From Bacteroidales bacterium (lineage in GTDB: Bacteria; Bacteroidota; Bacteroidia; Bacteroidales; M50B96), in the NCBI GenBank assembly GCA_021740905.1, contig JAIOYV010000031.1, forward strand, positions 1-64,000: a stretch of 64,000 bases of DNA, given 5' to 3'. Shown one piece after another: positions 1 to 64,000 of the stretch. The stretch's first letter is position 1. Each line of letters begins with the position of its first letter. A program made the translations under genes and the position numbers. The notes below the pieces were generated by a model. It was given only the letters and a program-made list of their open reading frames with translations. It was not told the DNA's origin and did not search any database.

Positions 1-2
1 AT

Positions 3-2012
3 TCATTAAATTCTAAGTTTATTGTAACAGGAAATTGTACTGTGGGCACCAATCCCGGCGAACAATGCCCTCCAGGGTACCTGGATTATTCTACTTTTGA
101 GGGTTTTGATATTGCCATACGTGTTTTTGGAAGCTCAACTACCAACACTGCCTATATCTCTCAATGCTCGTTCGACAAAAATGCACGGGCCATACAGATT
201 GACGGTATAAACAACGCTGTGATTACCCGCAATTATTTTAAATTAGGCGATTGTGAGGTAACAGGGATCCCTGACCCCATCCCATCAGAATATGGAATAA
301 AACTACTTAATTGTACTGGTTTCATGGTTGAAGAAAATAAATTTGAAGGTGTAGATAACTATATTAATTTACCTATTGGAATAAATCCTCAACAAACAAA
401 TAAGGGATACTCCGATAACAACCAGATTTATAACAACGAATTCGATAAAATGAGCACTGCATTGCTGCCACAAGGAATTAATAAGACTGATGATGTGACA
501 GGGCTACAGCTTTTGTGTAATGATTTTGAAAATACTATTATTACAGATATCGAAGTGGCATTTATGCTTGACGATCCAGTCAATCAGCTTGCAGGGATTC
601 GCTTCTACCAGGGTAATAGCGCTGGACTAAATAATTATTCGGCAGCAAACCGTTTTACCGACTTAGCAGCAAACCCAAACTTGGAATACCATTACAAGTA
701 CAAAACACAAGGAAGTATCTGGTATTTCTATAATGATAACGACCCGGCAGAGGAACCCATAAAATTCACTGAGTACAAAGTAATTCCTAAATTTGCAGGT
801 GTTCTTGAAAATAACTGTCCTTCGAACATAATAGATGGTGCTCATTTCGAAATGGAGCCATCAAAAGTCAGTAATGTAATATCTAAATTCAATGTTGGTA
901 AAACTGCATACACGAACATGTACTACGCCTACCTCCAAGAAATAGACGGAGGCAATACCCCCCTGATATTGCAACAAATCCAAAGCACCTGGCCACAAGA
1001 AGCCTGGGACTTGCGCAACGACCTGATGGCCCTTGCCCCTTATGTGTCGGAAGATGCTTTGCTCGAAGCAGCATTTTCGGGAGTATTACCCGATGCAATG
1101 CTGTTCGAAATTTGTTTGGCTAATCCGGATGCTACACGAAGCGATGAATTTTTACGAATTTTACGTGAAGATATTCCAAATCCTCTACCATTATACATGA
1201 GCAACCTAATCCGTGAAAACTGGGATTTGGAAACCCCACGTACAATCCTCGAGCGTGGCATGGCTTCGACTTCGTTTATAATGGATTACAACCTTAACCT
1301 ACTCTTAACAAACGAGAAGTTGAAGGCAGAGCCGAATGCTGATTTATTGCGTAGTTATCATTCTCAGCGCGACTATTTGAACGACCGCTACAGTATAGCC
1401 GACAGCTACATCGAAGAAGCTAAGTTCGATTCTTCTGCAATAGTATTGGATCAAATACCTGTTGATTTTGATTTGGACGATCCCGCTATTGATGAGTATG
1501 ACAATTACTATCTGTATCACGACCTTTTGCAAGCGTTGAACGATAGTAGCCGTTCAATATTCGATCTCGATACTACCGAAATTGCATTATTAGAGCAGAT
1601 ATCCAACGACAATACCGGTCCGTCGGCAATTAAGTCGAGGAACATTTTGTGCTTTGCTTACGGTATGTGCGAAGAATATCCGGGCAATCCGGGTGATACA
1701 ACACAAAACAAGTCTGTTTCTTTCCCGGGCAACCCTCAGCAAATAATAAACGAAGCCTACACTACATTGGAGGTCTCGCCTAATCCGGCAAAATATTATG
1801 CCGAATTTAGCTGGGAGATCCTAAACCTCGAAGACGAGGCAACGCTCGAAATATTTGATATTTCAGGAAAGTTAAGCACATCTCATGTTATCAGTTCCGA
1901 TAAAGGGAAATGGGCTTGGGATACTCGTGATGTCACACCTGGTATTTATTTATACTCGATAAGAATGAATGACTCTCAGGTTGCGAATGGAAAAATTACA
2001 GTAAGTAAATAA
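3..2012 (+). CDS. T9SS-sorted beta-helix surface protein, 5' end outside the window
   Basis: The reading frame is open from base 3, with no stop upstream of the first possible start (GTG at 42), so the gene enters from the left edge and its signal peptide is not visible. The first ~180 visible residues hold short Asn- and Ile-rich turns such as NAVITRNYF and GFMVEENKF, typical of right-handed parallel beta-helix (NosD/pectate-lyase-like) coils. The middle (~270-560) is helical and unassigned. The last ~80 residues look like a type A T9SS sorting domain (LEVSPNPAKYYAEF, then DTRDVTPGIYLYSIRM and a basic end). A secreted, surface-attached protein is inferred; any enzymatic activity is unknown. 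Confidence 0.8.
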   Translation, partial: SLNSKFIVTGNCTVGTNPGEQCPPGYLDYSTFEGFDIAIRVFGSSTTNTAYISQCSFDKNARAIQIDGINNAVITRNYFKLGDCEVTGIPDPIPSEYGIKLLNCTGFMVEENKFEGVDNYINLPIGINPQQTNKGYSDNNQIYNNEFDKMSTALLPQGINKTDDVTGLQLLCNDFENTIITDIEVAFMLDDPVNQLAGIRFYQGNSAGLNNYSAANRFTDLAANPNLEYHYKYKTQGSIWYFYNDNDPAEEPIKFTEYKVIPKFAGVLENNCPSNIIDGAHFEMEPSKVSNVISKFNVGKTAYTNMYYAYLQEIDGGNTPLILQQIQSTWPQEAWDLRNDLMALAPYVSEDALLEAAFSGVLPDAMLFEICLANPDATRSDEFLRILREDIPNPLPLYMSNLIRENWDLETPRTILERGMASTSFIMDYNLNLLLTNEKLKAEPNADLLRSYHSQRDYLNDRYSIADSYIEEAKFDSSAIVLDQIPVDFDLDDPAIDEYDNYYLYHDLLQALNDSSRSIFDLDTTEIALLEQISNDNTGPSAIKSRNILCFAYGMCEEYPGNPGDTTQNKSVSFPGNPQQIINEAYTTLEVSPNPAKYYAEFSWEILNLEDEATLEIFDISGKLSTSHVISSDKGKWAWDTRDVTPGIYLYSIRMNDSQVANGKITVSK

Positions 2013-2053
2013 TAATTATTTTTATTATATTTGATAAAAATATTATCTAACAT

Positions 2054-2077
2054 GCCCCTGCCAATACAGGCAGGGGC
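2054..2077. repeat. GC-rich hairpin (9-bp stem)
   Basis: The arms GCCCCTGCC (2054-2062) and GGCAGGGGC (2069-2077) are perfectly complementary around a 6-base loop in the 79-nt gap between two surface-protein genes. No T-tract follows on the plus strand, so it is a poor intrinsic terminator; it resembles the other short GC hairpins dotted through this window. Confidence 0.55.
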
Positions 2078-2091
2078 TAAAAACAAGAAAG

Positions 2092-3588
2092 ATGAAAAAA
2101 TCAAGAAAAACACTATTCCTATTTTCAATTAGCTATTTATTTGTTGTTTCTATTTTTGCCCAGCCTTTTTCATTAGATGAAACCTTCCAGTCAACTTATG
2201 TATTTAGATACTTTAATTATTTTGATGAAGTTGGTAATATTGGCTCTTTATACGAAATGGATGATGGTTCGTTAAGAATAGGTGGAGCCTTTCAGGATCC
2301 TTACGACAATACTTTTATTGGAAACAATATTAAATTATTTTCTTCCGGATTATTCGATCCGAATTATGGCTTTGGTACTGCTGGAGATGGAGTAGCTATT
2401 AATTATTTTTACCCTTATATATATATATCAGGTTGGTCAGGCATGGTTAGAAGTGATTACCAGACAGCAGCAATAGATACGGTTTTCACATACTACAGCG
2501 TTTCTAGTAACTGGAGTGTACATTCTCCACATATTTATAGATTAGATAATGGGGATTTACTTGTTGGAGGCTCCCTATTTTATCAACTTTGGACACCCGA
2601 AGAAAGAAGGACGAGCATTGCCAGGATATTCGAAAACGGTATCTACGATACCAGTTTCCATCACGACGCTGACAATGCTGTAATGCATTTTGAGAAATAC
2701 GATGAAGCCCGGCTGATGATTTTCGGACTATTTCATACCTACGACAACATTCCTATGCGTGCAGTAGCCCGTATATACAACAACGGCAGCCTCGATACAA
2801 CCTTTCACAGTATTGTTGTAGGTATGAATGGCTTAGTTTCTAAAATTTTTGTACAGGAGGATGGTAAGATAATACTTGGCGGGAACTTTTTTATTGCCGG
2901 AACAACAGAACGCATTGGCATGGTACGCCTAATGCCAAACGGCGATCTCGACACCACCTTTAATAATTTCAACAATGCCCAAAGTCCAAATGGCCTTCTG
3001 CCGAATTATCCAAACGATGAGAACCAGTATAGCATATATGCAATGGTTAAAACATCGAACGACAAATTGTTGATAGGAGGCGATTTTACAAACTATCAAG
3101 GTCACGAGCGCCATAATATTGTCCTCGCGGATTTAAACGGCTATATCGACACAACAGTTTTTACCGGTTCTGGTATCGACACCTCCCTTGGCCTCCCGGC
3201 ATCCTGGGCTCAGACCAGGGTCGCTTGTATCATCCATGCCCAAAATGACAAATACTACGTGGCTGGTCAATTCTCCGGTTTCAATGGGCAAATGGTGGAG
3301 CCTATTATCCGGCTCAACCCACACAACTACGTAGGTATTGAGGAACAAACAGAAGAACAAGGATTGATGATTTATCCCAACCCCGCATGCAATAAAATAA
3401 ATATTAAGTCATTTAAAAACATCGAAGAACTCGAAATCTATAATTTGCAAGGGCAACTTATGCAAACAGTAGGCAACAGCATCCAGCAACAAAGCATCGA
3501 TGTATCGCAATTTTTGCCTGGTACTTATTTTTTACGGGCAATCGGCAAACAAGAAGTGTGGGTAAAAAAGTTTGTGGTGGTGCGATAA
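2092..3588 (+). CDS. Delta-60 repeat protein with T9SS sorting domain
   Basis: This is a 498-residue secreted protein. Residues 1-23 form a signal peptide ending FAQ. The body carries repeated delta-60 type units whose signature is a GGxF strand followed by a glycine-containing DTTF turn: RIFENGIYDTSF, RIYNNGSLDTTF, RLMPNGDLDTTF and DLNGYIDTTVF. Such repeats probably form beta-propeller-like folds. The C-terminus (MIYPNPACNKINI, then GTYFLRAIGKQEVWVKKF) is a type A T9SS sorting domain, so the mature protein should be exported and attached to the cell surface. It is followed 88 nt later by a paralogue. No catalytic motif is visible; an adhesive or sensory role is only a guess. Confidence 0.85.
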   Translation: MKKSRKTLFLFSISYLFVVSIFAQPFSLDETFQSTYVFRYFNYFDEVGNIGSLYEMDDGSLRIGGAFQDPYDNTFIGNNIKLFSSGLFDPNYGFGTAGDGVAINYFYPYIYISGWSGMVRSDYQTAAIDTVFTYYSVSSNWSVHSPHIYRLDNGDLLVGGSLFYQLWTPEERRTSIARIFENGIYDTSFHHDADNAVMHFEKYDEARLMIFGLFHTYDNIPMRAVARIYNNGSLDTTFHSIVVGMNGLVSKIFVQEDGKIILGGNFFIAGTTERIGMVRLMPNGDLDTTFNNFNNAQSPNGLLPNYPNDENQYSIYAMVKTSNDKLLIGGDFTNYQGHERHNIVLADLNGYIDTTVFTGSGIDTSLGLPASWAQTRVACIIHAQNDKYYVAGQFSGFNGQMVEPIIRLNPHNYVGIEEQTEEQGLMIYPNPACNKINIKSFKNIEELEIYNLQGQLMQTVGNSIQQQSIDVSQFLPGTYFLRAIGKQEVWVKKFVVVR

Positions 3589-3676
3589 TTAAGGATGAAT
3601 GATTGTTGAGTTATAGGATGAAAAACCAGAGCGGGTTTCGATCAATAAAATTCTAATATCTAATAAAATAGCGATT

Positions 3677-5113
3677 ATGAAAAGGACAATTTTAATTTCA
3701 TCAATAACACTTATGTTTATCTTGCCTTTTGGTTCAACATTACTATGTCAGGTAAGTTTTGTGGACACTACTTTCCAGGTTTATAATATGCAATCACATG
3801 GATCAGTTTATCATCTTTATGAATTGCCTGATAAACGATTACTGATTGGTGGCGGTTTTAGTGACTCAGTTGCCAATATTTCTGCCATTGGTATGCTGCA
3901 TACCGATGGAAGCATTGATACTACTTTTCAATCGGAAGTCGATGCAGCAGTCAACCTGATGGATGTGAAAGACGATACCATCTTTGTTCAATATTATAAT
4001 CGGTTTGAGAAACTTGATTTCTTTGGCAACAGAATAGATACTGGCTGGTCGAATAATTTTAATGAAATATTACAACCTACTACGTTCTTCATATCAGGAA
4101 TAGTTCATTTAAATGACGGGAGTTGTATTATTAGTACACATGGTGTTTTTATTTATAAGAACAACCAAAAATCAGTTAAGAAACTTTTGTGGATAAAATC
4201 AAATGGGAAGATCGATACCACAATGCTTTTTGACACAGATTTTTCAATGAATAATATTGTGAAATATGATGAAAACAGGTTCATGATGAGTGGTGGTTTC
4301 TTTAATTATAATGGGATTCCAGTGAAAGGGATATGTAGGATTTATAATAACGGAATCATGGATACTACCTTTAACAGTTGTATTCTGGATGGTGGTACAA
4401 AAGTGCTACACATTCAACCCGATGGCAAAGTTATCGGGGCAGGGATGATTACGGTTGACAATTTAACTGACACACTTTGGTTGCACCGGTTCAATGCAGA
4501 TGGGAGCCTCGACATGACTTTTAATAATCAGAATTCATTGACTTTTCACACAGTATATTTCGGTTCATGGGCAAGGATAGAAACTGTTTGCCCTACGGCT
4601 GATGGAGGCTATTTAATAGGTGGAATGTTCGATTATTATCAAGGATACAACAGAAAAAACATTGTCAAAACAGACTACAACGGTTTTATAGAACCCTGGG
4701 CACTGCCAAATACTTATCTCGATGAAAACATGTATCAGATTATGGCAAGGGTAAGAACAATTATTCAGGGACAGGATGATTACTATGTGGGTGGTGAAAT
4801 ATCTATGCTAAATGGGGTAAATGTAAGTAAAGTTTGCCGTTTAAATGGGCAACTAATAGAAGTTGAAGAAATTAATATGGATGAAGAAATCAGCATATAC
4901 CCCAACCCGGCAAAGGATAACGTAATTGTAAAGTCGCTTAAGTATATCGAACAACTCGAAATCTACAATTTAGAAGGACAACTACTACAAATTACAAAAC
5001 CCGGTAAAAAGGAGGTGAGTATTGATGTGTCGGCTTTGCCGCCGGGTTATTACTTAATCCGGGTATCTGGCTGGGATGAAGTGTTTGTGCGGAAGTTTGT
5101 GGTGGTGCGGTAA
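3677..5113 (+). CDS. Delta-60 repeat protein with T9SS sorting domain (paralogue)
   Basis: The 478-residue protein parallels its upstream neighbour from end to end. It has a signal peptide to about residue 25 (ends LLCQ), delta-60 units (HTDGSIDTTFQS, RIYNNGIMDTTFNS, RFNADGSLDMTFNN), and a T9SS sorting domain (SIYPNPAKDNVIVKSL). Both proteins end in the same residues, KFVVVR, and the last ~80 residues are clearly alike, which points to a tandem duplication. Only ~77 nt separate it from xylB, but surface proteins and xylose catabolism have no obvious link. The function of the repeat body is unknown. Confidence 0.85.
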   Translation: MKRTILISSITLMFILPFGSTLLCQVSFVDTTFQVYNMQSHGSVYHLYELPDKRLLIGGGFSDSVANISAIGMLHTDGSIDTTFQSEVDAAVNLMDVKDDTIFVQYYNRFEKLDFFGNRIDTGWSNNFNEILQPTTFFISGIVHLNDGSCIISTHGVFIYKNNQKSVKKLLWIKSNGKIDTTMLFDTDFSMNNIVKYDENRFMMSGGFFNYNGIPVKGICRIYNNGIMDTTFNSCILDGGTKVLHIQPDGKVIGAGMITVDNLTDTLWLHRFNADGSLDMTFNNQNSLTFHTVYFGSWARIETVCPTADGGYLIGGMFDYYQGYNRKNIVKTDYNGFIEPWALPNTYLDENMYQIMARVRTIIQGQDDYYVGGEISMLNGVNVSKVCRLNGQLIEVEEINMDEEISIYPNPAKDNVIVKSLKYIEQLEIYNLEGQLLQITKPGKKEVSIDVSALPPGYYLIRVSGWDEVFVRKFVVVR

Positions 5114-5190
5114 CTTTGCGGCATAAGCAACTTGGCAGTGTTGAAATCGGGAGATGGCAATTGTACTATAATATTTTATAGTTTTAGACC

Positions 5191-6690
5191 ATGCAATTTT
5201 TAGGTCTCGACATCGGCAGTTCCTCTGTAAAGGCATCCATCCTTGATGGGGAAACGGGGATTTGCCTGGCTACGGCAAGCCATCCAAAGAAAGAATTCGC
5301 CATTGATTCGCCAAAGCCTGGATGGGCCGAACAAAACCCCGGAATTTGGTGGGATAGTGTAAAGGCCGTTGTTCATGAACTATTGTGTTCTGAAAAAGTA
5401 AATAAAAACAAGATTGCAGGGATTGGCATCGCCTATCAAATGCACGGCCTGGTGGCAGTCGATAAAGAATTAAACCCTGTACGGCCCTCCATTATTTGGT
5501 GCGACAGCCGGGCAGTAGAAACAGGCGAAAAATCTTTTCAGACAATTGGCAAGGAAAAATGCCTGGGGCATCTGCTCAACTCACCTGGAAATTTCACGGC
5601 AAGCAAACTAAAATGGGTAATGGATAATGAGCCGGATATTTTTGAGAAAATCCACAAAATAATGCTGCCCGGCGATTACATTGCCCTGAAGCTATCAGGC
5701 GAACCAACCACAACCATTTCCGGTTTATCGGAAGGGATGATGTGGAATTTCGAAGAGCAAAACATCGCTTCTTTTCTTCTCGAAGAAATGGGTATTTCGA
5801 AAGACCTATTGTCCGATATAGTCCCCACTTTTGGTCTTCAGGGCATTCTCTCCCAATCGGCTGCCGTAGAGCTGGGCCTTCCCAAAGGGATCCCCATTAC
5901 TTATCGTGCCGGCGACCAGCCCAACAATGCTTTCTCGCTAAATGTATTAAATCCGGGCGAAGTAGCCGCCACAGCTGGGACTTCAGGGGTGGTTTATGGC
6001 GTAAGTGATACAATAAAATACGATCCTTTGTCGAGGGTCAATACCTTTGCTCATGTAAATCATGCGAAAAAGCAAACCCGTTTGGGCGTTTTGTTGTGCA
6101 TCAATGGAACCGGAATTTTAAATTCGTGGGCCTTGCGATTTATTGGGAAAAAAGCAATTGGCTACGAGGAAATGAACCGGATGGCCGGGCAGGTCCCGGT
6201 TGGTTCGGATGGTTTGCTTATCCTTCCCTTTGGGAACGGGGCAGAACGCATGTTGGAAAACAAAGAAATCGGCAGTTCAATCCACAACCTGAATTTCAAT
6301 ATTCATAATGAAGCGCATTTTTACAGGGCGGCCCAGGAGGGTATTGCTTTCGCCTTTTTCTATGGATTGAAAATTATGAAGGAAACAGGAATTTCCCCAA
6401 ACATAATAAGGGCAGGCCATGCCAATATGTTCTTGAGCGATGTGTTTGCTCAAACACTATCGAATATATCGGGCACACCTATTCAGCTTTTCAACACCGA
6501 TGGCTCGTTGGGGGCAGCCCGTGGTGCGGCTTTGGGGGTCGGATTCTATCAATCGCCCAGCGATTGTTTCAAAAATCTGGAAGTGGTAAAAACAATCGAG
6601 CCGGATATCAAAAACAGGAACGCCTTTCTCGAAACCTTTTCAAAGTGGGAAAAAAAACTAAATAAATGTTTATTGATTAATGATAATTGA
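5191..6690 (+). CDS. xylB: Xylulokinase (FGGY family)
   Basis: The enzyme phosphorylates D-xylulose with ATP to xylulose-5-phosphate for the pentose phosphate pathway. The 499-residue length is normal for the family. The N-terminal ATPase phosphate loop is seen as LDIGSSSVKASI; GIAYQMHGLV and IIWCDSRA match FGGY substrate-site strands, and AGDQPNNAF and TAGTSGVVYG form the second domain. DGSLGAARGAALG near the C-terminus is the adenosine-binding motif. It starts an operon with xylA (22 nt downstream) and a sugar porter, which fits xylose rather than another FGGY substrate. Confidence 0.95.
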   Translation: MQFLGLDIGSSSVKASILDGETGICLATASHPKKEFAIDSPKPGWAEQNPGIWWDSVKAVVHELLCSEKVNKNKIAGIGIAYQMHGLVAVDKELNPVRPSIIWCDSRAVETGEKSFQTIGKEKCLGHLLNSPGNFTASKLKWVMDNEPDIFEKIHKIMLPGDYIALKLSGEPTTTISGLSEGMMWNFEEQNIASFLLEEMGISKDLLSDIVPTFGLQGILSQSAAVELGLPKGIPITYRAGDQPNNAFSLNVLNPGEVAATAGTSGVVYGVSDTIKYDPLSRVNTFAHVNHAKKQTRLGVLLCINGTGILNSWALRFIGKKAIGYEEMNRMAGQVPVGSDGLLILPFGNGAERMLENKEIGSSIHNLNFNIHNEAHFYRAAQEGIAFAFFYGLKIMKETGISPNIIRAGHANMFLSDVFAQTLSNISGTPIQLFNTDGSLGAARGAALGVGFYQSPSDCFKNLEVVKTIEPDIKNRNAFLETFSKWEKKLNKCLLINDN

Positions 6691-6712
6691 TTAATAATTA
6701 AAATATAAGGCA

Positions 6713-8038
6713 ATGGATTATTTTAAAGGAAACAAAGAGTACTTCAAAAATATTAATAAAATCAAATTTGAAGGGCCGAAATCGAGGGATCCCCTTGCGT
6801 TTAAATGGTACGATGAAAACCGGATGCTGAACGGGAAATCCCTGAAAGAGCATCTGCGCTTTGCTGTGGCCTACTGGCATTCGTTCTGCGGAACAGGGGC
6901 AGACCCATTTGGCCCGGGCACGAAACAATTCCCCTGGGATGGGGCAAATAATCAGATCGATGCTTCCATGGAAAAACTGGATGCTGCCTTCGAGTTTATT
7001 ACCAAGCTGGGCGTGCCCTACTATTGTTTCCACGATACCGATGTAGTGGGCGATGGAAGTGTGTTTGAGATTGAAGAGCGCCTCTCAAAACTCCTTCCTG
7101 AAATGAAACAACGACAGGATGTTACAGGCGCGAAGCTACTTTGGGGAACGGCCAATGTGTTTTCCAATCCGCGCTATATGAACGGTGCTGCCACCAATCC
7201 CGATTTTCTTGCATTGACCAATGCGGCTGTTCAGGTGAAAAATGCCATCGATGCCACCATTCAATTGGGGGGAACAAACTATGTGTTTTGGGGTGGCCGC
7301 GAAGGATATATGAGCCTCCACAACACCAACATGAAAAAAGAGCTGGATCATCTTGCCCAATTCCTAAGCATGGCAAGGGATTATGGAAGAAAGCAAGGAT
7401 TCGCCGGGACCTTCCTCATCGAGCCAAAACCTATGGAGCCCACGAAGCATCAATACGATTACGACTCGGACACTGTGATTGGCTTTTTAAGAAAGTATGG
7501 CCTGGAAAAGGATTTCAAACTAAATATTGAAGTGAACCATGCAACTTTAGCCGGACACAGTTTTGCCCACGAACTACGGGTGGCTGCCGATGCCGGATTG
7601 TTAGGCTCGATCGATGCCAACAAGGGCGATTACCAGAATGGCTGGGACACCGACGAATTTCCCACTAATATCTATGAAGTAACCGAGGCCATGATGGAAA
7701 TCATCCAGGCTGGTGGTTTTACAAACGGGGGAATTAATTTTGATGCCAAATTAAGAAGAAACTCTACGGATTTGGAGGACTTGTTCATTGCTCATATCAC
7801 AGGGATGGATGTATTTGCCCGAGCATTGATAATTGCTGATAAAGTGCTTCATGAATCAGAATATTTAAAACTAAGGAACGATCGCTATGCTTCGTTTGAG
7901 TCTGAAACTGGAAAGTCGTTTGAAGAAGGCAAACTTGATTTTATCGATTTGTGCGGCTATGCAAAACAACATGGAGAGCCTAAACAAATTAGCGGCAAAC
8001 AGGAATTGCTGGAGCAAATGATCAGCTGGTTTATTTAG
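6713..8038 (+). CDS. xylA: Xylose isomerase
   Basis: This cytoplasmic TIM-barrel enzyme interconverts D-xylose and D-xylulose. At 441 residues it is the long class II form common in Bacteroidota. Visible hallmarks are the catalytic His/Asp stretch [11 protein letters not shown], the metal-binding strand [14 protein letters not shown], the second metal site [14 protein letters not shown], and [17 protein letters not shown]. It sits 22 nt after xylB and upstream of a sugar/H+ symporter, so transport, isomerisation and phosphorylation are encoded together. Confidence 0.97.
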
Positions 8039-8066
8039 TATCTACACAAAAATACCCAGAAGCAAT

Positions 8067-8192
8067 AAAATTCAAATCACAAAAGACAAAAACCAAATAA
8101 ATATCAATATTCAAATTACAATAAATCAAACTGTTTCGATTTTGATTTTTTTGACATTTGAATTTATTTGATATTTGGAAATTGAATTTTGG
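8067..8192. repeat. Imperfect AT-rich inverted repeat (MITE-like)
   Basis: The xylA-symporter spacer is an AT-rich element whose left part (AAAATTCAAATC ... AATCAAA, 8067-8130) is an imperfect reverse complement of its right part (TTTGATTTTT ... GAATTTT, 8139-8190). The words TTCAAAT, AAATAAAT and ATATCAA recur in both arms. It could be a small non-autonomous mobile element or a long weak mRNA hairpin. It overlaps the upstream in-frame extension of the symporter, which argues against the early start. Confidence 0.45.
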
Positions 8193-8221
8193 AGCTTTCT
8201 TATTATCACAATATTAAATTT

Positions 8222-9631
8222 ATGGAAAAAAGAAAAGGATACGTATTCATGCTCACGCTTGTCGCCACACTGGGAGGTTTGCTGTTTGGTTACGATACAG
8301 CTGTAATTTCCGGGACAGTGGGTTCGCTGGAAAAGTTCTTTATCGATCCCTTTGGTTATACCGAAACGTATGCCAACTTCATCGAAGGATTGGTCGTGTC
8401 AAGTGCCTTGATTGGATGTATTATTGGGGGGTTGGTCGGTGGTTTGGTAAGCCTGCACCTGGGCAGGAAAAGAGGCTTGATGCTGGCAGCTATCCTGTTT
8501 TTGTTTTCTGCATTGGGATCATCCATGCCGGAATTCCTGATCCGGCCTCTTGGCGAAGGCGACCACACCTTTATCAATATTTTTATTGTTTATAGGATAA
8601 TTGGCGGAATAGGAGTGGGGTTGGCTTCCATGCTGTCGCCCATGTACATTGCCGAAGTTGCCCCGCCACACATTCGTGGGAAATTGGTGTCGTGGAACCA
8701 GTTTGCCATAATTGGGGGTATGTTGGTGGTCTACTTTGTAAACTATTCCATTGCCCTTCAAGGCGACGATTCGTGGTTAAATAATATTGGCTGGCGATGG
8801 ATGTTTGCTTCGGAAGCTATACCTGCCGGGATATTCTTATTACTACTTTTCTTTGTCCCTGAAACCCCACGTTACCTCGTAATCAAAAATAAAGATGAAC
8901 AAGCCCTTCGAGTGCTCACTAAAATTAATGGCCCGGCGAAAGCCAACGAAATTTTGGCCGATATTAAAAACACAGTGGCCCATAAGTCTGGGAAAATTTT
9001 AGCTTTTGGTGTTTTTGTGATCGTAATCGGGATAATGCTCTCTGTTTTTCAGCAATTTGTAGGTATCAATGTGGTGTTGTATTATGCCCCCGAAATATTT
9101 AAGAATATGGGATCGGGAACGGATTCAGCCTTGTTGCAAACCATCATTGTGGGCATTATCAACCTTGCCTTCACGGTGGTTGCCATCTTGTCTGTTGACC
9201 GTTTTGGGCGAAAACCATTGCAGATAATTGGTGCTTTGGGCATGGCTGGGTTTATGTTTGCTCTTGGCTTCACCTTCTTTTTCAAACAACTTGGATTGGC
9301 CGCACTCGTTTTCATGTTGGGCTATGTGGCTTGCTTTGCTGTTTCGTGGGGCCCGGTAACCTGGGTGTTGTTATCCGAAATATTCCCCAACAGAATTCGT
9401 GGCAGGGCAATGGCTATGGCAGTTGCCGCGCAATGGATTTCCAATTATTTCATTTCCTCCACCTTCCCTATTTTGGATAAGTCGAGCTTCCTGGTCGAAC
9501 AATTCAACCACGGTTTTGCTTATTGGATTTATGGGATAATGGGCCTACTGGCGGCCTGGTTTGTCTGGAAATGGGTACCCGAAACCAAGGGCAAAACACT
9601 GGAAGAAATGGAGTCGCTATGGAGGAAATAA
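8222..9631 (+). CDS. xylE: Sugar porter MFS transporter, probable D-xylose:H+ symporter
   Basis: A 12-TM inner-membrane sugar porter of ~469 residues. Family motifs are all present: GYDTAVISG in TM1, GRKRG after TM2, DRFGRKPLQ in the central loop, PETPRYLV before the loop, and PETKGKTLEEME at the C-terminus. QQFVGINVVLYYAPEIF matches the sugar-binding TM7. The start at 8222 (MEKRKGYVFML) is preferred over 8189 because the extension would be encoded in an AT-rich repeat and shows no family similarity. Operon position after xylB and xylA makes xylose the most likely substrate; this is context, not direct proof. Confidence 0.88.
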   Translation: MEKRKGYVFMLTLVATLGGLLFGYDTAVISGTVGSLEKFFIDPFGYTETYANFIEGLVVSSALIGCIIGGLVGGLVSLHLGRKRGLMLAAILFLFSALGSSMPEFLIRPLGEGDHTFINIFIVYRIIGGIGVGLASMLSPMYIAEVAPPHIRGKLVSWNQFAIIGGMLVVYFVNYSIALQGDDSWLNNIGWRWMFASEAIPAGIFLLLLFFVPETPRYLVIKNKDEQALRVLTKINGPAKANEILADIKNTVAHKSGKILAFGVFVIVIGIMLSVFQQFVGINVVLYYAPEIFKNMGSGTDSALLQTIIVGIINLAFTVVAILSVDRFGRKPLQIIGALGMAGFMFALGFTFFFKQLGLAALVFMLGYVACFAVSWGPVTWVLLSEIFPNRIRGRAMAMAVAAQWISNYFISSTFPILDKSSFLVEQFNHGFAYWIYGIMGLLAAWFVWKWVPETKGKTLEEMESLWRK

Positions 9632-9742
9632 TATTGAAATATTTTAAATGAAACAATGTATTATACTTCAAAATGAGGTGTTTTTCAATCGTTAAAAGAA
9701 CTGTTTCTCATTTATTCACAAAAACTGAAAATGCCGAAATAG

Positions 9743-9766
9743 CTAATGATACAATTGTATCATTAG
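9743..9766. promoter_or_regulatory. Perfect 24-nt palindrome, possible operator
   Basis: CTAATGATACAA followed directly by its exact reverse complement TTGTATCATTAG gives a fully symmetric 24-nt site with no spacer. It lies ~110 nt after the xyl symporter stop and ~230 nt before the likely aquaporin -7 box. The symmetry without a loop favours a dimeric repressor site over an RNA hairpin. No regulator gene is adjacent. Confidence 0.4.
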
Positions 9767-9969
9767 TAAATAACATTGTTCAAAACAAGTGAGTCAAATG
9801 GTGGTGTTAATTGAAATATAATATTCCAAGGCAATTGATTTGTTCCCATATAAAAAAGATGTGATGGTGATTAAGTAATACATATTCAGTAGTTTAATGG
9901 ATGTAATAACAAGCTATTCTAAATAGCACGGTTGGCTCGGTCAATTATAGGTCATTACCAAACTATTGT

Positions 9970-9977
9970 TATTTTTG
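9970..9977 (+). promoter_or_regulatory. Bacteroidota-type -7 box (TATTTTTG) for aquaporin gene
   Basis: TATTTTTG matches the TAnnTTTG -7 element of the Bacteroidota primary sigma factor. No clear TTTG -33 box is found at the expected distance, so support is moderate. Confidence 0.4.
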
Positions 9978-10038
9978 AAACCAGAATATTTGCGCCATGA
10001 ACGTATATTATTTACTTAAACCATTAAAAAACAATTGC

Positions 10039-10728
10039 ATGAAAAAGTTAGTAGCAGAATTTATCGGGACCTTCTGGCTGGTGCTGGGAGGTTGTGGGAG
10101 TGCTGTTTTAGCAGCAGCATATCCTGAGTTGGGAATTGGATTTATGGGTGTGGCCCTTGCGTTTGGTTTAACCGTAGTAACCATGGCCTATGCCATTGGA
10201 CATATCTCGGGTTGCCATCTCAATCCTGCCGTTTCGATAGGCCTATGGATGGGTGGACGTTTTGACAAAAAAGAACTTTTGCCATACATTATTTCCCAGG
10301 TATTGGGTGGAATTGCAGGGGCAGGGGTACTCTACCTTATTGCCAGTGGGAAACCAGGATTCGAACTGGGAGGGTTTGCAGCCAATGGATACGGCGAACA
10401 TTCACCCGGTGGTTACAGTATGGTTGCAGCCCTTATCTCCGAGGTAGTTATGACATTTATGTTCCTGATCGTAATTTTAGGTTCCACACATTCAAAAGCA
10501 CCAAAATATTTGGCAGGATTGGCTATCGGTCTCTCTTTAACGCTGATCCACCTGATTAGCATCCCGGTAACAAACACATCGGTAAACCCTGCACGGAGTA
10601 CAAGCCAGGCAATTTTTGCAGGCGATTGGGCCTTGGGCCAGCTATGGCTCTTTTGGGTAGCCCCAATTGTAGGTGCAATTTTGGCCGGCCTGGTATATAA
10701 ATATATGTCGCCCGAAACGGAAGGATAA
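10039..10728 (+). CDS. aqpZ: Aquaporin Z (MIP family water channel)
   Basis: A 230-residue six-TM channel for water, perhaps small solutes, in the inner membrane. Both pore half-helices are intact: HLNPAVSIG after TM2 and TSVNPARST before TM6, the two NPA boxes with the Arg of the selectivity filter. The start at 10039 ([13 protein letters not shown]) is the family-like N-terminus; the in-frame ATG at 9997 would add 14 unrelated residues. It looks monocistronic. Confidence 0.93.
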
Positions 10729-10751
10729 TCCGTAGAGGACATTCCTGAAAA

Positions 10752-10815
10752 ATTGGAGCGTTGGAGTATTGGGTAGAACTTAGTAATTTCTTTCCCAATA
10801 CTCCATCACTCCATT
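10752..10815. repeat. Word-like inverted repeat (TTGGAG...CTCCAT)
   Basis: The block TTGGAGCGTTGGAGTATTGGG (left) and CCCAATACTCCATCACTCC (right) are imperfect reverse complements separated by ~25 nt. The same words return at 63885-63906 near the right end of the window, so this is a dispersed intergenic repeat rather than gene-specific control. Confidence 0.5.
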
Positions 10816-10862
10816 TTGAAAGGGTGGATATTGTCGTACTACCATTAAAAAAGATCACACCA

Positions 10863-11714
10863 ATGAAATCAATTCGGGGAATAGTATTTTTTGTTGCGGC
10901 AATCATTTCATTGGTCGGTTGCTCTAGTGGCCACTACAAATTGAATTATGCGCTGACCGATCCAACTGAATTTAAAAAATTAAAAATTCGAAACAGACGG
11001 TTAGATAGTATACCTGCTGATATTGAGAGATTAACAAATCTAAGATACCTTTATTTATATCGAAATCGCCTTAATTCGATCCCCAAAGAAATTGGGGAAT
11101 TAGCAAAACTTGAAACACTGATTATCAGTGCCAATAATATATCAAGTATTCCCCCTGAAATTGAGAACTTACAAAACTTACAGAAGTTATCCTTAAGGTA
11201 TAATAGAATAAAATCCGTATCCCCTGAAATTGGCAAATTAGAAAAGTTGAGAGTTTTGAAGTTAGACAACAATAAATTGAAAACCTTGCCAAAAGAAATA
11301 GGAAATCTTAAAAACCTTCAATATTTATATTTGAATGATAATGATTTATCCCTTCTTCCAAACGAAATATGCGAACTAAAAAACCTAAAATGTCTCGTTA
11401 TCGGAAAAAATAGTTTGGATGATCTTCCTTCTGAATTGGGCCAATTATCGAATTTGATTGAGTTAAATGTTGCATTTAGCGGAGCTTTACTAAGGATACC
11501 GGAATCCATTTATAAAATGAAGGCATTGGAGTATTTATACGTCGACAGTAGTATTATTTTGCCCTATTCAATTATTAGTGCCAATCCACGGTTGCAGGTA
11601 ATACAAGTGAAAACCAAGAATTTTGATTTGCAAGAACAAGATTTGGAGGAGGAAATCAAAAGCCGTCAAACCCCTGAATTACCAGAGTTGATTCAGGAAC
11701 CTAACAATATTTGA
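10863..11714 (+). CDS. Leucine-rich-repeat lipoprotein
   Basis: A 283-residue protein with a lipoprotein signal peptide (SLVGC lipobox; Cys about residue 20). The mature part is almost entirely ~23-residue leucine-rich repeats of the form NLxxLxLxxNxLxxLPxEIG, for example NLRYLYLYRNRLNSIPKEIG and NLQYLYLNDNDLSLLP. The start at 10863 puts the signal peptide at the N-terminus; the upstream in-frame codons run through an intergenic repeat and are rejected. LRR solenoids usually bind protein ligands; the partner is unknown. A paralogue follows at 11875. Confidence 0.85.
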   Translation: MKSIRGIVFFVAAIISLVGCSSGHYKLNYALTDPTEFKKLKIRNRRLDSIPADIERLTNLRYLYLYRNRLNSIPKEIGELAKLETLIISANNISSIPPEIENLQNLQKLSLRYNRIKSVSPEIGKLEKLRVLKLDNNKLKTLPKEIGNLKNLQYLYLNDNDLSLLPNEICELKNLKCLVIGKNSLDDLPSELGQLSNLIELNVAFSGALLRIPESIYKMKALEYLYVDSSIILPYSIISANPRLQVIQVKTKNFDLQEQDLEEEIKSRQTPELPELIQEPNNI

Positions 11715-11846
11715 AAATTGTACTGGTTCATCAACTGATTATTCGGAGGTGAATATCTTTTATGATACTCAAGTGCTTCCTTTAAAATTAAGGTGCAGGA
11801 GGGTTTTAAACCATTATACAACTCTTTTCTTTATTGAAACAATTGC

Positions 11847-11854
11847 TATTTTTG
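11847..11854 (+). promoter_or_regulatory. Bacteroidota-type -7 box (TATTTTTG) for second LRR gene
   Basis: TATTTTTG lies 21 nt before the chosen ATG at 11875. It supports a start at 11875 rather than the earlier in-frame GTG at 11749 and suggests that this paralogue has its own promoter. Confidence 0.4.
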
Positions 11855-11874
11855 AAAACACGAAAATCAGTATC

Positions 11875-12639
11875 ATGAAAAGCATTCTTTACACAGGCCT
11901 TATCCTGGCGGCAATCATTTCTTTGTCAAGTTGTTCAGGTTATAAAAAATTGAACAGAGCCATTGCCGATCCAGTTGGGGTAACCGAGTTGAAAATCAAA
12001 TGGGCACGCCTCGACAGTATCCCCGCTGCCATAGGCACCCTTAGTGATTTAAAAACCCTATATTTGTTCAAGAACGGGCTTGATTCGATACCCGATGAGA
12101 TCGGAAACGTGAAAAACCTCGAAACCCTCATTATTAGTAGCAATAAACTTAGGTCGATCCCTTCTTCTATCGGGCAGCTAACAAAACTGAAAAAGCTTTC
12201 GCTAAAACATAACAGGATTAAAGAATTACCATCGGAATTTGGGAATTTGGTAGAATTGGAGGAATTGCACTTGGATTACAATTCCCTTAAAAAGCTTCCT
12301 CCAGAAATTGGAAACCTAAAAAACCTTGAGTTTCTTTATATTAACGACAACCGATTGCAAGAAATCCCCAAAGAAATTGGAAACCTGTCGAATTTGAAGT
12401 TTTTGGTGATTGGTAAAAACAACCTCAATTTCCTTCCTTATGAAATAGGGGATTTGACCAACCTGACCGAATTGAATGTAGCTTTTTGCGGACCATTGGT
12501 TGAAATTCCCGAATCGATAAGCAATTGCTCGTTTTTGGAATATCTTTATATCGATAGGACTATCGTTTTGCCTTATAACATGGGGAATGTCAACCCTAGG
12601 CTACAAATTGTGGTTAAGGAAAAGGGGGAGATAAATTAG
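11875..12639 (+). CDS. Leucine-rich-repeat lipoprotein (paralogue)
   Basis: A 254-residue lipoprotein (LSSC lipobox about residue 20) made of LRR units such as NLETLIISSNKLRSIPSSIG and NLEFLYINDNRLQEIPKEIG. It matches the upstream LRR protein block by block: MKSI start, RLDSIPA first repeat, LKFLVIGKNNL, LTELNVAFCGPL near the end, and a closing NPRLQ. This indicates recent tandem duplication with divergence. A distinct tail (VVKEKGEIN) replaces the longer acidic tail of its neighbour. Role unknown; surface or periplasmic protein binding is inferred from the fold. Confidence 0.85.
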   Translation: MKSILYTGLILAAIISLSSCSGYKKLNRAIADPVGVTELKIKWARLDSIPAAIGTLSDLKTLYLFKNGLDSIPDEIGNVKNLETLIISSNKLRSIPSSIGQLTKLKKLSLKHNRIKELPSEFGNLVELEELHLDYNSLKKLPPEIGNLKNLEFLYINDNRLQEIPKEIGNLSNLKFLVIGKNNLNFLPYEIGDLTNLTELNVAFCGPLVEIPESISNCSFLEYLYIDRTIVLPYNMGNVNPRLQIVVKEKGEIN

Positions 12640-12680
12640 TGTAGACGGAAACTCCATCTTATCAATCTAAAAATACAATA

Positions 12681-12947
12681 ATGACTTTTATCCCGATTTC
12701 AATTGACAATTACGTAAAGAAGCATCTTGCACTTAATCCTTCCGAAAATGAAAAGGATTTAAGAAAGCAACTGAACTCCGCCTTAGAGTTTTACCTGAAA
12801 GGGGGGAAATGTGATTGTGGGAACGACATCTGGGTGATTGGATCAGCCGCAGTTGGGCATGGCTGTTTTACCTGCATTACCCGAGAAAGCAAACCTGATG
12901 AAGATTACGAAATTGATAAGGCTGTGAAGAAATCCTTTGCACCCTGA
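12681..12947 (+). CDS. Small Cys-rich protein, unknown function
   Basis: An 88-residue protein with no signal peptide. The N-terminal half is helical (YVKKHLALNPSENEKDLRKQ), followed by KCDCGNDIWVIG and HGCFTCITRE, giving a CxC...CxxC arrangement that could bind one zinc ion. The acidic tail is DEDYEIDKAVKK. It may be co-transcribed with the LRR genes (41 nt gap). I do not recognise a named family. Confidence 0.65.
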   Translation: MTFIPISIDNYVKKHLALNPSENEKDLRKQLNSALEFYLKGGKCDCGNDIWVIGSAAVGHGCFTCITRESKPDEDYEIDKAVKKSFAP

Positions 12948-13085
12948 ACCGACATGACCAAAATAATGAAAAGGAATTTAAGTGTTATGCTTATCTGAAA
13001 CGATGAACTAAGAATAAAAGGTGGGTAACTTACCTATTCATACAAACTCTATCTGTAACTCTATTGAGTGTTGATTACAAGTGCT

Positions 13086-13325
13086 TTATAATTTATATCG
13101 ATGGTTAAATTCCTTAATAATTGGTTCTGCTTCACTCAGATCAGACTCTTGGATAAATAAATCAACCGCAGAGGGTCCACCCGCAAAAAACCCAGCCACT
13201 ATTCCTGAATTATATTCATTTTGGATTAAACTCGAAATTCCAATTTGATCAAATTCATCTTTAAGAAGATTTACTTCTAATTCTGTTCCTGAAAACACTC
13301 TTATAATTTTGGATTCTTTATCCAT
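13086..13325 (-). CDS. DUF2007-like putative signal-transducing protein
   Basis: A 79-residue protein resembling the DUF2007 family: the opening strand IIRVFSGTELEVNLLKDEF, a central hydrophobic/glycine segment, and the C-terminal VDLFIQESDLSEAEPIIKEF, where one strand and one helix form a ferredoxin-like fold. The family is small, cytoplasmic and of unproven function. It is 34 nt upstream of and on the same strand as nothing obviously related; the next gene downstream on its strand would be off to the left of the LRR cluster. Confidence 0.7.
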   Translation of the reverse strand: MDKESKIIRVFSGTELEVNLLKDEFDQIGISSLIQNEYNSGIVAGFFAGGPSAVDLFIQESDLSEAEPIIKEFNHRYKL

Positions 13326-13359
13326 TCTATTGATTTTATATCATTTGCATTTCCACAAA

Positions 13360-15234
13360 TTATTTATACTTCTTTATCTCCCCACTCTTCACTCTTTTAA
13401 GGTACGAAATCAAATCCCGTTTTACTTCGGGTGCCAGGATGATAAGGCCGAGGATGTTCGGGAAGGCCATGCTGAGGATCATCATATCGGAAAAGTCGAT
13501 CACCGCCCCTAATTCGGAGGAGGCACCAACTATGATAAACCCGAGGAAGATAATCTGGTAAGTCAGCCTCATGTGCTTTTTGGTGCCAAATTTCCGCTCG
13601 AAAAAACTGCCAAACAGATAGTTAAAGCCCTTTTGTCCGTAGTACGACCAGGAGATCATGGTGGAAAAAGCAAACAACAATATGGCAATCACCAGCAGGT
13701 AGGGGAACCAACTAAACACACTTTTAAAAGCTGCCGATGTGAGCTGTGCCCCTTCAAGCCCGGTTGGGTTTTCGTGGAAACCGGTAAAAATAAGCACCAG
13801 GGCGGTCATGGTGCAAATAACCACGGTATCGATAAAGGGTTCTAAAAGGGCAACTATACCTTCGGTGATAGGTTCGTCGGTTTTTACTGCCGAGTGGGCA
13901 ATGGAGGCTGAACCGACACCTGCCTCGTTGGAAAAGGCAGCACGTTGGAAACCCACAATCAACACCCCGATTATCCCACCTTTAATGGCCGATGGGGCAA
14001 AGGCACCAAAAAATATCAGGCTAAAAGCTTCGCCGGTGTGCGATATATTTATGAGGATAATTATCAAGGCTACGGTTACATACATGATGGCCATAAAAGG
14101 GACTATCTTCTCGGTCACCTTGGCTATGCTTTTTATACCTCCAATAATTACAGCCCCAACAAGGATTGCCAGGATAACGCCAAACATCCACCCATGGCCA
14201 TCGAGGGCGGGGTAAATCACAACCAATTGCGAAAATGCCTGGTTGGCCTGGAACATGTTGCCACCCCCAAACGAACCCCCTATTACAAGGATAGCAAAAA
14301 GCACGGCAAGGACTTTTCCCAACCCTCCCAAATTCTTTTTCTTTAATGCCTCGCTTAAATAAAACATGGGACCTCCCGAAATAGACCCGTCCTTTTCAAC
14401 TTTGCGGTATTTCACTCCCAAGGTACATTCCACAAATTTAGATGACATGCCAAGTAATCCGGCCAGGATCATCCAGAAAGTAGCCCCCGGCCCACCTATA
14501 GAAATGGCCACTGCCACCCCTGCAATATTCCCCAGGCCAACGGTTGCCGAAAGTGCTGTTGCTAGGGCCTGGAAATGGGAAACCTCGCCGCTATGGGCAG
14601 GGTTGTCGTATTTTCCTGAGATCAATTGAATGGCATGTTTGAACCCACTGATGTTTACAAAGCGCATAAATAGGGTGAAGAAAGTAGCTCCAAGGATCAA
14701 CCAGATTACTACAAAGGGGATGTTTGTCGTGCGGGGGTCTCCATTGGGGTGATACATTATTGCGCCCTCCTCGTCGTGGATAACCGGGTCGTAAATGCCA
14801 AAATAGGCAAACACATCGAACATCACTACAGTACTCATAAAATCGACGATGGGCACAAACGTCGAATTTATGTTTTCGCTCACCGATTCGGCAGGGACCG
14901 CAACCACAGCCGAATCTTTCAGGCCAATAGCATCGGTTACCCACAAAGTATATTCTTCGCCTTCCGTCAATTTGGTGGCTTCCGAACTACTAAGGGCAAC
15001 ATTTTGTTTCGACCACTTATAGCTATAAGGGCTTGTTCCGCCAGTTACATACGCTACTGCCCGTCCATTGTTTATTTTTGGCGATGGGTTATATACATCG
15101 AATGTGATCTGAAGAGGCGAAGTGGGGCCTATTTCGCGCAAAGTGTCCGATTGCATAATACTTGATTGGCTTTTGCCAACCTTGGGAGTAATGGCCAGGA
15201 AAATGACTATTGCAAGTAGAGTAAATCTGTACAT
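13360..15234 (-). CDS. Alanine/glycine:cation symporter with SprB-like N-terminal domain
   Basis: A 624-residue protein. Residues 1-23 form a signal peptide. Residues ~30-110 resemble a SprB/PKD-like repeat ([35 protein letters not shown]), a beta-sandwich seen in Bacteroidota surface proteins. From ~170 on it is an AGCS-family Na+/H+-coupled amino acid carrier of about 11 TM helices, with the signature [19 protein letters not shown] and [17 protein letters not shown]. The start at 15234 is chosen because it begins a signal peptide; upstream in-frame codons are proline-rich noise from a repeat region. The transport substrate is probably alanine or glycine. The extra outer domain is unusual for a carrier. 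Confidence 0.88.
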
Positions 15235-15588
15235 ATACTTTGTTTTTGAACGAAACAAGTATAGCAATAATGTTTCTTCTTTCAAAGGGGGATCAGGAGG
15301 ATATGGTTCAAGATGCCCTTTGCTTCCGTGCAACCGCTTTTTTTGCGGTGGCACAGCTATTTTGAACCAGGCCGGATTAGTGGACACGATTGAGACGCAA
15401 GCCTTGCGTCTCTACCGGTGCGGGACGAGTGTCAGTGTGGCTCCAAGCCACGCCGACACTTTGCGCTACCAATTGAAAGAAGACGCAAGCCTACCTTCGC
15501 TAAAGCTACGGTAGGTAAACCTTGCGTCTCTACCAGTACGAAGGAATACCAGTGCCACTACCTGTCATGTGGCTCGGTTCAATAAATT
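15235..15588. other. Intergenic region with clustered inverted repeats
   Basis: This is the 5' flank of the symporter and the 3' flank of the FG-GAP gene, both on the minus strand. No convincing ORF is visible. The centre is filled by the hairpin cluster at 15392-15530. Confidence 0.6.
15392..15530. repeat. Three-hairpin repeat cluster sharing GAGACGCAAG
   Basis: Hairpin 1: GAGACGCAAG/CTTGCGTCTC (15392-15412). Hairpin 2: 15-nt arms at 15428-15442 and 15446-15460 with one mismatch and one wobble. Hairpin 3: AGACGCAAG (15481-15489) pairs with CTTGCGTCT (15521-15529), enclosing CCTACC/GGTAGG. The shared word at both ends suggests a MITE- or REP-like element. Confidence 0.55.
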
Positions 15589-18500
15589 TTACTGCTTCAC
15601 AATTTTATACCTTACAGCCTTTTCTCCCATCACAACTTTTAAATAATACAACCCTGCTTTCAATTCTCTTATATCTATTTGATAAGGAAACTCTGTTGGT
15701 TTGTCAACTAGGATTTCTTTTCCTGTGCTGTTGTACAGAAAGCAGGTGACCGTGCCTCGTGGTAGTAAATTATTAAAACCAATATTGATGAAACTACTTG
15801 TAGGATTAGGGTAAACCGAGACTTTCATGCTTTCTTCTTCTGCCACAGAAAGACAGAAAATGATTATTAATTGCGTGGTATCGCTGTTGGTGCAGCCAGT
15901 GGTGGTGTCGGTAAAATGGTAGCTGATTTCGTGAGTGCCGGTATCGGCAAGGTTAAGGTTGATATTTGATGCGGTTACTCCGGAACCGGCAAAGTATCCC
16001 CCTAAAGGTGATGCTAACGGAAAATCAATGGTTCCGGTTTGGATGCAAAAAGTATCCTGTGGAAAAGGTGAAATTGAAACAATCGGCAACGCATTTACAA
16101 TTAGTTCCGTGCTATTGCTGTTGGAACAACCTGTGGCGGTATCGGTAAAAAGGTAGCTTATTTCGTGTGTACCGACCCCTGCCTGGCTAATGTTTAAAAC
16201 AGGTGGCACAACACCCGGCCCCGAATAATACCCGCCAAGAGGGTTTGCCATTGGTAAGGCAATGCTACTTTCCTCGAAGCAAATTTCATTTTGAGGGAAA
16301 GGGGCAAGCGATACCACAGGAACAGGGATTTGCGAAAACGCAAGTTCTACCACGCTATCCAACCCAAAAATGGTTTGCAAAGTATCGTGGTAAGTGCCGG
16401 AGCTAATGAGAAGCTGGCTGCCGAAAGCAAAAGGTTGGTTGGCACAGGCCGAATCGGAAGCCGATGTAATATAGCCGAGGTTTTCTGCCCACGCTATGAG
16501 GCCATCACTTTTTGAATTGTAAAGCACATCGTTGTCGCCATCACCATCTAAATCGTCAACTACAATGGAAGTAACATCGATGGAGTCGGCAATGCAGGGA
16601 CTATAACCACTGGATGCATAAACAAAATTACCAAGACCATCGTTTTCGAGCCAGAACAGGGTGAATGGTTGCGAATATTGTTCAACTATTATGTCTATGT
16701 CTCCATCCTTGTCCATATCTTTTAGCTCAATTTCATCGGTGCTCCAGGCTGGAAATAATTGAGTACTGTTTGCAAACGTACCGTTCCCATTATTTTTTGC
16801 CCAGCCAATATGGCTCCCATAAGGGTTTTGGTTGTTGGTAGAGTACACAACATCCAGGTCGTTGTCGCCATCCAGGTCGGCGGCATTCACAGCTTTTGAA
16901 TACCAACTGTCGCCAATGGGTATGAATTGGAAATTGTTTGCCCCTCCCAGGTTTTTGCCCCACTTTACCAGGTTTTCGGTAAACAGGATATCCATATTTC
17001 CGTCATTGTTGAGATCGAAAGTTTTAATATCGTTAATTGCCCCGGATCCTTGCCTAATGATAATTTTGTTACCGAAGTTGCCGGAACCATTGTTTTTCCA
17101 TAAAAACAACTTGCTATCAAAGTTAGGGTAGTTGTTCCCAGTCGAACCAAATAAAATATCATAATCGCCATCCCCATCTATGTCTGAAACATGGATATCT
17201 GATCCACCTACGGCAGAATCGCAGACTATTTGTATGGGGCCAAAATGGCCAGAGCTGTCCTGTTTGTTCCAGCCAATATTTTGTGTGCTATTGTCACAAA
17301 AAAGAGATATTACATCCAACAGGCTGTCACCATCCAGGTCTTCTACATATAAATCATAAACATGGTCGAATGCAATGTTAATTGTATCTTCCAAAATATA
17401 ATTTCCATTCCCGTAGTTTTTGAACCAACATACACTTAAAAAATAATCATTAGCACCCACAATAATGTCCTTTAAGTTGTCGGCATCTATATCCGAGAAT
17501 ACATATTTTTTTGGGCCATTGATACCAAAAGTTATCATGTTCCTTGCTCCAAAATTACCAGTTCCATTATTTGGATACCAAACTAGGTTGCTAACACCAA
17601 TAGTGCTTGCAATATCCATATCACCATCATTATCATAATCTGCAAAGGTGGTTTGTCCATTGGTGTTATCCAGATATATAGTTGTATTAAATACTCCGGC
17701 ACCACTATTAATGTACACTTCTGCCGGGGTAATAATGTCAAAATCATTATCAGAATCGATATCACCCGAATAAACCAAACCTGTATAGTTATTGGAAGTA
17801 ATGATTTGCTTGGGTCCAAAACTACCCAATCCATTATTTTGAAACCAGGCAGTTTCGTGGCTATAAGCTGAAACAGATAGAATATCCATGTCCCCATCAC
17901 CATCAATATCGTAGGAGGAAACATTGTTTGGCATCAATAATTGTTGGGAAATAATTGCTTGTTGGCCAAACGTCCCATTTCCAAGGTTTTTGTACCAGGC
18001 TATTTTATTATCGTAAAAAGATGCAGATATGACATCTATTAATCCATCTTCATCCATGTAGGCTGCATAAACCGACATAGGAAATGATACAGCAGTTGAA
18101 ATAACCTGCTGAGACCCAAAATTTCCTATGCTATCATTTTCATACCAAACGATTTTATTGTCCATGAGTGAAGCTGATAAAATATCAATGTCACCATCAT
18201 TATCTAAATCTGAAACATATAGAGTTAATGGAGTACTAATCAAATTTGAGTCTATTATATTTCTATTAAAATGTCCTGTTCCATCGTTTTTATACCACGC
18301 AATCTTATTAATATCAGACATTGCTGCAATTACATCAACATCACCATCATTATCCAGATCAATTGCCTGAAGTGTAGCAGGATTGCCAGGTTCTACAGAA
18401 ATTAGATGAAGTATTCCAAAATATCCACCACCTTGGTTTTCAAACCATAGTATTTTATCATCTATTGTGGACGAAATCAAAAGGTCTATATCATTATCCT

Positions 18501-18636
18501 GATCGAGATCTGCAGAAACGATAGTACCAGGGAATTGAAATAATTGCGTTGAAATAATTTGTTCCTGGAATTTAATTTGGGATACTGATGTAAATACCAT
18601 TAATAGCAATAGTAAGATAATATATTCTTTTTTCAT
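15589..18636 (-). CDS. FG-GAP/VCBS-repeat T9SS surface protein
   Basis: A 1,015-residue secreted protein with a signal peptide (MKKEYIILLLLLMVFTSVSQ). About residues 35-720 hold more than a dozen FG-GAP units, each with a calcium-loop-like DLDNDGDIDIL motif followed by W(Y/F)xN(D/N)G, as in integrin-alpha-like propellers. Two ~85-residue PKD-like units follow (ISPFPQDTFCI; GTHEISYHFTDTTTGC), then a type A T9SS sorting domain (SVYPNPTSSFINIGF ... AGLYYLKVVM). The start at 18636 is fixed by the signal peptide. It lies 51 nt after the giant GH5/beta-helix gene on the same strand, but a strong hairpin stands between them. A Ca2+-stabilised surface adhesin or binding protein is inferred. Confidence 0.88.
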   Translation of the reverse strand: MKKEYIILLLLLMVFTSVSQIKFQEQIISTQLFQFPGTIVSADLDQDNDIDLLISSTIDDKILWFENQGGGYFGILHLISVEPGNPATLQAIDLDNDGDVDVIAAMSDINKIAWYKNDGTGHFNRNIIDSNLISTPLTLYVSDLDNDGDIDILSASLMDNKIVWYENDSIGNFGSQQVISTAVSFPMSVYAAYMDEDGLIDVISASFYDNKIAWYKNLGNGTFGQQAIISQQLLMPNNVSSYDIDGDGDMDILSVSAYSHETAWFQNNGLGSFGPKQIITSNNYTGLVYSGDIDSDNDFDIITPAEVYINSGAGVFNTTIYLDNTNGQTTFADYDNDGDMDIASTIGVSNLVWYPNNGTGNFGARNMITFGINGPKKYVFSDIDADNLKDIIVGANDYFLSVCWFKNYGNGNYILEDTINIAFDHVYDLYVEDLDGDSLLDVISLFCDNSTQNIGWNKQDSSGHFGPIQIVCDSAVGGSDIHVSDIDGDGDYDILFGSTGNNYPNFDSKLFLWKNNGSGNFGNKIIIRQGSGAINDIKTFDLNNDGNMDILFTENLVKWGKNLGGANNFQFIPIGDSWYSKAVNAADLDGDNDLDVVYSTNNQNPYGSHIGWAKNNGNGTFANSTQLFPAWSTDEIELKDMDKDGDIDIIVEQYSQPFTLFWLENDGLGNFVYASSGYSPCIADSIDVTSIVVDDLDGDGDNDVLYNSKSDGLIAWAENLGYITSASDSACANQPFAFGSQLLISSGTYHDTLQTIFGLDSVVELAFSQIPVPVVSLAPFPQNEICFEESSIALPMANPLGGYYSGPGVVPPVLNISQAGVGTHEISYLFTDTATGCSNSNSTELIVNALPIVSISPFPQDTFCIQTGTIDFPLASPLGGYFAGSGVTASNINLNLADTGTHEISYHFTDTTTGCTNSDTTQLIIIFCLSVAEEESMKVSVYPNPTSSFINIGFNNLLPRGTVTCFLYNSTGKEILVDKPTEFPYQIDIRELKAGLYYLKVVMGEKAVRYKIVKQ

Positions 18637-18651
18637 AATTGAACAATTAAA

Positions 18652-18682
18652 ATTGCATCCCGACCAAGGGTCGGGATGCAAT
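18652..18682 (-). terminator. 14-bp hairpin, probable terminator after the GH5-like gene
   Basis: ATTGCATCCCGACC (18652-18665) pairs perfectly with GGTCGGGATGCAAT (18669-18682) around a 3-nt loop. Read on the minus strand it lies just after the stop of the 1,601-residue gene and is followed by a short TTTTAATTG stretch. It also sits 16 nt before the FG-GAP start codon, so it could act as an attenuator for that gene. Confidence 0.6.
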
Positions 18683-18687
18683 ATATA

Positions 18688-21600
18688 CTATTTAATAATA
18701 ATAAGTTTCGTTTGATTACTAGTATTTTTACCTTTTAGATATACAGTATAAATACCTGCTTCCAAAAACGTGAGGTCGAGTTTTTGCTTATAAGCACCCT
18801 CTGTAATCATTAATTCATCGGTATAGACAGTTTTGCCGGTAAAGTCAAAAACATCTAACTCTAACTGTTGTTTTTGCATTGAATTAATTTCAAGTAAAAA
18901 TTGTCCATTACCTGGATTTGGGTTTATCTTAAAATCAAAAATGAATGCAGGATCTTCCACTTCGTTAATTGCTACAACATCAATTCCATTTTTTAGATAT
19001 GTACCGTCACCTTTATCCCATTTCACAAATTTGTAATTTTTTATCGATTTGGTATTTGGACTCCATACTTCAAAAGTAAAGCTTTCGTTTTCAGATAAGT
19101 TTTCAACTATACCAAGTGTATAGAAATCATCACCATAAATTGTAATAGCCGTGAACCCACCTTGGAAAATAGTTTTACCTACTAATTGGTTGTTTTCACC
19201 TAATACGGCAATTTCGTCACCAACTTCTGGTGGTGTACCCCAGCTTTCGTAGGGGATACCAACAACCATATTGTTGTCAGTGTTTATGTAAACTTCCTGG
19301 GTGTAATTTTTATATGCTAATATTGACTTATTGTTAACTTGTGAACCTTGTTTTGTACCTGATAAGTTTTCCTGATATGTTAAATATTGTTGACTATTCA
19401 TTTTTATTTGATATCCTTCTCCTGGAATCATATTACCTATTGTATTAAGTATTCCATTTTGTTGATAAGGCCAGTAAATTAAACCGTCTCCATTTTTAAC
19501 AATCGCAATATTGTAAGGAAAAGCACTTCCAAGAATATTACTAAGCATATCTCCAATATCTGCCGGGGTTGTCCTTAAATACCCAATTATGCTCCAATCA
19601 ACTGGGATGGTAATCGAAGATGAAGGAGCCTCTGGAATAATTCTCACACCTGTAATATAAACAGTTGCTGCACTAGCCATTTTTATTTGGTAACTTTCTT
19701 TTACTACATAGTCACCAATAATGTTTAAATTGTACACAGGCCAATATACTTGTCCAGCTCCGTTTTTAATTATTATCAAATTATTAGGCAATTGAGAGGC
19801 AAAAACAGTACTTAAATTCTGATTGAGTGTAAATAGATATGTCGACCATAAACTCCATTCATCAGGCAAAGTAAGCGTTTGTGTTTCTGTGTCCCCATCT
19901 CCCAGTCCTAAAACAGCATATATCCCAAATTCATCTGTAGTAAGTGTAATTTCATTGTTTATTTGGTCGTGGTAAACATTCGCTAAATCCTGCTTTACCC
20001 ACCCATTGAGGGCATTATACTTAAAAAAACATAGAAATTCTTCATTCACTGCCCCTAATTCATTGTCGGTATACTCAACAGTAATTGTAAAATCATTTGC
20101 TGCTATTGTAATAGGATCGTTATTCTGGTCTTTACATGTAACCTTAAATTCGTGTAATATGCTTTTTAGATGGTCGAAATCATCTTTAGCGGCTAGCACA
20201 TCGCTTGCATATTCTACATAATCAGCACTGCTGATAGTAAGATAATCTTCGCCGGCCCAATGTGCCGTATGATACACAACAACACCACAATTTGTGCAAA
20301 TGGAATTAGCCGGAAATGAATAGGTAGTCCCATCTCTGGGTGAATAGAGCCCTCCTCCTGCGGAACTTACAATATTATTTACCTGTCCAAACATTACCGC
20401 ATAATCCTTTGTTTTGTATTCCTTCTCCTGCATCCAGTCCAGGGGTTCCAACAGGCTTTGCTCATAACAATGGTCGATACCGTTAATATCGGTTACACAA
20501 TCTTCAGTACTTCCGTTTATTGCCCAATAGAACGAACCTGGCAGTTTTTTTTCGGCCATATAGTTTACAAAATACCTAAACCATCCTTCGCTGTATTCGG
20601 CCTGGTCGACAAGTGTACAACCTGGATTGGAAGGACATGTTTCGAGATGGTAGAAAGCCCCAAAACTACTAGGAATCACTGCGTGATTTTTAGATAGATA
20701 CCCCCACCTGAAATTATTTACACCGGTGATATTCGATTGGTTGTACTTTAAACTGTCGATCACATAGTATTCCTCGAATTGGGTTGTGTGTGGGCTGAAC
20801 ACAAGTTTGTGATAGGGAATAATTTCAGGATCGACAGGATAATAGTATGTACTTTGGGAGCTGGAGTTTTCCCCATAAGTTGAAAGGCTTTCAGCATTAC
20901 CATAATTATCACTGGAATTATTAGTTGTTCCGAGAGAAGTGCTGTAGTATTCAGAAATTTCTACTTCTTCACTTACTTTGGGTAAACTTCCGTGTTCTTT
21001 AACCCCTTCAACAAAAACAAGCCAATCGGGGTTTATGGCCCTTATATTTATACCGGCGGTTTGGGCAAAACGCCTGAAATCATCCACATCGCCCGAACCA
21101 TCCCATTTGGCTTCAAAGGGTTCGTTTATCAAGCTTATGCCAACAATATTATTTTGTTGCAGGTTTTCGGCCATATAAAACAGGCTTTCGAGATAATCTG
21201 TTTCAGTAATGCTGTACGTACTGCTATACCACAGCCCTATATCATTAGTGGCTTCAATACCAGTGAGCGACAATACCACATTTAAATCAATCGCAGGATT
21301 ATTGCATCGATCAATAATCTCCACAAGTGCTTGATAAATGGTTTTAGGGGTATTCGGAGCTGAAAAGAAAATACTGTTACCAAGTAAGTTGGCATTAACC
21401 TCTGATAGTGGTATTGTTTGGGAAGCATTGCTCATTTGGTCTACGATTACATCAACCGGATAACACAACCTTATAGTATTGTATCCGAGGCTTTTTATCT
21501 TGTTCAACAAATCATCTATGCCGTAATTATCTAAAGATAAACCGGATATACTGCCGCTTTCAATGCCCCATAGAATTACTCCCCGCAAATTGACCAATTC

Positions 21601-23493
21601 TGGATTACCTGAAGAGACATCCTTTTGATAAATATTTCCCTTTTTGTGCTTGAAATCAAAATTGTTTAGATCGGCATTAACAATATCGTCGGTGGCAAAA
21701 TACCATCCGGCAGGGCTGTTGTTTACAAAGTCGGTTTCTTCGGGTGCATAATATTCAATTGCACCAATATCAACCCCGGTTGAACCGATTGGCGGGATAC
21801 CTGCGGGAATATAATGGCCAAAATAGTCCGATTTGTAATCACTTAAACTAATCCCTTCATCAATACAGTTTGATGTAGGGATCAATGTAAAATCTTCAGC
21901 AGTAGTAGGTGTAGCTGATATAAAAGGGGAAGTGCCAACAGAATTAATTATTGTAGGAGGACTACCGTACTGTGAATTTTCATAAGCAATTAAAGTACTA
22001 TAAGTAGCTAATCCACATGTTATATAGTTGAGGAATTCTTCTGGTATAGCATTATAACTGGCAGTGACTGAATTTAAAGAACTAAAGTCGTATACTTTGC
22101 CACTCTGAACCCCCAGATAAAAAATATTGTTATTTATCCAGGCATTGCATCCTTGTGTCCCATCTAATTTCAATGCTGCGTAATTCGAGCTATTATTTTC
22201 AATATAAACTGTGTTATGATAAATATAAGCAGAGTAACCTATTGAACCTCCATTAAAATAGATGCCGCTTTCGCTACAGTCCTTGATGATATTGTGGTGT
22301 ACTTTTGCAGATGTGAAATTTGTTTGATTACTTAATATTCCATTTGTTGAGCCTTCTAACCAATTATTATAGACATTATAATACCCATTCCCTAATGTTA
22401 CACATGATGTAAGATTTGTTGTACCAATACATATATTATCATGGAAGTTATTGTTGTCACCTGTGCAATTCATTGCATAAAATAACCCATCTTGAGCTAA
22501 GGGCGTACAATATAGGTTGTTGAAAGCAATATTAAAGTTTTGTGTGGATTGAATGGAAATACATTGATTTTCTTGATAAGATGAAGTAGATTGGAAGATT
22601 TGAGTGATAGTACACCTTGAAACATCTATTGATTCTGAATAAAGTCCTATCTGTATACCAGAAACAGAAGTAATCTCACATTCAAGTATCTCCGAATTTT
22701 CTGCACCTAATACAGTTATGCCACTCCCCCCAGATTCAATAAAACAGTCATTAATAGTAATATCATCATAATATTCAGTGAAAATTGCATGTACAACAGT
22801 TTGAATGTTACAATCGCGAATATTTAAACCACTATTATGATCAATTGAGCCTAAACCTTCTGCATTTATTCCGTTCTGATAAGTATTAATATTGCATTCG
22901 TTGATCTCTATATGATTATAATTGTGTAAGGATATTCCAACATTACATGAAACAGGATCATCAATAATGCACGAAGTGATTTTTAATCCATCTCCAGAGA
23001 TTGCATAAATTCCATAATTTGCCCCACTAATTATACATTTGTCGACAGTAATTGTGTTTGTGCTAAATCCAGTAATATGAATGCCTTTATCTGTAGTATT
23101 CAGGCCTAGACAAAGTAAATATAGGTTTTCAATGTGTATATTATTTTTGTTGTTGATAAGAATTATAGATGTTGTAGATGAAGAAAGTATTTGGGGTTTG
23201 TTTCCAACATCATAAGCTCCTATTGTAATGTTGTCCGCACCAATTGTAAGAGGAGATGATAAAGAAATTGTTGTTCCTCGTTTTATTAGGTAAACATCAC
23301 CGGCAACCCAAGATAAATTTGTTAAAGTCTCCCAGGGTGTGTTTATGGTTGTTCCATTATTACTGTCATCACCTTGTCCATTAGGTGTCGGATCAATATA
23401 ATATGTGTTTGGTGATTGTGCAAAAAGTGCACTTAATTGTAAACATAGCAATAATACTATTGCGATTGTTTTAAGTATGCTGCTCGATTTCAT
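18688..23493 (-). CDS. Giant T9SS protein: beta-helix plus GH5-like barrel, nucleophile apparently lost
   Basis: 1,601 residues from the start at 23493, which opens a signal peptide ending LFAQ. Residues ~30-580 form a right-handed beta-helix with many short Asn/Ile coils. Residues ~635-1030 look like a GH5 (cellulase-type) barrel: LRGVILWG, YNTIRLCYPVDV, the acid/base region LINEPFE (Glu ~791), LVFSPHTTQFEE, and PGSFYWAINGSTED. Where GH5 enzymes carry the nucleophile Glu (normally EFG), this protein reads VIPSSFGAF (Ser ~943), so hydrolysis is doubtful and a binding role is possible. Two repeated ~90-residue units with KNGxGxxYWP and GYQIKM follow, then a type A T9SS domain (INPNPGNGQFLLEI). 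Confidence 0.85.
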   Translation of the reverse strand: MKSSSILKTIAIVLLLCLQLSALFAQSPNTYYIDPTPNGQGDDSNNGTTINTPWETLTNLSWVAGDVYLIKRGTTISLSSPLTIGADNITIGAYDVGNKPQILSSSTTSIILINNKNNIHIENLYLLCLGLNTTDKGIHITGFSTNTITVDKCIISGANYGIYAISGDGLKITSCIIDDPVSCNVGISLHNYNHIEINECNINTYQNGINAEGLGSIDHNSGLNIRDCNIQTVVHAIFTEYYDDITINDCFIESGGSGITVLGAENSEILECEITSVSGIQIGLYSESIDVSRCTITQIFQSTSSYQENQCISIQSTQNFNIAFNNLYCTPLAQDGLFYAMNCTGDNNNFHDNICIGTTNLTSCVTLGNGYYNVYNNWLEGSTNGILSNQTNFTSAKVHHNIIKDCSESGIYFNGGSIGYSAYIYHNTVYIENNSSNYAALKLDGTQGCNAWINNNIFYLGVQSGKVYDFSSLNSVTASYNAIPEEFLNYITCGLATYSTLIAYENSQYGSPPTIINSVGTSPFISATPTTAEDFTLIPTSNCIDEGISLSDYKSDYFGHYIPAGIPPIGSTGVDIGAIEYYAPEETDFVNNSPAGWYFATDDIVNADLNNFDFKHKKGNIYQKDVSSGNPELVNLRGVILWGIESGSISGLSLDNYGIDDLLNKIKSLGYNTIRLCYPVDVIVDQMSNASQTIPLSEVNANLLGNSIFFSAPNTPKTIYQALVEIIDRCNNPAIDLNVVLSLTGIEATNDIGLWYSSTYSITETDYLESLFYMAENLQQNNIVGISLINEPFEAKWDGSGDVDDFRRFAQTAGINIRAINPDWLVFVEGVKEHGSLPKVSEEVEISEYYSTSLGTTNNSSDNYGNAESLSTYGENSSSQSTYYYPVDPEIIPYHKLVFSPHTTQFEEYYVIDSLKYNQSNITGVNNFRWGYLSKNHAVIPSSFGAFYHLETCPSNPGCTLVDQAEYSEGWFRYFVNYMAEKKLPGSFYWAINGSTEDCVTDINGIDHCYEQSLLEPLDWMQEKEYKTKDYAVMFGQVNNIVSSAGGGLYSPRDGTTYSFPANSICTNCGVVVYHTAHWAGEDYLTISSADYVEYASDVLAAKDDFDHLKSILHEFKVTCKDQNNDPITIAANDFTITVEYTDNELGAVNEEFLCFFKYNALNGWVKQDLANVYHDQINNEITLTTDEFGIYAVLGLGDGDTETQTLTLPDEWSLWSTYLFTLNQNLSTVFASQLPNNLIIIKNGAGQVYWPVYNLNIIGDYVVKESYQIKMASAATVYITGVRIIPEAPSSSITIPVDWSIIGYLRTTPADIGDMLSNILGSAFPYNIAIVKNGDGLIYWPYQQNGILNTIGNMIPGEGYQIKMNSQQYLTYQENLSGTKQGSQVNNKSILAYKNYTQEVYINTDNNMVVGIPYESWGTPPEVGDEIAVLGENNQLVGKTIFQGGFTAITIYGDDFYTLGIVENLSENESFTFEVWSPNTKSIKNYKFVKWDKGDGTYLKNGIDVVAINEVEDPAFIFDFKINPNPGNGQFLLEINSMQKQQLELDVFDFTGKTVYTDELMITEGAYKQKLDLTFLEAGIYTVYLKGKNTSNQTKLIIIK

Positions 23494-23665
23494 AAGAATA
23501 AGTTTAAAGGTAATAATGTCTGAAGCTTTTCTTTTATTCGTGAAAGATTTTTCCCGGGCTGAGGACATCCGGCAGCAAAACCACCGAATGCCCGCTAATA
23601 GTCGAACTTGTTCTTACCAATCAGAAAGATGAAATTACCGGGATGAAAAAAGAGCGGGTAGTTTT

Positions 23666-23703
<38 letters not shown>

Positions 23704-23937
23704 AAACACTGGGTTGTGGGCTTTGCATGGCAGTATGTAGGTTAATTTGAGCATAGGTTTCGGTAAAATTTTATCCTTCAAAAATAATAAAATAAATGAT
23801 ATTGAAAAGGGGTTTTAAGATTAATTTACACAAAGTAATCGGGTGAGTCTGTTTGCCAATGCAGCCAACTCTTGTTACAAGTCTCCGGGTGAGTTTTGAA
23901 TGAAAAGCCCCGTTGTTCGAACTTTCCGCTACTTTTG

Positions 23938-24045
23938 CATAGTACTCACCCGGTGACTGAACCTGTGCGGCGCCTACTCGAGATCAGACCAGCATTAGCG
24001 GTGCCACTCCCGCACGTGCGGGGGTTGCACCGGTGAAAAACCTTT
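23938..24045 (+). ncRNA. Possible structured small RNA upstream of der
   Basis: A TACTTTTG -7-like box (23930-23937) is followed by a GC-rich segment. Within it CGGTGC (23999-24004) pairs with GCACCG (24027-24032), enclosing the perfect palindrome CCCGCACGTGCGGG (24009-24022). The composition differs from the AT-rich flanks. It could instead be a REP-like palindrome or the der leader; no RNA family is recognised. Confidence 0.25.
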
Positions 24046-24079
24046 TCGCCAATCATTCTGATTTCTAAGGGCAAATACC

Positions 24080-24087
24080 TACTTTTG
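24080..24087 (+). promoter_or_regulatory. Bacteroidota-type -7 box (TACTTTTG) for der
   Basis: TACTTTTG stands 38 nt before the der ATG, with TCTG near the expected -33 position as a poor TTTG match. This is a good fit to the TAnnTTTG consensus. Confidence 0.5.
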
Positions 24088-24125
24088 CAGCCTCAAAAAA
24101 TTGAGATTGATATAATTATACAGAG

Positions 24126-25430
24126 ATGGGAAATATAGTAGCGATTGTGGGACGGCCAAATGTGGGCAAATCCACCTTTTTCAACAGGCTTACCGAGTCG
24201 CGCCATGCTATTGTCGACGAACAAAGCGGCGTTACCCGCGATCGCCACTATGGCAAATCGATTTGGAACGGCAGGGATTTCTCGGTGATCGACACGGGCG
24301 GATATGTCGTAAATTCCGACGATGTGTTCGAGGAGGAGATCAGGAAGCAAGTACTTCTTGCCATTGCCGAGGCCGACACCATTGTATTTATGGTGGATGT
24401 GACGAACGGGGTTACCGACTTGGATCAATCGGTTGCACAGATTTTAAGAAAAGTAAACAAGCCTGTATTTCTTGTGGTGAACAAGGTGGATAACAACGAT
24501 CGTATTTTCGATGCACAGGAATTCTATAGTTTAGGGCTTGGCGAATTGTTTTGTGTATCGTCGATGAATGGAACCGGCACCGGTGAAGTGTTGGACGAAC
24601 TGGTAAAGACCTTCACCAAACCCGATGAAATTGAGGACTCTGAAATCCCTCGCTTTGCCATTGTGGGAAGGCCCAACGTAGGGAAATCGTCGTTGGTGAA
24701 TGCGCTGGTTGGCACCGAGCGGAATATTGTTACAGATATTCCCGGCACCACCCGCGATACAATCGATACCCGCTACAATAAATTTGGGTTCGAGTTTAAC
24801 CTGGTCGATACGGCAGGGCTCCGAAAAAGGGGCAAGACCATGGACGACGTGGAGTTTTACTCTGTAATGCGATCGATCCGCGCCATCGAAAACAGCGATG
24901 TATGCCTGTTGATGATCGATGCGACCCGTGGCATCGAATCGCAAGACCTGAACATTTTTCAGCAAATAATAAATAACCGAAAGGGGGTTGTGATACTCAT
25001 CAACAAATGGGATTTAGTCGAAAAAGATACAAAGACCTCGCTCGAATTCACCAATAAAATAAAAAGCAAGCTCGCCCCTTTCAACGATATTCCCATTGTT
25101 TTTACGTCAGCTGTCAGCAAGCAACGGATACATAAAGTACTGGAAACAGCCATTGCCGTGTTCGAGGCCAAGAAGCAAAAAATACCTACCTCGAAGCTGA
25201 ATGATGTGATGTTGAAGGCCATCGAAGAGTATCATCCACCGGCTGTAAAGGGCAAGTTCATCAAAATAAAATATGTGACCCAACTGCCCACGTATGCCCC
25301 CAGCTTTGCTTTCTTTGCCAATTTACCACAGTATATCAAGGATCCATACCGTCGCTATCTCGAGAACAAACTGAGGGAGTATTTCGATTTTTCAGGAGTC
25401 CCAATTCAGATTTTCTTCAGAAAAAAGTAA
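24126..25430 (+). CDS. der: Ribosome biogenesis GTPase Der (EngA)
   Basis: An essential double-GTPase needed for 50S subunit maturation. Domain 1 has GRPNVGKS at residues 9-16, DTGGY, and the specificity motif NKVD. Domain 2 repeats [11 protein letters not shown] (~181), DTAGLRKRG and NKWD, and a KH-like domain closes the protein ([13 protein letters not shown], then PIQIFFRKK). The 434-residue length is normal. It seems to be transcribed alone from the nearby TACTTTTG box. Confidence 0.97.
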
Positions 25431-25553
25431 TTTTGTGAATAGCAAAAATGCCACAGATTATCAGATTAAGGATTTCAAATTTGGAGGATTTATTTTAATT
25501 GTTTCATTATAATAGAAGTAGACAGTTTGCGTTAATTGTTTCAAAATAAAAAG

Positions 25554-26057
25554 ATGAAGTTCAACTTTGCTAAAATAATTTTTGTAGTTGTCCTCTTCCT
25601 GATGGGGTTTTATTCGTGTGGCGAATTGATTTCCTATTCCGAAACCCCGGCCATAGAATATCGCGACCACATTGCAAAAGACAGCATCAATTTATTGGGC
25701 AATGTCAACCGGTATGTCGAGCTTAAGTTTTCAATTATTGATGGGGATGGTGACTTTGGGCTATCGGTAGCCGACACCATGCCACCATTCGACAGCCTGT
25801 ATTACTTCAATTTCTTTACTACTTTATACGGTTTCTCGCATGGGAAATTTGATAGCGTGGCCATTGAAAATCCCAATTTCAGGATTAAAGATGTCCCTAT
25901 CGAAGAACATAAAACCTACAAGGCCGACATCTATGTGGAATTCGACTACCCTAAAAGTTTTTTGAAATTCGACACTATTAAATACGACTTTTATGTGGTT
26001 GATAAGGCATTGCACCATTCCAATACAGTTACAACGCCAAACATAATTTTTGAATAG
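25554..26057 (+). CDS. Lipoprotein of unknown function
   Basis: A 167-residue protein with a lipoprotein signal peptide (FLMGFYSC lipobox, Cys ~22). The mature part is beta-rich, with IDGDGDFGLS (a calcium-loop-like run) and paired Tyr/Phe strands such as FDSLYYFNFFTTLYGF and YKADIYVEFDYP. The start at 25554 is preferred over the upstream ATG because it gives a clean signal peptide. It resembles small Bacteroidota lipoproteins of the cell envelope; I cannot name a family. Confidence 0.7.
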   Translation: MKFNFAKIIFVVVLFLMGFYSCGELISYSETPAIEYRDHIAKDSINLLGNVNRYVELKFSIIDGDGDFGLSVADTMPPFDSLYYFNFFTTLYGFSHGKFDSVAIENPNFRIKDVPIEEHKTYKADIYVEFDYPKSFLKFDTIKYDFYVVDKALHHSNTVTTPNIIFE

Positions 26058-26079
26058 GGGTTTCGAGTTTTGTGTATCG

Positions 26080-26250
26080 GGTTTCGTATTCATCCCCATC
26101 TATCGTCTCTATTTCATAGCCCAATTCAGTCTCCCCCTTAAATTAAGGGGGACAATCCGTGTTTCATAGAAAGGGGAAGTGACAACTTCCCCAAATTTGT
26201 GCAACAAGGGAAAGCCTTTCCTTATTTTAAGGAAGGGTTAGGATGGATGA
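26080..26250. repeat. Dispersed repeat copy 1
   Basis: This intergenic block has a diverged direct copy at 63710-63850. Shared words include TTCATAGC, CAATTCAGT, CTTAAATTAAGGG, GAAAGCC and TTTTAAGGAAGGGTT followed by GGATGGATGA. It contains small hairpins (CCCCCTTAAATTAAGGGGG; GGGGAAGTGACAACTTCCCC). It lies between a lipoprotein gene and the convergent Rrf2 gene. Confidence 0.7.
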
Positions 26251-26314
26251 AAAAAATATGAGGTTTCCGGTTTACGGCACCCAGCAACTAATACCCAGTA
26301 ACAAGCACCCAGTT

Positions 26315-26716
26315 TTATTGCAAATATGATTCGAGTGTGTGCCCCGAAAGGTAATCCTTGAATTCACGGGTCATTCTTTGGGCCACATTTTCGAGAATAC
26401 ATTTTCCAAATGGGCAGATAGGCTTGTCAAGGGGGCAAGTCGTGATTTCGATTTTCCCTTCGATGGATTCATAAATGTCGAGCAGTGTAATATCTTTAGG
26501 ATCTTTTTTCAGGTCGAACCCACCGTTTGGCCCACGCAGAGAAGTAAGGAAATCATCTTTAACAAGCCTCTGCATTACTTTGGCCACATGGTGCCGCGAC
26601 GATTGGGTGGCTTCTGCAATGGTTAGCACATTGGTGGTATGTTTGGCCTGGGCGACGAGGATCATTCCGTGGAGCCCAATCGAGGCCGCTTCTGATAATG
26701 TTACTACTTTTGCCAT
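26315..26716 (-). CDS. Rrf2-family transcriptional regulator, possibly Fe-S sensing
   Basis: A 133-residue dimeric winged-helix repressor type. The HTH region is TIAEATQSSRHHVAKVMQRL, the wing is LRGPNGGFDL, and the dimerisation helix follows. Cys94, Cys101 and Cys106 (TCPLDKPICPFGKC) occupy the place of the iron-sulfur ligands of IscR/NsrR, although the spacing (6 and 4 residues between) differs from the IscR 5/5 pattern. An NsrR-like nitric-oxide or redox role is plausible. No target gene is adjacent. Confidence 0.85.
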   Translation of the reverse strand: MAKVVTLSEAASIGLHGMILVAQAKHTTNVLTIAEATQSSRHHVAKVMQRLVKDDFLTSLRGPNGGFDLKKDPKDITLLDIYESIEGKIEITTCPLDKPICPFGKCILENVAQRMTREFKDYLSGHTLESYLQ

Positions 26717-26910
26717 CTGTGTTTTATGTCATTCAGTAAGGAAATGTTTTAATGTGTCAAAAATAGTAATCAATAGGATATAATTGTATAATTATTGGCG
26801 ATTAAATTAACTTATGTTCAGAATTGTTTTTATTGTCGATCGTAGACAATTATTTTTTACTGATTATGTTTGATAAAGTCGATGACCATTAAAAGAAAAA
26901 TAAAAGCCGG

Positions 26911-28008
26911 ATGAAAAGGGTGCTGATTTCTGTGACCAATGACCTTGTGACCGATCAACGGGTGCATAAAGTGGCCATGTCTCTTACAAAGGCGGGCTAT
27001 TCGATTACACTGGTTGGAAGAAAATTGGCCCAAAGCCCTCCTGTTTCGCAGCCCTATAGTACCCACCGGATGATTTTGCTTTTCAAGAATGGTCCCTTGT
27101 TTTATGCTGAATATAATATCAGGTTATTCTTTTTGCTACTATTTTCAAAAGCCGACATTTTCCTATCGAACGACCTCGACAGCCTTCCGGCCAATTTCCT
27201 TGCTTCAAGAATAAAAAATAAGCCAATTGTTTACGATAGCCACGAGCTTTTTACCGAAGTGCCCGAACTGATTGACAGGCCAACTATCCAACGAATATGG
27301 CTTGAAATTGAAAAGGCAATCCTGCCAAGAATCAACTATTCATATACTGTTTGCCAATCGCTTGCCGATTATTATCAGCAGAAATATGGTTTGTTGATGA
27401 GGGTTGTGAGAAATATCCCGAATTGTAAAGGACAAGTACAACCCGAACCTGATTCCAAAAGAGAGAATGTTGTCTTGTATCAAGGTTCCGTGAATGTTGG
27501 CCGTGGTGTCGATTTGGTCATCAAGGCCATGAAGTTTTTGGAGGGTGTTGAATTCTGGGTGATCGGGTCGGGCGATGTGGAAAATGAGATGAAAGCCCTT
27601 GCCCATTCGGAAGGTGTTGCTGATAAGGTGAAGTTTTTCGGAAGGATCCCATTTGCAGATTTACGCCAATATACCCGGCAGGCAATGGTGGGCATTAGCC
27701 TCGAAGAAAACCGGGGCCTGAATTATTACTATGCTTTGCCCAACAAATTATTCGATTACATCCATGCCGGAGTACCAATTCTTGGTTCCGACCTGCCCGA
27801 AATTTCAAGGATTATTGATTCTTACCAGGTAGGGATAGTTGCAAAGAGCCGGGAACCGGAGTACATTGCCAGAGAGATTAGGATGATGTTGAGCGATCAG
27901 GAAATGCGCAGTCGATGGGATGATAATCTGAAAGAAGCTGCACATGGACTTTGCTGGGAAAACGAAGAGAAAGAACTGATGGCCCTTTTCGATTCAATTC
28001 ATGTTTAA
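26911..28008 (+). CDS. Glycosyltransferase family 4
   Basis: A 365-residue GT-B enzyme of the cytoplasm or inner-membrane face. The N-terminal Rossmann half has LISVTNDLVTDQRVHKVA and DIFLSNDLDSLPANFLA, followed by VYDSHELFTEVPEL. The donor-binding C-terminal half has NVVLYQGSVNVGRGVDLVI, KVKFFGRIPF, LEENRGLNYYYALPNKLFDY and GVPILGSDLPE, which is typical GT4. Acceptor and sugar are unknown; surface polysaccharide assembly is likely. It is followed by a rhomboid gene with its own -7 box. Confidence 0.88.
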   Translation: MKRVLISVTNDLVTDQRVHKVAMSLTKAGYSITLVGRKLAQSPPVSQPYSTHRMILLFKNGPLFYAEYNIRLFFLLLFSKADIFLSNDLDSLPANFLASRIKNKPIVYDSHELFTEVPELIDRPTIQRIWLEIEKAILPRINYSYTVCQSLADYYQQKYGLLMRVVRNIPNCKGQVQPEPDSKRENVVLYQGSVNVGRGVDLVIKAMKFLEGVEFWVIGSGDVENEMKALAHSEGVADKVKFFGRIPFADLRQYTRQAMVGISLEENRGLNYYYALPNKLFDYIHAGVPILGSDLPEISRIIDSYQVGIVAKSREPEYIAREIRMMLSDQEMRSRWDDNLKEAAHGLCWENEEKELMALFDSIHV

Positions 28009-28042
28009 AAAAGTTGACCAACAGATAGCCCTCATCTTTTAC

Positions 28043-28050
28043 TATTTTTG
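28043..28050 (+). promoter_or_regulatory. Bacteroidota-type -7 box (TATTTTTG) for rhomboid gene
   Basis: TATTTTTG lies 17 nt before the rhomboid ATG. Transcription start would fall close to the start codon, giving a very short leader. No consensus -33 box is at the right spacing. Confidence 0.35.
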
Positions 28051-28067
28051 CCAACAAATTTTACGAA

Positions 28068-28682
28068 ATGACAATAATAATCCTGATCATTACAGTAGCG
28101 ATTTCAATTCTTGCTTTCAACAAGCCGGAGATTATGGACCGGCTCCAATTCAATCCATCGCAAACCTACCATCAAAAGCAATGGTACCGCCTCATAAGCC
28201 ATGGGTTTGTCCATGCCGGCTGGTGGCATTTGATTATTAATATGCTTGTATTTTATTCCTTTGGAAGAGCTATCGAAGCGGATTTTGATGCGCTTAAGAT
28301 GAATGGTCTGATGGAAAACCCCAATTTTAATTACGCATTCCTTTACTTTGGGGGCATTATCTTTTCTTCTCTATTAACCTTAAAAAAGCACAAAGATAAT
28401 CCTGGGTATAATTCGGTTGGGGCTTCCGGGGCTGTGTCGGCCGTGGTTTTTACCAGTATTTTTTTTAATCCCTGGCACAAAATATATTTTTACGGGATAA
28501 TTGGCCTACCGGGAATTTTGCTTGGCCTTATCTATCTGGGTTACTCCTATTACATGGGCCGCAAAGGCGACGGCTTTATAAACCACGATGCCCATTTTGT
28601 AGGAGCTGTATATGGTTTGCTTTTTCCTATTTTAATAGACCCGGATTTGATTAAGGTATTCGTTCACCAATTATTGAATTAG
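28068..28682 (+). CDS. Rhomboid-family intramembrane serine protease
   Basis: A 204-residue membrane protein of six predicted TM helices. The HGFVHAGWWHLIINM stretch is the rhomboid first loop/TM2, VGASGAVSAVV carries the catalytic Ser in GxSG, and DAHFVGAVYGLLFP in the last helix supplies the catalytic His. It should cleave TM segments of unknown substrates. The downstream gmhB-like gene starts 4 nt after its stop, so the two are probably one operon with the aminotransferase. Confidence 0.9.
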   Translation: MTIIILIITVAISILAFNKPEIMDRLQFNPSQTYHQKQWYRLISHGFVHAGWWHLIINMLVFYSFGRAIEADFDALKMNGLMENPNFNYAFLYFGGIIFSSLLTLKKHKDNPGYNSVGASGAVSAVVFTSIFFNPWHKIYFYGIIGLPGILLGLIYLGYSYYMGRKGDGFINHDAHFVGAVYGLLFPILIDPDLIKVFVHQLLN

Positions 28683-28686
28683 GACT

Positions 28687-29178
28687 ATGGAGAAGGCAGT
28701 ATTTTTCGATAGGGATGGTGTAATCAACAACGATACGGGACATTATTATATTCATCGGGTTGAAGATTTTCAATTCAACCTTGGTGTTATTGAGGCAATG
28801 AAACTGTTGGTGGAAGCTGATTTTCGGCTTATCATTATTTCTAACCAAGGGGGCATTTCAAAGGGGATTTTTAAAAAGGAAGACACAGAAAGGGTACACC
28901 TGTTTATGTTGGATGAACTCAAAAAACATAACATTTTTCTTGATGAAATATATTATTGCCCCCATCATTCTGATATTGAAAATTGTTTGTGCCGAAAACC
29001 ATGTTCTATAATGATAGAAAAGGCACTTGCTCGTTTTTCAATCGATCCACGAAAATCGTACCTGATTGGCGACAGTCCCCGAGACATTGAGGCTGGAAAA
29101 AAGGCAGGGCTAACTTGCTTTTTAGTTGATAAAAATGAAAATATCTTCGATTTGTGTAAATCAATTTTGGCTAAATAG
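28687..29178 (+). CDS. gmhB: D,D-heptose 1,7-bisphosphate phosphatase-like HAD enzyme
   Basis: A 163-residue HAD-IIIA phosphatase. The motif FDRDGVIN (residues 7-14) contains both catalytic aspartates, IISNQGGI is motif II, and LIGDSPRDIEAGKKAG is motif IV. The zinc-binding loop CPHH ... CLCRKP is the GmhB hallmark. GmhB removes the 7-phosphate in LPS heptose synthesis; the same fold also acts on histidinol phosphate, so the substrate is inferred. It sits between a rhomboid protease and an aminotransferase, with 3-4 nt spacings. Confidence 0.85.
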   Translation: MEKAVFFDRDGVINNDTGHYYIHRVEDFQFNLGVIEAMKLLVEADFRLIIISNQGGISKGIFKKEDTERVHLFMLDELKKHNIFLDEIYYCPHHSDIENCLCRKPCSIMIEKALARFSIDPRKSYLIGDSPRDIEAGKKAGLTCFLVDKNENIFDLCKSILAK

Positions 29179-29181
29179 ACA

Positions 29182-30033
29182 ATGGAAAAGCTTGGTTACA
29201 TAAATTATAATGGTGAACTTTTGTCAAGCGGGGTTCCTGTAATAGGCTCATCAAACCGGGCATTTTTATACGGCGATGCCCTATTTGAAACCATGCACGC
29301 CAATGGGACCGAAGTGCAGTTTTTCGATCTTCATTATACCCGATTGACAGAAAGTGCTAAAAAACTGCATTTCGATTTGCCCTCCACTTTTTCTTCTGCT
29401 TTTCTACAAAATGAAATCCGGCGCTTGGTACAAAAAAACCGAAGTTTTAAGGGATCTCGGATACGAGTAAGCCTTTTCAGGAATGATGGGGGATTTTACG
29501 TGCCTACGACAAACCAATGTTCTTATGTGATTGAACAATCTCAGCTCCCGTCTGCAAATTATCAATTAAATACAAATGGTTTGGTTATCGATATATTCGA
29601 TGGGATAAAAAAACCAGTCAATTTATTGGCGGAGATAAAATCGGCCAATGCACTATTGTTTGTGCTGTCCGGAATATATAAAACCAACAATCAATTGGAT
29701 GATTGTTTATTGGTGAATGAAAAAGGTAACATTATTGAGGCAATCAGCTCAAACTTATTCCTGTTCAGCAATAGCATATTGTACACTCCCCCCTTAGTAG
29801 ATGGCTGCCTGCCTGGGATTATGCGTTCTGTAATCCTATCTATTGCTAAAAAAGAAGGGATTCAAGTGGAGCAAACTTCAATTGGATATGAAAACCTAGA
29901 ACAGGCCGAAGAAGTATTTTTGAGCAATGCTGTTTCGGGGATCCGCTGGGTGTTGGGCTACAAAGCAAAACGATATTTCAATCAGCGGGCAAAATATTTT
30001 ATCGACAAAATAAACCAGGAAGCCTACTCCTAG
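29182..30033 (+). CDS. Class IV aminotransferase / aminodeoxychorismate lyase-like
   Basis: A 283-residue PLP enzyme of fold type IV. RAFLYGDALFETMHANG is the N-terminal substrate-cap motif, Lys153 in LLAEIKSANALLF is the likely Schiff-base lysine, EKGNIIEAISSNLFLF carries the conserved Glu that contacts the pyridine nitrogen, and FLSNAVSGIRWV is the phosphate-binding turn. The family includes branched-chain aminotransferase, D-amino acid transaminase and 4-amino-4-deoxychorismate lyase; the sequence alone does not decide among them, although the length and LFETM motif favour a PabC-like lyase. Its stop overlaps the convergent yqgE stop by 4 nt. Confidence 0.85.
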   Translation: MEKLGYINYNGELLSSGVPVIGSSNRAFLYGDALFETMHANGTEVQFFDLHYTRLTESAKKLHFDLPSTFSSAFLQNEIRRLVQKNRSFKGSRIRVSLFRNDGGFYVPTTNQCSYVIEQSQLPSANYQLNTNGLVIDIFDGIKKPVNLLAEIKSANALLFVLSGIYKTNNQLDDCLLVNEKGNIIEAISSNLFLFSNSILYTPPLVDGCLPGIMRSVILSIAKKEGIQVEQTSIGYENLEQAEEVFLSNAVSGIRWVLGYKAKRYFNQRAKYFIDKINQEAYS

Positions 30034-30608
30034 TTGCTGTCGGGATTTTCAGGAAAATTGGCCCAGACTTTATATTTTTCGCCCATATCCAGTAAAGTGT
30101 GTTTCCATATATTCCTGGTAGATCTCATTATTTTATCTGTGTTCAACTCAGTCACAATCCATGAGTTCTGGGATAGCTCATCGTCCAACTGATTGGGCGA
30201 CCAACCTGAATATCCGATACAAAATAAAACATCTTCCGGTTTTACCTTTCCCATGCGGATCAAGGATCCCATTTGCTCGAAATCGCCTCCCCAATACAAA
30301 CCTGGCTTTATTTCCATTGAATGGGCAATGGCAGGGCCTAATGTATGGATAAACTGAACGGTATCGGTACTTACAGGCCCACCTACCGAAACATTCGCAT
30401 TGAAATCGGGAAAGTCGGGTAGAAGTTCTGTAAGTTTCACTTTTACCGGGTTGTTGATCACAAAACCAATCGACCCATCAAGGTTATGTTCTGTCAATAA
30501 GACAATTGATCGTTTGAAATAATAATCATTGAGAAAAGGTTCCGCAATCAGCACCCTGCCCTTTGAAGGAAGTATTTGATTTCTAATTGTAAAAATTTCT
30601 TCAAGCAT
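30030..30608 (-). CDS. YqgE/AlgH family protein
   Basis: A 192-residue cytoplasmic protein. Family signatures are GRVLIAEPFLNDYYFKRSIV at residues ~18-37, DGSIGFVINNP, VSVGGPVSTDTVQFIHTLG, and the C-terminal FCIGYSGWSPNQLDDEL. The biochemical role is not established. The gene is convergent with the aminotransferase and divergent from the wza-like gene 110 nt away. Confidence 0.92.
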   Translation of the reverse strand: MLEEIFTIRNQILPSKGRVLIAEPFLNDYYFKRSIVLLTEHNLDGSIGFVINNPVKVKLTELLPDFPDFNANVSVGGPVSTDTVQFIHTLGPAIAHSMEIKPGLYWGGDFEQMGSLIRMGKVKPEDVLFCIGYSGWSPNQLDDELSQNSWIVTELNTDKIMRSTRNIWKHTLLDMGEKYKVWANFPENPDSN

Positions 30609-30699
30609 GGCTAAAAAATTTCTTATTCAAATATAAACAATTCTTTAAATAATGAGTTTAAAGATGCTTTAAAATAAACTCTTTTGAGAAATTATTTTC

Positions 30700-30707
30700 T
30701 ACTTTTG
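30700..30707 (+). promoter_or_regulatory. Bacteroidota-type -7 box (TACTTTTG) for wza/wzc operon
   Basis: TACTTTTG lies 24 nt before the ATG of the Wza-like gene in the divergent spacer with yqgE. A TTTG occurs at 30683-30686, but only 13 nt upstream, shorter than the usual 19-21. Confidence 0.4.
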
Positions 30708-30730
30708 ACAAAATTTTCAAATTGGAGCAA

Positions 30731-31513
30731 ATGAAGAGACACATATATTGGTTATTATTCATTGTAATTGTGTTTGCATCGTGCAGACAAAACAAGGAAT
30801 TGGTTTATCTGCAAAATCAGGATGGGGATAAAAACACATACATTTCACCAACAAATCTTGAAGAGTATAAAATCCAGATATCCGATATTCTCTACATTAA
30901 AATATTCAGTTTAAATAAAGATTTGGTAGATTTGTTTAATGCCGGGGGGGCAGAGAGCAGGACTACTGTACGTTACGACCAAGCCTCAATGTATTTTGAG
31001 GGATATATGGTGAACGATTCTGGCTATATTGCAATGCCAGTTTTAGGTGACATTAATGTTGAAGGCTTGAATATTAAGCAGGTTGAAGAAGCCGTTAAAC
31101 TTATTGCCCTAACTTATATAAAAGATGTTTCGGTAGTTGTGAAATTAGCCAACTTTAAAATTACGATGATAGGGGAGGTTAAAAACCCTGGCTTATATTA
31201 TATGTATCAGCGTCAAACTTCCATCTTAGACGCAATAGGGCAAGCCGGCGACCTGACAGATTATGGGAACCGAAAAAATATTTTGCTTATCAGGCCCGAT
31301 AAAACTGGCTCTACAACCTATCGGATAAACCTTGCGGATGCTGAATTGCTAAGTTCCGATTTTTTCTACTTAAAACCCAACGACATTTTATATGTTGAGC
31401 CAATGAAATCGAAGGGAGTTCGACTTCTTCTTTCCGACTATGCAACAATCTTAACAGCTATTTCATCGACCCTCACAGCCGTTGTTTTGGTATATACATT
31501 AGTTACACTCTAA
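30731..31513 (+). CDS. Wza-like polysaccharide export lipoprotein
   Basis: A 260-residue outer-membrane lipoprotein (IVFASC lipobox, Cys ~17). The polysaccharide export domain spans ~45-160, with ISDILYIKIFSL and DSGYIAMPVLGDINVEGL; one SLBB domain follows (NFKITMIGEVKNPGLYYM). A final hydrophobic helix (TILTAISSTLTAVVLVYTL) could span the outer membrane. It forms the exit pore for exopolysaccharide or capsule. The ATG at 30731 is chosen over the TTG 9 nt upstream. It is followed after 10 nt by its Wzc partner. Confidence 0.92.
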   Translation: MKRHIYWLLFIVIVFASCRQNKELVYLQNQDGDKNTYISPTNLEEYKIQISDILYIKIFSLNKDLVDLFNAGGAESRTTVRYDQASMYFEGYMVNDSGYIAMPVLGDINVEGLNIKQVEEAVKLIALTYIKDVSVVVKLANFKITMIGEVKNPGLYYMYQRQTSILDAIGQAGDLTDYGNRKNILLIRPDKTGSTTYRINLADAELLSSDFFYLKPNDILYVEPMKSKGVRLLLSDYATILTAISSTLTAVVLVYTLVTL

Positions 31514-31523
31514 AATAAGACAC

Positions 31524-34001
31524 GTGAACAACAACAACGAAAATATTTATCAGGAAGAAAATATCGATCTGAAAAAGTACATCTTTCAAATTATTGGCAA
31601 TTGGTACCTTTTTGTGATTTTCATTTTTATAGCCTTCTCGATTGCCTATTATGTCAATAAATTCACTACACCAATATATAGTGTTTCATCCACACTTTTG
31701 GTAGAAGCAGATAACTCAAGGACAGGGGCAGAAAACCTATTGGAGGGCTTAAGTTTATTTTCAGGAAAAAAGAATCTTGAGAATGAAATTGGAATTCTTA
31801 AGTCGTTTAGCCTTACTCAAAAAGTGATAGAGGAACTTGATTTTGAAGTGTCTTATTTTATGATTGGCGGGATTAAGTCCGAAGAGATTTATCAGGAATC
31901 TCCCTTTGTAATTCATATTGATACCGCCAAAAAAGAAATTTATGGGCAACCCGTAAACATAAGTTTTATCTCTGAAAACACGGTTCATATCGAAATTGAA
32001 GACGTGCTTTTAGAATCAGAAGAGATTTTTCAATTTCAAAAGGATATAAAATTAGGTCAACTGGTAGAAAACGAACACTTTGCTTTTTCAATTGAATTAA
32101 GAAAACCGGAAGGCTTTAATTTTGAAAAGGTTAAGGACGAAAGATATTATTTTGCCATGAACAGCATTACTGCCCTAACCAATAAGTATCGTGGTAAGTT
32201 GGAAATTGAACCAATCAATCGAGAGGCTTCGATTTTAACCCTGTCGACCAAAGGTGAAGTAGCACAAAAAGAAGTTAACTTTTTGAATAAACTCGGCGAG
32301 ATGTATATCCTGGGTGGGTTGGAAGAAAAGAACCAGATTGCCAAAAATACCATTAGGTTTATCGATTCTCAGCTCAGCAATATTTTGGACTCGTTGCGCC
32401 TGGCTGAAGACGATCTTCAAAACTTTCGTCTGAGCAATAAAATTGTCAATTTAGGAGAGGAGGGTACTGGCTATTTAGCTAGATATGATCAGCTTCAAAC
32501 TGAAAAAGCTCTGCTTCAGATCAAGGCGGAGTATTACGATTATTTGTTGGAATATATCCAAAAGAAAGATAATTATAAAGATGTAATCGCCCCTTCCACA
32601 TTAGGGATTGAAGACCCATTGCTGAATTCAACAATACAGAAACTTGGAGAATTATATCAGGAGAAAAGTGCAATGCTCTATAGTGCCACTGAGAATAACC
32701 CCGCTCTGAATATTATCAATTTGAATATCCAAAACACAAGGGCTAATTTATTGGAAAACATTAAAAATATCATTCAAACATCAAAAATATCTCTGAATGA
32801 TATTAATAAAAGGATTGCTGCAGTAGACAAGCAAATCCAGAGTTTGCCTGTCACAGAAAGGCAATTGTTGAATATCCAGCGTGCATTTAACTTAAACAAT
32901 AACATTTATACTTATTTGCTTGAAAAGAGGGCTGAGGCAGGAATTGCGCAGGCATCGAATATTCCCGATAATAAAATGCTTGATCCCGCAATAATTGAAA
33001 ATGTCGATAAAGTAGCACCTAAAAGCTCGATGAACTATGCCATCGCCCTTGTACTTGGAATGTTGATCCCATTATTGTTTTTGATTGGGAAAGATTATTT
33101 CAACGACAAGCTGGTCGATAGGAAAGATATTGAGAATAATTCAAAAGTACCCATCTTTGGGACTATTGGCAGTAATGTTAAGGAAACTGAGATCCCTGTT
33201 TTTGTTAGCCCAAAATCGTCTATCTCCGAATCATTTAGGTCACTCAGGACCAATCTTCAATACCTAAACATTGATGCTGATAAAGGCACAAGGGTTGTTT
33301 CTGTTACTTCCACTGTGAATGGTGAAGGCAAGACATTTTGTGCCATCAACTTGGCAGCCATCATCGCCATGACCAACAAAAAAGTAATATTAATTGGACT
33401 TGACCTTCGGAAACCAAAAATCCACAGGGCATTTGATAACATTGGAAACGACATTGGCATCAGTACTTTTTTGATTGGAAAAAGCAAAATGGAAGATATT
33501 ATCCTTCCAACACCGATTGCCAATTTGTTTGTTGCCCCGTCAGGCCCTGTCCCACCAAATCCGGCTGAGTTGATCGAATCTAAAAACATGGAGGACCTAA
33601 TAACCGAATTGAAGAAAACCTATGAGTATATCATCATTGATACTCCTCCTCTTGCATTGGTAACTGATGCTTTGCTCGTTTCAAAATTTACAGATACCAA
33701 CATCTACGTAATGCGCCAGAACTATTCGCGTAAGGATGTGGTTGACCTGGTAAATGATTTCTATGAGAAGAAAAGTTTCAGGAATCTGGGGATACTTGTG
33801 AATGACATAAAGATGCCAAGTTATTATGGTTATGGATCGGGTTATGGCTATGGTTATGGCTACGGCTATGGCTATGGGACTTATGGCTATGGTGCGTATG
33901 GTTACGGGCACGGCTATTATGATGATGAGCACAAACCGCTTACTACATCGCAAAAGGTGAAAAAGTTTTTTAATCTTGATAGATCAAAGAAAAAAGCATA
34001 A
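31524..34001 (+). CDS. Wzc-like tyrosine autokinase / chain-length regulator with Tyr-Gly tail
   Basis: An 825-residue inner-membrane protein starting with GTG. A Wzz domain with a first TM near residue 30 and a second ~505 flanks a large coiled periplasmic part. The cytoplasmic BY-kinase has Walker A (STVNGEGKTFCAINLA), Walker A' (VILIGLDLRKPKIH) and Walker B (YIIIDTPPLALVTDA). The tail has 15 tyrosines in a 33-residue Gly-Tyr run (bases 33821-33920) in place of the usual short tyrosine cluster; this would be the autophosphorylation substrate. Operon with the Wza homologue, closed by a hairpin terminator. Confidence 0.93.
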   Translation: MNNNNENIYQEENIDLKKYIFQIIGNWYLFVIFIFIAFSIAYYVNKFTTPIYSVSSTLLVEADNSRTGAENLLEGLSLFSGKKNLENEIGILKSFSLTQKVIEELDFEVSYFMIGGIKSEEIYQESPFVIHIDTAKKEIYGQPVNISFISENTVHIEIEDVLLESEEIFQFQKDIKLGQLVENEHFAFSIELRKPEGFNFEKVKDERYYFAMNSITALTNKYRGKLEIEPINREASILTLSTKGEVAQKEVNFLNKLGEMYILGGLEEKNQIAKNTIRFIDSQLSNILDSLRLAEDDLQNFRLSNKIVNLGEEGTGYLARYDQLQTEKALLQIKAEYYDYLLEYIQKKDNYKDVIAPSTLGIEDPLLNSTIQKLGELYQEKSAMLYSATENNPALNIINLNIQNTRANLLENIKNIIQTSKISLNDINKRIAAVDKQIQSLPVTERQLLNIQRAFNLNNNIYTYLLEKRAEAGIAQASNIPDNKMLDPAIIENVDKVAPKSSMNYAIALVLGMLIPLLFLIGKDYFNDKLVDRKDIENNSKVPIFGTIGSNVKETEIPVFVSPKSSISESFRSLRTNLQYLNIDADKGTRVVSVTSTVNGEGKTFCAINLAAIIAMTNKKVILIGLDLRKPKIHRAFDNIGNDIGISTFLIGKSKMEDIILPTPIANLFVAPSGPVPPNPAELIESKNMEDLITELKKTYEYIIIDTPPLALVTDALLVSKFTDTNIYVMRQNYSRKDVVDLVNDFYEKKSFRNLGILVNDIKMPSYYGYGSGYGYGYGYGYGYGTYGYGAYGYGHGYYDDEHKPLTTSQKVKKFFNLDRSKKKA

Positions 34002-34006
34002 AAACA

Positions 34007-34034
34007 AAAGGGGTGGTAATTCATCCCTTTTTTT
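34007..34034 (+). terminator. Intrinsic terminator after the wza/wzc operon
   Basis: AAAGGGGTG (34007-34015) pairs with CATCCCTTT (34022-34030) with one G-U wobble and a 6-nt loop; a run of seven T (34028-34034) overlaps and extends the 3' arm. It begins 5 nt after the Wzc stop codon. Confidence 0.8.
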
Positions 34035-34039
34035 ATATC

Positions 34040-34804
34040 ATGGAAAGAAAATTAAAAGATAAGAATATCCTGATAACAGGTGCCTCACGAGGCATTGGGC
34101 GGGTTACTGCTGAATATTTGGCTGAAATGGGGGCTAGACTAATTCTCCATTACAATAAAAATGAAGAGGCTGGTACTTCATTGTTAAAAGCATTACCAGG
34201 TAAAGGACATACCTTGCTTCAAGCTGATTTTTCAAAAGCAGTTGATTTTAATTCGCTTATTAAGACATGCATTGGTGAGACAGGACAAATACATGCGCTG
34301 GTAAACAATGCGGGTGTTTATTTAGAAAAGAAGTTTGATAACCTGGACTTTGATCACTGGAAAGATATTTGGGAAACTACTATTTCAGTAAATCTTACCA
34401 GTGTGGCTCACCTAAGTTTCGTTGTGTCAAAACACATGGTGGCAATTGGAGGTGGAAAAATAATCAACATCAGCTCACGGGGTGCTTTTCGGGGCGAACC
34501 CAATGCCCTGGCTTATGGTGCAAGCAAAGCCGGGTTGAACAGCCTGGGGCAGTCGATGGCACAAGCCTTGGCCCCCCATAACATATTCGTGTACACGCTG
34601 GCCCCCGGCTTTGTTGAAACAGAAATGGCACAAGTCGCATTGGATAGTCCAATAGGGCCATCCATAAAGGCGCAAAGCCCGCTCAACAGGGTGGCACAAC
34701 CCATTGAGATTGCCCGCACAATTGGCTTTTTGCTTTCCGAAGAAAACGAATTCCTAACAGGTTCCATCATCGACATTAATGGGGCATCCTACCTACGCTC
34801 ATAA
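34040..34804 (+). CDS. SDR-family oxidoreductase (FabG-like)
   Basis: A 254-residue NAD(P)-dependent short-chain dehydrogenase. The cofactor motif TGASRGIG is at residues 12-19, NNAG follows ~86, the catalytic Ser lies in INISSRGAF, and the catalytic Tyr/Lys in YGASKAG; the C-terminal GSIIDINGASYLRS is typical of the family. The likely start at 34040 follows the terminator of the previous operon; the GTG at 34013 falls inside that hairpin and is rejected. FabG-like sequence, but it is not in a fatty-acid cluster, so the substrate is unassigned. Confidence 0.85.
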   Translation: MERKLKDKNILITGASRGIGRVTAEYLAEMGARLILHYNKNEEAGTSLLKALPGKGHTLLQADFSKAVDFNSLIKTCIGETGQIHALVNNAGVYLEKKFDNLDFDHWKDIWETTISVNLTSVAHLSFVVSKHMVAIGGGKIINISSRGAFRGEPNALAYGASKAGLNSLGQSMAQALAPHNIFVYTLAPGFVETEMAQVALDSPIGPSIKAQSPLNRVAQPIEIARTIGFLLSEENEFLTGSIIDINGASYLRS

Positions 34805-34876
34805 GCCCGTTGCGATTTTGTGCGATCGGATATTATTGCTATCCTTGCGCTACATGGTACATCAAAACCTGGCAAT

Positions 34877-36796
34877 ATGATCAAAGGAATAACATTATCA
34901 GTCCTGCTGTATTTAATTATTATCAGCACAAATTGTTTTGCAGAAAAGGGTATTTACATCCATAAAGATAAAATCATCCTTCGTGGTCTTCCATCAAAAA
35001 TTACCATTGAAATTGAAAACGATTCGTTGTGGGCAGAGTTTGCAAAGGCTCCATTCGTCTCGGTAAACGGGGAGCAACAGAGTGTAACTCTTTCAGGCAA
35101 CAAAGCTATTTTTGATTATACACCTTCTGAAAAAGAAATCCTGGATATTTCAGTTTTAGATCAGGTTTTCGAGGTTGATGTAAAGCCGATCCCGTTGTGG
35201 ATTTCCATCCTTCCTCCCTTGATTGCAATCGTATTGGCACTGCTATTTCGTGAGGTATTTACAGCATTGATCCTCGGAATTTTGTTTGGGGCTGCTACCA
35301 TTTTTTATTTTCAGGGAAGTTCGGTTTTTCTTGCCCTATTTCAGGGTTTATTTGCCCTTGTCGATACTTATATTTTACAAGCCCTGAATAGTTCATCTCA
35401 CCTCAGCATTATTTTGTTTTCTATGTTGATAGGGGCAATGGTCAGCCTTATTTCTGCCAATGGGGGCATGAACGGGATTGTTCGACGGCTATCGAAGTAT
35501 GCCAACTCACCACGCTCCGGGCAGTTTATTACCTGGTTGTTGGGGGTTGCCATTTTCTTCGATGATTACGCCAACACCCTTGTGGTTGGGAATACAATGC
35601 GCCCTGTAACTGACCGACTTAAGATTTCGCGCGAGAAATTAAGCTATATTGTTGATTCGACAGCAGCACCAGTGGCAGCCATTGCTTTTGTGACCACCTG
35701 GATTGGTGCCGAGCTAAGCTATATTGAAGACGGGCTGCGAAATGTAGGCTTGGACGAAAGCCCCTACCAGGTATTCCTAAATTCGCTGACTTACTCTTTT
35801 TACCCTGTACTGGCTTTGTTGTTCATCGTAATCCTGATTTGGCAAAATCGGGATTTTGGTCCCATGTACAAAGCCGAAGTGAAGGCTCGGCAAAGCGCTC
35901 CTGATATTGCGTCCGTGCAGAAAAATGGCGGTTCACAAAACGAGGATCAGAGCAATATTCCGGCACGCGCTTTTAATGCTGTGATACCGGTTGCGACAAT
36001 TATTTTTGTTACGATTGGAGGCCTTGTGTATACTGGATTGGAAACTGTTTCATGGAATGTAGACTTAAGCCTTTCTAAGAATTTATCGGGAATTATTGGG
36101 GCTGCTGATTCGTATCGGGCACTGCTTTGGTCATCTATTTCGGGAGTAAGTGTGGCAATAATCCTTACACTTGTCCAACGATTGTTGAGCCTTCAGGAAA
36201 GCATTGAAAGTTTGATTTCCGGTTTTAAAACCATGATGACTGCGGTGCTGATCCTAATCTTGGCATGGGCACTAGCAAAGCTCACAGAAGATTTACATAC
36301 CGCCGATTTCATCACTCAGATTTTAGTTGCGGTCGAATTAAATCCCTTTTTCATCCCCGCCCTTACGTTTATTATTTCAGGTTTGGTTGCCTTTTCTACC
36401 GGATCGTCGTGGAGCACCATGGCTATTTTGTATCCATTGATATTGCCGGCCTCGTGGTTATTATGTGAACAGAATGGTTTAGGTTACGATGAATCGATGG
36501 CTATTTTTCACAATGTGGTTTCAACGGTATTGGCCGGTTCGGTGCTTGGCGATCATTGTTCCCCCATTTCCGATACAACTATTTTGAGTTCGTTGGCCAG
36601 TTCGTGCAAACATATCGACCATGTTAAAACACAGTTGCCTTATGCCCTTGTAGTGGGAGGTACGGCTTTGGTATTTGGTACAGTTTTGTCCACTTTCAAT
36701 ATTCCAACCTGGATACTATTTTTACTTTGCCTGGTGATTTTATATTTGATTGTCCGATTTGTCGGCAAAAAAGTCCCGGACATGATCCAAGACTAA
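34877..36796 (+). CDS. NhaC-type Na+/H+ antiporter with N-terminal extracytoplasmic domain
   Basis: A 639-residue inner-membrane protein. A signal peptide (MIKGITLSVLLYLIIISTNCFA) is followed by an ~85-residue beta-rich domain (IYIHKDKIILRGLPSKIT). About 12 TM helices follow, with NhaC-family landmarks: FREVFTALILGILFGA, GGMNGIVRRLSKYANSPRSG, FFDDYANTLVVGNTMRP, and ATSTGSS-like FSTGSSWSTMAILYP plus VLAGSVLGDHCSPISDTTIL. It exchanges Na+ for H+ or related substrates. The added domain is not part of the usual family. The start at 34877 is set by the signal peptide. It is convergent with the next gene, 4 nt away. Confidence 0.88.
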   Translation: MIKGITLSVLLYLIIISTNCFAEKGIYIHKDKIILRGLPSKITIEIENDSLWAEFAKAPFVSVNGEQQSVTLSGNKAIFDYTPSEKEILDISVLDQVFEVDVKPIPLWISILPPLIAIVLALLFREVFTALILGILFGAATIFYFQGSSVFLALFQGLFALVDTYILQALNSSSHLSIILFSMLIGAMVSLISANGGMNGIVRRLSKYANSPRSGQFITWLLGVAIFFDDYANTLVVGNTMRPVTDRLKISREKLSYIVDSTAAPVAAIAFVTTWIGAELSYIEDGLRNVGLDESPYQVFLNSLTYSFYPVLALLFIVILIWQNRDFGPMYKAEVKARQSAPDIASVQKNGGSQNEDQSNIPARAFNAVIPVATIIFVTIGGLVYTGLETVSWNVDLSLSKNLSGIIGAADSYRALLWSSISGVSVAIILTLVQRLLSLQESIESLISGFKTMMTAVLILILAWALAKLTEDLHTADFITQILVAVELNPFFIPALTFIISGLVAFSTGSSWSTMAILYPLILPASWLLCEQNGLGYDESMAIFHNVVSTVLAGSVLGDHCSPISDTTILSSLASSCKHIDHVKTQLPYALVVGGTALVFGTVLSTFNIPTWILFLLCLVILYLIVRFVGKKVPDMIQD

Positions 36797-36800
36797 TAAG

Positions 36801-37754
36801 CTACCTTACATCCTGGATTAACACCACATTCTTCCCGCATGTCCTTCCTTTTTCGGCATAAGCATGGGCATCTGAAATTTCATCCAAAGGAAACCTTTTA
36901 TCAATATTGATTTTCAATTTTCCTTCTTCGATCCAACTGGCTATCAATTCAAGGTCTGTAGAATTTTGTTTGCGGAGTATGGTCTTTACTTTTTTCCCAT
37001 TGCTGAATGGCTGGAATAATTTATGAAACAATACAATCGGACGGGGCAGTGTGGTCACATATATACCGCCCGGCTTTAGCAATTTTTTCGTTTTCAGAAA
37101 TGAATAGTTCCCAATTGTATCAAAGAACACATCCACTTTTTCTGATAATTGAAGAATATCTTCCGATGTGTAATCAACAAAAACATCGGATCCTAAACTT
37201 TCCATAAAGTTTTTGTTTTTGCCACTGGCAATAGCTATTATCCTTGCCCCAAGTATTTTTGCAATTTGAACAGCTACATGCCCAACTCCTCCTGATGCTC
37301 CATTAATAAGAATGCTTTTTCCAGAAGTAAGTCCTGCTTTGTCACGCATGGCTTGCAAGGCAGTGAGAGAAACCAGTGTTGTTGCAGCAGCTTCCGGGAT
37401 GGCCAGATTTGCAGGTTTTAGGGCAAAACATTTCTCGTGTCCCAGTGCATATTCGGCCAAAGCCCCGCCGTATTTATTGTCTAGATCGCCAAAAACAATG
37501 TCACCTACCTTGAATTTTGTGATTAGCTTGCCGGTCTCAACCACCTCACCACATACATCATAGCCCAGGACAATTGGGAAAGGGGATCCGAGAATGTATT
37601 TGTGATTTCCCATTCTATGTTTCCAGTCAACCGGGTTGATGCTGCTTACAAAAACTTTTATCAGGATTTGATCCTCTGCCGGAACAGGCTTGGGCACATC
37701 TGCTATTTTAAAAACTTCGGGGCTGCCCCATTGTTGAATTATTGCTGCTTTCAT
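36801..37754 (-). CDS. NADP-dependent quinone oxidoreductase-like (MDR superfamily)
   Basis: A 317-residue zinc-independent medium-chain dehydrogenase/reductase. The N-terminal GroES-like half shows VFVSSINPVDWKHRMGNH and PIVLGYDVCGEVVETG without the catalytic-zinc Cys/His set. The Rossmann motif is INGASGGVGHVAVQIAKILG, and DVFVDYTSEDI follows. It probably reduces quinones or enones. The ATG at 37754 is used; the TTG 9 nt upstream is less likely. It is convergent with the antiporter gene and monocistronic. Confidence 0.88.
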   Translation of the reverse strand: MKAAIIQQWGSPEVFKIADVPKPVPAEDQILIKVFVSSINPVDWKHRMGNHKYILGSPFPIVLGYDVCGEVVETGKLITKFKVGDIVFGDLDNKYGGALAEYALGHEKCFALKPANLAIPEAAATTLVSLTALQAMRDKAGLTSGKSILINGASGGVGHVAVQIAKILGARIIAIASGKNKNFMESLGSDVFVDYTSEDILQLSEKVDVFFDTIGNYSFLKTKKLLKPGGIYVTTLPRPIVLFHKLFQPFSNGKKVKTILRKQNSTDLELIASWIEEGKLKINIDKRFPLDEISDAHAYAEKGRTCGKNVVLIQDVR

Positions 37755-37892
37755 TAAATTCAATATTGATGGGCAAAGATAGGCTGAAAATAGGAATGAA
37801 CAATTTGTCGGAAATGGAGTTATGCTGGTCAGGACTTGGAATACTTGTCGGGTAATAACACAAATATTTTAAAACTAAATATCTGATTTACT

Positions 37893-38429
37893 ATGAACAA
37901 CAAATTAAACATGAGTATACCAAAATTCATCTTTTTGGGATTTGCCCTCTTTTTATTCGCTTGCAATGGAAACCCTAAAACTGGGCAAACAACAGATAAT
38001 GTTCAGTATAAGATTACCAAGCATGGCGAAAACATTACTTCGGAAGGTGCTTTAAACCCCGAAGAGTTTTTAAAACAGTTCGAAGGCAAAGACTCCTTGC
38101 GACTTAAACTGACTGCCCAAATTGAAGAAGTATGTGCCAAAAAAGGTTGCTGGATGAGCCTCGACATCAGCGATGAATATAGCATGTTGGTGCGTTTTAA
38201 GGACTATGGTTTTTTTGTACCCAAAGATGCTGCCGGTAAAATGGCAACAGTAAAAGGCGTGGCACGGATCGATACTATTTCGGTAGCCGAACAACGGCAC
38301 TACCTCGAAGACAGCGATGCAAGCCAGGAGGAAATCGATGCCATTACCGAACCCGAAATTTCTTATACTTTCGAGGCTACCGGGGTGATTATTAAAGAAG
38401 AAATACCTGTGAGTGATGAAGAGAAATAG
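37893..38429 (+). CDS. DUF4920 lipoprotein
   Basis: A 178-residue lipoprotein (LFLFAC lipobox, Cys ~24). The core matches DUF4920: RLKLTAQIEEVCAKKGCWMSL, VRFKDYGFFVPKDAAGKM, TVKGVARIDTISVAEQRHYL, and FEATGVIIKEE. A pair of cysteines (CAKKGC) sits in an OB-like beta-rich region. The function is unknown, although such proteins often occur near metal- or redox-related genes. The last 14 nt overlap the next gene, so the two are co-translated. Confidence 0.82.
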   Translation: MNNKLNMSIPKFIFLGFALFLFACNGNPKTGQTTDNVQYKITKHGENITSEGALNPEEFLKQFEGKDSLRLKLTAQIEEVCAKKGCWMSLDISDEYSMLVRFKDYGFFVPKDAAGKMATVKGVARIDTISVAEQRHYLEDSDASQEEIDAITEPEISYTFEATGVIIKEEIPVSDEEK

Positions 38430-38895
38430 GATCGTTTCGCAGCTTTGCATATTTGTCATACCATTGGCCGTTTTCAGCTTTTGCTCTTCGCCTGTTGAGA
38501 CTAATAATAAGCAATCAGCAATAGAAGCTGAAGAATGTGTCGAAGTTTCTGAAGTAAATCCCAATGGCGATAGTGAGTTGGCATTGTTGATGCGCAAATT
38601 GTTCGAGGATGCCGATTCGTTGCGTTCAGCAATTCAGGCTGGTACAGGAAATATTGATGAGGATTATATCAAGGCCATCGAGCAATGCCACACAGCCACA
38701 CCCACCGACCCGGATGTGAAATCGGTGGATTATCAAGCATTTACAAACTTATTGGCGATGGAAGCAAAGACATTGATGAACGCAGAAGACAATCATGTTG
38801 AACACTTTAATTCGATGGTCGGGAAATGCATCGATTGCCACAATACCTTGTGCCCGGGGCCAATAAAGAGGATTAAAAAATTGTATATCAAGTAG
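38416..38895 (+). CDS. Lipoprotein with a CXXCH heme-binding motif
   Basis: A 159-residue lipoprotein (FSFCS lipobox, Cys ~22). Near the C-terminus GKCIDCHNTLCPGP contains one CXXCH, the covalent heme-c attachment motif, and the helix before it holds HTATPTDPD and VEHFNSMVGKC with possible distal ligands, as in cytochrome c prime-like four-helix bundles. The ATG at 38416 overlaps the DUF4920 gene by 14 nt, so the two lipoproteins likely work together in the periplasm. A mono-heme role is inferred; the motif alone could be fortuitous. Confidence 0.7.
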   Translation: MKRNRIVSQLCIFVIPLAVFSFCSSPVETNNKQSAIEAEECVEVSEVNPNGDSELALLMRKLFEDADSLRSAIQAGTGNIDEDYIKAIEQCHTATPTDPDVKSVDYQAFTNLLAMEAKTLMNAEDNHVEHFNSMVGKCIDCHNTLCPGPIKRIKKLYIK

Positions 38896-39026
38896 AGAAT
38901 TTGAACAAGAAGGCAAACTGTCAGGGCTTATTCTTGTGTAGAACAGGACCATAACAGATTTGGAATAAACTGGCTGTTCATCTTGAGGTGTCAACTTGGT
39001 ATCTCATAGTGTTTATCATAAAAACA

Positions 39027-40085
39027 CTACCTCTTCAAGAATCGCAAAGCCGAAGCTTTAAACGACACCCAAACTTCCTTGCCTGTTTGCACATCGAATC
39101 GTTCCATCGAACGCTGTGTAATGACTACTCTAAGCGGAATTCCAATATCGACAACCAATTCGTAGCCTTTAATGTCTTTAATGATTTCAAGGATCCTTCC
39201 TTGAAACATATTGCAGGCACTTGTGGCAGTAGGGCCTTCAGATAGGATAATATTTTTGCTTCGTAGAAAGACGAAACCTTGCCCGGCTTGCTGACCTGAT
39301 AAGAGTTTAAAAGAAACACTTTCGTTTATTTTGGCTGTTCGTTCTTCCTCATGGTTGGGTTCGAGGAGGGTTGCACTGAAAAAATTCCGGACCCCCACAA
39401 AGTTAGCCACAAAACGGTTTTTCGGGTTTTTAAAAACCTCGTCGGGACTGCCCGACTGCACAATTTCACCCTGGTGCAAAACAGCCACCCTGTCGGCTAA
39501 GGAGATGGCTTCCTCGTAATCGTGGGTCACATGGATAATCCCAATGCCTTTTTTGTTGATAGAACGCAACAGGGTGCGAAGCTCCGATTTCAATTGCACA
39601 TCGAGCGAGGCAAAGGGTTCGTCAAGGAGTAGGAATTTTGGGTTCAATGCAAGGGTTCTGGCCAGGGCTACCCTTTGCTTTTCTCCGCCCGAAAGGGTTT
39701 CTGGTTTGCGATCTAACAGTGCAGTAATGCTCATTTCTTCGGCAAGACCTTCAACCGTTTGCCGAATCTTCTCTTTTTTGATCCCTTGATTTTTTAATGG
39801 GTAGGCAATATTCTCGCGAACGTTTAGATGTGGAAAAACTGCGTGGTCTTGAAATACTAGCCCGGTTTGCCTTTTCTGTATCTTTTCATAAGTAATATCC
39901 TTTTCATCAAGGATAATATGGCCATCATCAGGAAGGATCAATCCCGCAATTAGTTCGAGGATGATGGATTTTCCGGCTCCCGATGCGCCCAACAACACAA
40001 AATATTCACCTGAACCAATGTCAAGTTCGATATTTTTTAGATGAAAATCTCTATATGATTTCGATATATTGCTTAATTTCAGCAT
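39027..40085 (-). CDS. ABC transporter ATPase with TOBE domain, orphan (ModC/PotA-like)
   Basis: A 352-residue importer ATPase. It has Walker A GASGAGKS, Q-loop FQDHAVFPHLNVRENIAYPL, signature LSGGEKQRVALARTLA, Walker B FLLLDEPFASLD, and H-loop IIHVTHDYEEAISLADRVA. A TOBE domain of ~110 residues follows (VFLRSKNIILSEGPTA; IKGYELVVDIGIPLRVVITQ). Domain layout resembles molybdate/tungstate, sulfate or polyamine importers. No permease or binding protein lies in the window, so the partner is distant or lost. A minus-strand terminator-like hairpin lies 35-65 nt upstream of its start. Confidence 0.85.
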   Translation of the reverse strand: MLKLSNISKSYRDFHLKNIELDIGSGEYFVLLGASGAGKSIILELIAGLILPDDGHIILDEKDITYEKIQKRQTGLVFQDHAVFPHLNVRENIAYPLKNQGIKKEKIRQTVEGLAEEMSITALLDRKPETLSGGEKQRVALARTLALNPKFLLLDEPFASLDVQLKSELRTLLRSINKKGIGIIHVTHDYEEAISLADRVAVLHQGEIVQSGSPDEVFKNPKNRFVANFVGVRNFFSATLLEPNHEEERTAKINESVSFKLLSGQQAGQGFVFLRSKNIILSEGPTATSACNMFQGRILEIIKDIKGYELVVDIGIPLRVVITQRSMERFDVQTGKEVWVSFKASALRFLKR

Positions 40086-40119
40086 GTAAGGCTATGTTGT
40101 TTTCTTCCCGAAAGGTAAT

Positions 40120-40150
40120 AAAAAAAGGTGAAACCAACTGGGATCACCTT
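40120..40150 (-). terminator. Minus-strand terminator or attenuator before the orphan ATPase gene
   Basis: AAGGTGA (40125-40131) pairs with TCACCTT (40144-40150), with an inner CC/GG pair. On the minus strand the hairpin is followed by seven T (40120-40126 read in reverse). It sits 35 nt upstream of the ATPase start, so it would stop transcripts entering from the right or act as an attenuator. Confidence 0.55.
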
Positions 40151-40175
40151 CTTTCTACTTAACTAACCTAAACCT

Positions 40176-40262
40176 ATGAAAAATTTTAACTTACCTGAAC
40201 AAACATTGATACGGGACGATGGCACAAAAGGTTTTTCATTTTTCATATTAATTGAGATTTAA
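40176..40262 (+). CDS. Possible 28-codon leader peptide or remnant N-terminus
   Basis: ATG at 40176 opens a 28-codon frame beginning MKNFNLPEQTLIRDDG and ending in a hydrophobic FSFFILIEI. It is preceded by AACTAACCTAAACCT, a purine/pyrimidine leader of a kind often seen before Bacteroidota outer-membrane receptor genes (recalled, not checked), and by the hairpin at 40125-40150. No long gene follows. It may be the stub of a deleted gene or a leader peptide. Confidence 0.25.
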   Translation: MKNFNLPEQTLIRDDGTKGFSFFILIEI

Positions 40263-40335
40263 TGATGAACTGTCCTGTTTTCAATATGAATCTCAGGTTT
40301 TGTTTGATAGATGAATTCCACTGCTTAAAACATTT

Positions 40336-40521
40336 TTATTCTTTTTCCCAATTCAACTCTGCTTCCAGGTAATTTGCACCTCGCAATACCACATCAACAT
40401 TCAGAATTCTTTTTTTGTGTGAGCAAATATAAACCCTTTTACTTTGTGCCCAGACGGTTTCAAGAGGATAGGTATTAAACCTCAGATTAGCCTTGGGAAC
40501 AAAAAAAATATGCTGTGAGAT
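40336..40521 (-). pseudogene. Open frame without start codon, possible gene remnant
   Basis: On the minus strand 61 codons are open between two stops, with protein-like composition (FNTYPLETVWAQSKRVYI; DVVLRGANYLEAELNWEKE) but no ATG, GTG or TTG near the 5' end. The C-terminus looks like the natural end of a protein. It could be the tail of a decayed gene upstream of the ATPase. No family recognised; coding status is uncertain. Confidence 0.25.
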
Positions 40522-40767
40522 TTAAGCAAAGAGCGAGGATGCAATAATTTTCTAATCTTTCAGGGATTCTGTCTAAACTTTTATTATTCCCAAAAACAGG
40601 ATGTTGTATGGGTATTCCCAATCGGATGAAACATGCTGATCGTTGTTAACAAAAAGCCTTTATTTACAGGGATTACAGCGAAACATTATAAAAAAACTGC
40701 CGTAGAAAAACACGAAAAAACGGTTAACAACTTATTTCAATTTGTGAATACGTCAGGAAAATATTTC

Positions 40768-40792
40768 CGTTCAAAGAGGGAATGTTTGAACG
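40768..40792. promoter_or_regulatory. CGTTCAAA inverted repeat, possible operator or leader hairpin
   Basis: CGTTCAAA (40768-40775) and TTTGAACG (40785-40792) are perfect reverse complements around a 9-nt spacer, 17 nt before the start of the 60-residue gene. Its placement fits an operator or a 5'-UTR hairpin. Confidence 0.35.
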
Positions 40793-40809
40793 AACAAAAA
40801 CTTTAGATT

Positions 40810-40992
40810 ATGTTAGAATATACCAAATCGCTTCTACAGAAAGTAAGTTTCGACAGGGGCTTATTCCTAAAGGAGTTGAAGAAATCTGCCGACTGGCTGG
40901 ACCAGGAAGACAGGGGGAGGTTACGTTCTTGGAGCCTGACCACATTCTACCACATGTATGGAACGGACATCAAGGAAGTATTCCACTCTTAG
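40810..40992 (+). CDS. Small conserved-looking Bacteroidota protein
   Basis: A 60-residue, helix-rich soluble protein (EYTKSLLQKVSFDRGLFLKE, then RLRSWSLTTFYHMYG). Short proteins of this YTKxLLQKVSFDxxLFxKEL type occur in many Bacteroidota, which is why I accept it (recalled similarity, unchecked). It has an upstream inverted repeat and a strong terminator placed just after its stop, inside the convergent TPR gene. Function unknown. Confidence 0.65.
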   Translation: MLEYTKSLLQKVSFDRGLFLKELKKSADWLDQEDRGRLRSWSLTTFYHMYGTDIKEVFHS

Positions 40993-41964
40993 TCAAGAAA
41001 TTTAGCCCTGCCTTTTTTGGCGGGGCTTTTTTTTGCCATTTCTTTGTAATATTCGGTGGTGGTATGTTGCGCCGGCAGTTTTTCTCCCTCCTCAAGCAAT
41101 TCGACTAATTGCCGGTTCGTTATGGCCGGCCCGTATTTTGGGTCTAATTCCAAAGCCCGGTCGAAGTGGTCGAGCGCTTCTAGTTTTCTGCCCAGTTGGG
41201 CATAACAAATCCCCAGGTTACCATACGTTTGGGTATGTTTTGGGTCGAAAGACAATACTCTAGTAAAGCCGGATATTGCTTTGTCCCAATCGCTCTTTTC
41301 CATGGCGGCAAAGGCATCCTTGAAAAAACTCATCGAATCCGCATACTCGTCGAAGGTCATATTTTTGTCTTTTCGTATACTGGCTTCCATGTCATCTAAA
41401 ATCTCCTTTGCATGTTTTACAAAATCTTCGGATTCATTGCCAAGCTCTACTACTTTCCGGTAAGATTTTACCATCAGGTCAATTTCCAAGCGCTTTTGGT
41501 GGAGTGATCCTTTATTATGCCAGGCTTCTACGTAATCGGGGCTAAGCTCAATGGCTTTTTCAAAATAGTGAATGCCTTTCTCGGTTTCGTCCCTAAATAC
41601 ACATATCACACCCAAACCAAAATACACATTGTCTACGAACGGATGTTCCCGGCGCAATGCAAGGAGTATTTTCTCGGCTTTATCCAAATCGCCTCGATTG
41701 GCAAGCTCTATTGCACGATGTACTTCATCATCGACATCTGGGCTGATTTCCCCGAAAAATGGGGTTGCTTTCTCCTGCGATGCAATTTCTTTTTCTTGCC
41801 GGTCGCTTTGGTATTTTGCAGCTTGGGCATAAAAGTCGCACCCTTCGCACAGGTTATTTCTGGTCTTTGCACAACAAGCAGGGCAAATCAGGGTATCGTT
41901 TTTTTACCAGGCAAACTCGTCGCCCCCTGGCGAAGGAGCAAATTGGGCAAGCTGTTCTTTTCAT
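40989..41964 (-). pseudogene. Zinc-ribbon/TPR protein split by an A7 frameshift
   Basis: The intact downstream frame encodes TPR repeats (VDNVYFGLGVICVFRDE; AWHNKGSLHQKRLEI; TYGNLGICYAQLGRKLEALD). Read upstream it stays open to a stop inside the T7 run (plus strand 41899-41905). A separate frame starts at ATG 41964 with MKRTACPICSFARGRRVCL and meets a stop at 41854. Removing one base of the A7 run joins them into one ~325-residue protein whose N-terminus has five or more Cys pairs (CPIC, CPACCAK, LCEGC), a zinc-ribbon-like module. Either the gene is broken, the run is a sequencing error, or slippage occurs. The ribbon likely binds zinc and the TPRs a partner protein. Confidence 0.8.
41005..41034 (+). 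terminator. Terminator of the 60-residue gene inside the convergent TPR gene
   Basis: GCCCTGCC (41005-41012) pairs with GGCGGGGC (41019-41026) with one wobble and a T6 loop, followed by eight T (41027-41034). It lies just past the stop of the plus-strand gene and within the last codons (KKSPAKKGRAKF) of the minus-strand gene. Confidence 0.75.
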
Positions 41965-42054
41965 ATTGAATTGGGTTTTGAAATACTTGTTGCAAAGAAA
42001 ATGAAATACTGGAATTGTCATGTTTCTCTCAAACTTGTATTTTTCATAGATTAT

Positions 42055-42495
42055 TTAGTATCCCGGAAGGAAAAAGGATTTCATTCTTAGTGCTTTTTCC
42101 AACTCCTGATAATCCGAAATTATGTTCCTTTCCTCGGCTATTCTCAAAACTGCCCTGGTTGAAACTGGTATTAGATTTAATTCTTTCGCCTCGTTATAAC
42201 CTTTACGATCATCAATAATCACTATTGCTTTCTGCTCCAATGCTAATGTAAGGGCATCCCGTTCTCCAATATCCAATCGCCGACTAAACTTGTATGATCC
42301 TCTTGTTTCGGTAACATTAATATAATTTTCACAAGCATGTTCAAAATATGATTTTTCATCAGGTGTGCAATTTCGTAGAAATTCATCCGATACCGAAGTG
42401 GGAATCAGGACTTTTCCGAAAAGCTTCTCAAAAACATGCAAATGCCTTATCTTGGACAATGCAATAATTGGACTTGTATCGGAAACGAATCTCAT
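42055..42495 (-). CDS. PIN-domain toxin (DUF3368 type)
   Basis: A 146-residue predicted ribonuclease. The PIN fold acidic residues appear in RFVSDTSPIIALSKI (Asp6), DEF (~45), RLDIGERDALTLAL (Glu/Asp ~95) and VIIDDRKGYNEAK (Asp ~113). DUF3368 proteins are PIN toxins that pair with UPF0175 antitoxins, and that gene overlaps it by 4 nt upstream. RNA cleavage is inferred from the family. Confidence 0.82.
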   Translation of the reverse strand: MRFVSDTSPIIALSKIRHLHVFEKLFGKVLIPTSVSDEFLRNCTPDEKSYFEHACENYINVTETRGSYKFSRRLDIGERDALTLALEQKAIVIIDDRKGYNEAKELNLIPVSTRAVLRIAEERNIISDYQELEKALRMKSFFLPGY

Positions 42496-42764
42496 CCGTT
42501 TGTGGTCACGTTTCGCAATTGAGAAATCTGCAGATCCAATTCGTTTTCATTGAGCGTATCAATGGGGATCCCCCTGTCCCAGAGTAGTTCAAGAAACCCT
42601 CGATAACCAATTTTCAGGATTTCGCCACATTCCCCAATCGAGAGATGTCCGTTCAGATATTCCAAAACTATAAGCCCCCGTTTCATTTCATCCCTGACGG
42701 CTCCAATATTCTGTCCATAGGATTTCATAATGACATCAGGTATTTCAAGAGTAATCGAATGCAT
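42492..42764 (-). CDS. UPF0175-type antitoxin
   Basis: A 90-residue small protein (HSITLEIPDVIMKSYGQ; LIVLEYLNGHLSIGECGEI; LLWDRGIPI). UPF0175 proteins are the usual upstream partners of DUF3368 PIN toxins, and the reading frames overlap by ATGA-like 4 nt, indicating translational coupling. It would bind its toxin and repress the operon. ATG at 42764 is preferred over the TTG 6 nt upstream. Confidence 0.8.
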   Translation of the reverse strand: MHSITLEIPDVIMKSYGQNIGAVRDEMKRGLIVLEYLNGHLSIGECGEILKIGYRGFLELLWDRGIPIDTLNENELDLQISQLRNVTTNG

Positions 42765-42987
42765 GTTCAATAATTATTTGAGTGATGTTGCTCCTTAATT
42801 TTATTTACAGCTAATATCGGAAGAATAAGCATGAAATGCAAGTGAATAATATTCAATAATTTCTCAAATTGATTCCGTGTATTTTGCCTACTAATAGTTG
42901 TATTTGAAAAATAGTAATTTGAGTAATTGACCATGGGGATTTCTTATTTAAGTAAAATTACATAATTAAACAGAATTTCATGGATCA

Positions 42988-44016
42988 CTAATATATTTCA
43001 AGATTTGATTCTTGCCAATTTGGATGAATTAATAAATCATTTAGCGATACGGTAGCGAATTCGCCACTGCAGCTAACAAAGAATAATTTTTTATCTTCAG
43101 TAAGAAACATGTCCATGCAAGGAGAACTAAACATATTCATATCAAGCAATTCCAGGAGATCAAGATACATCTTTGATTTCACATTCAGTAAAACGGTTGG
43201 GAAATTTTGATTGATCTGATCGGTTACTACAAATAGGGAATCGTTAATATTGGAATATATTCCATCCAAAGGAAGAAGATCAATAATAATTCTCTTTTGG
43301 TCAGAATTCAAATCGTATTCTGTAATAAATCCACCATAATCCTTTTGGGAGTAAAAATACAATTTTTGTTTTGATGCAAAGGGTTTTAATAAAAGTCCAT
43401 TAGGGTACCTTTTTTTCTCAGATAGTAAATAATTCTCCCAATGCTCATTTAAAGTATAGATTTGTAGACTGTCATCTATGTAATTAATTTCTCTTAAATC
43501 TGAAATATTGAAATTTCTTATTATGCTATCGCGGTCAATAGAATATATAAAGGATTTGGAGTCCGATTGAATGTATAGTATTCTTGAACGAAGTGATCCC
43601 CCGACAATTTTATAAGATGGATCATTCAATGAAAAAATGTCTAACTTATTTGTGGATATATTTAAAAATTGAAAAAGCCATTCTTTTTCTTCATCCATTT
43701 TTACTGAAAGTAATAATGTTGAGCCTAATATATCCAATAAAGTTGTCCAACCTTCTTTTGGATTTTGATAGTATTCAAAATTTAAAGTAGAATCTGAAGA
43801 AAATATTTTTTTATATATCAATACTTCATTTCCTTTCGGAAGTATTTGGCCAGTATTTTGGTCATATTGTCTCACGTCAATCAATTCAGAATCATTATCG
43901 CCTTTATCAACCTCATGATTGGAAGGTGATTTTTGATGTTTGCTGTTACAACTTAGAATGATTAATAGTGAAAAGACGCATTGACTGCAAAATGATATTC
44001 GTTTTAAAGTGATCAT
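42988..44016 (-). CDS. Lipoprotein, possible 6-bladed beta-propeller
   Basis: A 342-residue protein with a lipoprotein signal peptide (LLIILSC lipobox, Cys ~22). The mature part is Asp- and Tyr-rich beta-strand sequence with repeating units (IYTLNEHWENYLLSEKK; LYFYSQKDYGGFITEYDL; SLFVVTDQINQNFPTVLL), resembling the 6-bladed propeller lipoproteins common in Bacteroidota. No catalytic residues stand out. It is divergent from aspS. Family assignment is tentative. Confidence 0.55.
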   Translation of the reverse strand: MITLKRISFCSQCVFSLLIILSCNSKHQKSPSNHEVDKGDNDSELIDVRQYDQNTGQILPKGNEVLIYKKIFSSDSTLNFEYYQNPKEGWTTLLDILGSTLLLSVKMDEEKEWLFQFLNISTNKLDIFSLNDPSYKIVGGSLRSRILYIQSDSKSFIYSIDRDSIIRNFNISDLREINYIDDSLQIYTLNEHWENYLLSEKKRYPNGLLLKPFASKQKLYFYSQKDYGGFITEYDLNSDQKRIIIDLLPLDGIYSNINDSLFVVTDQINQNFPTVLLNVKSKMYLDLLELLDMNMFSSPCMDMFLTEDKKLFFVSCSGEFATVSLNDLLIHPNWQESNLEIY

Positions 44017-44141
44017 ATTATTCCTATACAAATATTTTATCGGCTAATATCCAAATTAAAAATGTAAAACACAACAGACAAGATTATATTCCCTTTCCAT
44101 TTTTATCCCTATTTTCGCACAAATTTTAATATCGGAATACA

Positions 44142-45896
44142 ATGTACAGAACACATACCTGCGGAGAACTTCGCATCGAGCATATAAACAATACAGTGAC
44201 CCTTAGCGGATGGGTGCAAAAAATGAGAAACCTGGGTGGGATGACATTCGTTGATTTGCGCGACCGCTATGGCCTTACGCAATTGGCTTTTAACATGGAA
44301 ACCAATGCAGCCTTGTGCGAACAGGCCCGAAAGCTAGGGCGCGAGTTTGTGGTGAAAGTGGAAGGCACCGTGCAGGAACGCAGTAGCAAAAACCCTAAAA
44401 TGCCCACCGGCGATATTGAAATTAAGGTCGAAATTTTATCTATTCTGAATAAATCGGTGACCCCGCCATTTACCATCGAGGATGAGACTGATGGGGGAGA
44501 CGAACTCCGCATGAAATACCGCTATCTCGATTTACGCCGGAACCCGGTGAGAAAAAACATTGAACTTCGGCACAGGATGGCCCAGGAAGTTCGCCGATAT
44601 CTTGATGCACAAAAGTTCATCGAAATAGAAACCCCGGTGTTGATCAAATCGACTCCCGAAGGGGCACGGGATTTCATTGTACCCTCGCGCATGAACGCAA
44701 ACCAGTTTTATGCCCTGCCCCAGTCGCCGCAGGTATTTAAGCAATTGCTGATGGTGGCCGGGTACGACCGATATTTCCAGATTGTAAAATGTTTCCGCGA
44801 TGAAGACCTTCGCGCCGACCGTCAACCTGAATTTACCCAGATCGACTGCGAAATGGCTTTTGTGGAGCAGAACGACATTCTCGATACTTTCGAGGGACTT
44901 GCACGGCATCTTTTCAAAAACATATTAAATGTAACCCTCGAAGATAAATTCCCGAGGATGGCTTACGATCAGGCCATGACCTTATACGGCAACGACAAAC
45001 CCGACCTGCGTTTCGATATGAAATTTGTCGATCTGACCGACCTGGCCAAACAAAAAGATTTTGTGGTTTTCAACCAAGCCGAATACATTGGAGGTATATG
45101 TGCCGAAGGATGTGCCGGGTATTCAAGAAAGGAACTTGACGCAATGACCCAATTTGTGCAGAAGCCACAGATAGGGGCCAAAGGTCTGATCTATGTGAAA
45201 TACAATGAGGATGGCAGCATCAAATCGTCAGTGGATAAATTTTACACCGAAGAAGATTTGATGGCCTGGGTTGAATTGTTCAAAGCCAAGCCCGGCGACC
45301 TCTTGTTGATCTTGCCCGGAGAAAGAAATAAAACACTGCCCCAATTATCAGAACTCCGCCTAGAAATGGGCGAGCGGCTTGGTTTGCGCGACCGCAAAAA
45401 ATTTGTCCCTCTTTGGGTGGTCGATTTTCCCTTGTTGGAATGGGACGAAGATTCGCAACGCTTCCACGCCATGCACCACCCGTTTACATCACCAAAAACG
45501 GAAGATGTACCTTTGATGGAAACCGATCCTGGAAAAGTCCGGGCAAATGCCTACGACCTGGTTATTAACGGGGTTGAAATTGGCGGTGGTTCTATCCGTA
45601 TTTTCGACGAAGATCTTCAAAAGAAAATGTTCGACCTATTAGGATTTACTCCAGAAGAAGCGCAAGACCAGTTTGGTTTTTTGATGAATGCCTTTAAATA
45701 TGGTGCTCCCCCACACGGTGGTGTGGCCTTTGGTTTCGACCGTTGGGTAGCCATGTTTGCAGGCATCGATTCAATTCGCGATGTGATTGCCTTTCCAAAG
45801 AATAATTCGGGTCGTGATGTGATGATCGATTCTCCATCGCCCGTGGCACAGGCACAGCTGGATGAATTGTTTTTGAAGATGGTTCAGCCAAAATAG
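44142..45896 (+). CDS. aspS: Aspartate--tRNA ligase
   Basis: A 584-residue class II synthetase, the bacterial type. An N-terminal OB anticodon-binding domain ([20 protein letters not shown]) is followed by class II motif 2 [20 protein letters not shown], a GAD insert ~280-410, and motif 3 [15 protein letters not shown]. It charges tRNA-Asp. A TATTTTCG box (44111-44118), one mismatch from TAnnTTTG, lies 24 nt upstream and may be its promoter. Confidence 0.98.
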
Positions 45897-46145
45897 AGGC
45901 TGTTAGAAATACCTGGTTGCTTTTTTAGGTACTTTTCGTTTTGAACCGGAATCCAAAATTTTGGGCGCGAAGATAGATGGTAAAAAAAAGGATTTTTGAT
46001 TGATGATTAATCCCGAATAAATGACGGGACAGGCTGATTTATGATTTAAGAAGTATGAGGTGCCACAAAATCGAATATCAAAAATCGTTGATCTTATATC
46101 TTAAATCAAAGTTTTGCTATTCTTTTTTTTAGGACCTCTGAAAAA

Positions 46146-46260
46146 TGGGGCGCGGGCCAATCCGGCTTGTCTCCCTCCAAAGCAAATTTACTCAGTCAAT
46201 CCGGTAGGTATTAGCCTTACCGGTTAGCATGAGTAGACCGAAAAGAACCCGCTCGCCCCA
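46146..46260. ncRNA. Nested inverted-repeat structure, possible structured RNA
   Basis: Three nested stems are visible: TGGGGCGCGGG (46146-46156) with CCCGCTCGCCCCA (46248-46260; two extra bases); TACTCA (46189-46194) with TGAGTA (46230-46235); and CCGGTA (46201-46206) with TACCGG (46218-46223). Such nesting over 115 nt is unlikely by chance in AT-rich DNA. Whether it is transcribed, and on which strand, is unknown; no riboswitch family is recognised. Confidence 0.3.
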
Positions 46261-46530
46261 ACATTGATATTGCTATGTATATCAAATTTCTTGTCATTAG
46301 GACTATTCACCAATAATGGCTCATGCAGGTTCTTTACGAAAACAAACGGAAATGGTTAGCTTTAGTTGGATGGAAAAAATTAGCACTTATAATATGGTTC
46401 CACCTATCATTTTTAGAGATAACCAAAAAGTCTGGGCACAATGAGGATTAGCATAAAGTGAGGATTTTCGATTGATGATTAACCCATGCTTATAGCGGGG
46501 TTGATCCTTGTACTGAAATCAATAATTTCC

Positions 46531-46559
46531 AAAAAAAAAGCAGGCCATTTCTGACCTGC
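46531..46559 (-). terminator. Terminator for the TonB receptor/DUF4249 operon
   Basis: On the minus strand GCAGGTCAGAAATGGCCTGC forms a hairpin (46540-46559 in plus coordinates), followed by nine T (A run 46531-46539 on plus). It lies ~45 nt past the DUF4249 stop codon. Confidence 0.85.
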
Positions 46560-46603
46560 CCAACCCTACTACTTTGATTGTTGATTGATTGATCCAACAA
46601 TCG

Positions 46604-47464
46604 CTATTCCGGCATTTCGGTGAGTATTACACTCGCCTTTTGGCTGGAATACACTGAAAAGAACCCTAAGGCCCCATTGTTCATATTGCTCGACACATTT
46701 GCAGGAGGACCACTAAACATGGGATCGCTGCCCCATATTGCCGCTTGGATCTCCAACACGAAATGGTAATATTCTTCGGTTATGCCGTTTATCTCAAAAG
46801 TGATAGTGTCGCCCAATTGCAGGTTAGCTTCTTCTTTTTTGGTGTCGAGGAACTGGCTCTGTATCCCATTGGTGTAATTGCCATTGAAAAACACATCTTC
46901 TTGTACAACAAATTCATCTATAGTGTCAGTGAGCAAAACTCCATTCCTATAGGCCATAAAGCGATAAAAATCTTCCGTTTCAGGTTCCCAGGCATATACC
47001 ATGATAGTCCAATAGCCCTTGTCCCAATCGGGTTCGTATTTCAATTTTATCGAATCGAGTTCTGCAACAGGCTTCATCTCCTGGTCAAGGGAAATATAAT
47101 TTTTATGTCCGCCTACTTCCTCTGCTAGATCAATATGCAAGGTGTACGTTTTACCAATCACACCAAATACATCAGCCTGCGAATGATAAAAGCCTGAGCT
47201 TTCTTCTTCGGTAAATTGAATGGTTTCACCATCATCTGCAGAAATATAGACGTTTGCACCCGACACAACTGGGGCAGGTTGGTTTTCGAAGTAGTCGGTG
47301 GTTTGCGTCAATTTAATTGTATGTATGGTTGTGTCGGTCGATAGGGTCCCATCCACGACCAAACGGGCAAACTCCATTCGGTCGATATCGACATCAATTC
47401 TCTCGGTGCAAAAGGTAAATCCAATGGCAACAAGTATCAGCAAAAATATTCTGTTTGTTTTCAT
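46604..47464 (-). CDS. DUF4249 lipoprotein
   Basis: A 286-residue outer-membrane-associated lipoprotein (FTFC lipobox, Cys ~19). DUF4249 features: RLVVDGTLSTDTTIHTIKL, a Ca/Asn-rich beta segment with GANVYISADDGETI, and a long C-terminal beta domain with YHFVLEIQAAIWGSDPMFS. In Bacteroidota such proteins are found next to TonB-dependent receptors, and here its gene follows the receptor by 13 nt. A surface-exposed accessory role in uptake is likely; the ligand is unknown. Confidence 0.85.
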   Translation of the reverse strand: MKTNRIFLLILVAIGFTFCTERIDVDIDRMEFARLVVDGTLSTDTTIHTIKLTQTTDYFENQPAPVVSGANVYISADDGETIQFTEEESSGFYHSQADVFGVIGKTYTLHIDLAEEVGGHKNYISLDQEMKPVAELDSIKLKYEPDWDKGYWTIMVYAWEPETEDFYRFMAYRNGVLLTDTIDEFVVQEDVFFNGNYTNGIQSQFLDTKKEEANLQLGDTITFEINGITEEYYHFVLEIQAAIWGSDPMFSGPPANVSSNMNNGALGFFSVYSSQKASVILTEMPE

Positions 47465-47477
47465 TATTTCTTCGGGA

Positions 47478-49844
47478 TTAAAATTTGAAATTATAGGTAA
47501 CTGATGGGATAATTGAAAAGAGGTAGGTCATCTCTGCATACGTTTCTCCAGGGTTTTCCTCATCTTCGATGAAACTGATGGCCCAGGCATTTTTACGGGC
47601 ATACGCATTGTACACCGAGAAATTCCACTCGCCCTGCCATTTGCGGCCAGGCTTTTCTTTCCCCTTCAATGTTACTCCCAGGTCGAGGCGGTGGTTATCG
47701 GGCATACGGAACTCATTCCTTTCGGAATACACAGGAACGATTGCCCCGTCTTGTTCGAACCTTCCTACCGGGAAAGTTACGGGCGAACCTGTAGAGTAAA
47801 CCCAATTGGCCGAGGCAGTAAGGCGTTTGCTTATGTTGTAGTTCAGCACAATCGAAACATCGTGGGGTTTATCATAAGGGGCAAGATATGATTTTCCAAT
47901 GTTGATTTCGGGGATGGTGCGCTCGGTATGCGAAAAGGTGTAGCTGATCCATCCGTTCAATTTTTCATGGTTCAGGCGGAACAAAAATTCAACCCCATAA
48001 GCTTCGGCTTCGCCAAAGCGAAGTTCGCCCTCAAGCTCGTCGTTTAACAATAGCTCGGCATGGTCTTTAAAGTCGATGGCATTGTCCATCTTTTTGTAAT
48101 AAACTTCGGCAGAAGCTTCGATCATATTATTCTTAAAATTCCTGAAATAGCCCAGGGCAACCTGATCGGCAATTTGGGGTTTTACATTGGGGCTTGATGG
48201 AAACCATATATCGAGGGGTGTCCCTGCTGTGGAATTCTGCGCCAGATGAATATATTGTCGGGTGCGCGAATAGCTTGTCTTGATCGATGATTTTTCGGTC
48301 AATTGATAATTTATTCCAACACGGGGTTCAAAGCCAGAGTAGGTTTTGAAAACGTCACCTTTCTTGTAGTTGTTTTCCTGCGTAACCACATATTCCTGCG
48401 GATCGCTAGTGTCGAATTCATAGAATGTGCCTTTCCCGATATTCTGAAAAATGGAATAGCGTATTCCATATTTCAAGGTCAGCAAGGCACCAACCTTCTG
48501 TTCGTTTGAGGCATAGATCCCACTTTCGATGGCAAACATATCGGGCACAGAGTAGGTGTTGAAGAAGGTTTCGTCGCCAATTCCTTTGGCTGTTCCCGGA
48601 GCAAAAGTGTGGTACGTTGATGCCACACCAAACTTGATATTATGATGTGAATTGGGGTAGTAGCCAAAATCAATTTTTGCTGAATAGTCTTGCAGGTGTG
48701 ATGTCCACTCAAATGAATTGGCACCCCCTTCAGGAACTCCCAGACTGTAATCGTATTTTGAATAAATAACTGTGGTGTTGGAGAACAGTTGCCGTGAAAA
48801 CAGGTGGTTCCATCGGGCCGAAAAAGTCTGGTTGCCAAAGCCCATCATAAAAAATTCGCTTCCAAAGGCATCGCGCCCCATGTATCCCGAAAGGTAAAGC
48901 CGGTCGTTTTCGCCAAGCTGATAATTGGCTTTTGCGTTCAAGTCGTAAAAATAAAGGGTGCTTTTGCGCAGGGCTTTATCTTTTGCAAAAAGGAGGAAGA
49001 TATCCGCATACGTCCTTCTGCCCGATACTATAAATGAGCCTTTGTCGCCGATTGGGTTTTCGAGGGTAAGGCGGCTCGATATGGTTCCGATGCCCCCGGT
49101 GCCCGAAAATTTCTTGGCATTCCCATCTTTCATCCGCACATCTAACAAGGAGGCCAAACGTCCGCCACTACTGGCAGGAATGTCGCCTTTGTACAATTTC
49201 ACATCTTTTATGGCATCGTTGTTAAACACCGAGAAAAAGCCCATCAGGTGCGATGCATTGTAAACCGGTGCTTCGTCCAACTGGATCAGGTTTTGGTCGG
49301 CACTTCCGCCGCGCACGCTGAAACCCGACGATCCTTCCGAAACGGCCTGTACACCCGGCAAAAGTTGAATGGCCTTGATGATGTCCACTTCGCCCATTAG
49401 GGCAGGGATTTGGCGGATTTCTTTCATCTGCATTTTTACTGTGCTCATTTCGGAGCGGGTAATGTTGTGATTGGCCCGCTCGCCTGTTACTTCGACTTCG
49501 GATAGTTGTTCGCTGCCAGCCGACATCTCAAGGTTGAGCACTACATCCTGGCGAAGGTCAATCTTCTTTTCTATACTTTCGTAGCCAATGTAGGAGTACG
49601 TGAACGTGTACGTTCCCGGATTCAGGCTCAAGGAATAAAAACCATACATATTGGTTACAGTACCGGTCTGTAATTCTTTAATAAAAATGGTTGCGCCCAG
49701 TAGGTCTTCCCCGTTGGTGGCATCTTTTAAAGTGCCACTTACGGTCATCTTCGTTTTCTCTCCGCCTTCGTTTTCTGCATGGAGCTGTGCGGTAGGGTTA
49801 ATGCACAGCCATCCAATAATAAAGGCATAAATTAATAATCGCAT
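47478..49844 (-). CDS. TonB-dependent receptor with carboxypeptidase-like N-terminal domain
   Basis: A 788-residue outer-membrane transporter. After a signal peptide comes a carboxypeptidase-regulatory-like domain (TVSGTLKDATNGEDLLGATI), then the plug (SGFSVRGGSADQNLIQLDEA) and a 22-strand barrel ending SIIPSVTYNFKF. It imports an unknown ligand using TonB energy. Unlike SusC it lacks a SusD partner here; DUF4249 follows directly. Word repeats precede its start. Possible substrates include metals or small organic ligands. Confidence 0.92.
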   Translation of the reverse strand: MRLLIYAFIIGWLCINPTAQLHAENEGGEKTKMTVSGTLKDATNGEDLLGATIFIKELQTGTVTNMYGFYSLSLNPGTYTFTYSYIGYESIEKKIDLRQDVVLNLEMSAGSEQLSEVEVTGERANHNITRSEMSTVKMQMKEIRQIPALMGEVDIIKAIQLLPGVQAVSEGSSGFSVRGGSADQNLIQLDEAPVYNASHLMGFFSVFNNDAIKDVKLYKGDIPASSGGRLASLLDVRMKDGNAKKFSGTGGIGTISSRLTLENPIGDKGSFIVSGRRTYADIFLLFAKDKALRKSTLYFYDLNAKANYQLGENDRLYLSGYMGRDAFGSEFFMMGFGNQTFSARWNHLFSRQLFSNTTVIYSKYDYSLGVPEGGANSFEWTSHLQDYSAKIDFGYYPNSHHNIKFGVASTYHTFAPGTAKGIGDETFFNTYSVPDMFAIESGIYASNEQKVGALLTLKYGIRYSIFQNIGKGTFYEFDTSDPQEYVVTQENNYKKGDVFKTYSGFEPRVGINYQLTEKSSIKTSYSRTRQYIHLAQNSTAGTPLDIWFPSSPNVKPQIADQVALGYFRNFKNNMIEASAEVYYKKMDNAIDFKDHAELLLNDELEGELRFGEAEAYGVEFLFRLNHEKLNGWISYTFSHTERTIPEINIGKSYLAPYDKPHDVSIVLNYNISKRLTASANWVYSTGSPVTFPVGRFEQDGAIVPVYSERNEFRMPDNHRLDLGVTLKGKEKPGRKWQGEWNFSVYNAYARKNAWAISFIEDEENPGETYAEMTYLFSIIPSVTYNFKF

Positions 49845-50119
49845 TCTTTTCAGTTTTTAGGTTTTTTATTTGGGTTTAATAATAAGAGTTCTGAGTTGAA
49901 AAAGTTCTGAGTTCTGAGTTAAAAGAGTTCTGAGTTGAAAAAGTTCCACTCTACTACGCTAAAGCATCATAGGAAAAAAAAGTTAAAAGTCAACATTTGG
50001 TTTATTGATTCCTGTCGCCAAATTTCTAATTTTCATTTTCTGGTTTTATTTAGCTCAGAACTTTGCACTTCAATAATTATTGTGAACAAGGTGTAATGAT
50101 TGAAAGCTGTCCATCTGGA
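49845..50119. other. Intergenic region upstream of the TonB receptor
   Basis: This 275-nt gap separates the receptor from the outer-membrane protein gene upstream on the same strand. It contains the AGTTCTGAGTT word repeat (49885-49947) and a CTACGCTAAAGC motif (49954-49965). No ORF is supported. Confidence 0.6.
49885..49947. repeat. AGTTCTGAGTT word repeat, copy 1
   Basis: A degenerate tandem array of GAGTTCTGAGTTGAAAAA-like units lies in the 5' flank of the TonB receptor. Related arrays occur at 50774, 53940, 54653 and 57252. Confidence 0.7.
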
Positions 50120-50755
50120 TTATCGGAAGAATCCGAACAGAAAACTCATGCCAACCACAGGGCTATTGAAATCGTTTCCTGCAAAACCTGAGAAATTGTC
50201 GATGTCGGGATAGATGTAAGAGTTGTCGTTTACACCCGAAACCAGCCTGTATCCAAGCGATAAGTTCATTTTAAACCAGGTAGTCACATTGATTTCACAT
50301 TCCGCTTGTGGGGTAAGCACCAAAACAAGATCATTGCTTTTATCGTCGTGGTGTTTACTCTGGAAAATCGAAATGTTTCCCATGCCCATTTTTACGCTTC
50401 CGTCAAAATGAACCATGTCCTGGTGCTTATTGATATAGCCCAGCCAAAGGCCGCCATGTCCAAAGTGCATGTCAACATCGTTGTTCAGCTTATTGTCCCA
50501 TGAATTCAGGCGGTTATCCATGCCTGTTCCATAGCCGCCAATAAAATACTTTTGGTCGATAAGCAAAGCACCACCACCGCCATTGGCAAAAGCAGGCTCG
50601 GCGTTTACTGCGGATATTTCGACTGATGGGCCGCCGAATACAGAAAGCTCCACGCCCTTGTAGGTTAAAAGATCGAGGTATTTGCCAACCTGTCCCTGCG
50701 ATGGCAGGGTCAGTATCAGCAATATTGCACTTAGGGTCAATATTTGTTTTTTCAT
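50120..50755 (-). CDS. Outer-membrane beta-barrel-like protein, unknown
   Basis: A 211-residue secreted protein. The signal peptide (MKKQILTLSAILLILTLPSQG) is followed by alternating polar/aromatic strands (VELSVFGGPSVEISAV; KYFIGGYGTGMDNRL; WFKMNLSLGYRLVSG) and a final strand ending in Phe (SFLFGFF), typical of a small outer-membrane barrel. It is encoded upstream of the TonB receptor on the same strand, so it may be part of that system. Confidence 0.7.
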   Translation of the reverse strand: MKKQILTLSAILLILTLPSQGQVGKYLDLLTYKGVELSVFGGPSVEISAVNAEPAFANGGGGALLIDQKYFIGGYGTGMDNRLNSWDNKLNNDVDMHFGHGGLWLGYINKHQDMVHFDGSVKMGMGNISIFQSKHHDDKSNDLVLVLTPQAECEINVTTWFKMNLSLGYRLVSGVNDNSYIYPDIDNFSGFAGNDFNSPVVGMSFLFGFFR

Positions 50756-50773
50756 GATTAGAGGGTTTTTTGT

Positions 50774-50811
50774 TAGTTCTAAGTTAAAGAGTTCAAAAGT
50801 TCAGAGTTGTT
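50774..50811. repeat. AGTTCTGAGTT word repeat, copy 2
   Basis: TTAGTTCTAAGTTAAAGAG and TTCAAAAGTTCAGAGTT are diverged units of the word repeat, in the 5' flank of the outer-membrane protein gene. Confidence 0.6.
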
Positions 50812-51064
50812 TTGGGTTAATATGACTTTTCTACTCTTTTGGTTTTTTTATTTCATTTACTTGTTCACTCAATTTATCATTTACTTAATTACTCATTTCG
50901 GCCATAGAGACAAGGCATTTTTTCAAGCGTTGCATCTGATCGCTTTTTTTTTGAATTATTATTCAAGTTCATTTTTTTAATGGTGCTGAGGCTCTTAAAC
51001 TTGTAACTGTTCAGGTATAAGAAGTTGTAGCTATATTACTAATTGTAAGCATAATATGTATTTC

Positions 51065-51165
51065 ACGCAAAGCACGCTAAGAAATACGCAAAGCACGCTA
51101 AGTGATACAATATGAATTCATTGCGATCTTTGCGATTGTTTCCTTTGCGTACTTTGCGTCGATAA
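51065..51165. repeat. CGCAAAG direct and inverted repeats
   Basis: A 17-nt unit ACGCAAAGCACGCTAAG occurs twice (51065-51081, 51086-51102). After a GAATTC centre the reverse-complement words appear (ATCTTTGCGAT; CTTTGCGTACTTTGCGTCG, to ~51165). This gives a direct-plus-inverted arrangement that can fold into a long imperfect hairpin. Confidence 0.65.
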
Positions 51166-51449
51166 AAATTTTAGTAATTTATTTTCTATAAGCATGTTAG
51201 CTTACCTGAGTAGTAATTATTTTTTTATACTTATCAAATATTTTTCAAAGTCATTCGCTTTGTCGCTTTCAACATTGAATTGTTCATTGATGTAAAAGTC
51301 ATGAGTAATCGATTTTCTTTAGGTAACAAAAAAACTTTCGCTGCGGGATATTAATGCAATAGAACTTCGCGATAAAGAAACTGCATAATGTTCTCCCTAA
51401 TTTAAACCCATTCAAAATAATATCCTCTTTATCGCCGAGCCAAATAGCT

Positions 51450-51457
51450 TATTTTTG
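51450..51457 (+). promoter_or_regulatory. Bacteroidota-type promoter for the mannoside operon
   Basis: TATTTTTG (-7) stands 27 nt before the porin ATG. A TTTA at 51428-51431, 18 nt upstream, is close to the TTTG -33 consensus, so both elements and the spacing nearly fit. Confidence 0.5.
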
Positions 51458-51483
51458 AGACCGAAAATAAATACAAGTCAATA

Positions 51484-52488
51484 ATGAGAAATTCAATAAC
51501 AATCAGTCTTTTCGTTGCGCTTCTAAGCATATCCCACATCACCCTTGGCCAGGATGACGGAAAAGTACTTGCCCGCATCTACACCGGGTTCTACCATGAT
51601 TTCGATAAAACCATGGAAAGGCAAACCGCCTTCGATTTCACCACCGGCATTATCGGATATTCAAGAAAGCTGGGCGAAAATGTTAAAGCCACATTACTTT
51701 ATGATGTAACCCGCACCACCAATTTTTATGGGTTAGACACACTTTCAGGTTCGTTCGAGGGGAGCAAGTATACGGCCTTTCTGAAGATGGGTCAAATTGA
51801 TTGGACAGTTCATCCGGGCTTTACACTTTCTGTGGGGCAGTTGCTGAACGAGCAATACCTTACCGTACAGGATGGCTGGTGGGGATTCCGCTATGTGTAT
51901 GTAACTTTTCAGGAAAAATACCGCTATGGGATGCCAGCCGATTTCGGGGCCCGTTTCACGTATTCGACCACCGATAAAAACCTAAAGTGGAGCCTCTCGG
52001 CTGTGAACGGTGAAGGCCCTTTTCGCTATCAGGACAACAACTCAAAATTCCTCTTGTCGACCAATGTGGAATATTATCCGATCAAGAATTTCCTTATGAA
52101 AGTTTATATCGATTGGGAAAACCCTTCGGAAGAGACCACTGACAATGGGGATAAAAATGTAGTTTCAGGTTTCTTGGGATATAAAACCGAAAAACTGATG
52201 TTGGGATGGGAATTGAATCACGTAACGAACTATCGCTTTGTAAAAGGGTTGAATTACAGGGGCACTAGCCTATACGGATCGTATGCCGTACTCGAAAAGA
52301 TGAAAGTGCTGGGCCGCCTCGATTATGGTAACCTATTGTCGGAAGAAAATGAATTCTTTGCCATTATGGGTTTTCAATACGAGCCGGTTAAAAATTATTT
52401 TACCTCTGTGAATTTTAGGGTGTACAAATTCGACCCTGCAAAGTATCATGGTAATCAGATAAATGTAAATTTCGGAGCCAAGTTCTAA
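51484..52488 (+). CDS. Outer-membrane porin-like beta-barrel
   Basis: A 334-residue secreted protein. After a signal peptide ending TLGQ come many amphipathic strands (VKATLLYDVTRTTNFYG; FRYVYVTFQEKYRYGM; LKWSLSAVNGEGPFRY) and a C-terminal strand QINVNFGAKF ending in Phe, all typical of an outer-membrane barrel. It opens the mannoside operon (22 nt before GH125) and could let sugars pass the outer membrane in place of a SusC/D pair. Substrate unproven. Confidence 0.78.
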   Translation: MRNSITISLFVALLSISHITLGQDDGKVLARIYTGFYHDFDKTMERQTAFDFTTGIIGYSRKLGENVKATLLYDVTRTTNFYGLDTLSGSFEGSKYTAFLKMGQIDWTVHPGFTLSVGQLLNEQYLTVQDGWWGFRYVYVTFQEKYRYGMPADFGARFTYSTTDKNLKWSLSAVNGEGPFRYQDNNSKFLLSTNVEYYPIKNFLMKVYIDWENPSEETTDNGDKNVVSGFLGYKTEKLMLGWELNHVTNYRFVKGLNYRGTSLYGSYAVLEKMKVLGRLDYGNLLSEENEFFAIMGFQYEPVKNYFTSVNFRVYKFDPAKYHGNQINVNFGAKF

Positions 52489-52509
52489 ATGATTATTTAT
52501 TATTGATCA

Positions 52510-53940
52510 ATGATGAATAGACGGAAATTTGTTAAAACCGGCGCAATCGGTGCTGGGGCAATCGGTTTGCTTGGAAAACGTGTTTTTGCATATAATTCAA
52601 CAGAAAAATTCATCAGCAACAGGCCAAAACCAGAAAACCGGAATTTCATCAGCCCGGTTATTGATGATAAAATCTCTGAACTGAAATCTTTCCTCCCCAA
52701 TAAAGAGCTGGCCTGGATGTTCGAAAACTGTTTTCCGAATACCCTCGACACCACCGTTCAGTACAAGGAATTAAATGGCAGACCCGATACATTCGTGATT
52801 ACCGGCGATATTAATGCCATGTGGTTGCGCGATTCTACAGCCCAGGTCTGGCCTTATTTACCATATTGCAACGAGGATCCCAAACTTCAACAATTAATTG
52901 CCGGGGTTATTAACAGGCAAACAAGGTGCATTTTGATTGATCCGTATGCCAATGCCTTTAACAAAGAAGCAACCGGTGGTCATTGGCAAAGCGACATAAC
53001 CGATATGAAACCAGAGTTGCACGAGCGCAAATGGGAAATTGATTCGCTCTGTTATCCAATCCGTCTGTCCAATGGATATTATGAAGCAACTGCCGATACC
53101 TCCGTATTCAATGCAAAATGGAAGGAGGCCATGAAGCTAATTGTGGCCACCTTTAAAACCGAGCAGCGAAAAGATGGGACATCACCCTACAGTTTCATGC
53201 GAAAAACCAACAAACAGGAAGATACTGTACCTATCTGGGGTGCCGGAAACCCGACCAAACCGGTCGGGTTGATCTGCTCCATATTCCGACCATCGGACGA
53301 TGCCACTGTTTTTCCTTTCCTGATTCCTTCCAATTTATTTGCGGTAAAATCGCTGCGCCAATTAGCGGATTTGTTCACTATACTTTTTAATGATAATGAA
53401 TTTGCCATCGAGTGCCTCAATCTTGCCGATGAAGTCGAAAATGCAATTTTCAGATATGCCGTTCCCAATCATCCCGAATACGGCGAAGTGTTTGCCTACG
53501 AAGTGGATGGGTTCGGCAACCATTTGTTTATCGACGATGCCAACATCCCTGGAATTCTTTCGCTACCCTACCTGGATTGTTGCGAGCTGACCGACCCTGT
53601 TTATAAAAACAGCCGAAAGATGCTTCTTAGCGAAAGCAACCCATTCTTTTTTAAAGGATCGGCTGCCGAAGGAATTGGTGGCCCTCATGTTGGGATGGAT
53701 ATGATATGGCCCATGTCGGTCATTACACGTGCTTTAACCTCGAGTGATGCAGGTGAAATTATTTCCTGTCTTAAAATGTTGATAAACACCCATGCCGGAA
53801 CAGGTTTCATGCACGAAAGTTTTCATAAGGACAATCCCGAAAAATATACCCGTAGTTGGTTTACCTGGGCGAATACTTTGTTTGGCGAGTTGATTCTGAA
53901 AATATATAATGAAAAGCCAGAGGTGCTGAAAGGGGTTTAG
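52510..53940 (+). CDS. GH125 exo-alpha-1,6-mannosidase
   Basis: A 476-residue enzyme with a twin-arginine signal (NRRKFVKTGAIGAGAIGLL). GH125 motifs: VITGDINAMWLRDSTAQVWP, KWEIDSLCYPIRL (with the likely general-acid Asp), WGAGNPTKPVGLICSIFRPS, and GTGFMHESFHKDNPEKYTRS (likely base Glu). The family removes non-reducing alpha-1,6-mannose by inversion. Tat export and its place after a porin suggest periplasmic action. Operon neighbours are a sugar MFS, a ROK kinase and GH92. Confidence 0.92.
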   Translation: MMNRRKFVKTGAIGAGAIGLLGKRVFAYNSTEKFISNRPKPENRNFISPVIDDKISELKSFLPNKELAWMFENCFPNTLDTTVQYKELNGRPDTFVITGDINAMWLRDSTAQVWPYLPYCNEDPKLQQLIAGVINRQTRCILIDPYANAFNKEATGGHWQSDITDMKPELHERKWEIDSLCYPIRLSNGYYEATADTSVFNAKWKEAMKLIVATFKTEQRKDGTSPYSFMRKTNKQEDTVPIWGAGNPTKPVGLICSIFRPSDDATVFPFLIPSNLFAVKSLRQLADLFTILFNDNEFAIECLNLADEVENAIFRYAVPNHPEYGEVFAYEVDGFGNHLFIDDANIPGILSLPYLDCCELTDPVYKNSRKMLLSESNPFFFKGSAAEGIGGPHVGMDMIWPMSVITRALTSSDAGEIISCLKMLINTHAGTGFMHESFHKDNPEKYTRSWFTWANTLFGELILKIYNEKPEVLKGV

Positions 53941-54020
53941 GAGTTGGGGAGTTCGGAGTTAGGAAGTTTGGGGTTGAAATAGTTCGGAGTTGAAAAGTTC
54001 TGAGTTGGGGAGTTTCGAGT
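53940..54020. repeat. AGTTCTGAGTT word repeat, copy 3
   Basis: A run of GGAGTTxGGAGTT/GTTCTGAGTT units begins directly at the GH125 stop codon. Its placement against a stop codon is repeated at the ROK kinase (57252). Confidence 0.65.
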
Positions 54021-54204
54021 AAATCCATGATATTGTCCTTTGAGGCGCTCGCCGTGCATATCTTATGACTCCTGGTTCAGTGTTGGGAAGTAACTTTATC
54101 TGAAAACCAGAGATTCCACACTTCGTTACCAATGATATCATTTTGTACTGGGCTAAAAATGCGCTCAAAGAGAAATGACAACGAGGAGCGCAATGATAGC
54201 AGGA

Positions 54205-54334
54205 TCAATAGCCCCGACATTTATGTCGGGGTAGTGTGGGCAAAAGCACCGGGCCTTCAGGCCACCATTAGGATGTTAGACTAAAGTCCAGGTTACCTGT
54301 CTCCAAACTCCGACCTAAAGGACGGGGCTATTGA
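54205..54334. repeat. 130-nt inverted-repeat element (REP/MITE-like)
   Basis: TCAATAGCCCCG (54205-54216) and CGGGGCTATTGA (54323-54334) are perfect 12-nt terminal inverted repeats. Inside, CCCCGACAT (54212-54220) pairs with ATGTCGGGG (54223-54231), and GGCCTTCAGGCC forms a second hairpin. This is the layout of a non-autonomous element or REP pair; no transposase is nearby. Confidence 0.65.
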
Positions 54335-54435
54335 AAGAAATCGGCATTTTCCAACACTATGAAAATCAACATCAACAAATCACTGGCATTGGTAGCCACA
54401 ACCCAAAAAAATTGGGCACAAATGGAGATGACAGA

Positions 54436-54562
54436 GATTCCTCACTACGTTCGGAAAGACAAATCCTGGCTGGTAAGGGGGGCGGAAAAGAGACGGCGAA
54501 GCCGTCTCTTTTCCGCCCCGTCCACTACTGATGCCTTGTCTTTTCGAACGTAGTGAGGAATC
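54436..54562. repeat. Long nested hairpin element
   Basis: Outer arms of 27 nt (54436-54462 and 54536-54562) match as reverse complements at 26 of 27 positions. Between them, perfect 19-nt arms (54479-54497 and 54501-54519) surround a 3-nt loop. The outer arm starts GATTCCTCACTACGTTCG, a word typical of dispersed palindromic repeats. Confidence 0.85.
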
Positions 54563-54652
54563 TTCTATTTATCTTCTGAGAGACTGAAATATAAAAACAT
54601 CAAATCGTGCATCTTTACTTTAGTTCCGAAAAATTACAATATAAGAAAGAGG

Positions 54653-54702
54653 AAACTGAACTCTGAACTTTTTCAACTTTGAACTCCTCAACTTCTCAAC
54701 TA
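54653..54702. repeat. AGTTCTGAGTT word repeat, copy 4 (reverse)
   Basis: AACTCTGAACTTTTTCAAC and TTGAACTCCTCAACTTCTC are reverse-complement forms of the word repeat, shortly before the MFS gene. Confidence 0.6.
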
Positions 54703-54773
54703 TTTTCTCCCCTTTTTTTCTTTTCTTTGATTCTTTAAAATGTTTAACAAGATTTTTCAAATATCCTGAGATT

Positions 54774-56210
54774 ATGAGTAGCAATAAGTACCGTTCGGCA
54801 TTGGTTCTTGTAACCACCTTGTTTTTTATGTGGGGCTTTATTACTTGCATGAACGACATCCTGATTCCCTTTGTGAAAAAGGTTTTTGAGTTGAGCCGTG
54901 CTCAGTCGATGCTTGTGCAGTTCTCCTTTTTTGGGGCTTACTTTATTGGATCGCTCATCTATTTTTGGGTATCATCGGTAAAGGGCGACCCCATCGTAAA
55001 GTTAGGTTACAAAAAAGGCATCATTGCAGGGTTGATTGTGTCGGCTATCGGTTGCTTTTTGTTCTACCCTGCGGCGGCATTGGGTATTTACGGATTATTC
55101 CTAACAGCCCTTTTTGTGTTGGGCCTCGGTTTTACGCTTTTACAAATTGCCGCCAATCCGTATGTGGCTATCTTGGGAAAACCTGAAACTGCCAGTTCGC
55201 GACTGAATTTATCACAAGGGTTCAATTCTTTTGGCACCACCATCGCCCCAATCATAGGCGGCTATCTTGTGTTTCATTATTTTGCCAAAATGGGTACTCC
55301 CTTATTGAATAAACTGGGCGTGGCAGTAGCTACCGACGACGGCTCCCCACTTTCCGCATTAGGTGTGCAGTTGCCCTATTTGATTTTTGCCGGGATATTT
55401 CTTTTGCTTGCCGTAATATTTTACTTTACCAAACTACCGCGCATGGTCGAAAGCGATAAAGTCGAATCAGGTGCCGGGGCTCTGCGGCATAAGCAATTGG
55501 TGTTTGGCATGTTCGCCATTTTCTTTTATGTGGGGGCCGAAGTAAGCATCGGAAGTGCATTGATCAATTACCTAAACGAACTGATGGGCTTTACTGAAAT
55601 GCAGGCCAAATCGTACCTTGCCTTGTATTGGGGCGGATTGATGATTGGCCGTTTCCTTGGGGCAGTGTCTCTGTCTGACAAAATTTCGGGAATAAAAAAA
55701 GATCTTGTTATGATCCCGGTTGCTCTCCTCGCATTTTTCGTGATATACATCAGCATAAACCTCGAGTCGGGCATGGAACTGAAAACCATTTTGCCCTTCC
55801 TCATCTTTGTAGCACTTAACTTAATTGCATTCCGGGTTGGAAGCGCTAAAGCATCGCGCAGTCTGTTTGTCTTTTCTTTGGTGATAATTGCCCTTCTTAT
55901 AGTTACCATGCTCAGTTGGGGCGAAATGGCTATGTGGTGTGTGCTGGCCATAGGCTTGTTCAATTCCATTATGTGGTCGAATATCTTTACGCTCGCAATT
56001 GATGGTTTAGGAAAAGATACCAGCCAGGGCTCATCATTGTTAGTAATGATGATTGTTGGTGGTGCATTGCTTCCCTTGTTGATGGGCGCAGCTGGCGATA
56101 TGCTGGGTGGCTATCATTATGCCTTTTTCATCCCAATGATTTCGTACATCTACCTTGCCTGGTACGGTGCCCGAGGATATATCCCGGGACTATTTAAAAA
56201 ATTTACCTAA
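54774..56210 (+). CDS. Sugar MFS transporter (FucP/GluP type)
   Basis: A 478-residue 12-TM inner-membrane symporter of the fucose/glucose-galactose subfamily: FFMWGFITCMNDILIPFVKK in TM1, QFSFFGAYFIGS, LQIAANPYVAILG with GKPETASSRLNLSQGFNSFG (subfamily hallmark), and EMWCVL-like TM10-12. It sits between GH125 and a ROK kinase, so uptake of mannose or a related hexose by proton symport is the likely role. Confidence 0.9.
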   Translation: MSSNKYRSALVLVTTLFFMWGFITCMNDILIPFVKKVFELSRAQSMLVQFSFFGAYFIGSLIYFWVSSVKGDPIVKLGYKKGIIAGLIVSAIGCFLFYPAAALGIYGLFLTALFVLGLGFTLLQIAANPYVAILGKPETASSRLNLSQGFNSFGTTIAPIIGGYLVFHYFAKMGTPLLNKLGVAVATDDGSPLSALGVQLPYLIFAGIFLLLAVIFYFTKLPRMVESDKVESGAGALRHKQLVFGMFAIFFYVGAEVSIGSALINYLNELMGFTEMQAKSYLALYWGGLMIGRFLGAVSLSDKISGIKKDLVMIPVALLAFFVIYISINLESGMELKTILPFLIFVALNLIAFRVGSAKASRSLFVFSLVIIALLIVTMLSWGEMAMWCVLAIGLFNSIMWSNIFTLAIDGLGKDTSQGSSLLVMMIVGGALLPLLMGAAGDMLGGYHYAFFIPMISYIYLAWYGARGYIPGLFKKFT

Positions 56211-56298
56211 AAAAATGCTTGATTCCCCCCATCACAACATTTTACGCGCAAAACGCAAATTAGAATAAAGTACGCACATGGTGCAAATTACAATGAAT

Positions 56299-57255
56299 AT
56301 GAAACAAGTTGCGGTAGGCATTGATATAGGGGGTACGAATACAGTATACGGGATAGTTGATAAAGAAGGCAATTGCCTTTTCAAAGATAATCTTGCCACG
56401 TATATTTCGGACGATGCCCGTGTTTTTGTGGCGGCACTCTCCGAAAAGATAAAGAATTCGGTAGCCGATCTTGGAGTGGATGTCCAATTGATGGGGATTG
56501 GTATTGGTGCACCCAATGGGAATTTTTATAAAGGCACAATAGATTTTGCCCCCAACTTATCGTGGAAAGGCATAGTACCATTGGTCGATTATTTCAAGGA
56601 ACATTTTAATGTCCCAGTATTTCTCACCAACGATGCGAATGCAGCAGCCATCGGCGAAATGATATATGGTGGGGCACGGGACATAAAGAATTTCATCATG
56701 ATTACCCTCGGCACTGGTCTCGGAAGTGGGATTGTCGTAAATGGCCAATTGGTGTATGGCCACGATGGATTCGCCGGCGAGATTGGCCATGTGATCGTAA
56801 AAGACAATGGCCGTCAGTGTGGCTGTGGCCGACGTGGCTGCCTCGAAACCTATTGCTCGGCACCTGGCATTAAACGCACCGCTTTTGAGATGATGCTCGA
56901 CAGCAACGAAAAATCGGCCTTGCACGAATATACGTTCAAAAAGCTGAACTCTAAGATTGTCGCAGAAGCTGCCCAGGAAGGTGATGAATTGGCCCTAAAG
57001 GTTTTCAATCTAACAGGAAAGATTCTGGGCAAGGCCCTGGCCAATGCGGTGGCCTACACCAGCCCCGAAGCCATTTTTATTTTTGGCGGCCCCGCCCAGG
57101 CAGGTGAGCTTATTTTTGAACCCACAAGAAGATATCTCGAAAAGAACCTTCTGCAGATTTACAAGAACAAGGTGAAAGTGTTGCCATCGGAATTGCCCAT
57201 TGGAAATGCAGCCATTGTGGGGGCGAGTGCATTGGTGTGGAACGAGATTGATTAG
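56299..57255 (+). CDS. ROK-family sugar kinase (probable hexokinase/mannokinase)
   Basis: A 318-residue enzyme. ATP-binding DIGGTNTVYGIVD opens the protein; the sugar site is GAPNGN and NDANAAAIGE; ITLGTGLGSGIV is the phosphate-2 loop; the ROK zinc motif is CGCGRRGCLETYC with the preceding GEIGHVIV His. It should phosphorylate mannose or glucose made by the locus. The start at 56299 follows two earlier in-frame starts (56278, 56293). Word repeats begin at its stop. Confidence 0.9.
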   Translation: MKQVAVGIDIGGTNTVYGIVDKEGNCLFKDNLATYISDDARVFVAALSEKIKNSVADLGVDVQLMGIGIGAPNGNFYKGTIDFAPNLSWKGIVPLVDYFKEHFNVPVFLTNDANAAAIGEMIYGGARDIKNFIMITLGTGLGSGIVVNGQLVYGHDGFAGEIGHVIVKDNGRQCGCGRRGCLETYCSAPGIKRTAFEMMLDSNEKSALHEYTFKKLNSKIVAEAAQEGDELALKVFNLTGKILGKALANAVAYTSPEAIFIFGGPAQAGELIFEPTRRYLEKNLLQIYKNKVKVLPSELPIGNAAIVGASALVWNEID

Positions 57256-57286
57256 TTCTGAGTTCAAAGTTCTGAGTTCAAAGTTT
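57252..57286. repeat. AGTTCTGAGTT word repeat, copy 5
   Basis: TTAGTTCTGAGTTCAAAG followed by TTCTGAGTTCAAAGTTT begins at the stop codon of the ROK gene. Confidence 0.65.
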
Positions 57287-57291
57287 GTTTT

Positions 57292-57332
57292 CTAATTATC
57301 GGCAACAAACTGGATTTGTTGCCGATAATTAG
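57292..57332. promoter_or_regulatory. Perfect 18-bp inverted repeat upstream of the VapBC-type module
   Basis: CTAATTATCGGCAACAAA (57292-57309) and TTTGTTGCCGATAATTAG (57315-57332) are exact reverse complements with a 5-nt spacer; TTTTG follows. It fits an intrinsic terminator for the ROK gene, and it also lies immediately before the -7 box (57346) of the antitoxin gene, where an autoregulatory operator would sit. Both may be true. Confidence 0.7.
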
Positions 57333-57345
57333 TTTTGTATATTTG

Positions 57346-57353
57346 TATTTTTG
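57346..57353 (+). promoter_or_regulatory. Bacteroidota-type -7 box (TATTTTTG) for the VapBC-type module
   Basis: TATTTTTG lies 16 nt before the antitoxin ATG and just after the inverted repeat, so the repeat would overlap the -33 region. No TTTG at consensus spacing is seen. Confidence 0.4.
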
Positions 57354-57368
57354 TCAAAACTGATAAAC

Positions 57369-57608
57369 ATGGATATAGCTGTTGAAAATAAAAAAGTGAA
57401 TAGATATTTCAGGTTTATGAAGAACTGGGATTCAAAGTCAAAACGAGATTTGATCATAAAATTGATTGACTCTTTTGAAGATAAAAATGAAAACCAATAT
57501 GATTTCTCGGCATGTTTTGGTGCATGGGAAGATAGTCGGAATGCAGATGAAATTATTGATGATATTCGTTCGAGTAGAATAAATATTCGCGAAATAGAAA
57601 ACTTCTAA
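57369..57608 (+). CDS. Antitoxin-like partner of the VapC-type toxin
   Basis: A 79-residue acidic protein. The N-terminal part (RYFRFMKNWDSKSKRDLIIKL) is helical; FSACFGAWEDSRNADEIIDD and the tail SSRINIREIENF form the likely toxin-binding end. The AWED...ADEII motif is common in VapB-like antitoxins that precede PIN toxins. Its stop overlaps the toxin ATG by one base (TAATG). The ATG at 57369 is used; the TTG at 57351 overlaps the promoter box. Confidence 0.72.
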   Translation: MDIAVENKKVNRYFRFMKNWDSKSKRDLIIKLIDSFEDKNENQYDFSACFGAWEDSRNADEIIDDIRSSRINIREIENF

Positions 57609-58027
57609 TGGATTATTTACTTGACTCCAATATTTGTATTCATTACTTCAAGGGGCAGTTTGCAATAAAGGAAAAGATAGAAAATATCGGTTTTCATCGC
57701 TTTGCGATATCTGAGATTACGTATGCCGAATTGATTTATGGAGCAGAAAAAAGTCAAAGAAAAGAAGAAAACACGATGGTGGTTGATAACTTTTCTGAGA
57801 AAATTACCATAATCCCAATTTTTGAATCAATACGGATTTATGGAAAAGAGAAAGCCAGACTTAAAACTAAGGGTGAAATAATAAGTGATTTGGATTTGTT
57901 TATTGGTGCTACTGCAATAGTAAACGATATGACATTAGTTACCCGAAATGTCCGGGAATTTAAGAGAATGTTGAACCTTCGATTTGAGAACTGGATTGAT
58001 GACGATTATAGAAAACATACATTATGA
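57608..58027 (+). CDS. VapC-type PIN-domain toxin
   Basis: A 139-residue predicted ribonuclease. The PIN acidic residues are visible in YLLDSNICIHYFKG (Asp6), ITYAELIYGAEKS (Glu ~41), ISDLDLFIGATAI (Asp ~98 and ~100) and TRNVREFKRM. It forms a pair with the preceding gene. Unusually, its last codons overlap the GH92 start codon as ATGA, so GH92 translation may be coupled to the toxin. Confidence 0.85.
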   Translation: MDYLLDSNICIHYFKGQFAIKEKIENIGFHRFAISEITYAELIYGAEKSQRKEENTMVVDNFSEKITIIPIFESIRIYGKEKARLKTKGEIISDLDLFIGATAIVNDMTLVTRNVREFKRMLNLRFENWIDDDYRKHTL

Positions 58028-60291
58028 GAAAATATTTTATCACATCACTTTTCTTTATACTACTTTTCTCGGCCTGCACCCAGCAACCTCAAACCACCTC
58101 CAAAAAGTCAATCGATTATGTCGATCCATTTATCGGTACCGGAGGTCATGGACATACCTATCCAGGGGCGACGCTCCCCTTTGGGATGGTGCAGCTTAGC
58201 CCCGATAATGGCACATCGGGGTGGGATTGGTGTTCGGGCTACAATTATGCGGACGATACCATCGCCGGATTTGGGCACACACACCTGAGCGGCACCGGCA
58301 TTGGTGACCTGGCAGATATTATTGTTTTGCCCTCCACAAAACGATACATCGCCGCACCCGACGAAACCAACCGCCAAGTCATCAAACATTACCATTCATT
58401 TTTAGATCATGGCAAGGAAAAGGCAAGCCCTGGCTATTATTTTATTGAAATGGACGACAGCACACAGGTGCACCTCACCTGTACCGAGCGAGTGGGATTG
58501 CACCGATATTATTTTCCAAAAAATCAAGTTGCCCGTGTTATTATCGACCTGGGGTATGCTCAGAATTGGGATTCGACAGTCGAAACTTATTTTGAAATTG
58601 TGAATCAGAATACGCTCGTTGGTTACCGCTATTCAAAAGGCTGGGCCGAAGATCAGAAAGTATTTTTTGCCATCAAGTTTTCATACCCGTTTGGCACATT
58701 CGGAATCCTGGAAAAGGGCAGGGAAAGTTATTTACTTGATACCATAACCGGCAAAGACATGATTGGCTATGCCGAATTTTATAATACCGATAGCCTGATG
58801 CTGAAAGTTGGGCTATCATCTGCAAGTATTGCGGGGGCACTAGACAATATTCAATCGGAAGTAAAAGGTTGGGATTTCTGGGCATTAAAAAAACGAGCCG
58901 AAGCCAAATGGGCTGCAGAATTAGGAAAAATTAAAGTGGAAGCCCAAAACGAGCAACAAGCTACAATTTTCTATACGGCTTTGTACCATAGTATGCTGGC
59001 TCCAAACCTGTTCTCCGATCTTAATGGGCAGTATCATTACAACAACGGCAAAGTACATACTGCCACAGGTTTCGATATGTACACCGTTTTTTCGCTGTGG
59101 GATACCTTTCGGGCTGCCCATCCTTTGTTCACCATTATGCATCCTGGCAGGGTAAACGACATGATAAAATCCATGCTGGCTCATTACGACCAAACCGGTT
59201 TGCTGCCTGTATGGGTATTGCAAGGCAATGAAACAAATTGTATGATCGGTTATCATTCCATTCCGGTTATTGCCGATGCCATCCAAAAAGGCATTGGCGA
59301 TTTCAATATAGAGAAAGCCTACAAGACCATGAAAACAAGTGCAATGCAGGACACGCTGGGATTAAAACAATACAAGGAATTGGGGTACATCCCTTTTGAA
59401 GAAGAAAACCAGGCCGTATCGAAGACCCTTGAATATGCTTACGACGACTGGTGTATTTCGATGATTGCCGGGAAGTTGGGCAAAACGGAAGAGGCTGATT
59501 ATTTTCGAAACAGGGCGATGAATTATCAAAACACCTTCGACCCGGAATCGAAATTTATGCGCGGAAAAGACAGGAACGGCAAGTGGCGCGAAGATTTCGA
59601 CCCTCTCTTTTCCAACCATTTCAATGCCGATTTTACGGAAGGGAATGCCTGGCAGTTTTTGTGGTTTGCTCCCCAGGATGTGCAGGGGCTTATTGATCTG
59701 GTTGGCGGCAAGGAAGCATTTGCCACAAAACTCGATTCTCTTTTCAGCATAAAGGCACCCGTTAAAGGGGAACATTCCTCACCTGACATTTCGGGGCTTA
59801 TCGGGCAATATGCCCACGGCAACGAGCCAAGCCATCATGTAGCCTATTTGTACAATTATGCTGGGCAACCTTGGAAAACCCAAGAAATGACCCACCGTAT
59901 TGTAAACGAACTTTACACCGATCAACCCGATGGGCTTTGCGGCAACGAAGATTGCGGGCAAATGTCGGCCTGGTATGTATTTTCCGCGCTTGGCTTTTAT
60001 CCGGTGAACCCTGCTGAGGGCATTTATGTGATTGGAAGCCCGGCCTTTCCAAAAGCTGAAGTCAGCATTAACGACAGTACCAGCTTTGTAGTTGAAGCCA
60101 AAAATGTAAGCGAAATTAATATCTACATTCAATCAGCCATGCTGAACGGAAAAGCCTTGGATCGCTCATACATCACCCACAAAGAAATTATGGCTGGGGG
60201 GAATTTAATATTCGAAATGGGACCCAAACCTAATAAAGATTTGTGGGTGGATGAAAAGGCTTATCCGCCTTCGATGATTAAGCCAGAATAA
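58024..60291 (+). CDS. GH92 alpha-mannosidase lipoprotein
   Basis: A 755-residue calcium-dependent exo-mannosidase (commonly alpha-1,2). Lipobox LFSAC gives membrane anchoring. GH92 features: YVDPFIGTGGHGHTYPGA, SPDNGTSGWDWCSGYNY, FGHTHLSGTG, the catalytic region NEPSHHVAYLYNYAGQPWK, and GLCGNEDCGQMSAWYVFSA. It would trim mannans or N-glycans before GH125 acts. It is the last gene of the mannoside locus, separated from the ROK kinase by the toxin-antitoxin module. Confidence 0.95.
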   Translation: MRKYFITSLFFILLFSACTQQPQTTSKKSIDYVDPFIGTGGHGHTYPGATLPFGMVQLSPDNGTSGWDWCSGYNYADDTIAGFGHTHLSGTGIGDLADIIVLPSTKRYIAAPDETNRQVIKHYHSFLDHGKEKASPGYYFIEMDDSTQVHLTCTERVGLHRYYFPKNQVARVIIDLGYAQNWDSTVETYFEIVNQNTLVGYRYSKGWAEDQKVFFAIKFSYPFGTFGILEKGRESYLLDTITGKDMIGYAEFYNTDSLMLKVGLSSASIAGALDNIQSEVKGWDFWALKKRAEAKWAAELGKIKVEAQNEQQATIFYTALYHSMLAPNLFSDLNGQYHYNNGKVHTATGFDMYTVFSLWDTFRAAHPLFTIMHPGRVNDMIKSMLAHYDQTGLLPVWVLQGNETNCMIGYHSIPVIADAIQKGIGDFNIEKAYKTMKTSAMQDTLGLKQYKELGYIPFEEENQAVSKTLEYAYDDWCISMIAGKLGKTEEADYFRNRAMNYQNTFDPESKFMRGKDRNGKWREDFDPLFSNHFNADFTEGNAWQFLWFAPQDVQGLIDLVGGKEAFATKLDSLFSIKAPVKGEHSSPDISGLIGQYAHGNEPSHHVAYLYNYAGQPWKTQEMTHRIVNELYTDQPDGLCGNEDCGQMSAWYVFSALGFYPVNPAEGIYVIGSPAFPKAEVSINDSTSFVVEAKNVSEINIYIQSAMLNGKALDRSYITHKEIMAGGNLIFEMGPKPNKDLWVDEKAYPPSMIKPE

Positions 60292-60321
60292 CGGGAATGA
60301 TCCAAACAGAAACAGATTGTA

Positions 60322-61104
60322 TTACATTTTAGGCTTTCTCCCAAACAGCTCCTTCACCATCAACACCAGAAAATACGCATCGTCTATCAAATACCGTTTG
60401 GCCATGCGCCGGGGTTCGGTGAATAGCCGGTAGGCAAATTCGAGATATAATTTTTGAAATATTTTCGGCGCCCGCTTTTTTGTGCCATGGTAAAACTCGA
60501 ACGAGGCCCCCAGCAAAAAGGTAAAGGGTATTTTCGATTTTAGCTTTTCATGTATAGCGACAACCAAAGATTCTTGCTTCGGAAAACCCAAGCCTATAAA
60601 TAGGTATTCAATGTTGTTCTGCTGGATCAACTCAAGACATTTTTCAACTACCTCATCGACTTCCCCTTCATTGTTCAAACTAAAAAAAGGAGGAGCATAA
60701 TAGCTGACGCTTGCTAATTCATCCTGAAATAATTTTCCGAGTTTCTCATTAGGCAGTACAAATCCAACTTTCGCTTTACGCTGTTTTAGCTGTTTCCATA
60801 TCACAGGAAAAAAATCGCTGCCCGTAAGTCTTGCCTGAAGCCCTCTTCCAATTATTTTGCTGAATAGAACAATAGGCTGTCCATCGGGCAAAATGTACTT
60901 CGAGTGTTTTAAAATGGAATAGATTTTCTGGTGGCTATTGCGATTGAATTTAACAACCTGGTCTACATTTGGGGTAATCAAAATGGGCAGTTCATCCTCT
61001 GATAATTCAATACCCTGTCCAAAATTATCAAGAATTCCTGTATAGTCAGGTGCATCGACAAAGTCGAACCCGAAGATATTTTTTTTGCGAATTGAATTAG
61101 ACAT
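60322..61104 (-). CDS. WecG/TagA/CpsF-family glycosyltransferase (GT26)
   Basis: A 260-residue cytoplasmic-face glycosyltransferase. Family motifs are ITPNVDQVVKFN, YILPDGQPIVLFSKIIG, LTGSDFFPVIWK and IGLGFPKQESLV. Members move N-acetylmannosaminuronate or similar sugars onto lipid-linked intermediates of surface polysaccharides. It is followed (in transcription order) by nothing close, and preceded 245 nt upstream by the GT2 gene on the same strand, so they likely belong to one polysaccharide gene set. Confidence 0.88.
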   Translation of the reverse strand: MSNSIRKKNIFGFDFVDAPDYTGILDNFGQGIELSEDELPILITPNVDQVVKFNRNSHQKIYSILKHSKYILPDGQPIVLFSKIIGRGLQARLTGSDFFPVIWKQLKQRKAKVGFVLPNEKLGKLFQDELASVSYYAPPFFSLNNEGEVDEVVEKCLELIQQNNIEYLFIGLGFPKQESLVVAIHEKLKSKIPFTFLLGASFEFYHGTKKRAPKIFQKLYLEFAYRLFTEPRRMAKRYLIDDAYFLVLMVKELFGRKPKM

Positions 61105-61348
61105 TTATAGATTATTTCGATAGAATCTATCAATTTCAACTCTGAAAGTCAGCTCAGAGGATGTCCCCCGCTGGCGGGGGTTAGGGGGTGGAATTGATAG
61201 TTGAAACTCCCCCCTGTATTCCCGCAAATGCGGGACAGTGCGCTGTTGCATCCTTTCTATAAAATCGATATAATCTTTCATAAATATTAGCTATTTGACA
61301 GTAATTTCATTGGCTGTCTCAATTTCAAATAAATAGTAAATCTGCCGC
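61105..61348. repeat. Inverted-repeat element between GT26 and GT2 genes
   Basis: AGATTATTTCGAT (61109-61121) pairs with ATCGATATAATCT (61264-61276) with one mismatch. Inside are two GC hairpins: CCCCCGC/GCGGGGG (61165-61180) and CCCGCA/TGCGGG (61221-61234). Together this looks like a small non-autonomous element inserted in the polysaccharide cluster. No ORF is supported. Confidence 0.5.
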
Positions 61349-62281
61349 CTATTTCACTTCCCGGATTCCTCCTCCTTTCACCTTCTGTTTAATCCCGAAC
61401 AAATTAAGCAACTTCCACTTATAAAAACCCCCAATGTACTCGAAATACTTCCGAAACAATAAAAAATAGGCACGGGGCGATTCGGCATATTTCCGGTAAA
61501 AGAGCAAATCCTTTTTCAGGTTGTAAGTCGATTTTATGTCTGAAAGCGTGGCAAACAGTTTTTTAGCACTGTCGTCGTGAAAATTACCTGTGTTTTCGGT
61601 ATAGTTCCAAATCCTGAGTTCAGGTCTGACTTGAAGAGGGAAACCGGCGAGCTTTGCCCGGTAAGTGTAATCGCTGTCGCCATGGTACTGGGGAAATTCT
61701 TGTTGGTTCAATGCACCGGTTTTTTCAATCACATCGACTGGGAATAGGGTCCCCATTCCGGCAAACCAATCGACCAAACGGGGTTTCGAAAACGTAGCAC
61801 CATCTTTATGAAAAGTGCCTATCATGTGGATGTTTCCAAGTTTTGGAAAGAATTCGCACCCATAAGACCAAATCGTATCAGGTGCTTCCGCATAATATAT
61901 TTTTGAACCATAAACGGTTGGCCTATCCATTTTATCGAGGATTTTAACCAGTTCGATGAAATAATCATCGGCCTGATAAATGTCGTTGTTCCACCAAAGG
62001 ATGAAGTTCGTTTTCAGGGTTTCGATGGCATATTCGGTTCCGGCGTTTATGCCCCCCGTCCACCATAGGCTGCCATCGCCATAAACCAAATGGACATTGG
62101 GGTGGTTTTGCTTGATCCATTCGCTGGTGCCATCGGTCGATCCGTCGTCGATCACCACTATTTCGTATTGGAATGTATCGTGGGGTACTACCGCAATGCC
62201 TTGTTCCAAATTGGCCAGGCATTTTTTGGTGTATTCCAAACCATTAAAAACCGGGATCAATATTGTGATACTATTTTTCAT
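61349..62281 (-). CDS. Glycosyltransferase family 2
   Basis: A 310-residue GT-A enzyme. The nucleotide-sugar fold is seen in ITILIPVFNGLEYTKKCL, IVVIDDGSTDGTSEWI and the WWNNDIYQADDYF acidic (DxD-like) site. The C-terminal region VDWFAGMGTLFPVDVIEKTG is typical of rhamnosyl- or similar GT2 transferases of O-antigen clusters. The ATG at 62281 is used; the TTG at 62284 adds one residue only. The acceptor is unknown. Confidence 0.88.
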   Translation of the reverse strand: MKNSITILIPVFNGLEYTKKCLANLEQGIAVVPHDTFQYEIVVIDDGSTDGTSEWIKQNHPNVHLVYGDGSLWWTGGINAGTEYAIETLKTNFILWWNNDIYQADDYFIELVKILDKMDRPTVYGSKIYYAEAPDTIWSYGCEFFPKLGNIHMIGTFHKDGATFSKPRLVDWFAGMGTLFPVDVIEKTGALNQQEFPQYHGDSDYTYRAKLAGFPLQVRPELRIWNYTENTGNFHDDSAKKLFATLSDIKSTYNLKKDLLFYRKYAESPRAYFLLFRKYFEYIGGFYKWKLLNLFGIKQKVKGGGIREVK

Positions 62282-62320
62282 CAAATCGCTTTCATTATGT
62301 TTTTGATACTATTGTGTGCT

Positions 62321-63559
62321 TCATTCATATCCGCTTTCCCCTTGGTTGGGATTGTTATCTCCCTCATTTATTTTGTCAAATTTAGCATCGTGCTTTGCAA
62401 CATCTATGACATATAAAATCATCAGTATCGGGAGGTACGCGCCTACATTCCCAAAGTCTCCACTCATCAGCATCAACAGGGTAATAAACAACATATAATA
62501 ATACAAAAACTTATATTCGTAAGGATACTTGGCGGTCAAGGTTTTGATGTAGATGCTGGCTGCCACAAAAACGAAAATGACACCAAACTGGGTGTAATCG
62601 CCAATAATGCCAATATCGCCCTGGAAAAAATGTAATTCGTCGCGGATTTGATACACCATTATTCCATATTCTGAATTAAGGCTTTCGACACCATTCCCCA
62701 AAATATAGGATAGCGTGTTGGGGAAGAATTCTGTAAGGAAAAACACAGCGGCCCTTACACGCACATCCTCAGCAAAATTAGCTTGTTGCCCTTTCGAAAT
62801 ATCTACCAATTGAGTAAAGATGCCCTGGAAAACAAATAAAAAAACAAGCAGTGCCATTATCCCTACCGGGATTAAAAGAAGCTTGGATCTTACCTTGTCG
62901 CTAGTAAGCAAAAAATACCCCGAGATAACTACCGTGGTCAACAAAATTAATCTTGATCCCAATAGTATGATTATGACAAAAGTAAGTCCAGTCAAAATCA
63001 GCCACGGGTATTTGTATTTTTCAAAGAACTTCAGGAGACTGAAATAGAAGGTCATGAATATAAAAGATTGACCTGGAAAGAATATCCGCAAAGTGCCCCG
63101 TTCATCCGAAATGCGGACCCTGAACAATTCCCTTGGGTAAGCGACGTATTGCACGAGATAGAGAAGGCTGATGAGAATGCCAAGTCCCACGATTATTTTT
63201 ACAACATCGTTGGGCCGTAGCCTTAATCCATGCAGAAAAAAGTAGAAAATATAGAAGTACATGTGCCTTTGTGCAATAAAAGTAATTTGAAAGCTTTGCC
63301 CATGTGCAGTGTTGGCTACATACATACTTAAAAACAGGGCCAGCAACATAAAGCCAATTTCTTTTGAAAAACTCGCATTGATACGTTCTTCGCGGTTGTA
63401 AATTGAATCGATGAGGATAAAAAGCAACATCAGCCCCAGGCTGCCGAGCTCGATCATTTTCAATATATTTTCGCTTAAAAACTTAATTTGAAATAGTTCC
63501 AGGGCACCCAGTATAACTATAAAAACAAATATTATTTCAGCTAATCGTCGCTTTTCCAC
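62321..63559 (-). CDS. O-antigen ligase/polymerase-like membrane protein
   Basis: A 412-residue inner-membrane protein with about 10-12 TM helices (IIFVFIVILGALELFQI; FILIDSIYN; MYFYIFYFFLHGL; ILTGLTFVIIILLGSRLI) and a periplasmic loop around residues 240-320. Topology and the LLGSRLILLTTVVI motif fit the Wzy/WaaL O-antigen ligase superfamily. It starts with GTG. Its gene is 39 nt upstream of the GT2 gene on the same strand. Whether it polymerises or ligates is undecided. Confidence 0.75.
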   Translation of the reverse strand: MEKRRLAEIIFVFIVILGALELFQIKFLSENILKMIELGSLGLMLLFILIDSIYNREERINASFSKEIGFMLLALFLSMYVANTAHGQSFQITFIAQRHMYFYIFYFFLHGLRLRPNDVVKIIVGLGILISLLYLVQYVAYPRELFRVRISDERGTLRIFFPGQSFIFMTFYFSLLKFFEKYKYPWLILTGLTFVIIILLGSRLILLTTVVISGYFLLTSDKVRSKLLLIPVGIMALLVFLFVFQGIFTQLVDISKGQQANFAEDVRVRAAVFFLTEFFPNTLSYILGNGVESLNSEYGIMVYQIRDELHFFQGDIGIIGDYTQFGVIFVFVAASIYIKTLTAKYPYEYKFLYYYMLFITLLMLMSGDFGNVGAYLPILMILYVIDVAKHDAKFDKINEGDNNPNQGESGYE

Positions 63560-63652
63560 TTTTGTTCTATTTCTCTTTCTTTTGTGGGTCTCAAACCCTG
63601 TTCATGTTCTACGCTAAGTATTGCCAATTGTTATAGTGTCTTGCCTGCCATC

Positions 63653-63700
63653 CGAAGCTTTAGCGTAGGTGGGGTTTCGCCCTACTACACTAAAGCTTCG
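63653..63700. repeat. Hairpin with GCTTTAGCGTAG arms
   Basis: The left arm 63653-63673 begins CGAAGCTTTAGCGTAGG; the right arm 63680-63700 ends CTAAAGCTTCG. The first twelve positions pair almost perfectly. The same core (ACGCTAAAGC / TTCGCTAAAGC) recurs at 15497 and 49956. Confidence 0.6.
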
Positions 63701-63709
63701 AGGGTAACG

Positions 63710-63850
63710 GTTTCATGTTCATCCCAACTAAGGATTCGTTTTCATAGCTCAATTCAGTTTCCCACTTAAATTAAGGGCAGTGAAATTTACCCATAAATTA
63801 GGCAACAGCGAAAGCCCTTTCTTGTTTTAAGGAAGGGTTGGGATGGATGA
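63710..63850. repeat. Dispersed repeat copy 2
   Basis: This is the diverged direct copy of 26080-26250: TTCATAGC, CAATTCAGT, CTTAAATTAAGGG, CGAAAGCC, TTTTAAGGAAGGGTT and GGATGGATGA occur in the same order. The central hairpin part present in copy 1 is shortened here. Confidence 0.7.
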
Positions 63851-64000
63851 ATACAATGTATGTGGGTTACGTGTTTATCCATCACTCCAATACTCCATCA
63901 CTCCCTAATTACCAGCTCACCAACTTACCTCCTCAACCCCTCACCAATTCAATTCCTCAATTCCCGAATTACCTACCCCAAATCCCACTCGCCTTTTTAT

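Follow-up and report, generated by a model that had tools for sequence, protein, structure and literature searches.

P1, a predicted surface protein encoded in a 64,000-nucleotide stretch of DNA from a Bacteroidales bacterium (the window), carries a GH5 barrel without three of the eight residues that mark the catalytic site in its relatives: the nucleophile Glu, the His of strand 3 and a Tyr. Judged from its sequence, the barrel is likely to have lost ordinary GH5 catalysis, and carbohydrate binding by it is plausible. Two full-length paralogues in the same genome, C63 and C77, lack other combinations of the same residues.

The reading frame of P1 is intact over 1601 residues, and an in-frame ATG upstream, at 23568, is a second candidate start that would give 1626 residues. 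Pfam places its best Beta_helix match at residues 217-325, and the Cellulase family (PF00150) matches residues 656-993 (E 4.4e-15, 56.3 bits, cut-off 23.5), which assigns the barrel to GH5. The C-terminal type A sorting domain makes P1 a predicted T9SS cargo, and the protein is most likely exported by this system and fixed on the cell surface. These domains agree with the first-pass annotation, which had described a fusion of a beta-helix, a GH5-like barrel and a T9SS anchor. Beyond the barrel, residues 1043-1200 returned only Invasin_D3 in Pfam, at an E value of 0.15 and below its cut-off, residues 1203-1376 and 1390-1515 returned no Pfam match, and residues 1043-1601 had no match at E ≤ 1 among PDB sequences. 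A search of the whole window with Rfam at gathering thresholds gave 0 matches. The features are collected in Table 1.

Table 1. Features of P1 and its surroundings, in window coordinates.
Feature	Position	Strand	Basis
P1, beta-helix/GH5-like/T9SS surface protein, 1601 aa	18688..23493	-	Translation, Pfam
Signal peptide, N-terminal, residues 1-26	23416..23493	-	By inspection
Right-handed beta-helix region, residues 27-585	21739..23415	-	Pfam PF13229, E 1.8e-12 on the beta-helix part alone
GH5_1-like barrel, residues 591-1042	20368..21723	-	Pfam, PDB sequence and fold matches, profile alignments
Conserved stretch of all three paralogues, residues 1043-1200, without a Pfam match above threshold	19894..20367	-	Pfam, paralogue comparison
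C-terminal cassette A (residues 1203-1376), unmatched in Pfam and found repeatedly in the genome	19366..19887	-	Pfam, genome search
C-terminal cassette B, residues 1390-1515, no Pfam match	18949..19326	-	Pfam, paralogue comparison
T9SS type A sorting domain, residues 1523-1599	18697..18927	-	Pfam Por_Secre_tail PF18962, E 4.3e-11; TIGR04183, E 7e-08
Arg675, catalytic-site Arg retained, strand 2	21469..21471	-	Alignment with relatives, codon check
Thr744, strand 3, His in 80/80 relatives	21262..21264	-	Alignment, codon check
Asn790-Glu791, acid/base motif retained (EGPh Glu201)	21121..21126	-	Alignment, three-paralogue profile against EGPh
His902, retained, strand 6	20788..20790	-	Alignment, codon check
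Thr904, two places after His902, Tyr in 80/80 relatives (EGPh Tyr299)	20782..20784	-	Alignment, profile
Ser943 (AGT), nucleophile position in the preferred register (EGPh Glu342)	20665..20667	-	Profile alignments
Ala946, nucleophile place in the other register	20656-20658	-	Pairwise and MAFFT alignments
Trp990, strand-8 Trp retained	20524..20526	-	Alignments with relatives; one further alignment shifts the Trp by one
Leader upstream of P1 gene	23531..23758	-	91% identity to the C63 leader throughout and to the C77 leader over positions 4-203 of 228
(GA)n tract within leader, 33 nt	23668..23700	-	Repeat search; 25 nt at C63, 29 nt at C77
Terminator-like hairpin, 14 pairs, between P1 and FG-GAP gene	18652..18682	-	Inverted-repeat/terminator scan
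FG-GAP/T9SS partner gene downstream of P1	15589..18636	-	Pfam; paralogue after each GH5 paralogue

The C-terminal cassette (residues 1203-1515; 18949-19887 on the reverse strand), which has no Pfam match, recurs widely in the organism's own genome. Among the best 90 of 112 matches to whole P1 found there, 54, including the three paralogues (P1, C63 and C77), run from about residue 1203 to beyond 1550, and 29 cover about 1203-1377 alone. Three other genomes of the family contain 16, 32 and 11 cassette matches, and two of 56 other genomes of the order contain one each (E ≤ 1e-15).

The closest known structures to the barrel are GH5_1-type endoglucanases. Endocellulase E1 of A. cellulolyticus headed the PDB sequence search with P1 (1vrx, E 8.4e-14; 1ece, E 1.1e-13), and a profile of the three paralogues retrieved the X. 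campestris endoglucanase 4tuf (E 3.7e-32), E1, P. horikoshii EGPh and 8fc0. A fold comparison of the first AlphaFold model of P1, built from an 81-row alignment and the only model so compared, gave 3axx_C (EGPh) at Z 36.0, 1ece_A (E1) at 33.9 and 1vrx_A at 33.8, after which Z drops to 25.0 for the next group. E1, EGPh, 4tuf and 8fc0 lie ahead of all other PDB entries by sequence and by fold. The subfamily assignment leans on the EGPh structure 2ZUN, given as the representative structure of GH5_1 in the sections of Aspeborg et al. 2012 (PMC3526467) used here, and on that footing the P1 barrel would descend from GH5_1 or from close by.

The catalytic site was read against 80 relatives from named genomes, the best 80, by similarity, of at least 440 confirmed. 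Eight columns (R, H, N, E, H, Y, E and W) are invariant in all 80 of this selection. Because the search patterns for the relatives contained NEP as well as G[FY]N[TV][IL], the stretch that leads up to the Arg, the invariance of Asn and Glu is in part a product of the selection; this does not apply to the columns for His, Tyr, the nucleophile and Trp, which lie outside these patterns. P1 reads R T N E H T S W, the Ser being taken from the profile-alignment register. When the three-paralogue profile was searched against 2zum, EGPh Glu201, Tyr299 and Glu342, numbered by counting along the printed alignment, fell opposite Glu791, Thr904 and the Ser943 column. These three are the residues mutated according to the titles of 3qhn, 3qho and 3qhm (the last titled E342A); for the rest of the eight, the roles are those we take them to have.

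P1 shares its fold and a domain-wide similarity with the GH5_1 endoglucanases (E1, 1ece; EGPh, 2zum/3qhm; X. campestris, 4tuf), together with the Asn-Glu acid/base motif that follows strand 4, the Arg, the strand-6 His and the strand-8 Trp. Unlike them, it has Ser943 or Ala946 in place of the Glu that ends strand 7, Thr744 for the strand-3 His and Thr904 for the Tyr after strand 6, and its barrel is fused to beta-helix and T9SS modules. With the nucleophile and two supporting residues gone, the ordinary double-displacement mechanism should therefore not run. The motifs picked out by the first-pass annotation are all in place (LINEPFE at residue 788, SPHTT at 900, SSFG at 942, YSEGWF at 967 and PGSFYWAINGSTED at 985), and its central claim, that the GH5 nucleophile Glu appears to be replaced by Ser, holds: Ser943 takes this place in the preferred register, and neither register puts a Glu there. 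The barrel was also said to be otherwise well kept, a description that goes too far given the loss of the strand-3 His and the Tyr and the retention of 38 of 82 near-invariant positions of the relatives. C63 keeps 43 of these positions and C77 36, against at least 74 in every one of the 80 relatives, which were chosen by similarity; the three barrels therefore appear to have changed well beyond their catalytic residues. Because residues outside the catalytic set are lost as well, the old glucan site may not bind glucan.

Two registers are obtained at the nucleophile position, and neither brings a carboxylate to it. Ser943 occupies the position in the search of the three-paralogue profile on 2zum, in the hhalign comparison of this profile with 36 of the 80 relatives (probability 100, E 8.3e-49) and in MAFFT alignments of P1 with 2 or with 17 relatives. 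It is also the residue reached by the gap-free spacing of 11 from WG to the nucleophile in all three paralogues and in the relatives L031 and L049; the spacing is 13 in 39 of the 80 relatives, the pattern having missed 37 and misread 2. Ala946 takes the place in MAFFT alignments of P1 with all 80, 63 or 26 relatives, in that of the three paralogues with the 80, where the nucleophile column of P1 prints Ala, and in pairwise alignments with the relative L027 and, below significance, with E1. Two AlphaFold models, from 81- and 18-row alignments, have moderate confidence (mean pLDDT 66.5 with pTM 0.73, and 57.0, respectively); strand 7 in each follows the register of its input alignment, and they were not counted as evidence on this choice.

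The draft host genome (6.54 Mb, 160 contigs) contains C63, with 45% identity to P1 over the main match, and C77, with 38%. The reading frames are open in all three copies (1601, 1627 and 1904 residues), the barrels are 43, 38 and 47% identical to each other, not below the beta-helix parts (28-40%), and the module at residues 1390-1515 reaches 58-67%. At the eight site columns, C63 reads R H N E H K E A, both Glu residues being kept and the Tyr and Trp lost, and C77 reads R E N E H Y D F, with Asp for the nucleophile and the His and Trp lost. The Arg, Asn, acid/base Glu and strand-6 His are common to all three. Only C63 still has the strand-3 His and the nucleophile Glu, only C77 the Tyr and only P1 the Trp; because each affected residue persists in exactly one copy, the common ancestor was probably complete at all eight, as far as three sequences tell and assuming that no lost residue was regained. 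On the same assumption, at least seven losses would have followed duplication on the computed tree, and no fewer than six whatever the branching of the three copies. In that tree the three paralogues lie on one side of a branch with support 100/100 and C63 groups with C77 (94/76); a long branch (2.44 plus 1.69 on either side of a midpoint root) separates the three from the 80 relatives, and the tool cautions about long branches. Conservation of the Ser among homologues, proposed as a check in the first-pass annotation, does not extend to the paralogues, with Glu in C63 and Asp in C77, and for this reason repeated inactivation after duplication appears to fit better than a single Ser-type family. 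Since both catalytic Glu residues are kept in C63, that copy may still be an enzyme.

In a genome search with PF00150 the C63 and C77 loci scored 63.6 and 58.5 bits; despite these scores, hmmscan of the full-length paralogues at 0.01 did not show the family, and the same was seen for L019. Two other genes that score with PF00150 end in T9SS sorting domains, L018 3669-6473 (104.9 bits), which additionally has CBM6/CBM35-type modules, and L019 2752-4977 (45.5 bits).

Further members of the three-paralogue clade were not found in the genomes searched. The sets searched for order, class and phylum overlap, and each samples a larger group of genomes. The P1 barrel at E ≤ 1e-20, and the profile of the three barrels (profile A1) at 1e-10, matched only the organism's own genome among 393 genomes of the order. 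Profile A1 found one other genome among 395 of the class (1e-10) and five others among 395 of the phylum (1e-15), and in the latter sequences (L024-L028) the Arg and His motifs, NEP, S[AP]HxY and GEFG are retained, as is the strand-8 Trp motif. The 59 candidate stretches from genome contigs and the 108 from viral contigs contained no relative by this profile, in collections from which the organism's own or a very near genome may be absent.

Downstream of each of the three genes, in the same orientation, stands an FG-GAP/T9SS gene; these partners are 36-50% identical to each other, and T9SS tails are present on all three GH5-like proteins and all three partners. An inverted repeat lies in the gap between the two genes at the paralogous loci too (L016 10507-10531 and L017 12018-12043), on the same plan with other stem letters, and co-transcription of the pair is thus not assured. 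Terminator-like sites are not commoner between 15000 and 24200 than in shuffled sequence (6, against a mean of 6.8), and the 14-pair hairpin was singled out by its place and length. A fourth unit, C71 (L173 1-4640), consists of a beta-helix, the cassette, a T9SS tail and an FG-GAP partner that runs off the contig end, and has no GH5 match.

The leader upstream of P1 contains a (GA)n tract, possibly a phase-variation tract or an initial transcribed repeat. Pure GA repeats of at least 21 nt occur at six places in the genome (C23, C30, C63, C74, C77 and C93; 37 overlapping hits), all of which match hits of the leader search, that at C30 weakly, with about 20 nt matching outside the tract. Six further leader hits (C140, three on C56, C5 and C71) have no GA tract of such length. 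Shorter forms of the leader precede several other genes, many of which start in a signal-peptide-like manner (L111-L122). Nine of 60 genomes of the order, including the organism's own, gave a hit, mostly to the GA tract itself. GA tracts also lie upstream of reading frames in other genomes of the order (L164-L171, of which L165 is from the same family), several of them after TGTAG, and some of the neighbouring frames begin like a signal peptide.

Non-catalytic GH5 modules are already described in the sections of Aspeborg et al. used here (PMC3526467): a Xanthomonas group derived from GH5_1 with expansin and CBM63, GH5_30, and a lipoprotein group related to GH5_8. As compared with those descriptions, P1 resembles such modules in its incomplete catalytic machinery, its long branch and its joining to other modules, and differs from them in lineage and architecture and in having three paralogues with different losses in one genome. 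The same text describes the anti-sigma factor Rsi24C-GH5 of Clostridium thermocellum, whose inactive extracellular GH5 module interacts with crystalline cellulose (PMC3526467). That protein is a sensor without the acid/base residue and with an intracellular anti-sigma part; P1, by contrast, has a T9SS tail and keeps the acid/base Glu, and the likeness lies in the inactive extracellular GH5 module, which for P1 is predicted. New here are the architecture, the lineage and the three sister copies with complementary losses; no report of such a set was seen among the open-licence papers listed.

We consider it somewhat more likely than not that P1 contains a captured GH5_1-type domain, disabled separately in the copies and retained as a ligand-binding or adhesion module. 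An endoglucanase domain would have been captured between a beta-helix and the T9SS C-terminal cassette, the gene would have been duplicated along with its FG-GAP neighbour, and the catalytic site would then have been disabled copy by copy, in P1 by the changes from Glu to Ser943, His to Thr744 and Tyr to Thr904. Brought to the cell surface via T9SS, the kept barrel would bind a ligand, probably a glycan, beside the beta-helix and perhaps with the FG-GAP partner. The first-pass interpretation, a surface carbohydrate-binding protein derived from an enzyme, is supported in part: Pfam and the profile alignments bear out a GH5 barrel that has lost its nucleophile and is fused to both a beta-helix and a T9SS tail, and carbohydrate binding is plausible. 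The barrel could instead be a relic, a folded spacer tolerated in a large surface protein in which the beta-helix and C-terminal modules do the work and the barrel binds nothing specifically. That the C71 unit has the same plan and no barrel suggests that the plan works without one, and many near-invariant GH5_1 positions are lost; all three barrels stay open, however, at mutual identities (38-47%) not below those of the beta-helix parts, and the Arg, Asn, Glu and His of the site are kept in every copy, so that we regard a mere relic as rather unlikely.

Readings in which P1 retains some chemistry fare worse. Laboratory glycosynthases keep the acid/base residue and have a changed nucleophile, and in P1 Glu791, Asn790, Arg675, His902 and Trp990 are kept alongside a Ser at the nucleophile; an 'E292S glycosynthase variant of exo-1,3-beta-glucanase from Candida albicans' (4m80) stands at rank 48 of the fold matches. 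Glycosynthase-like sugar transfer from an alpha-configured donor is nevertheless very improbable, given that the strand-3 His and the Tyr are lost too and that the Glu and Asp of the paralogues give no sign of selection for Ser; we know of no natural donor. Equally poor is the prospect of an active glycosidase with a relocated nucleophile such as Glu969 of YSEGWF, from a segment that the first-pass annotation had named as an example of where a Glu could overturn its claim. The stretch from strand 7 to helix 7 is longer in P1 than in the aligned relatives and C77 also has a Glu at this place, but C63 has a Lys and in 79 of the 80 relatives a different residue stands there (G, Q, V, R, K, P, A or L; that of the 80th was not printed), in both models the residue is predicted to lie inside the helix after strand 7 (residues 961-981), and the Tyr and His of the site are missing as well. 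The sequences lend Glu969 no support as nucleophile. A sequencing or assembly error as the origin of the Ser, conceivable in a draft of 160 contigs, is hardly credible: AGT and any Glu codon have different bases at each of the three positions, which excludes a single miscalled base, the Thr744 and Thr904 codons are at least two bases away from those for His and Tyr, respectively, and the residues around Ser943 fit the paralogues without gaps.

A bolder and quite improbable extension of the preferred account, suggested by the GA tracts, is that the two-gene units led by a hypermutable (GA)n form a switchable set, in which the repeatedly disabled cellulase domain would provide differing glycan receptors. 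If so, the cell could alternate among surface-displayed proteins with distinct specificities. All three loci clear the PF00150 cut-off, a warning against counting such genes as cellulases, and three sister copies, each with a different remnant of one site and with an ancestor that was probably complete, would let assays address in what order catalysis was lost and with what consequences.
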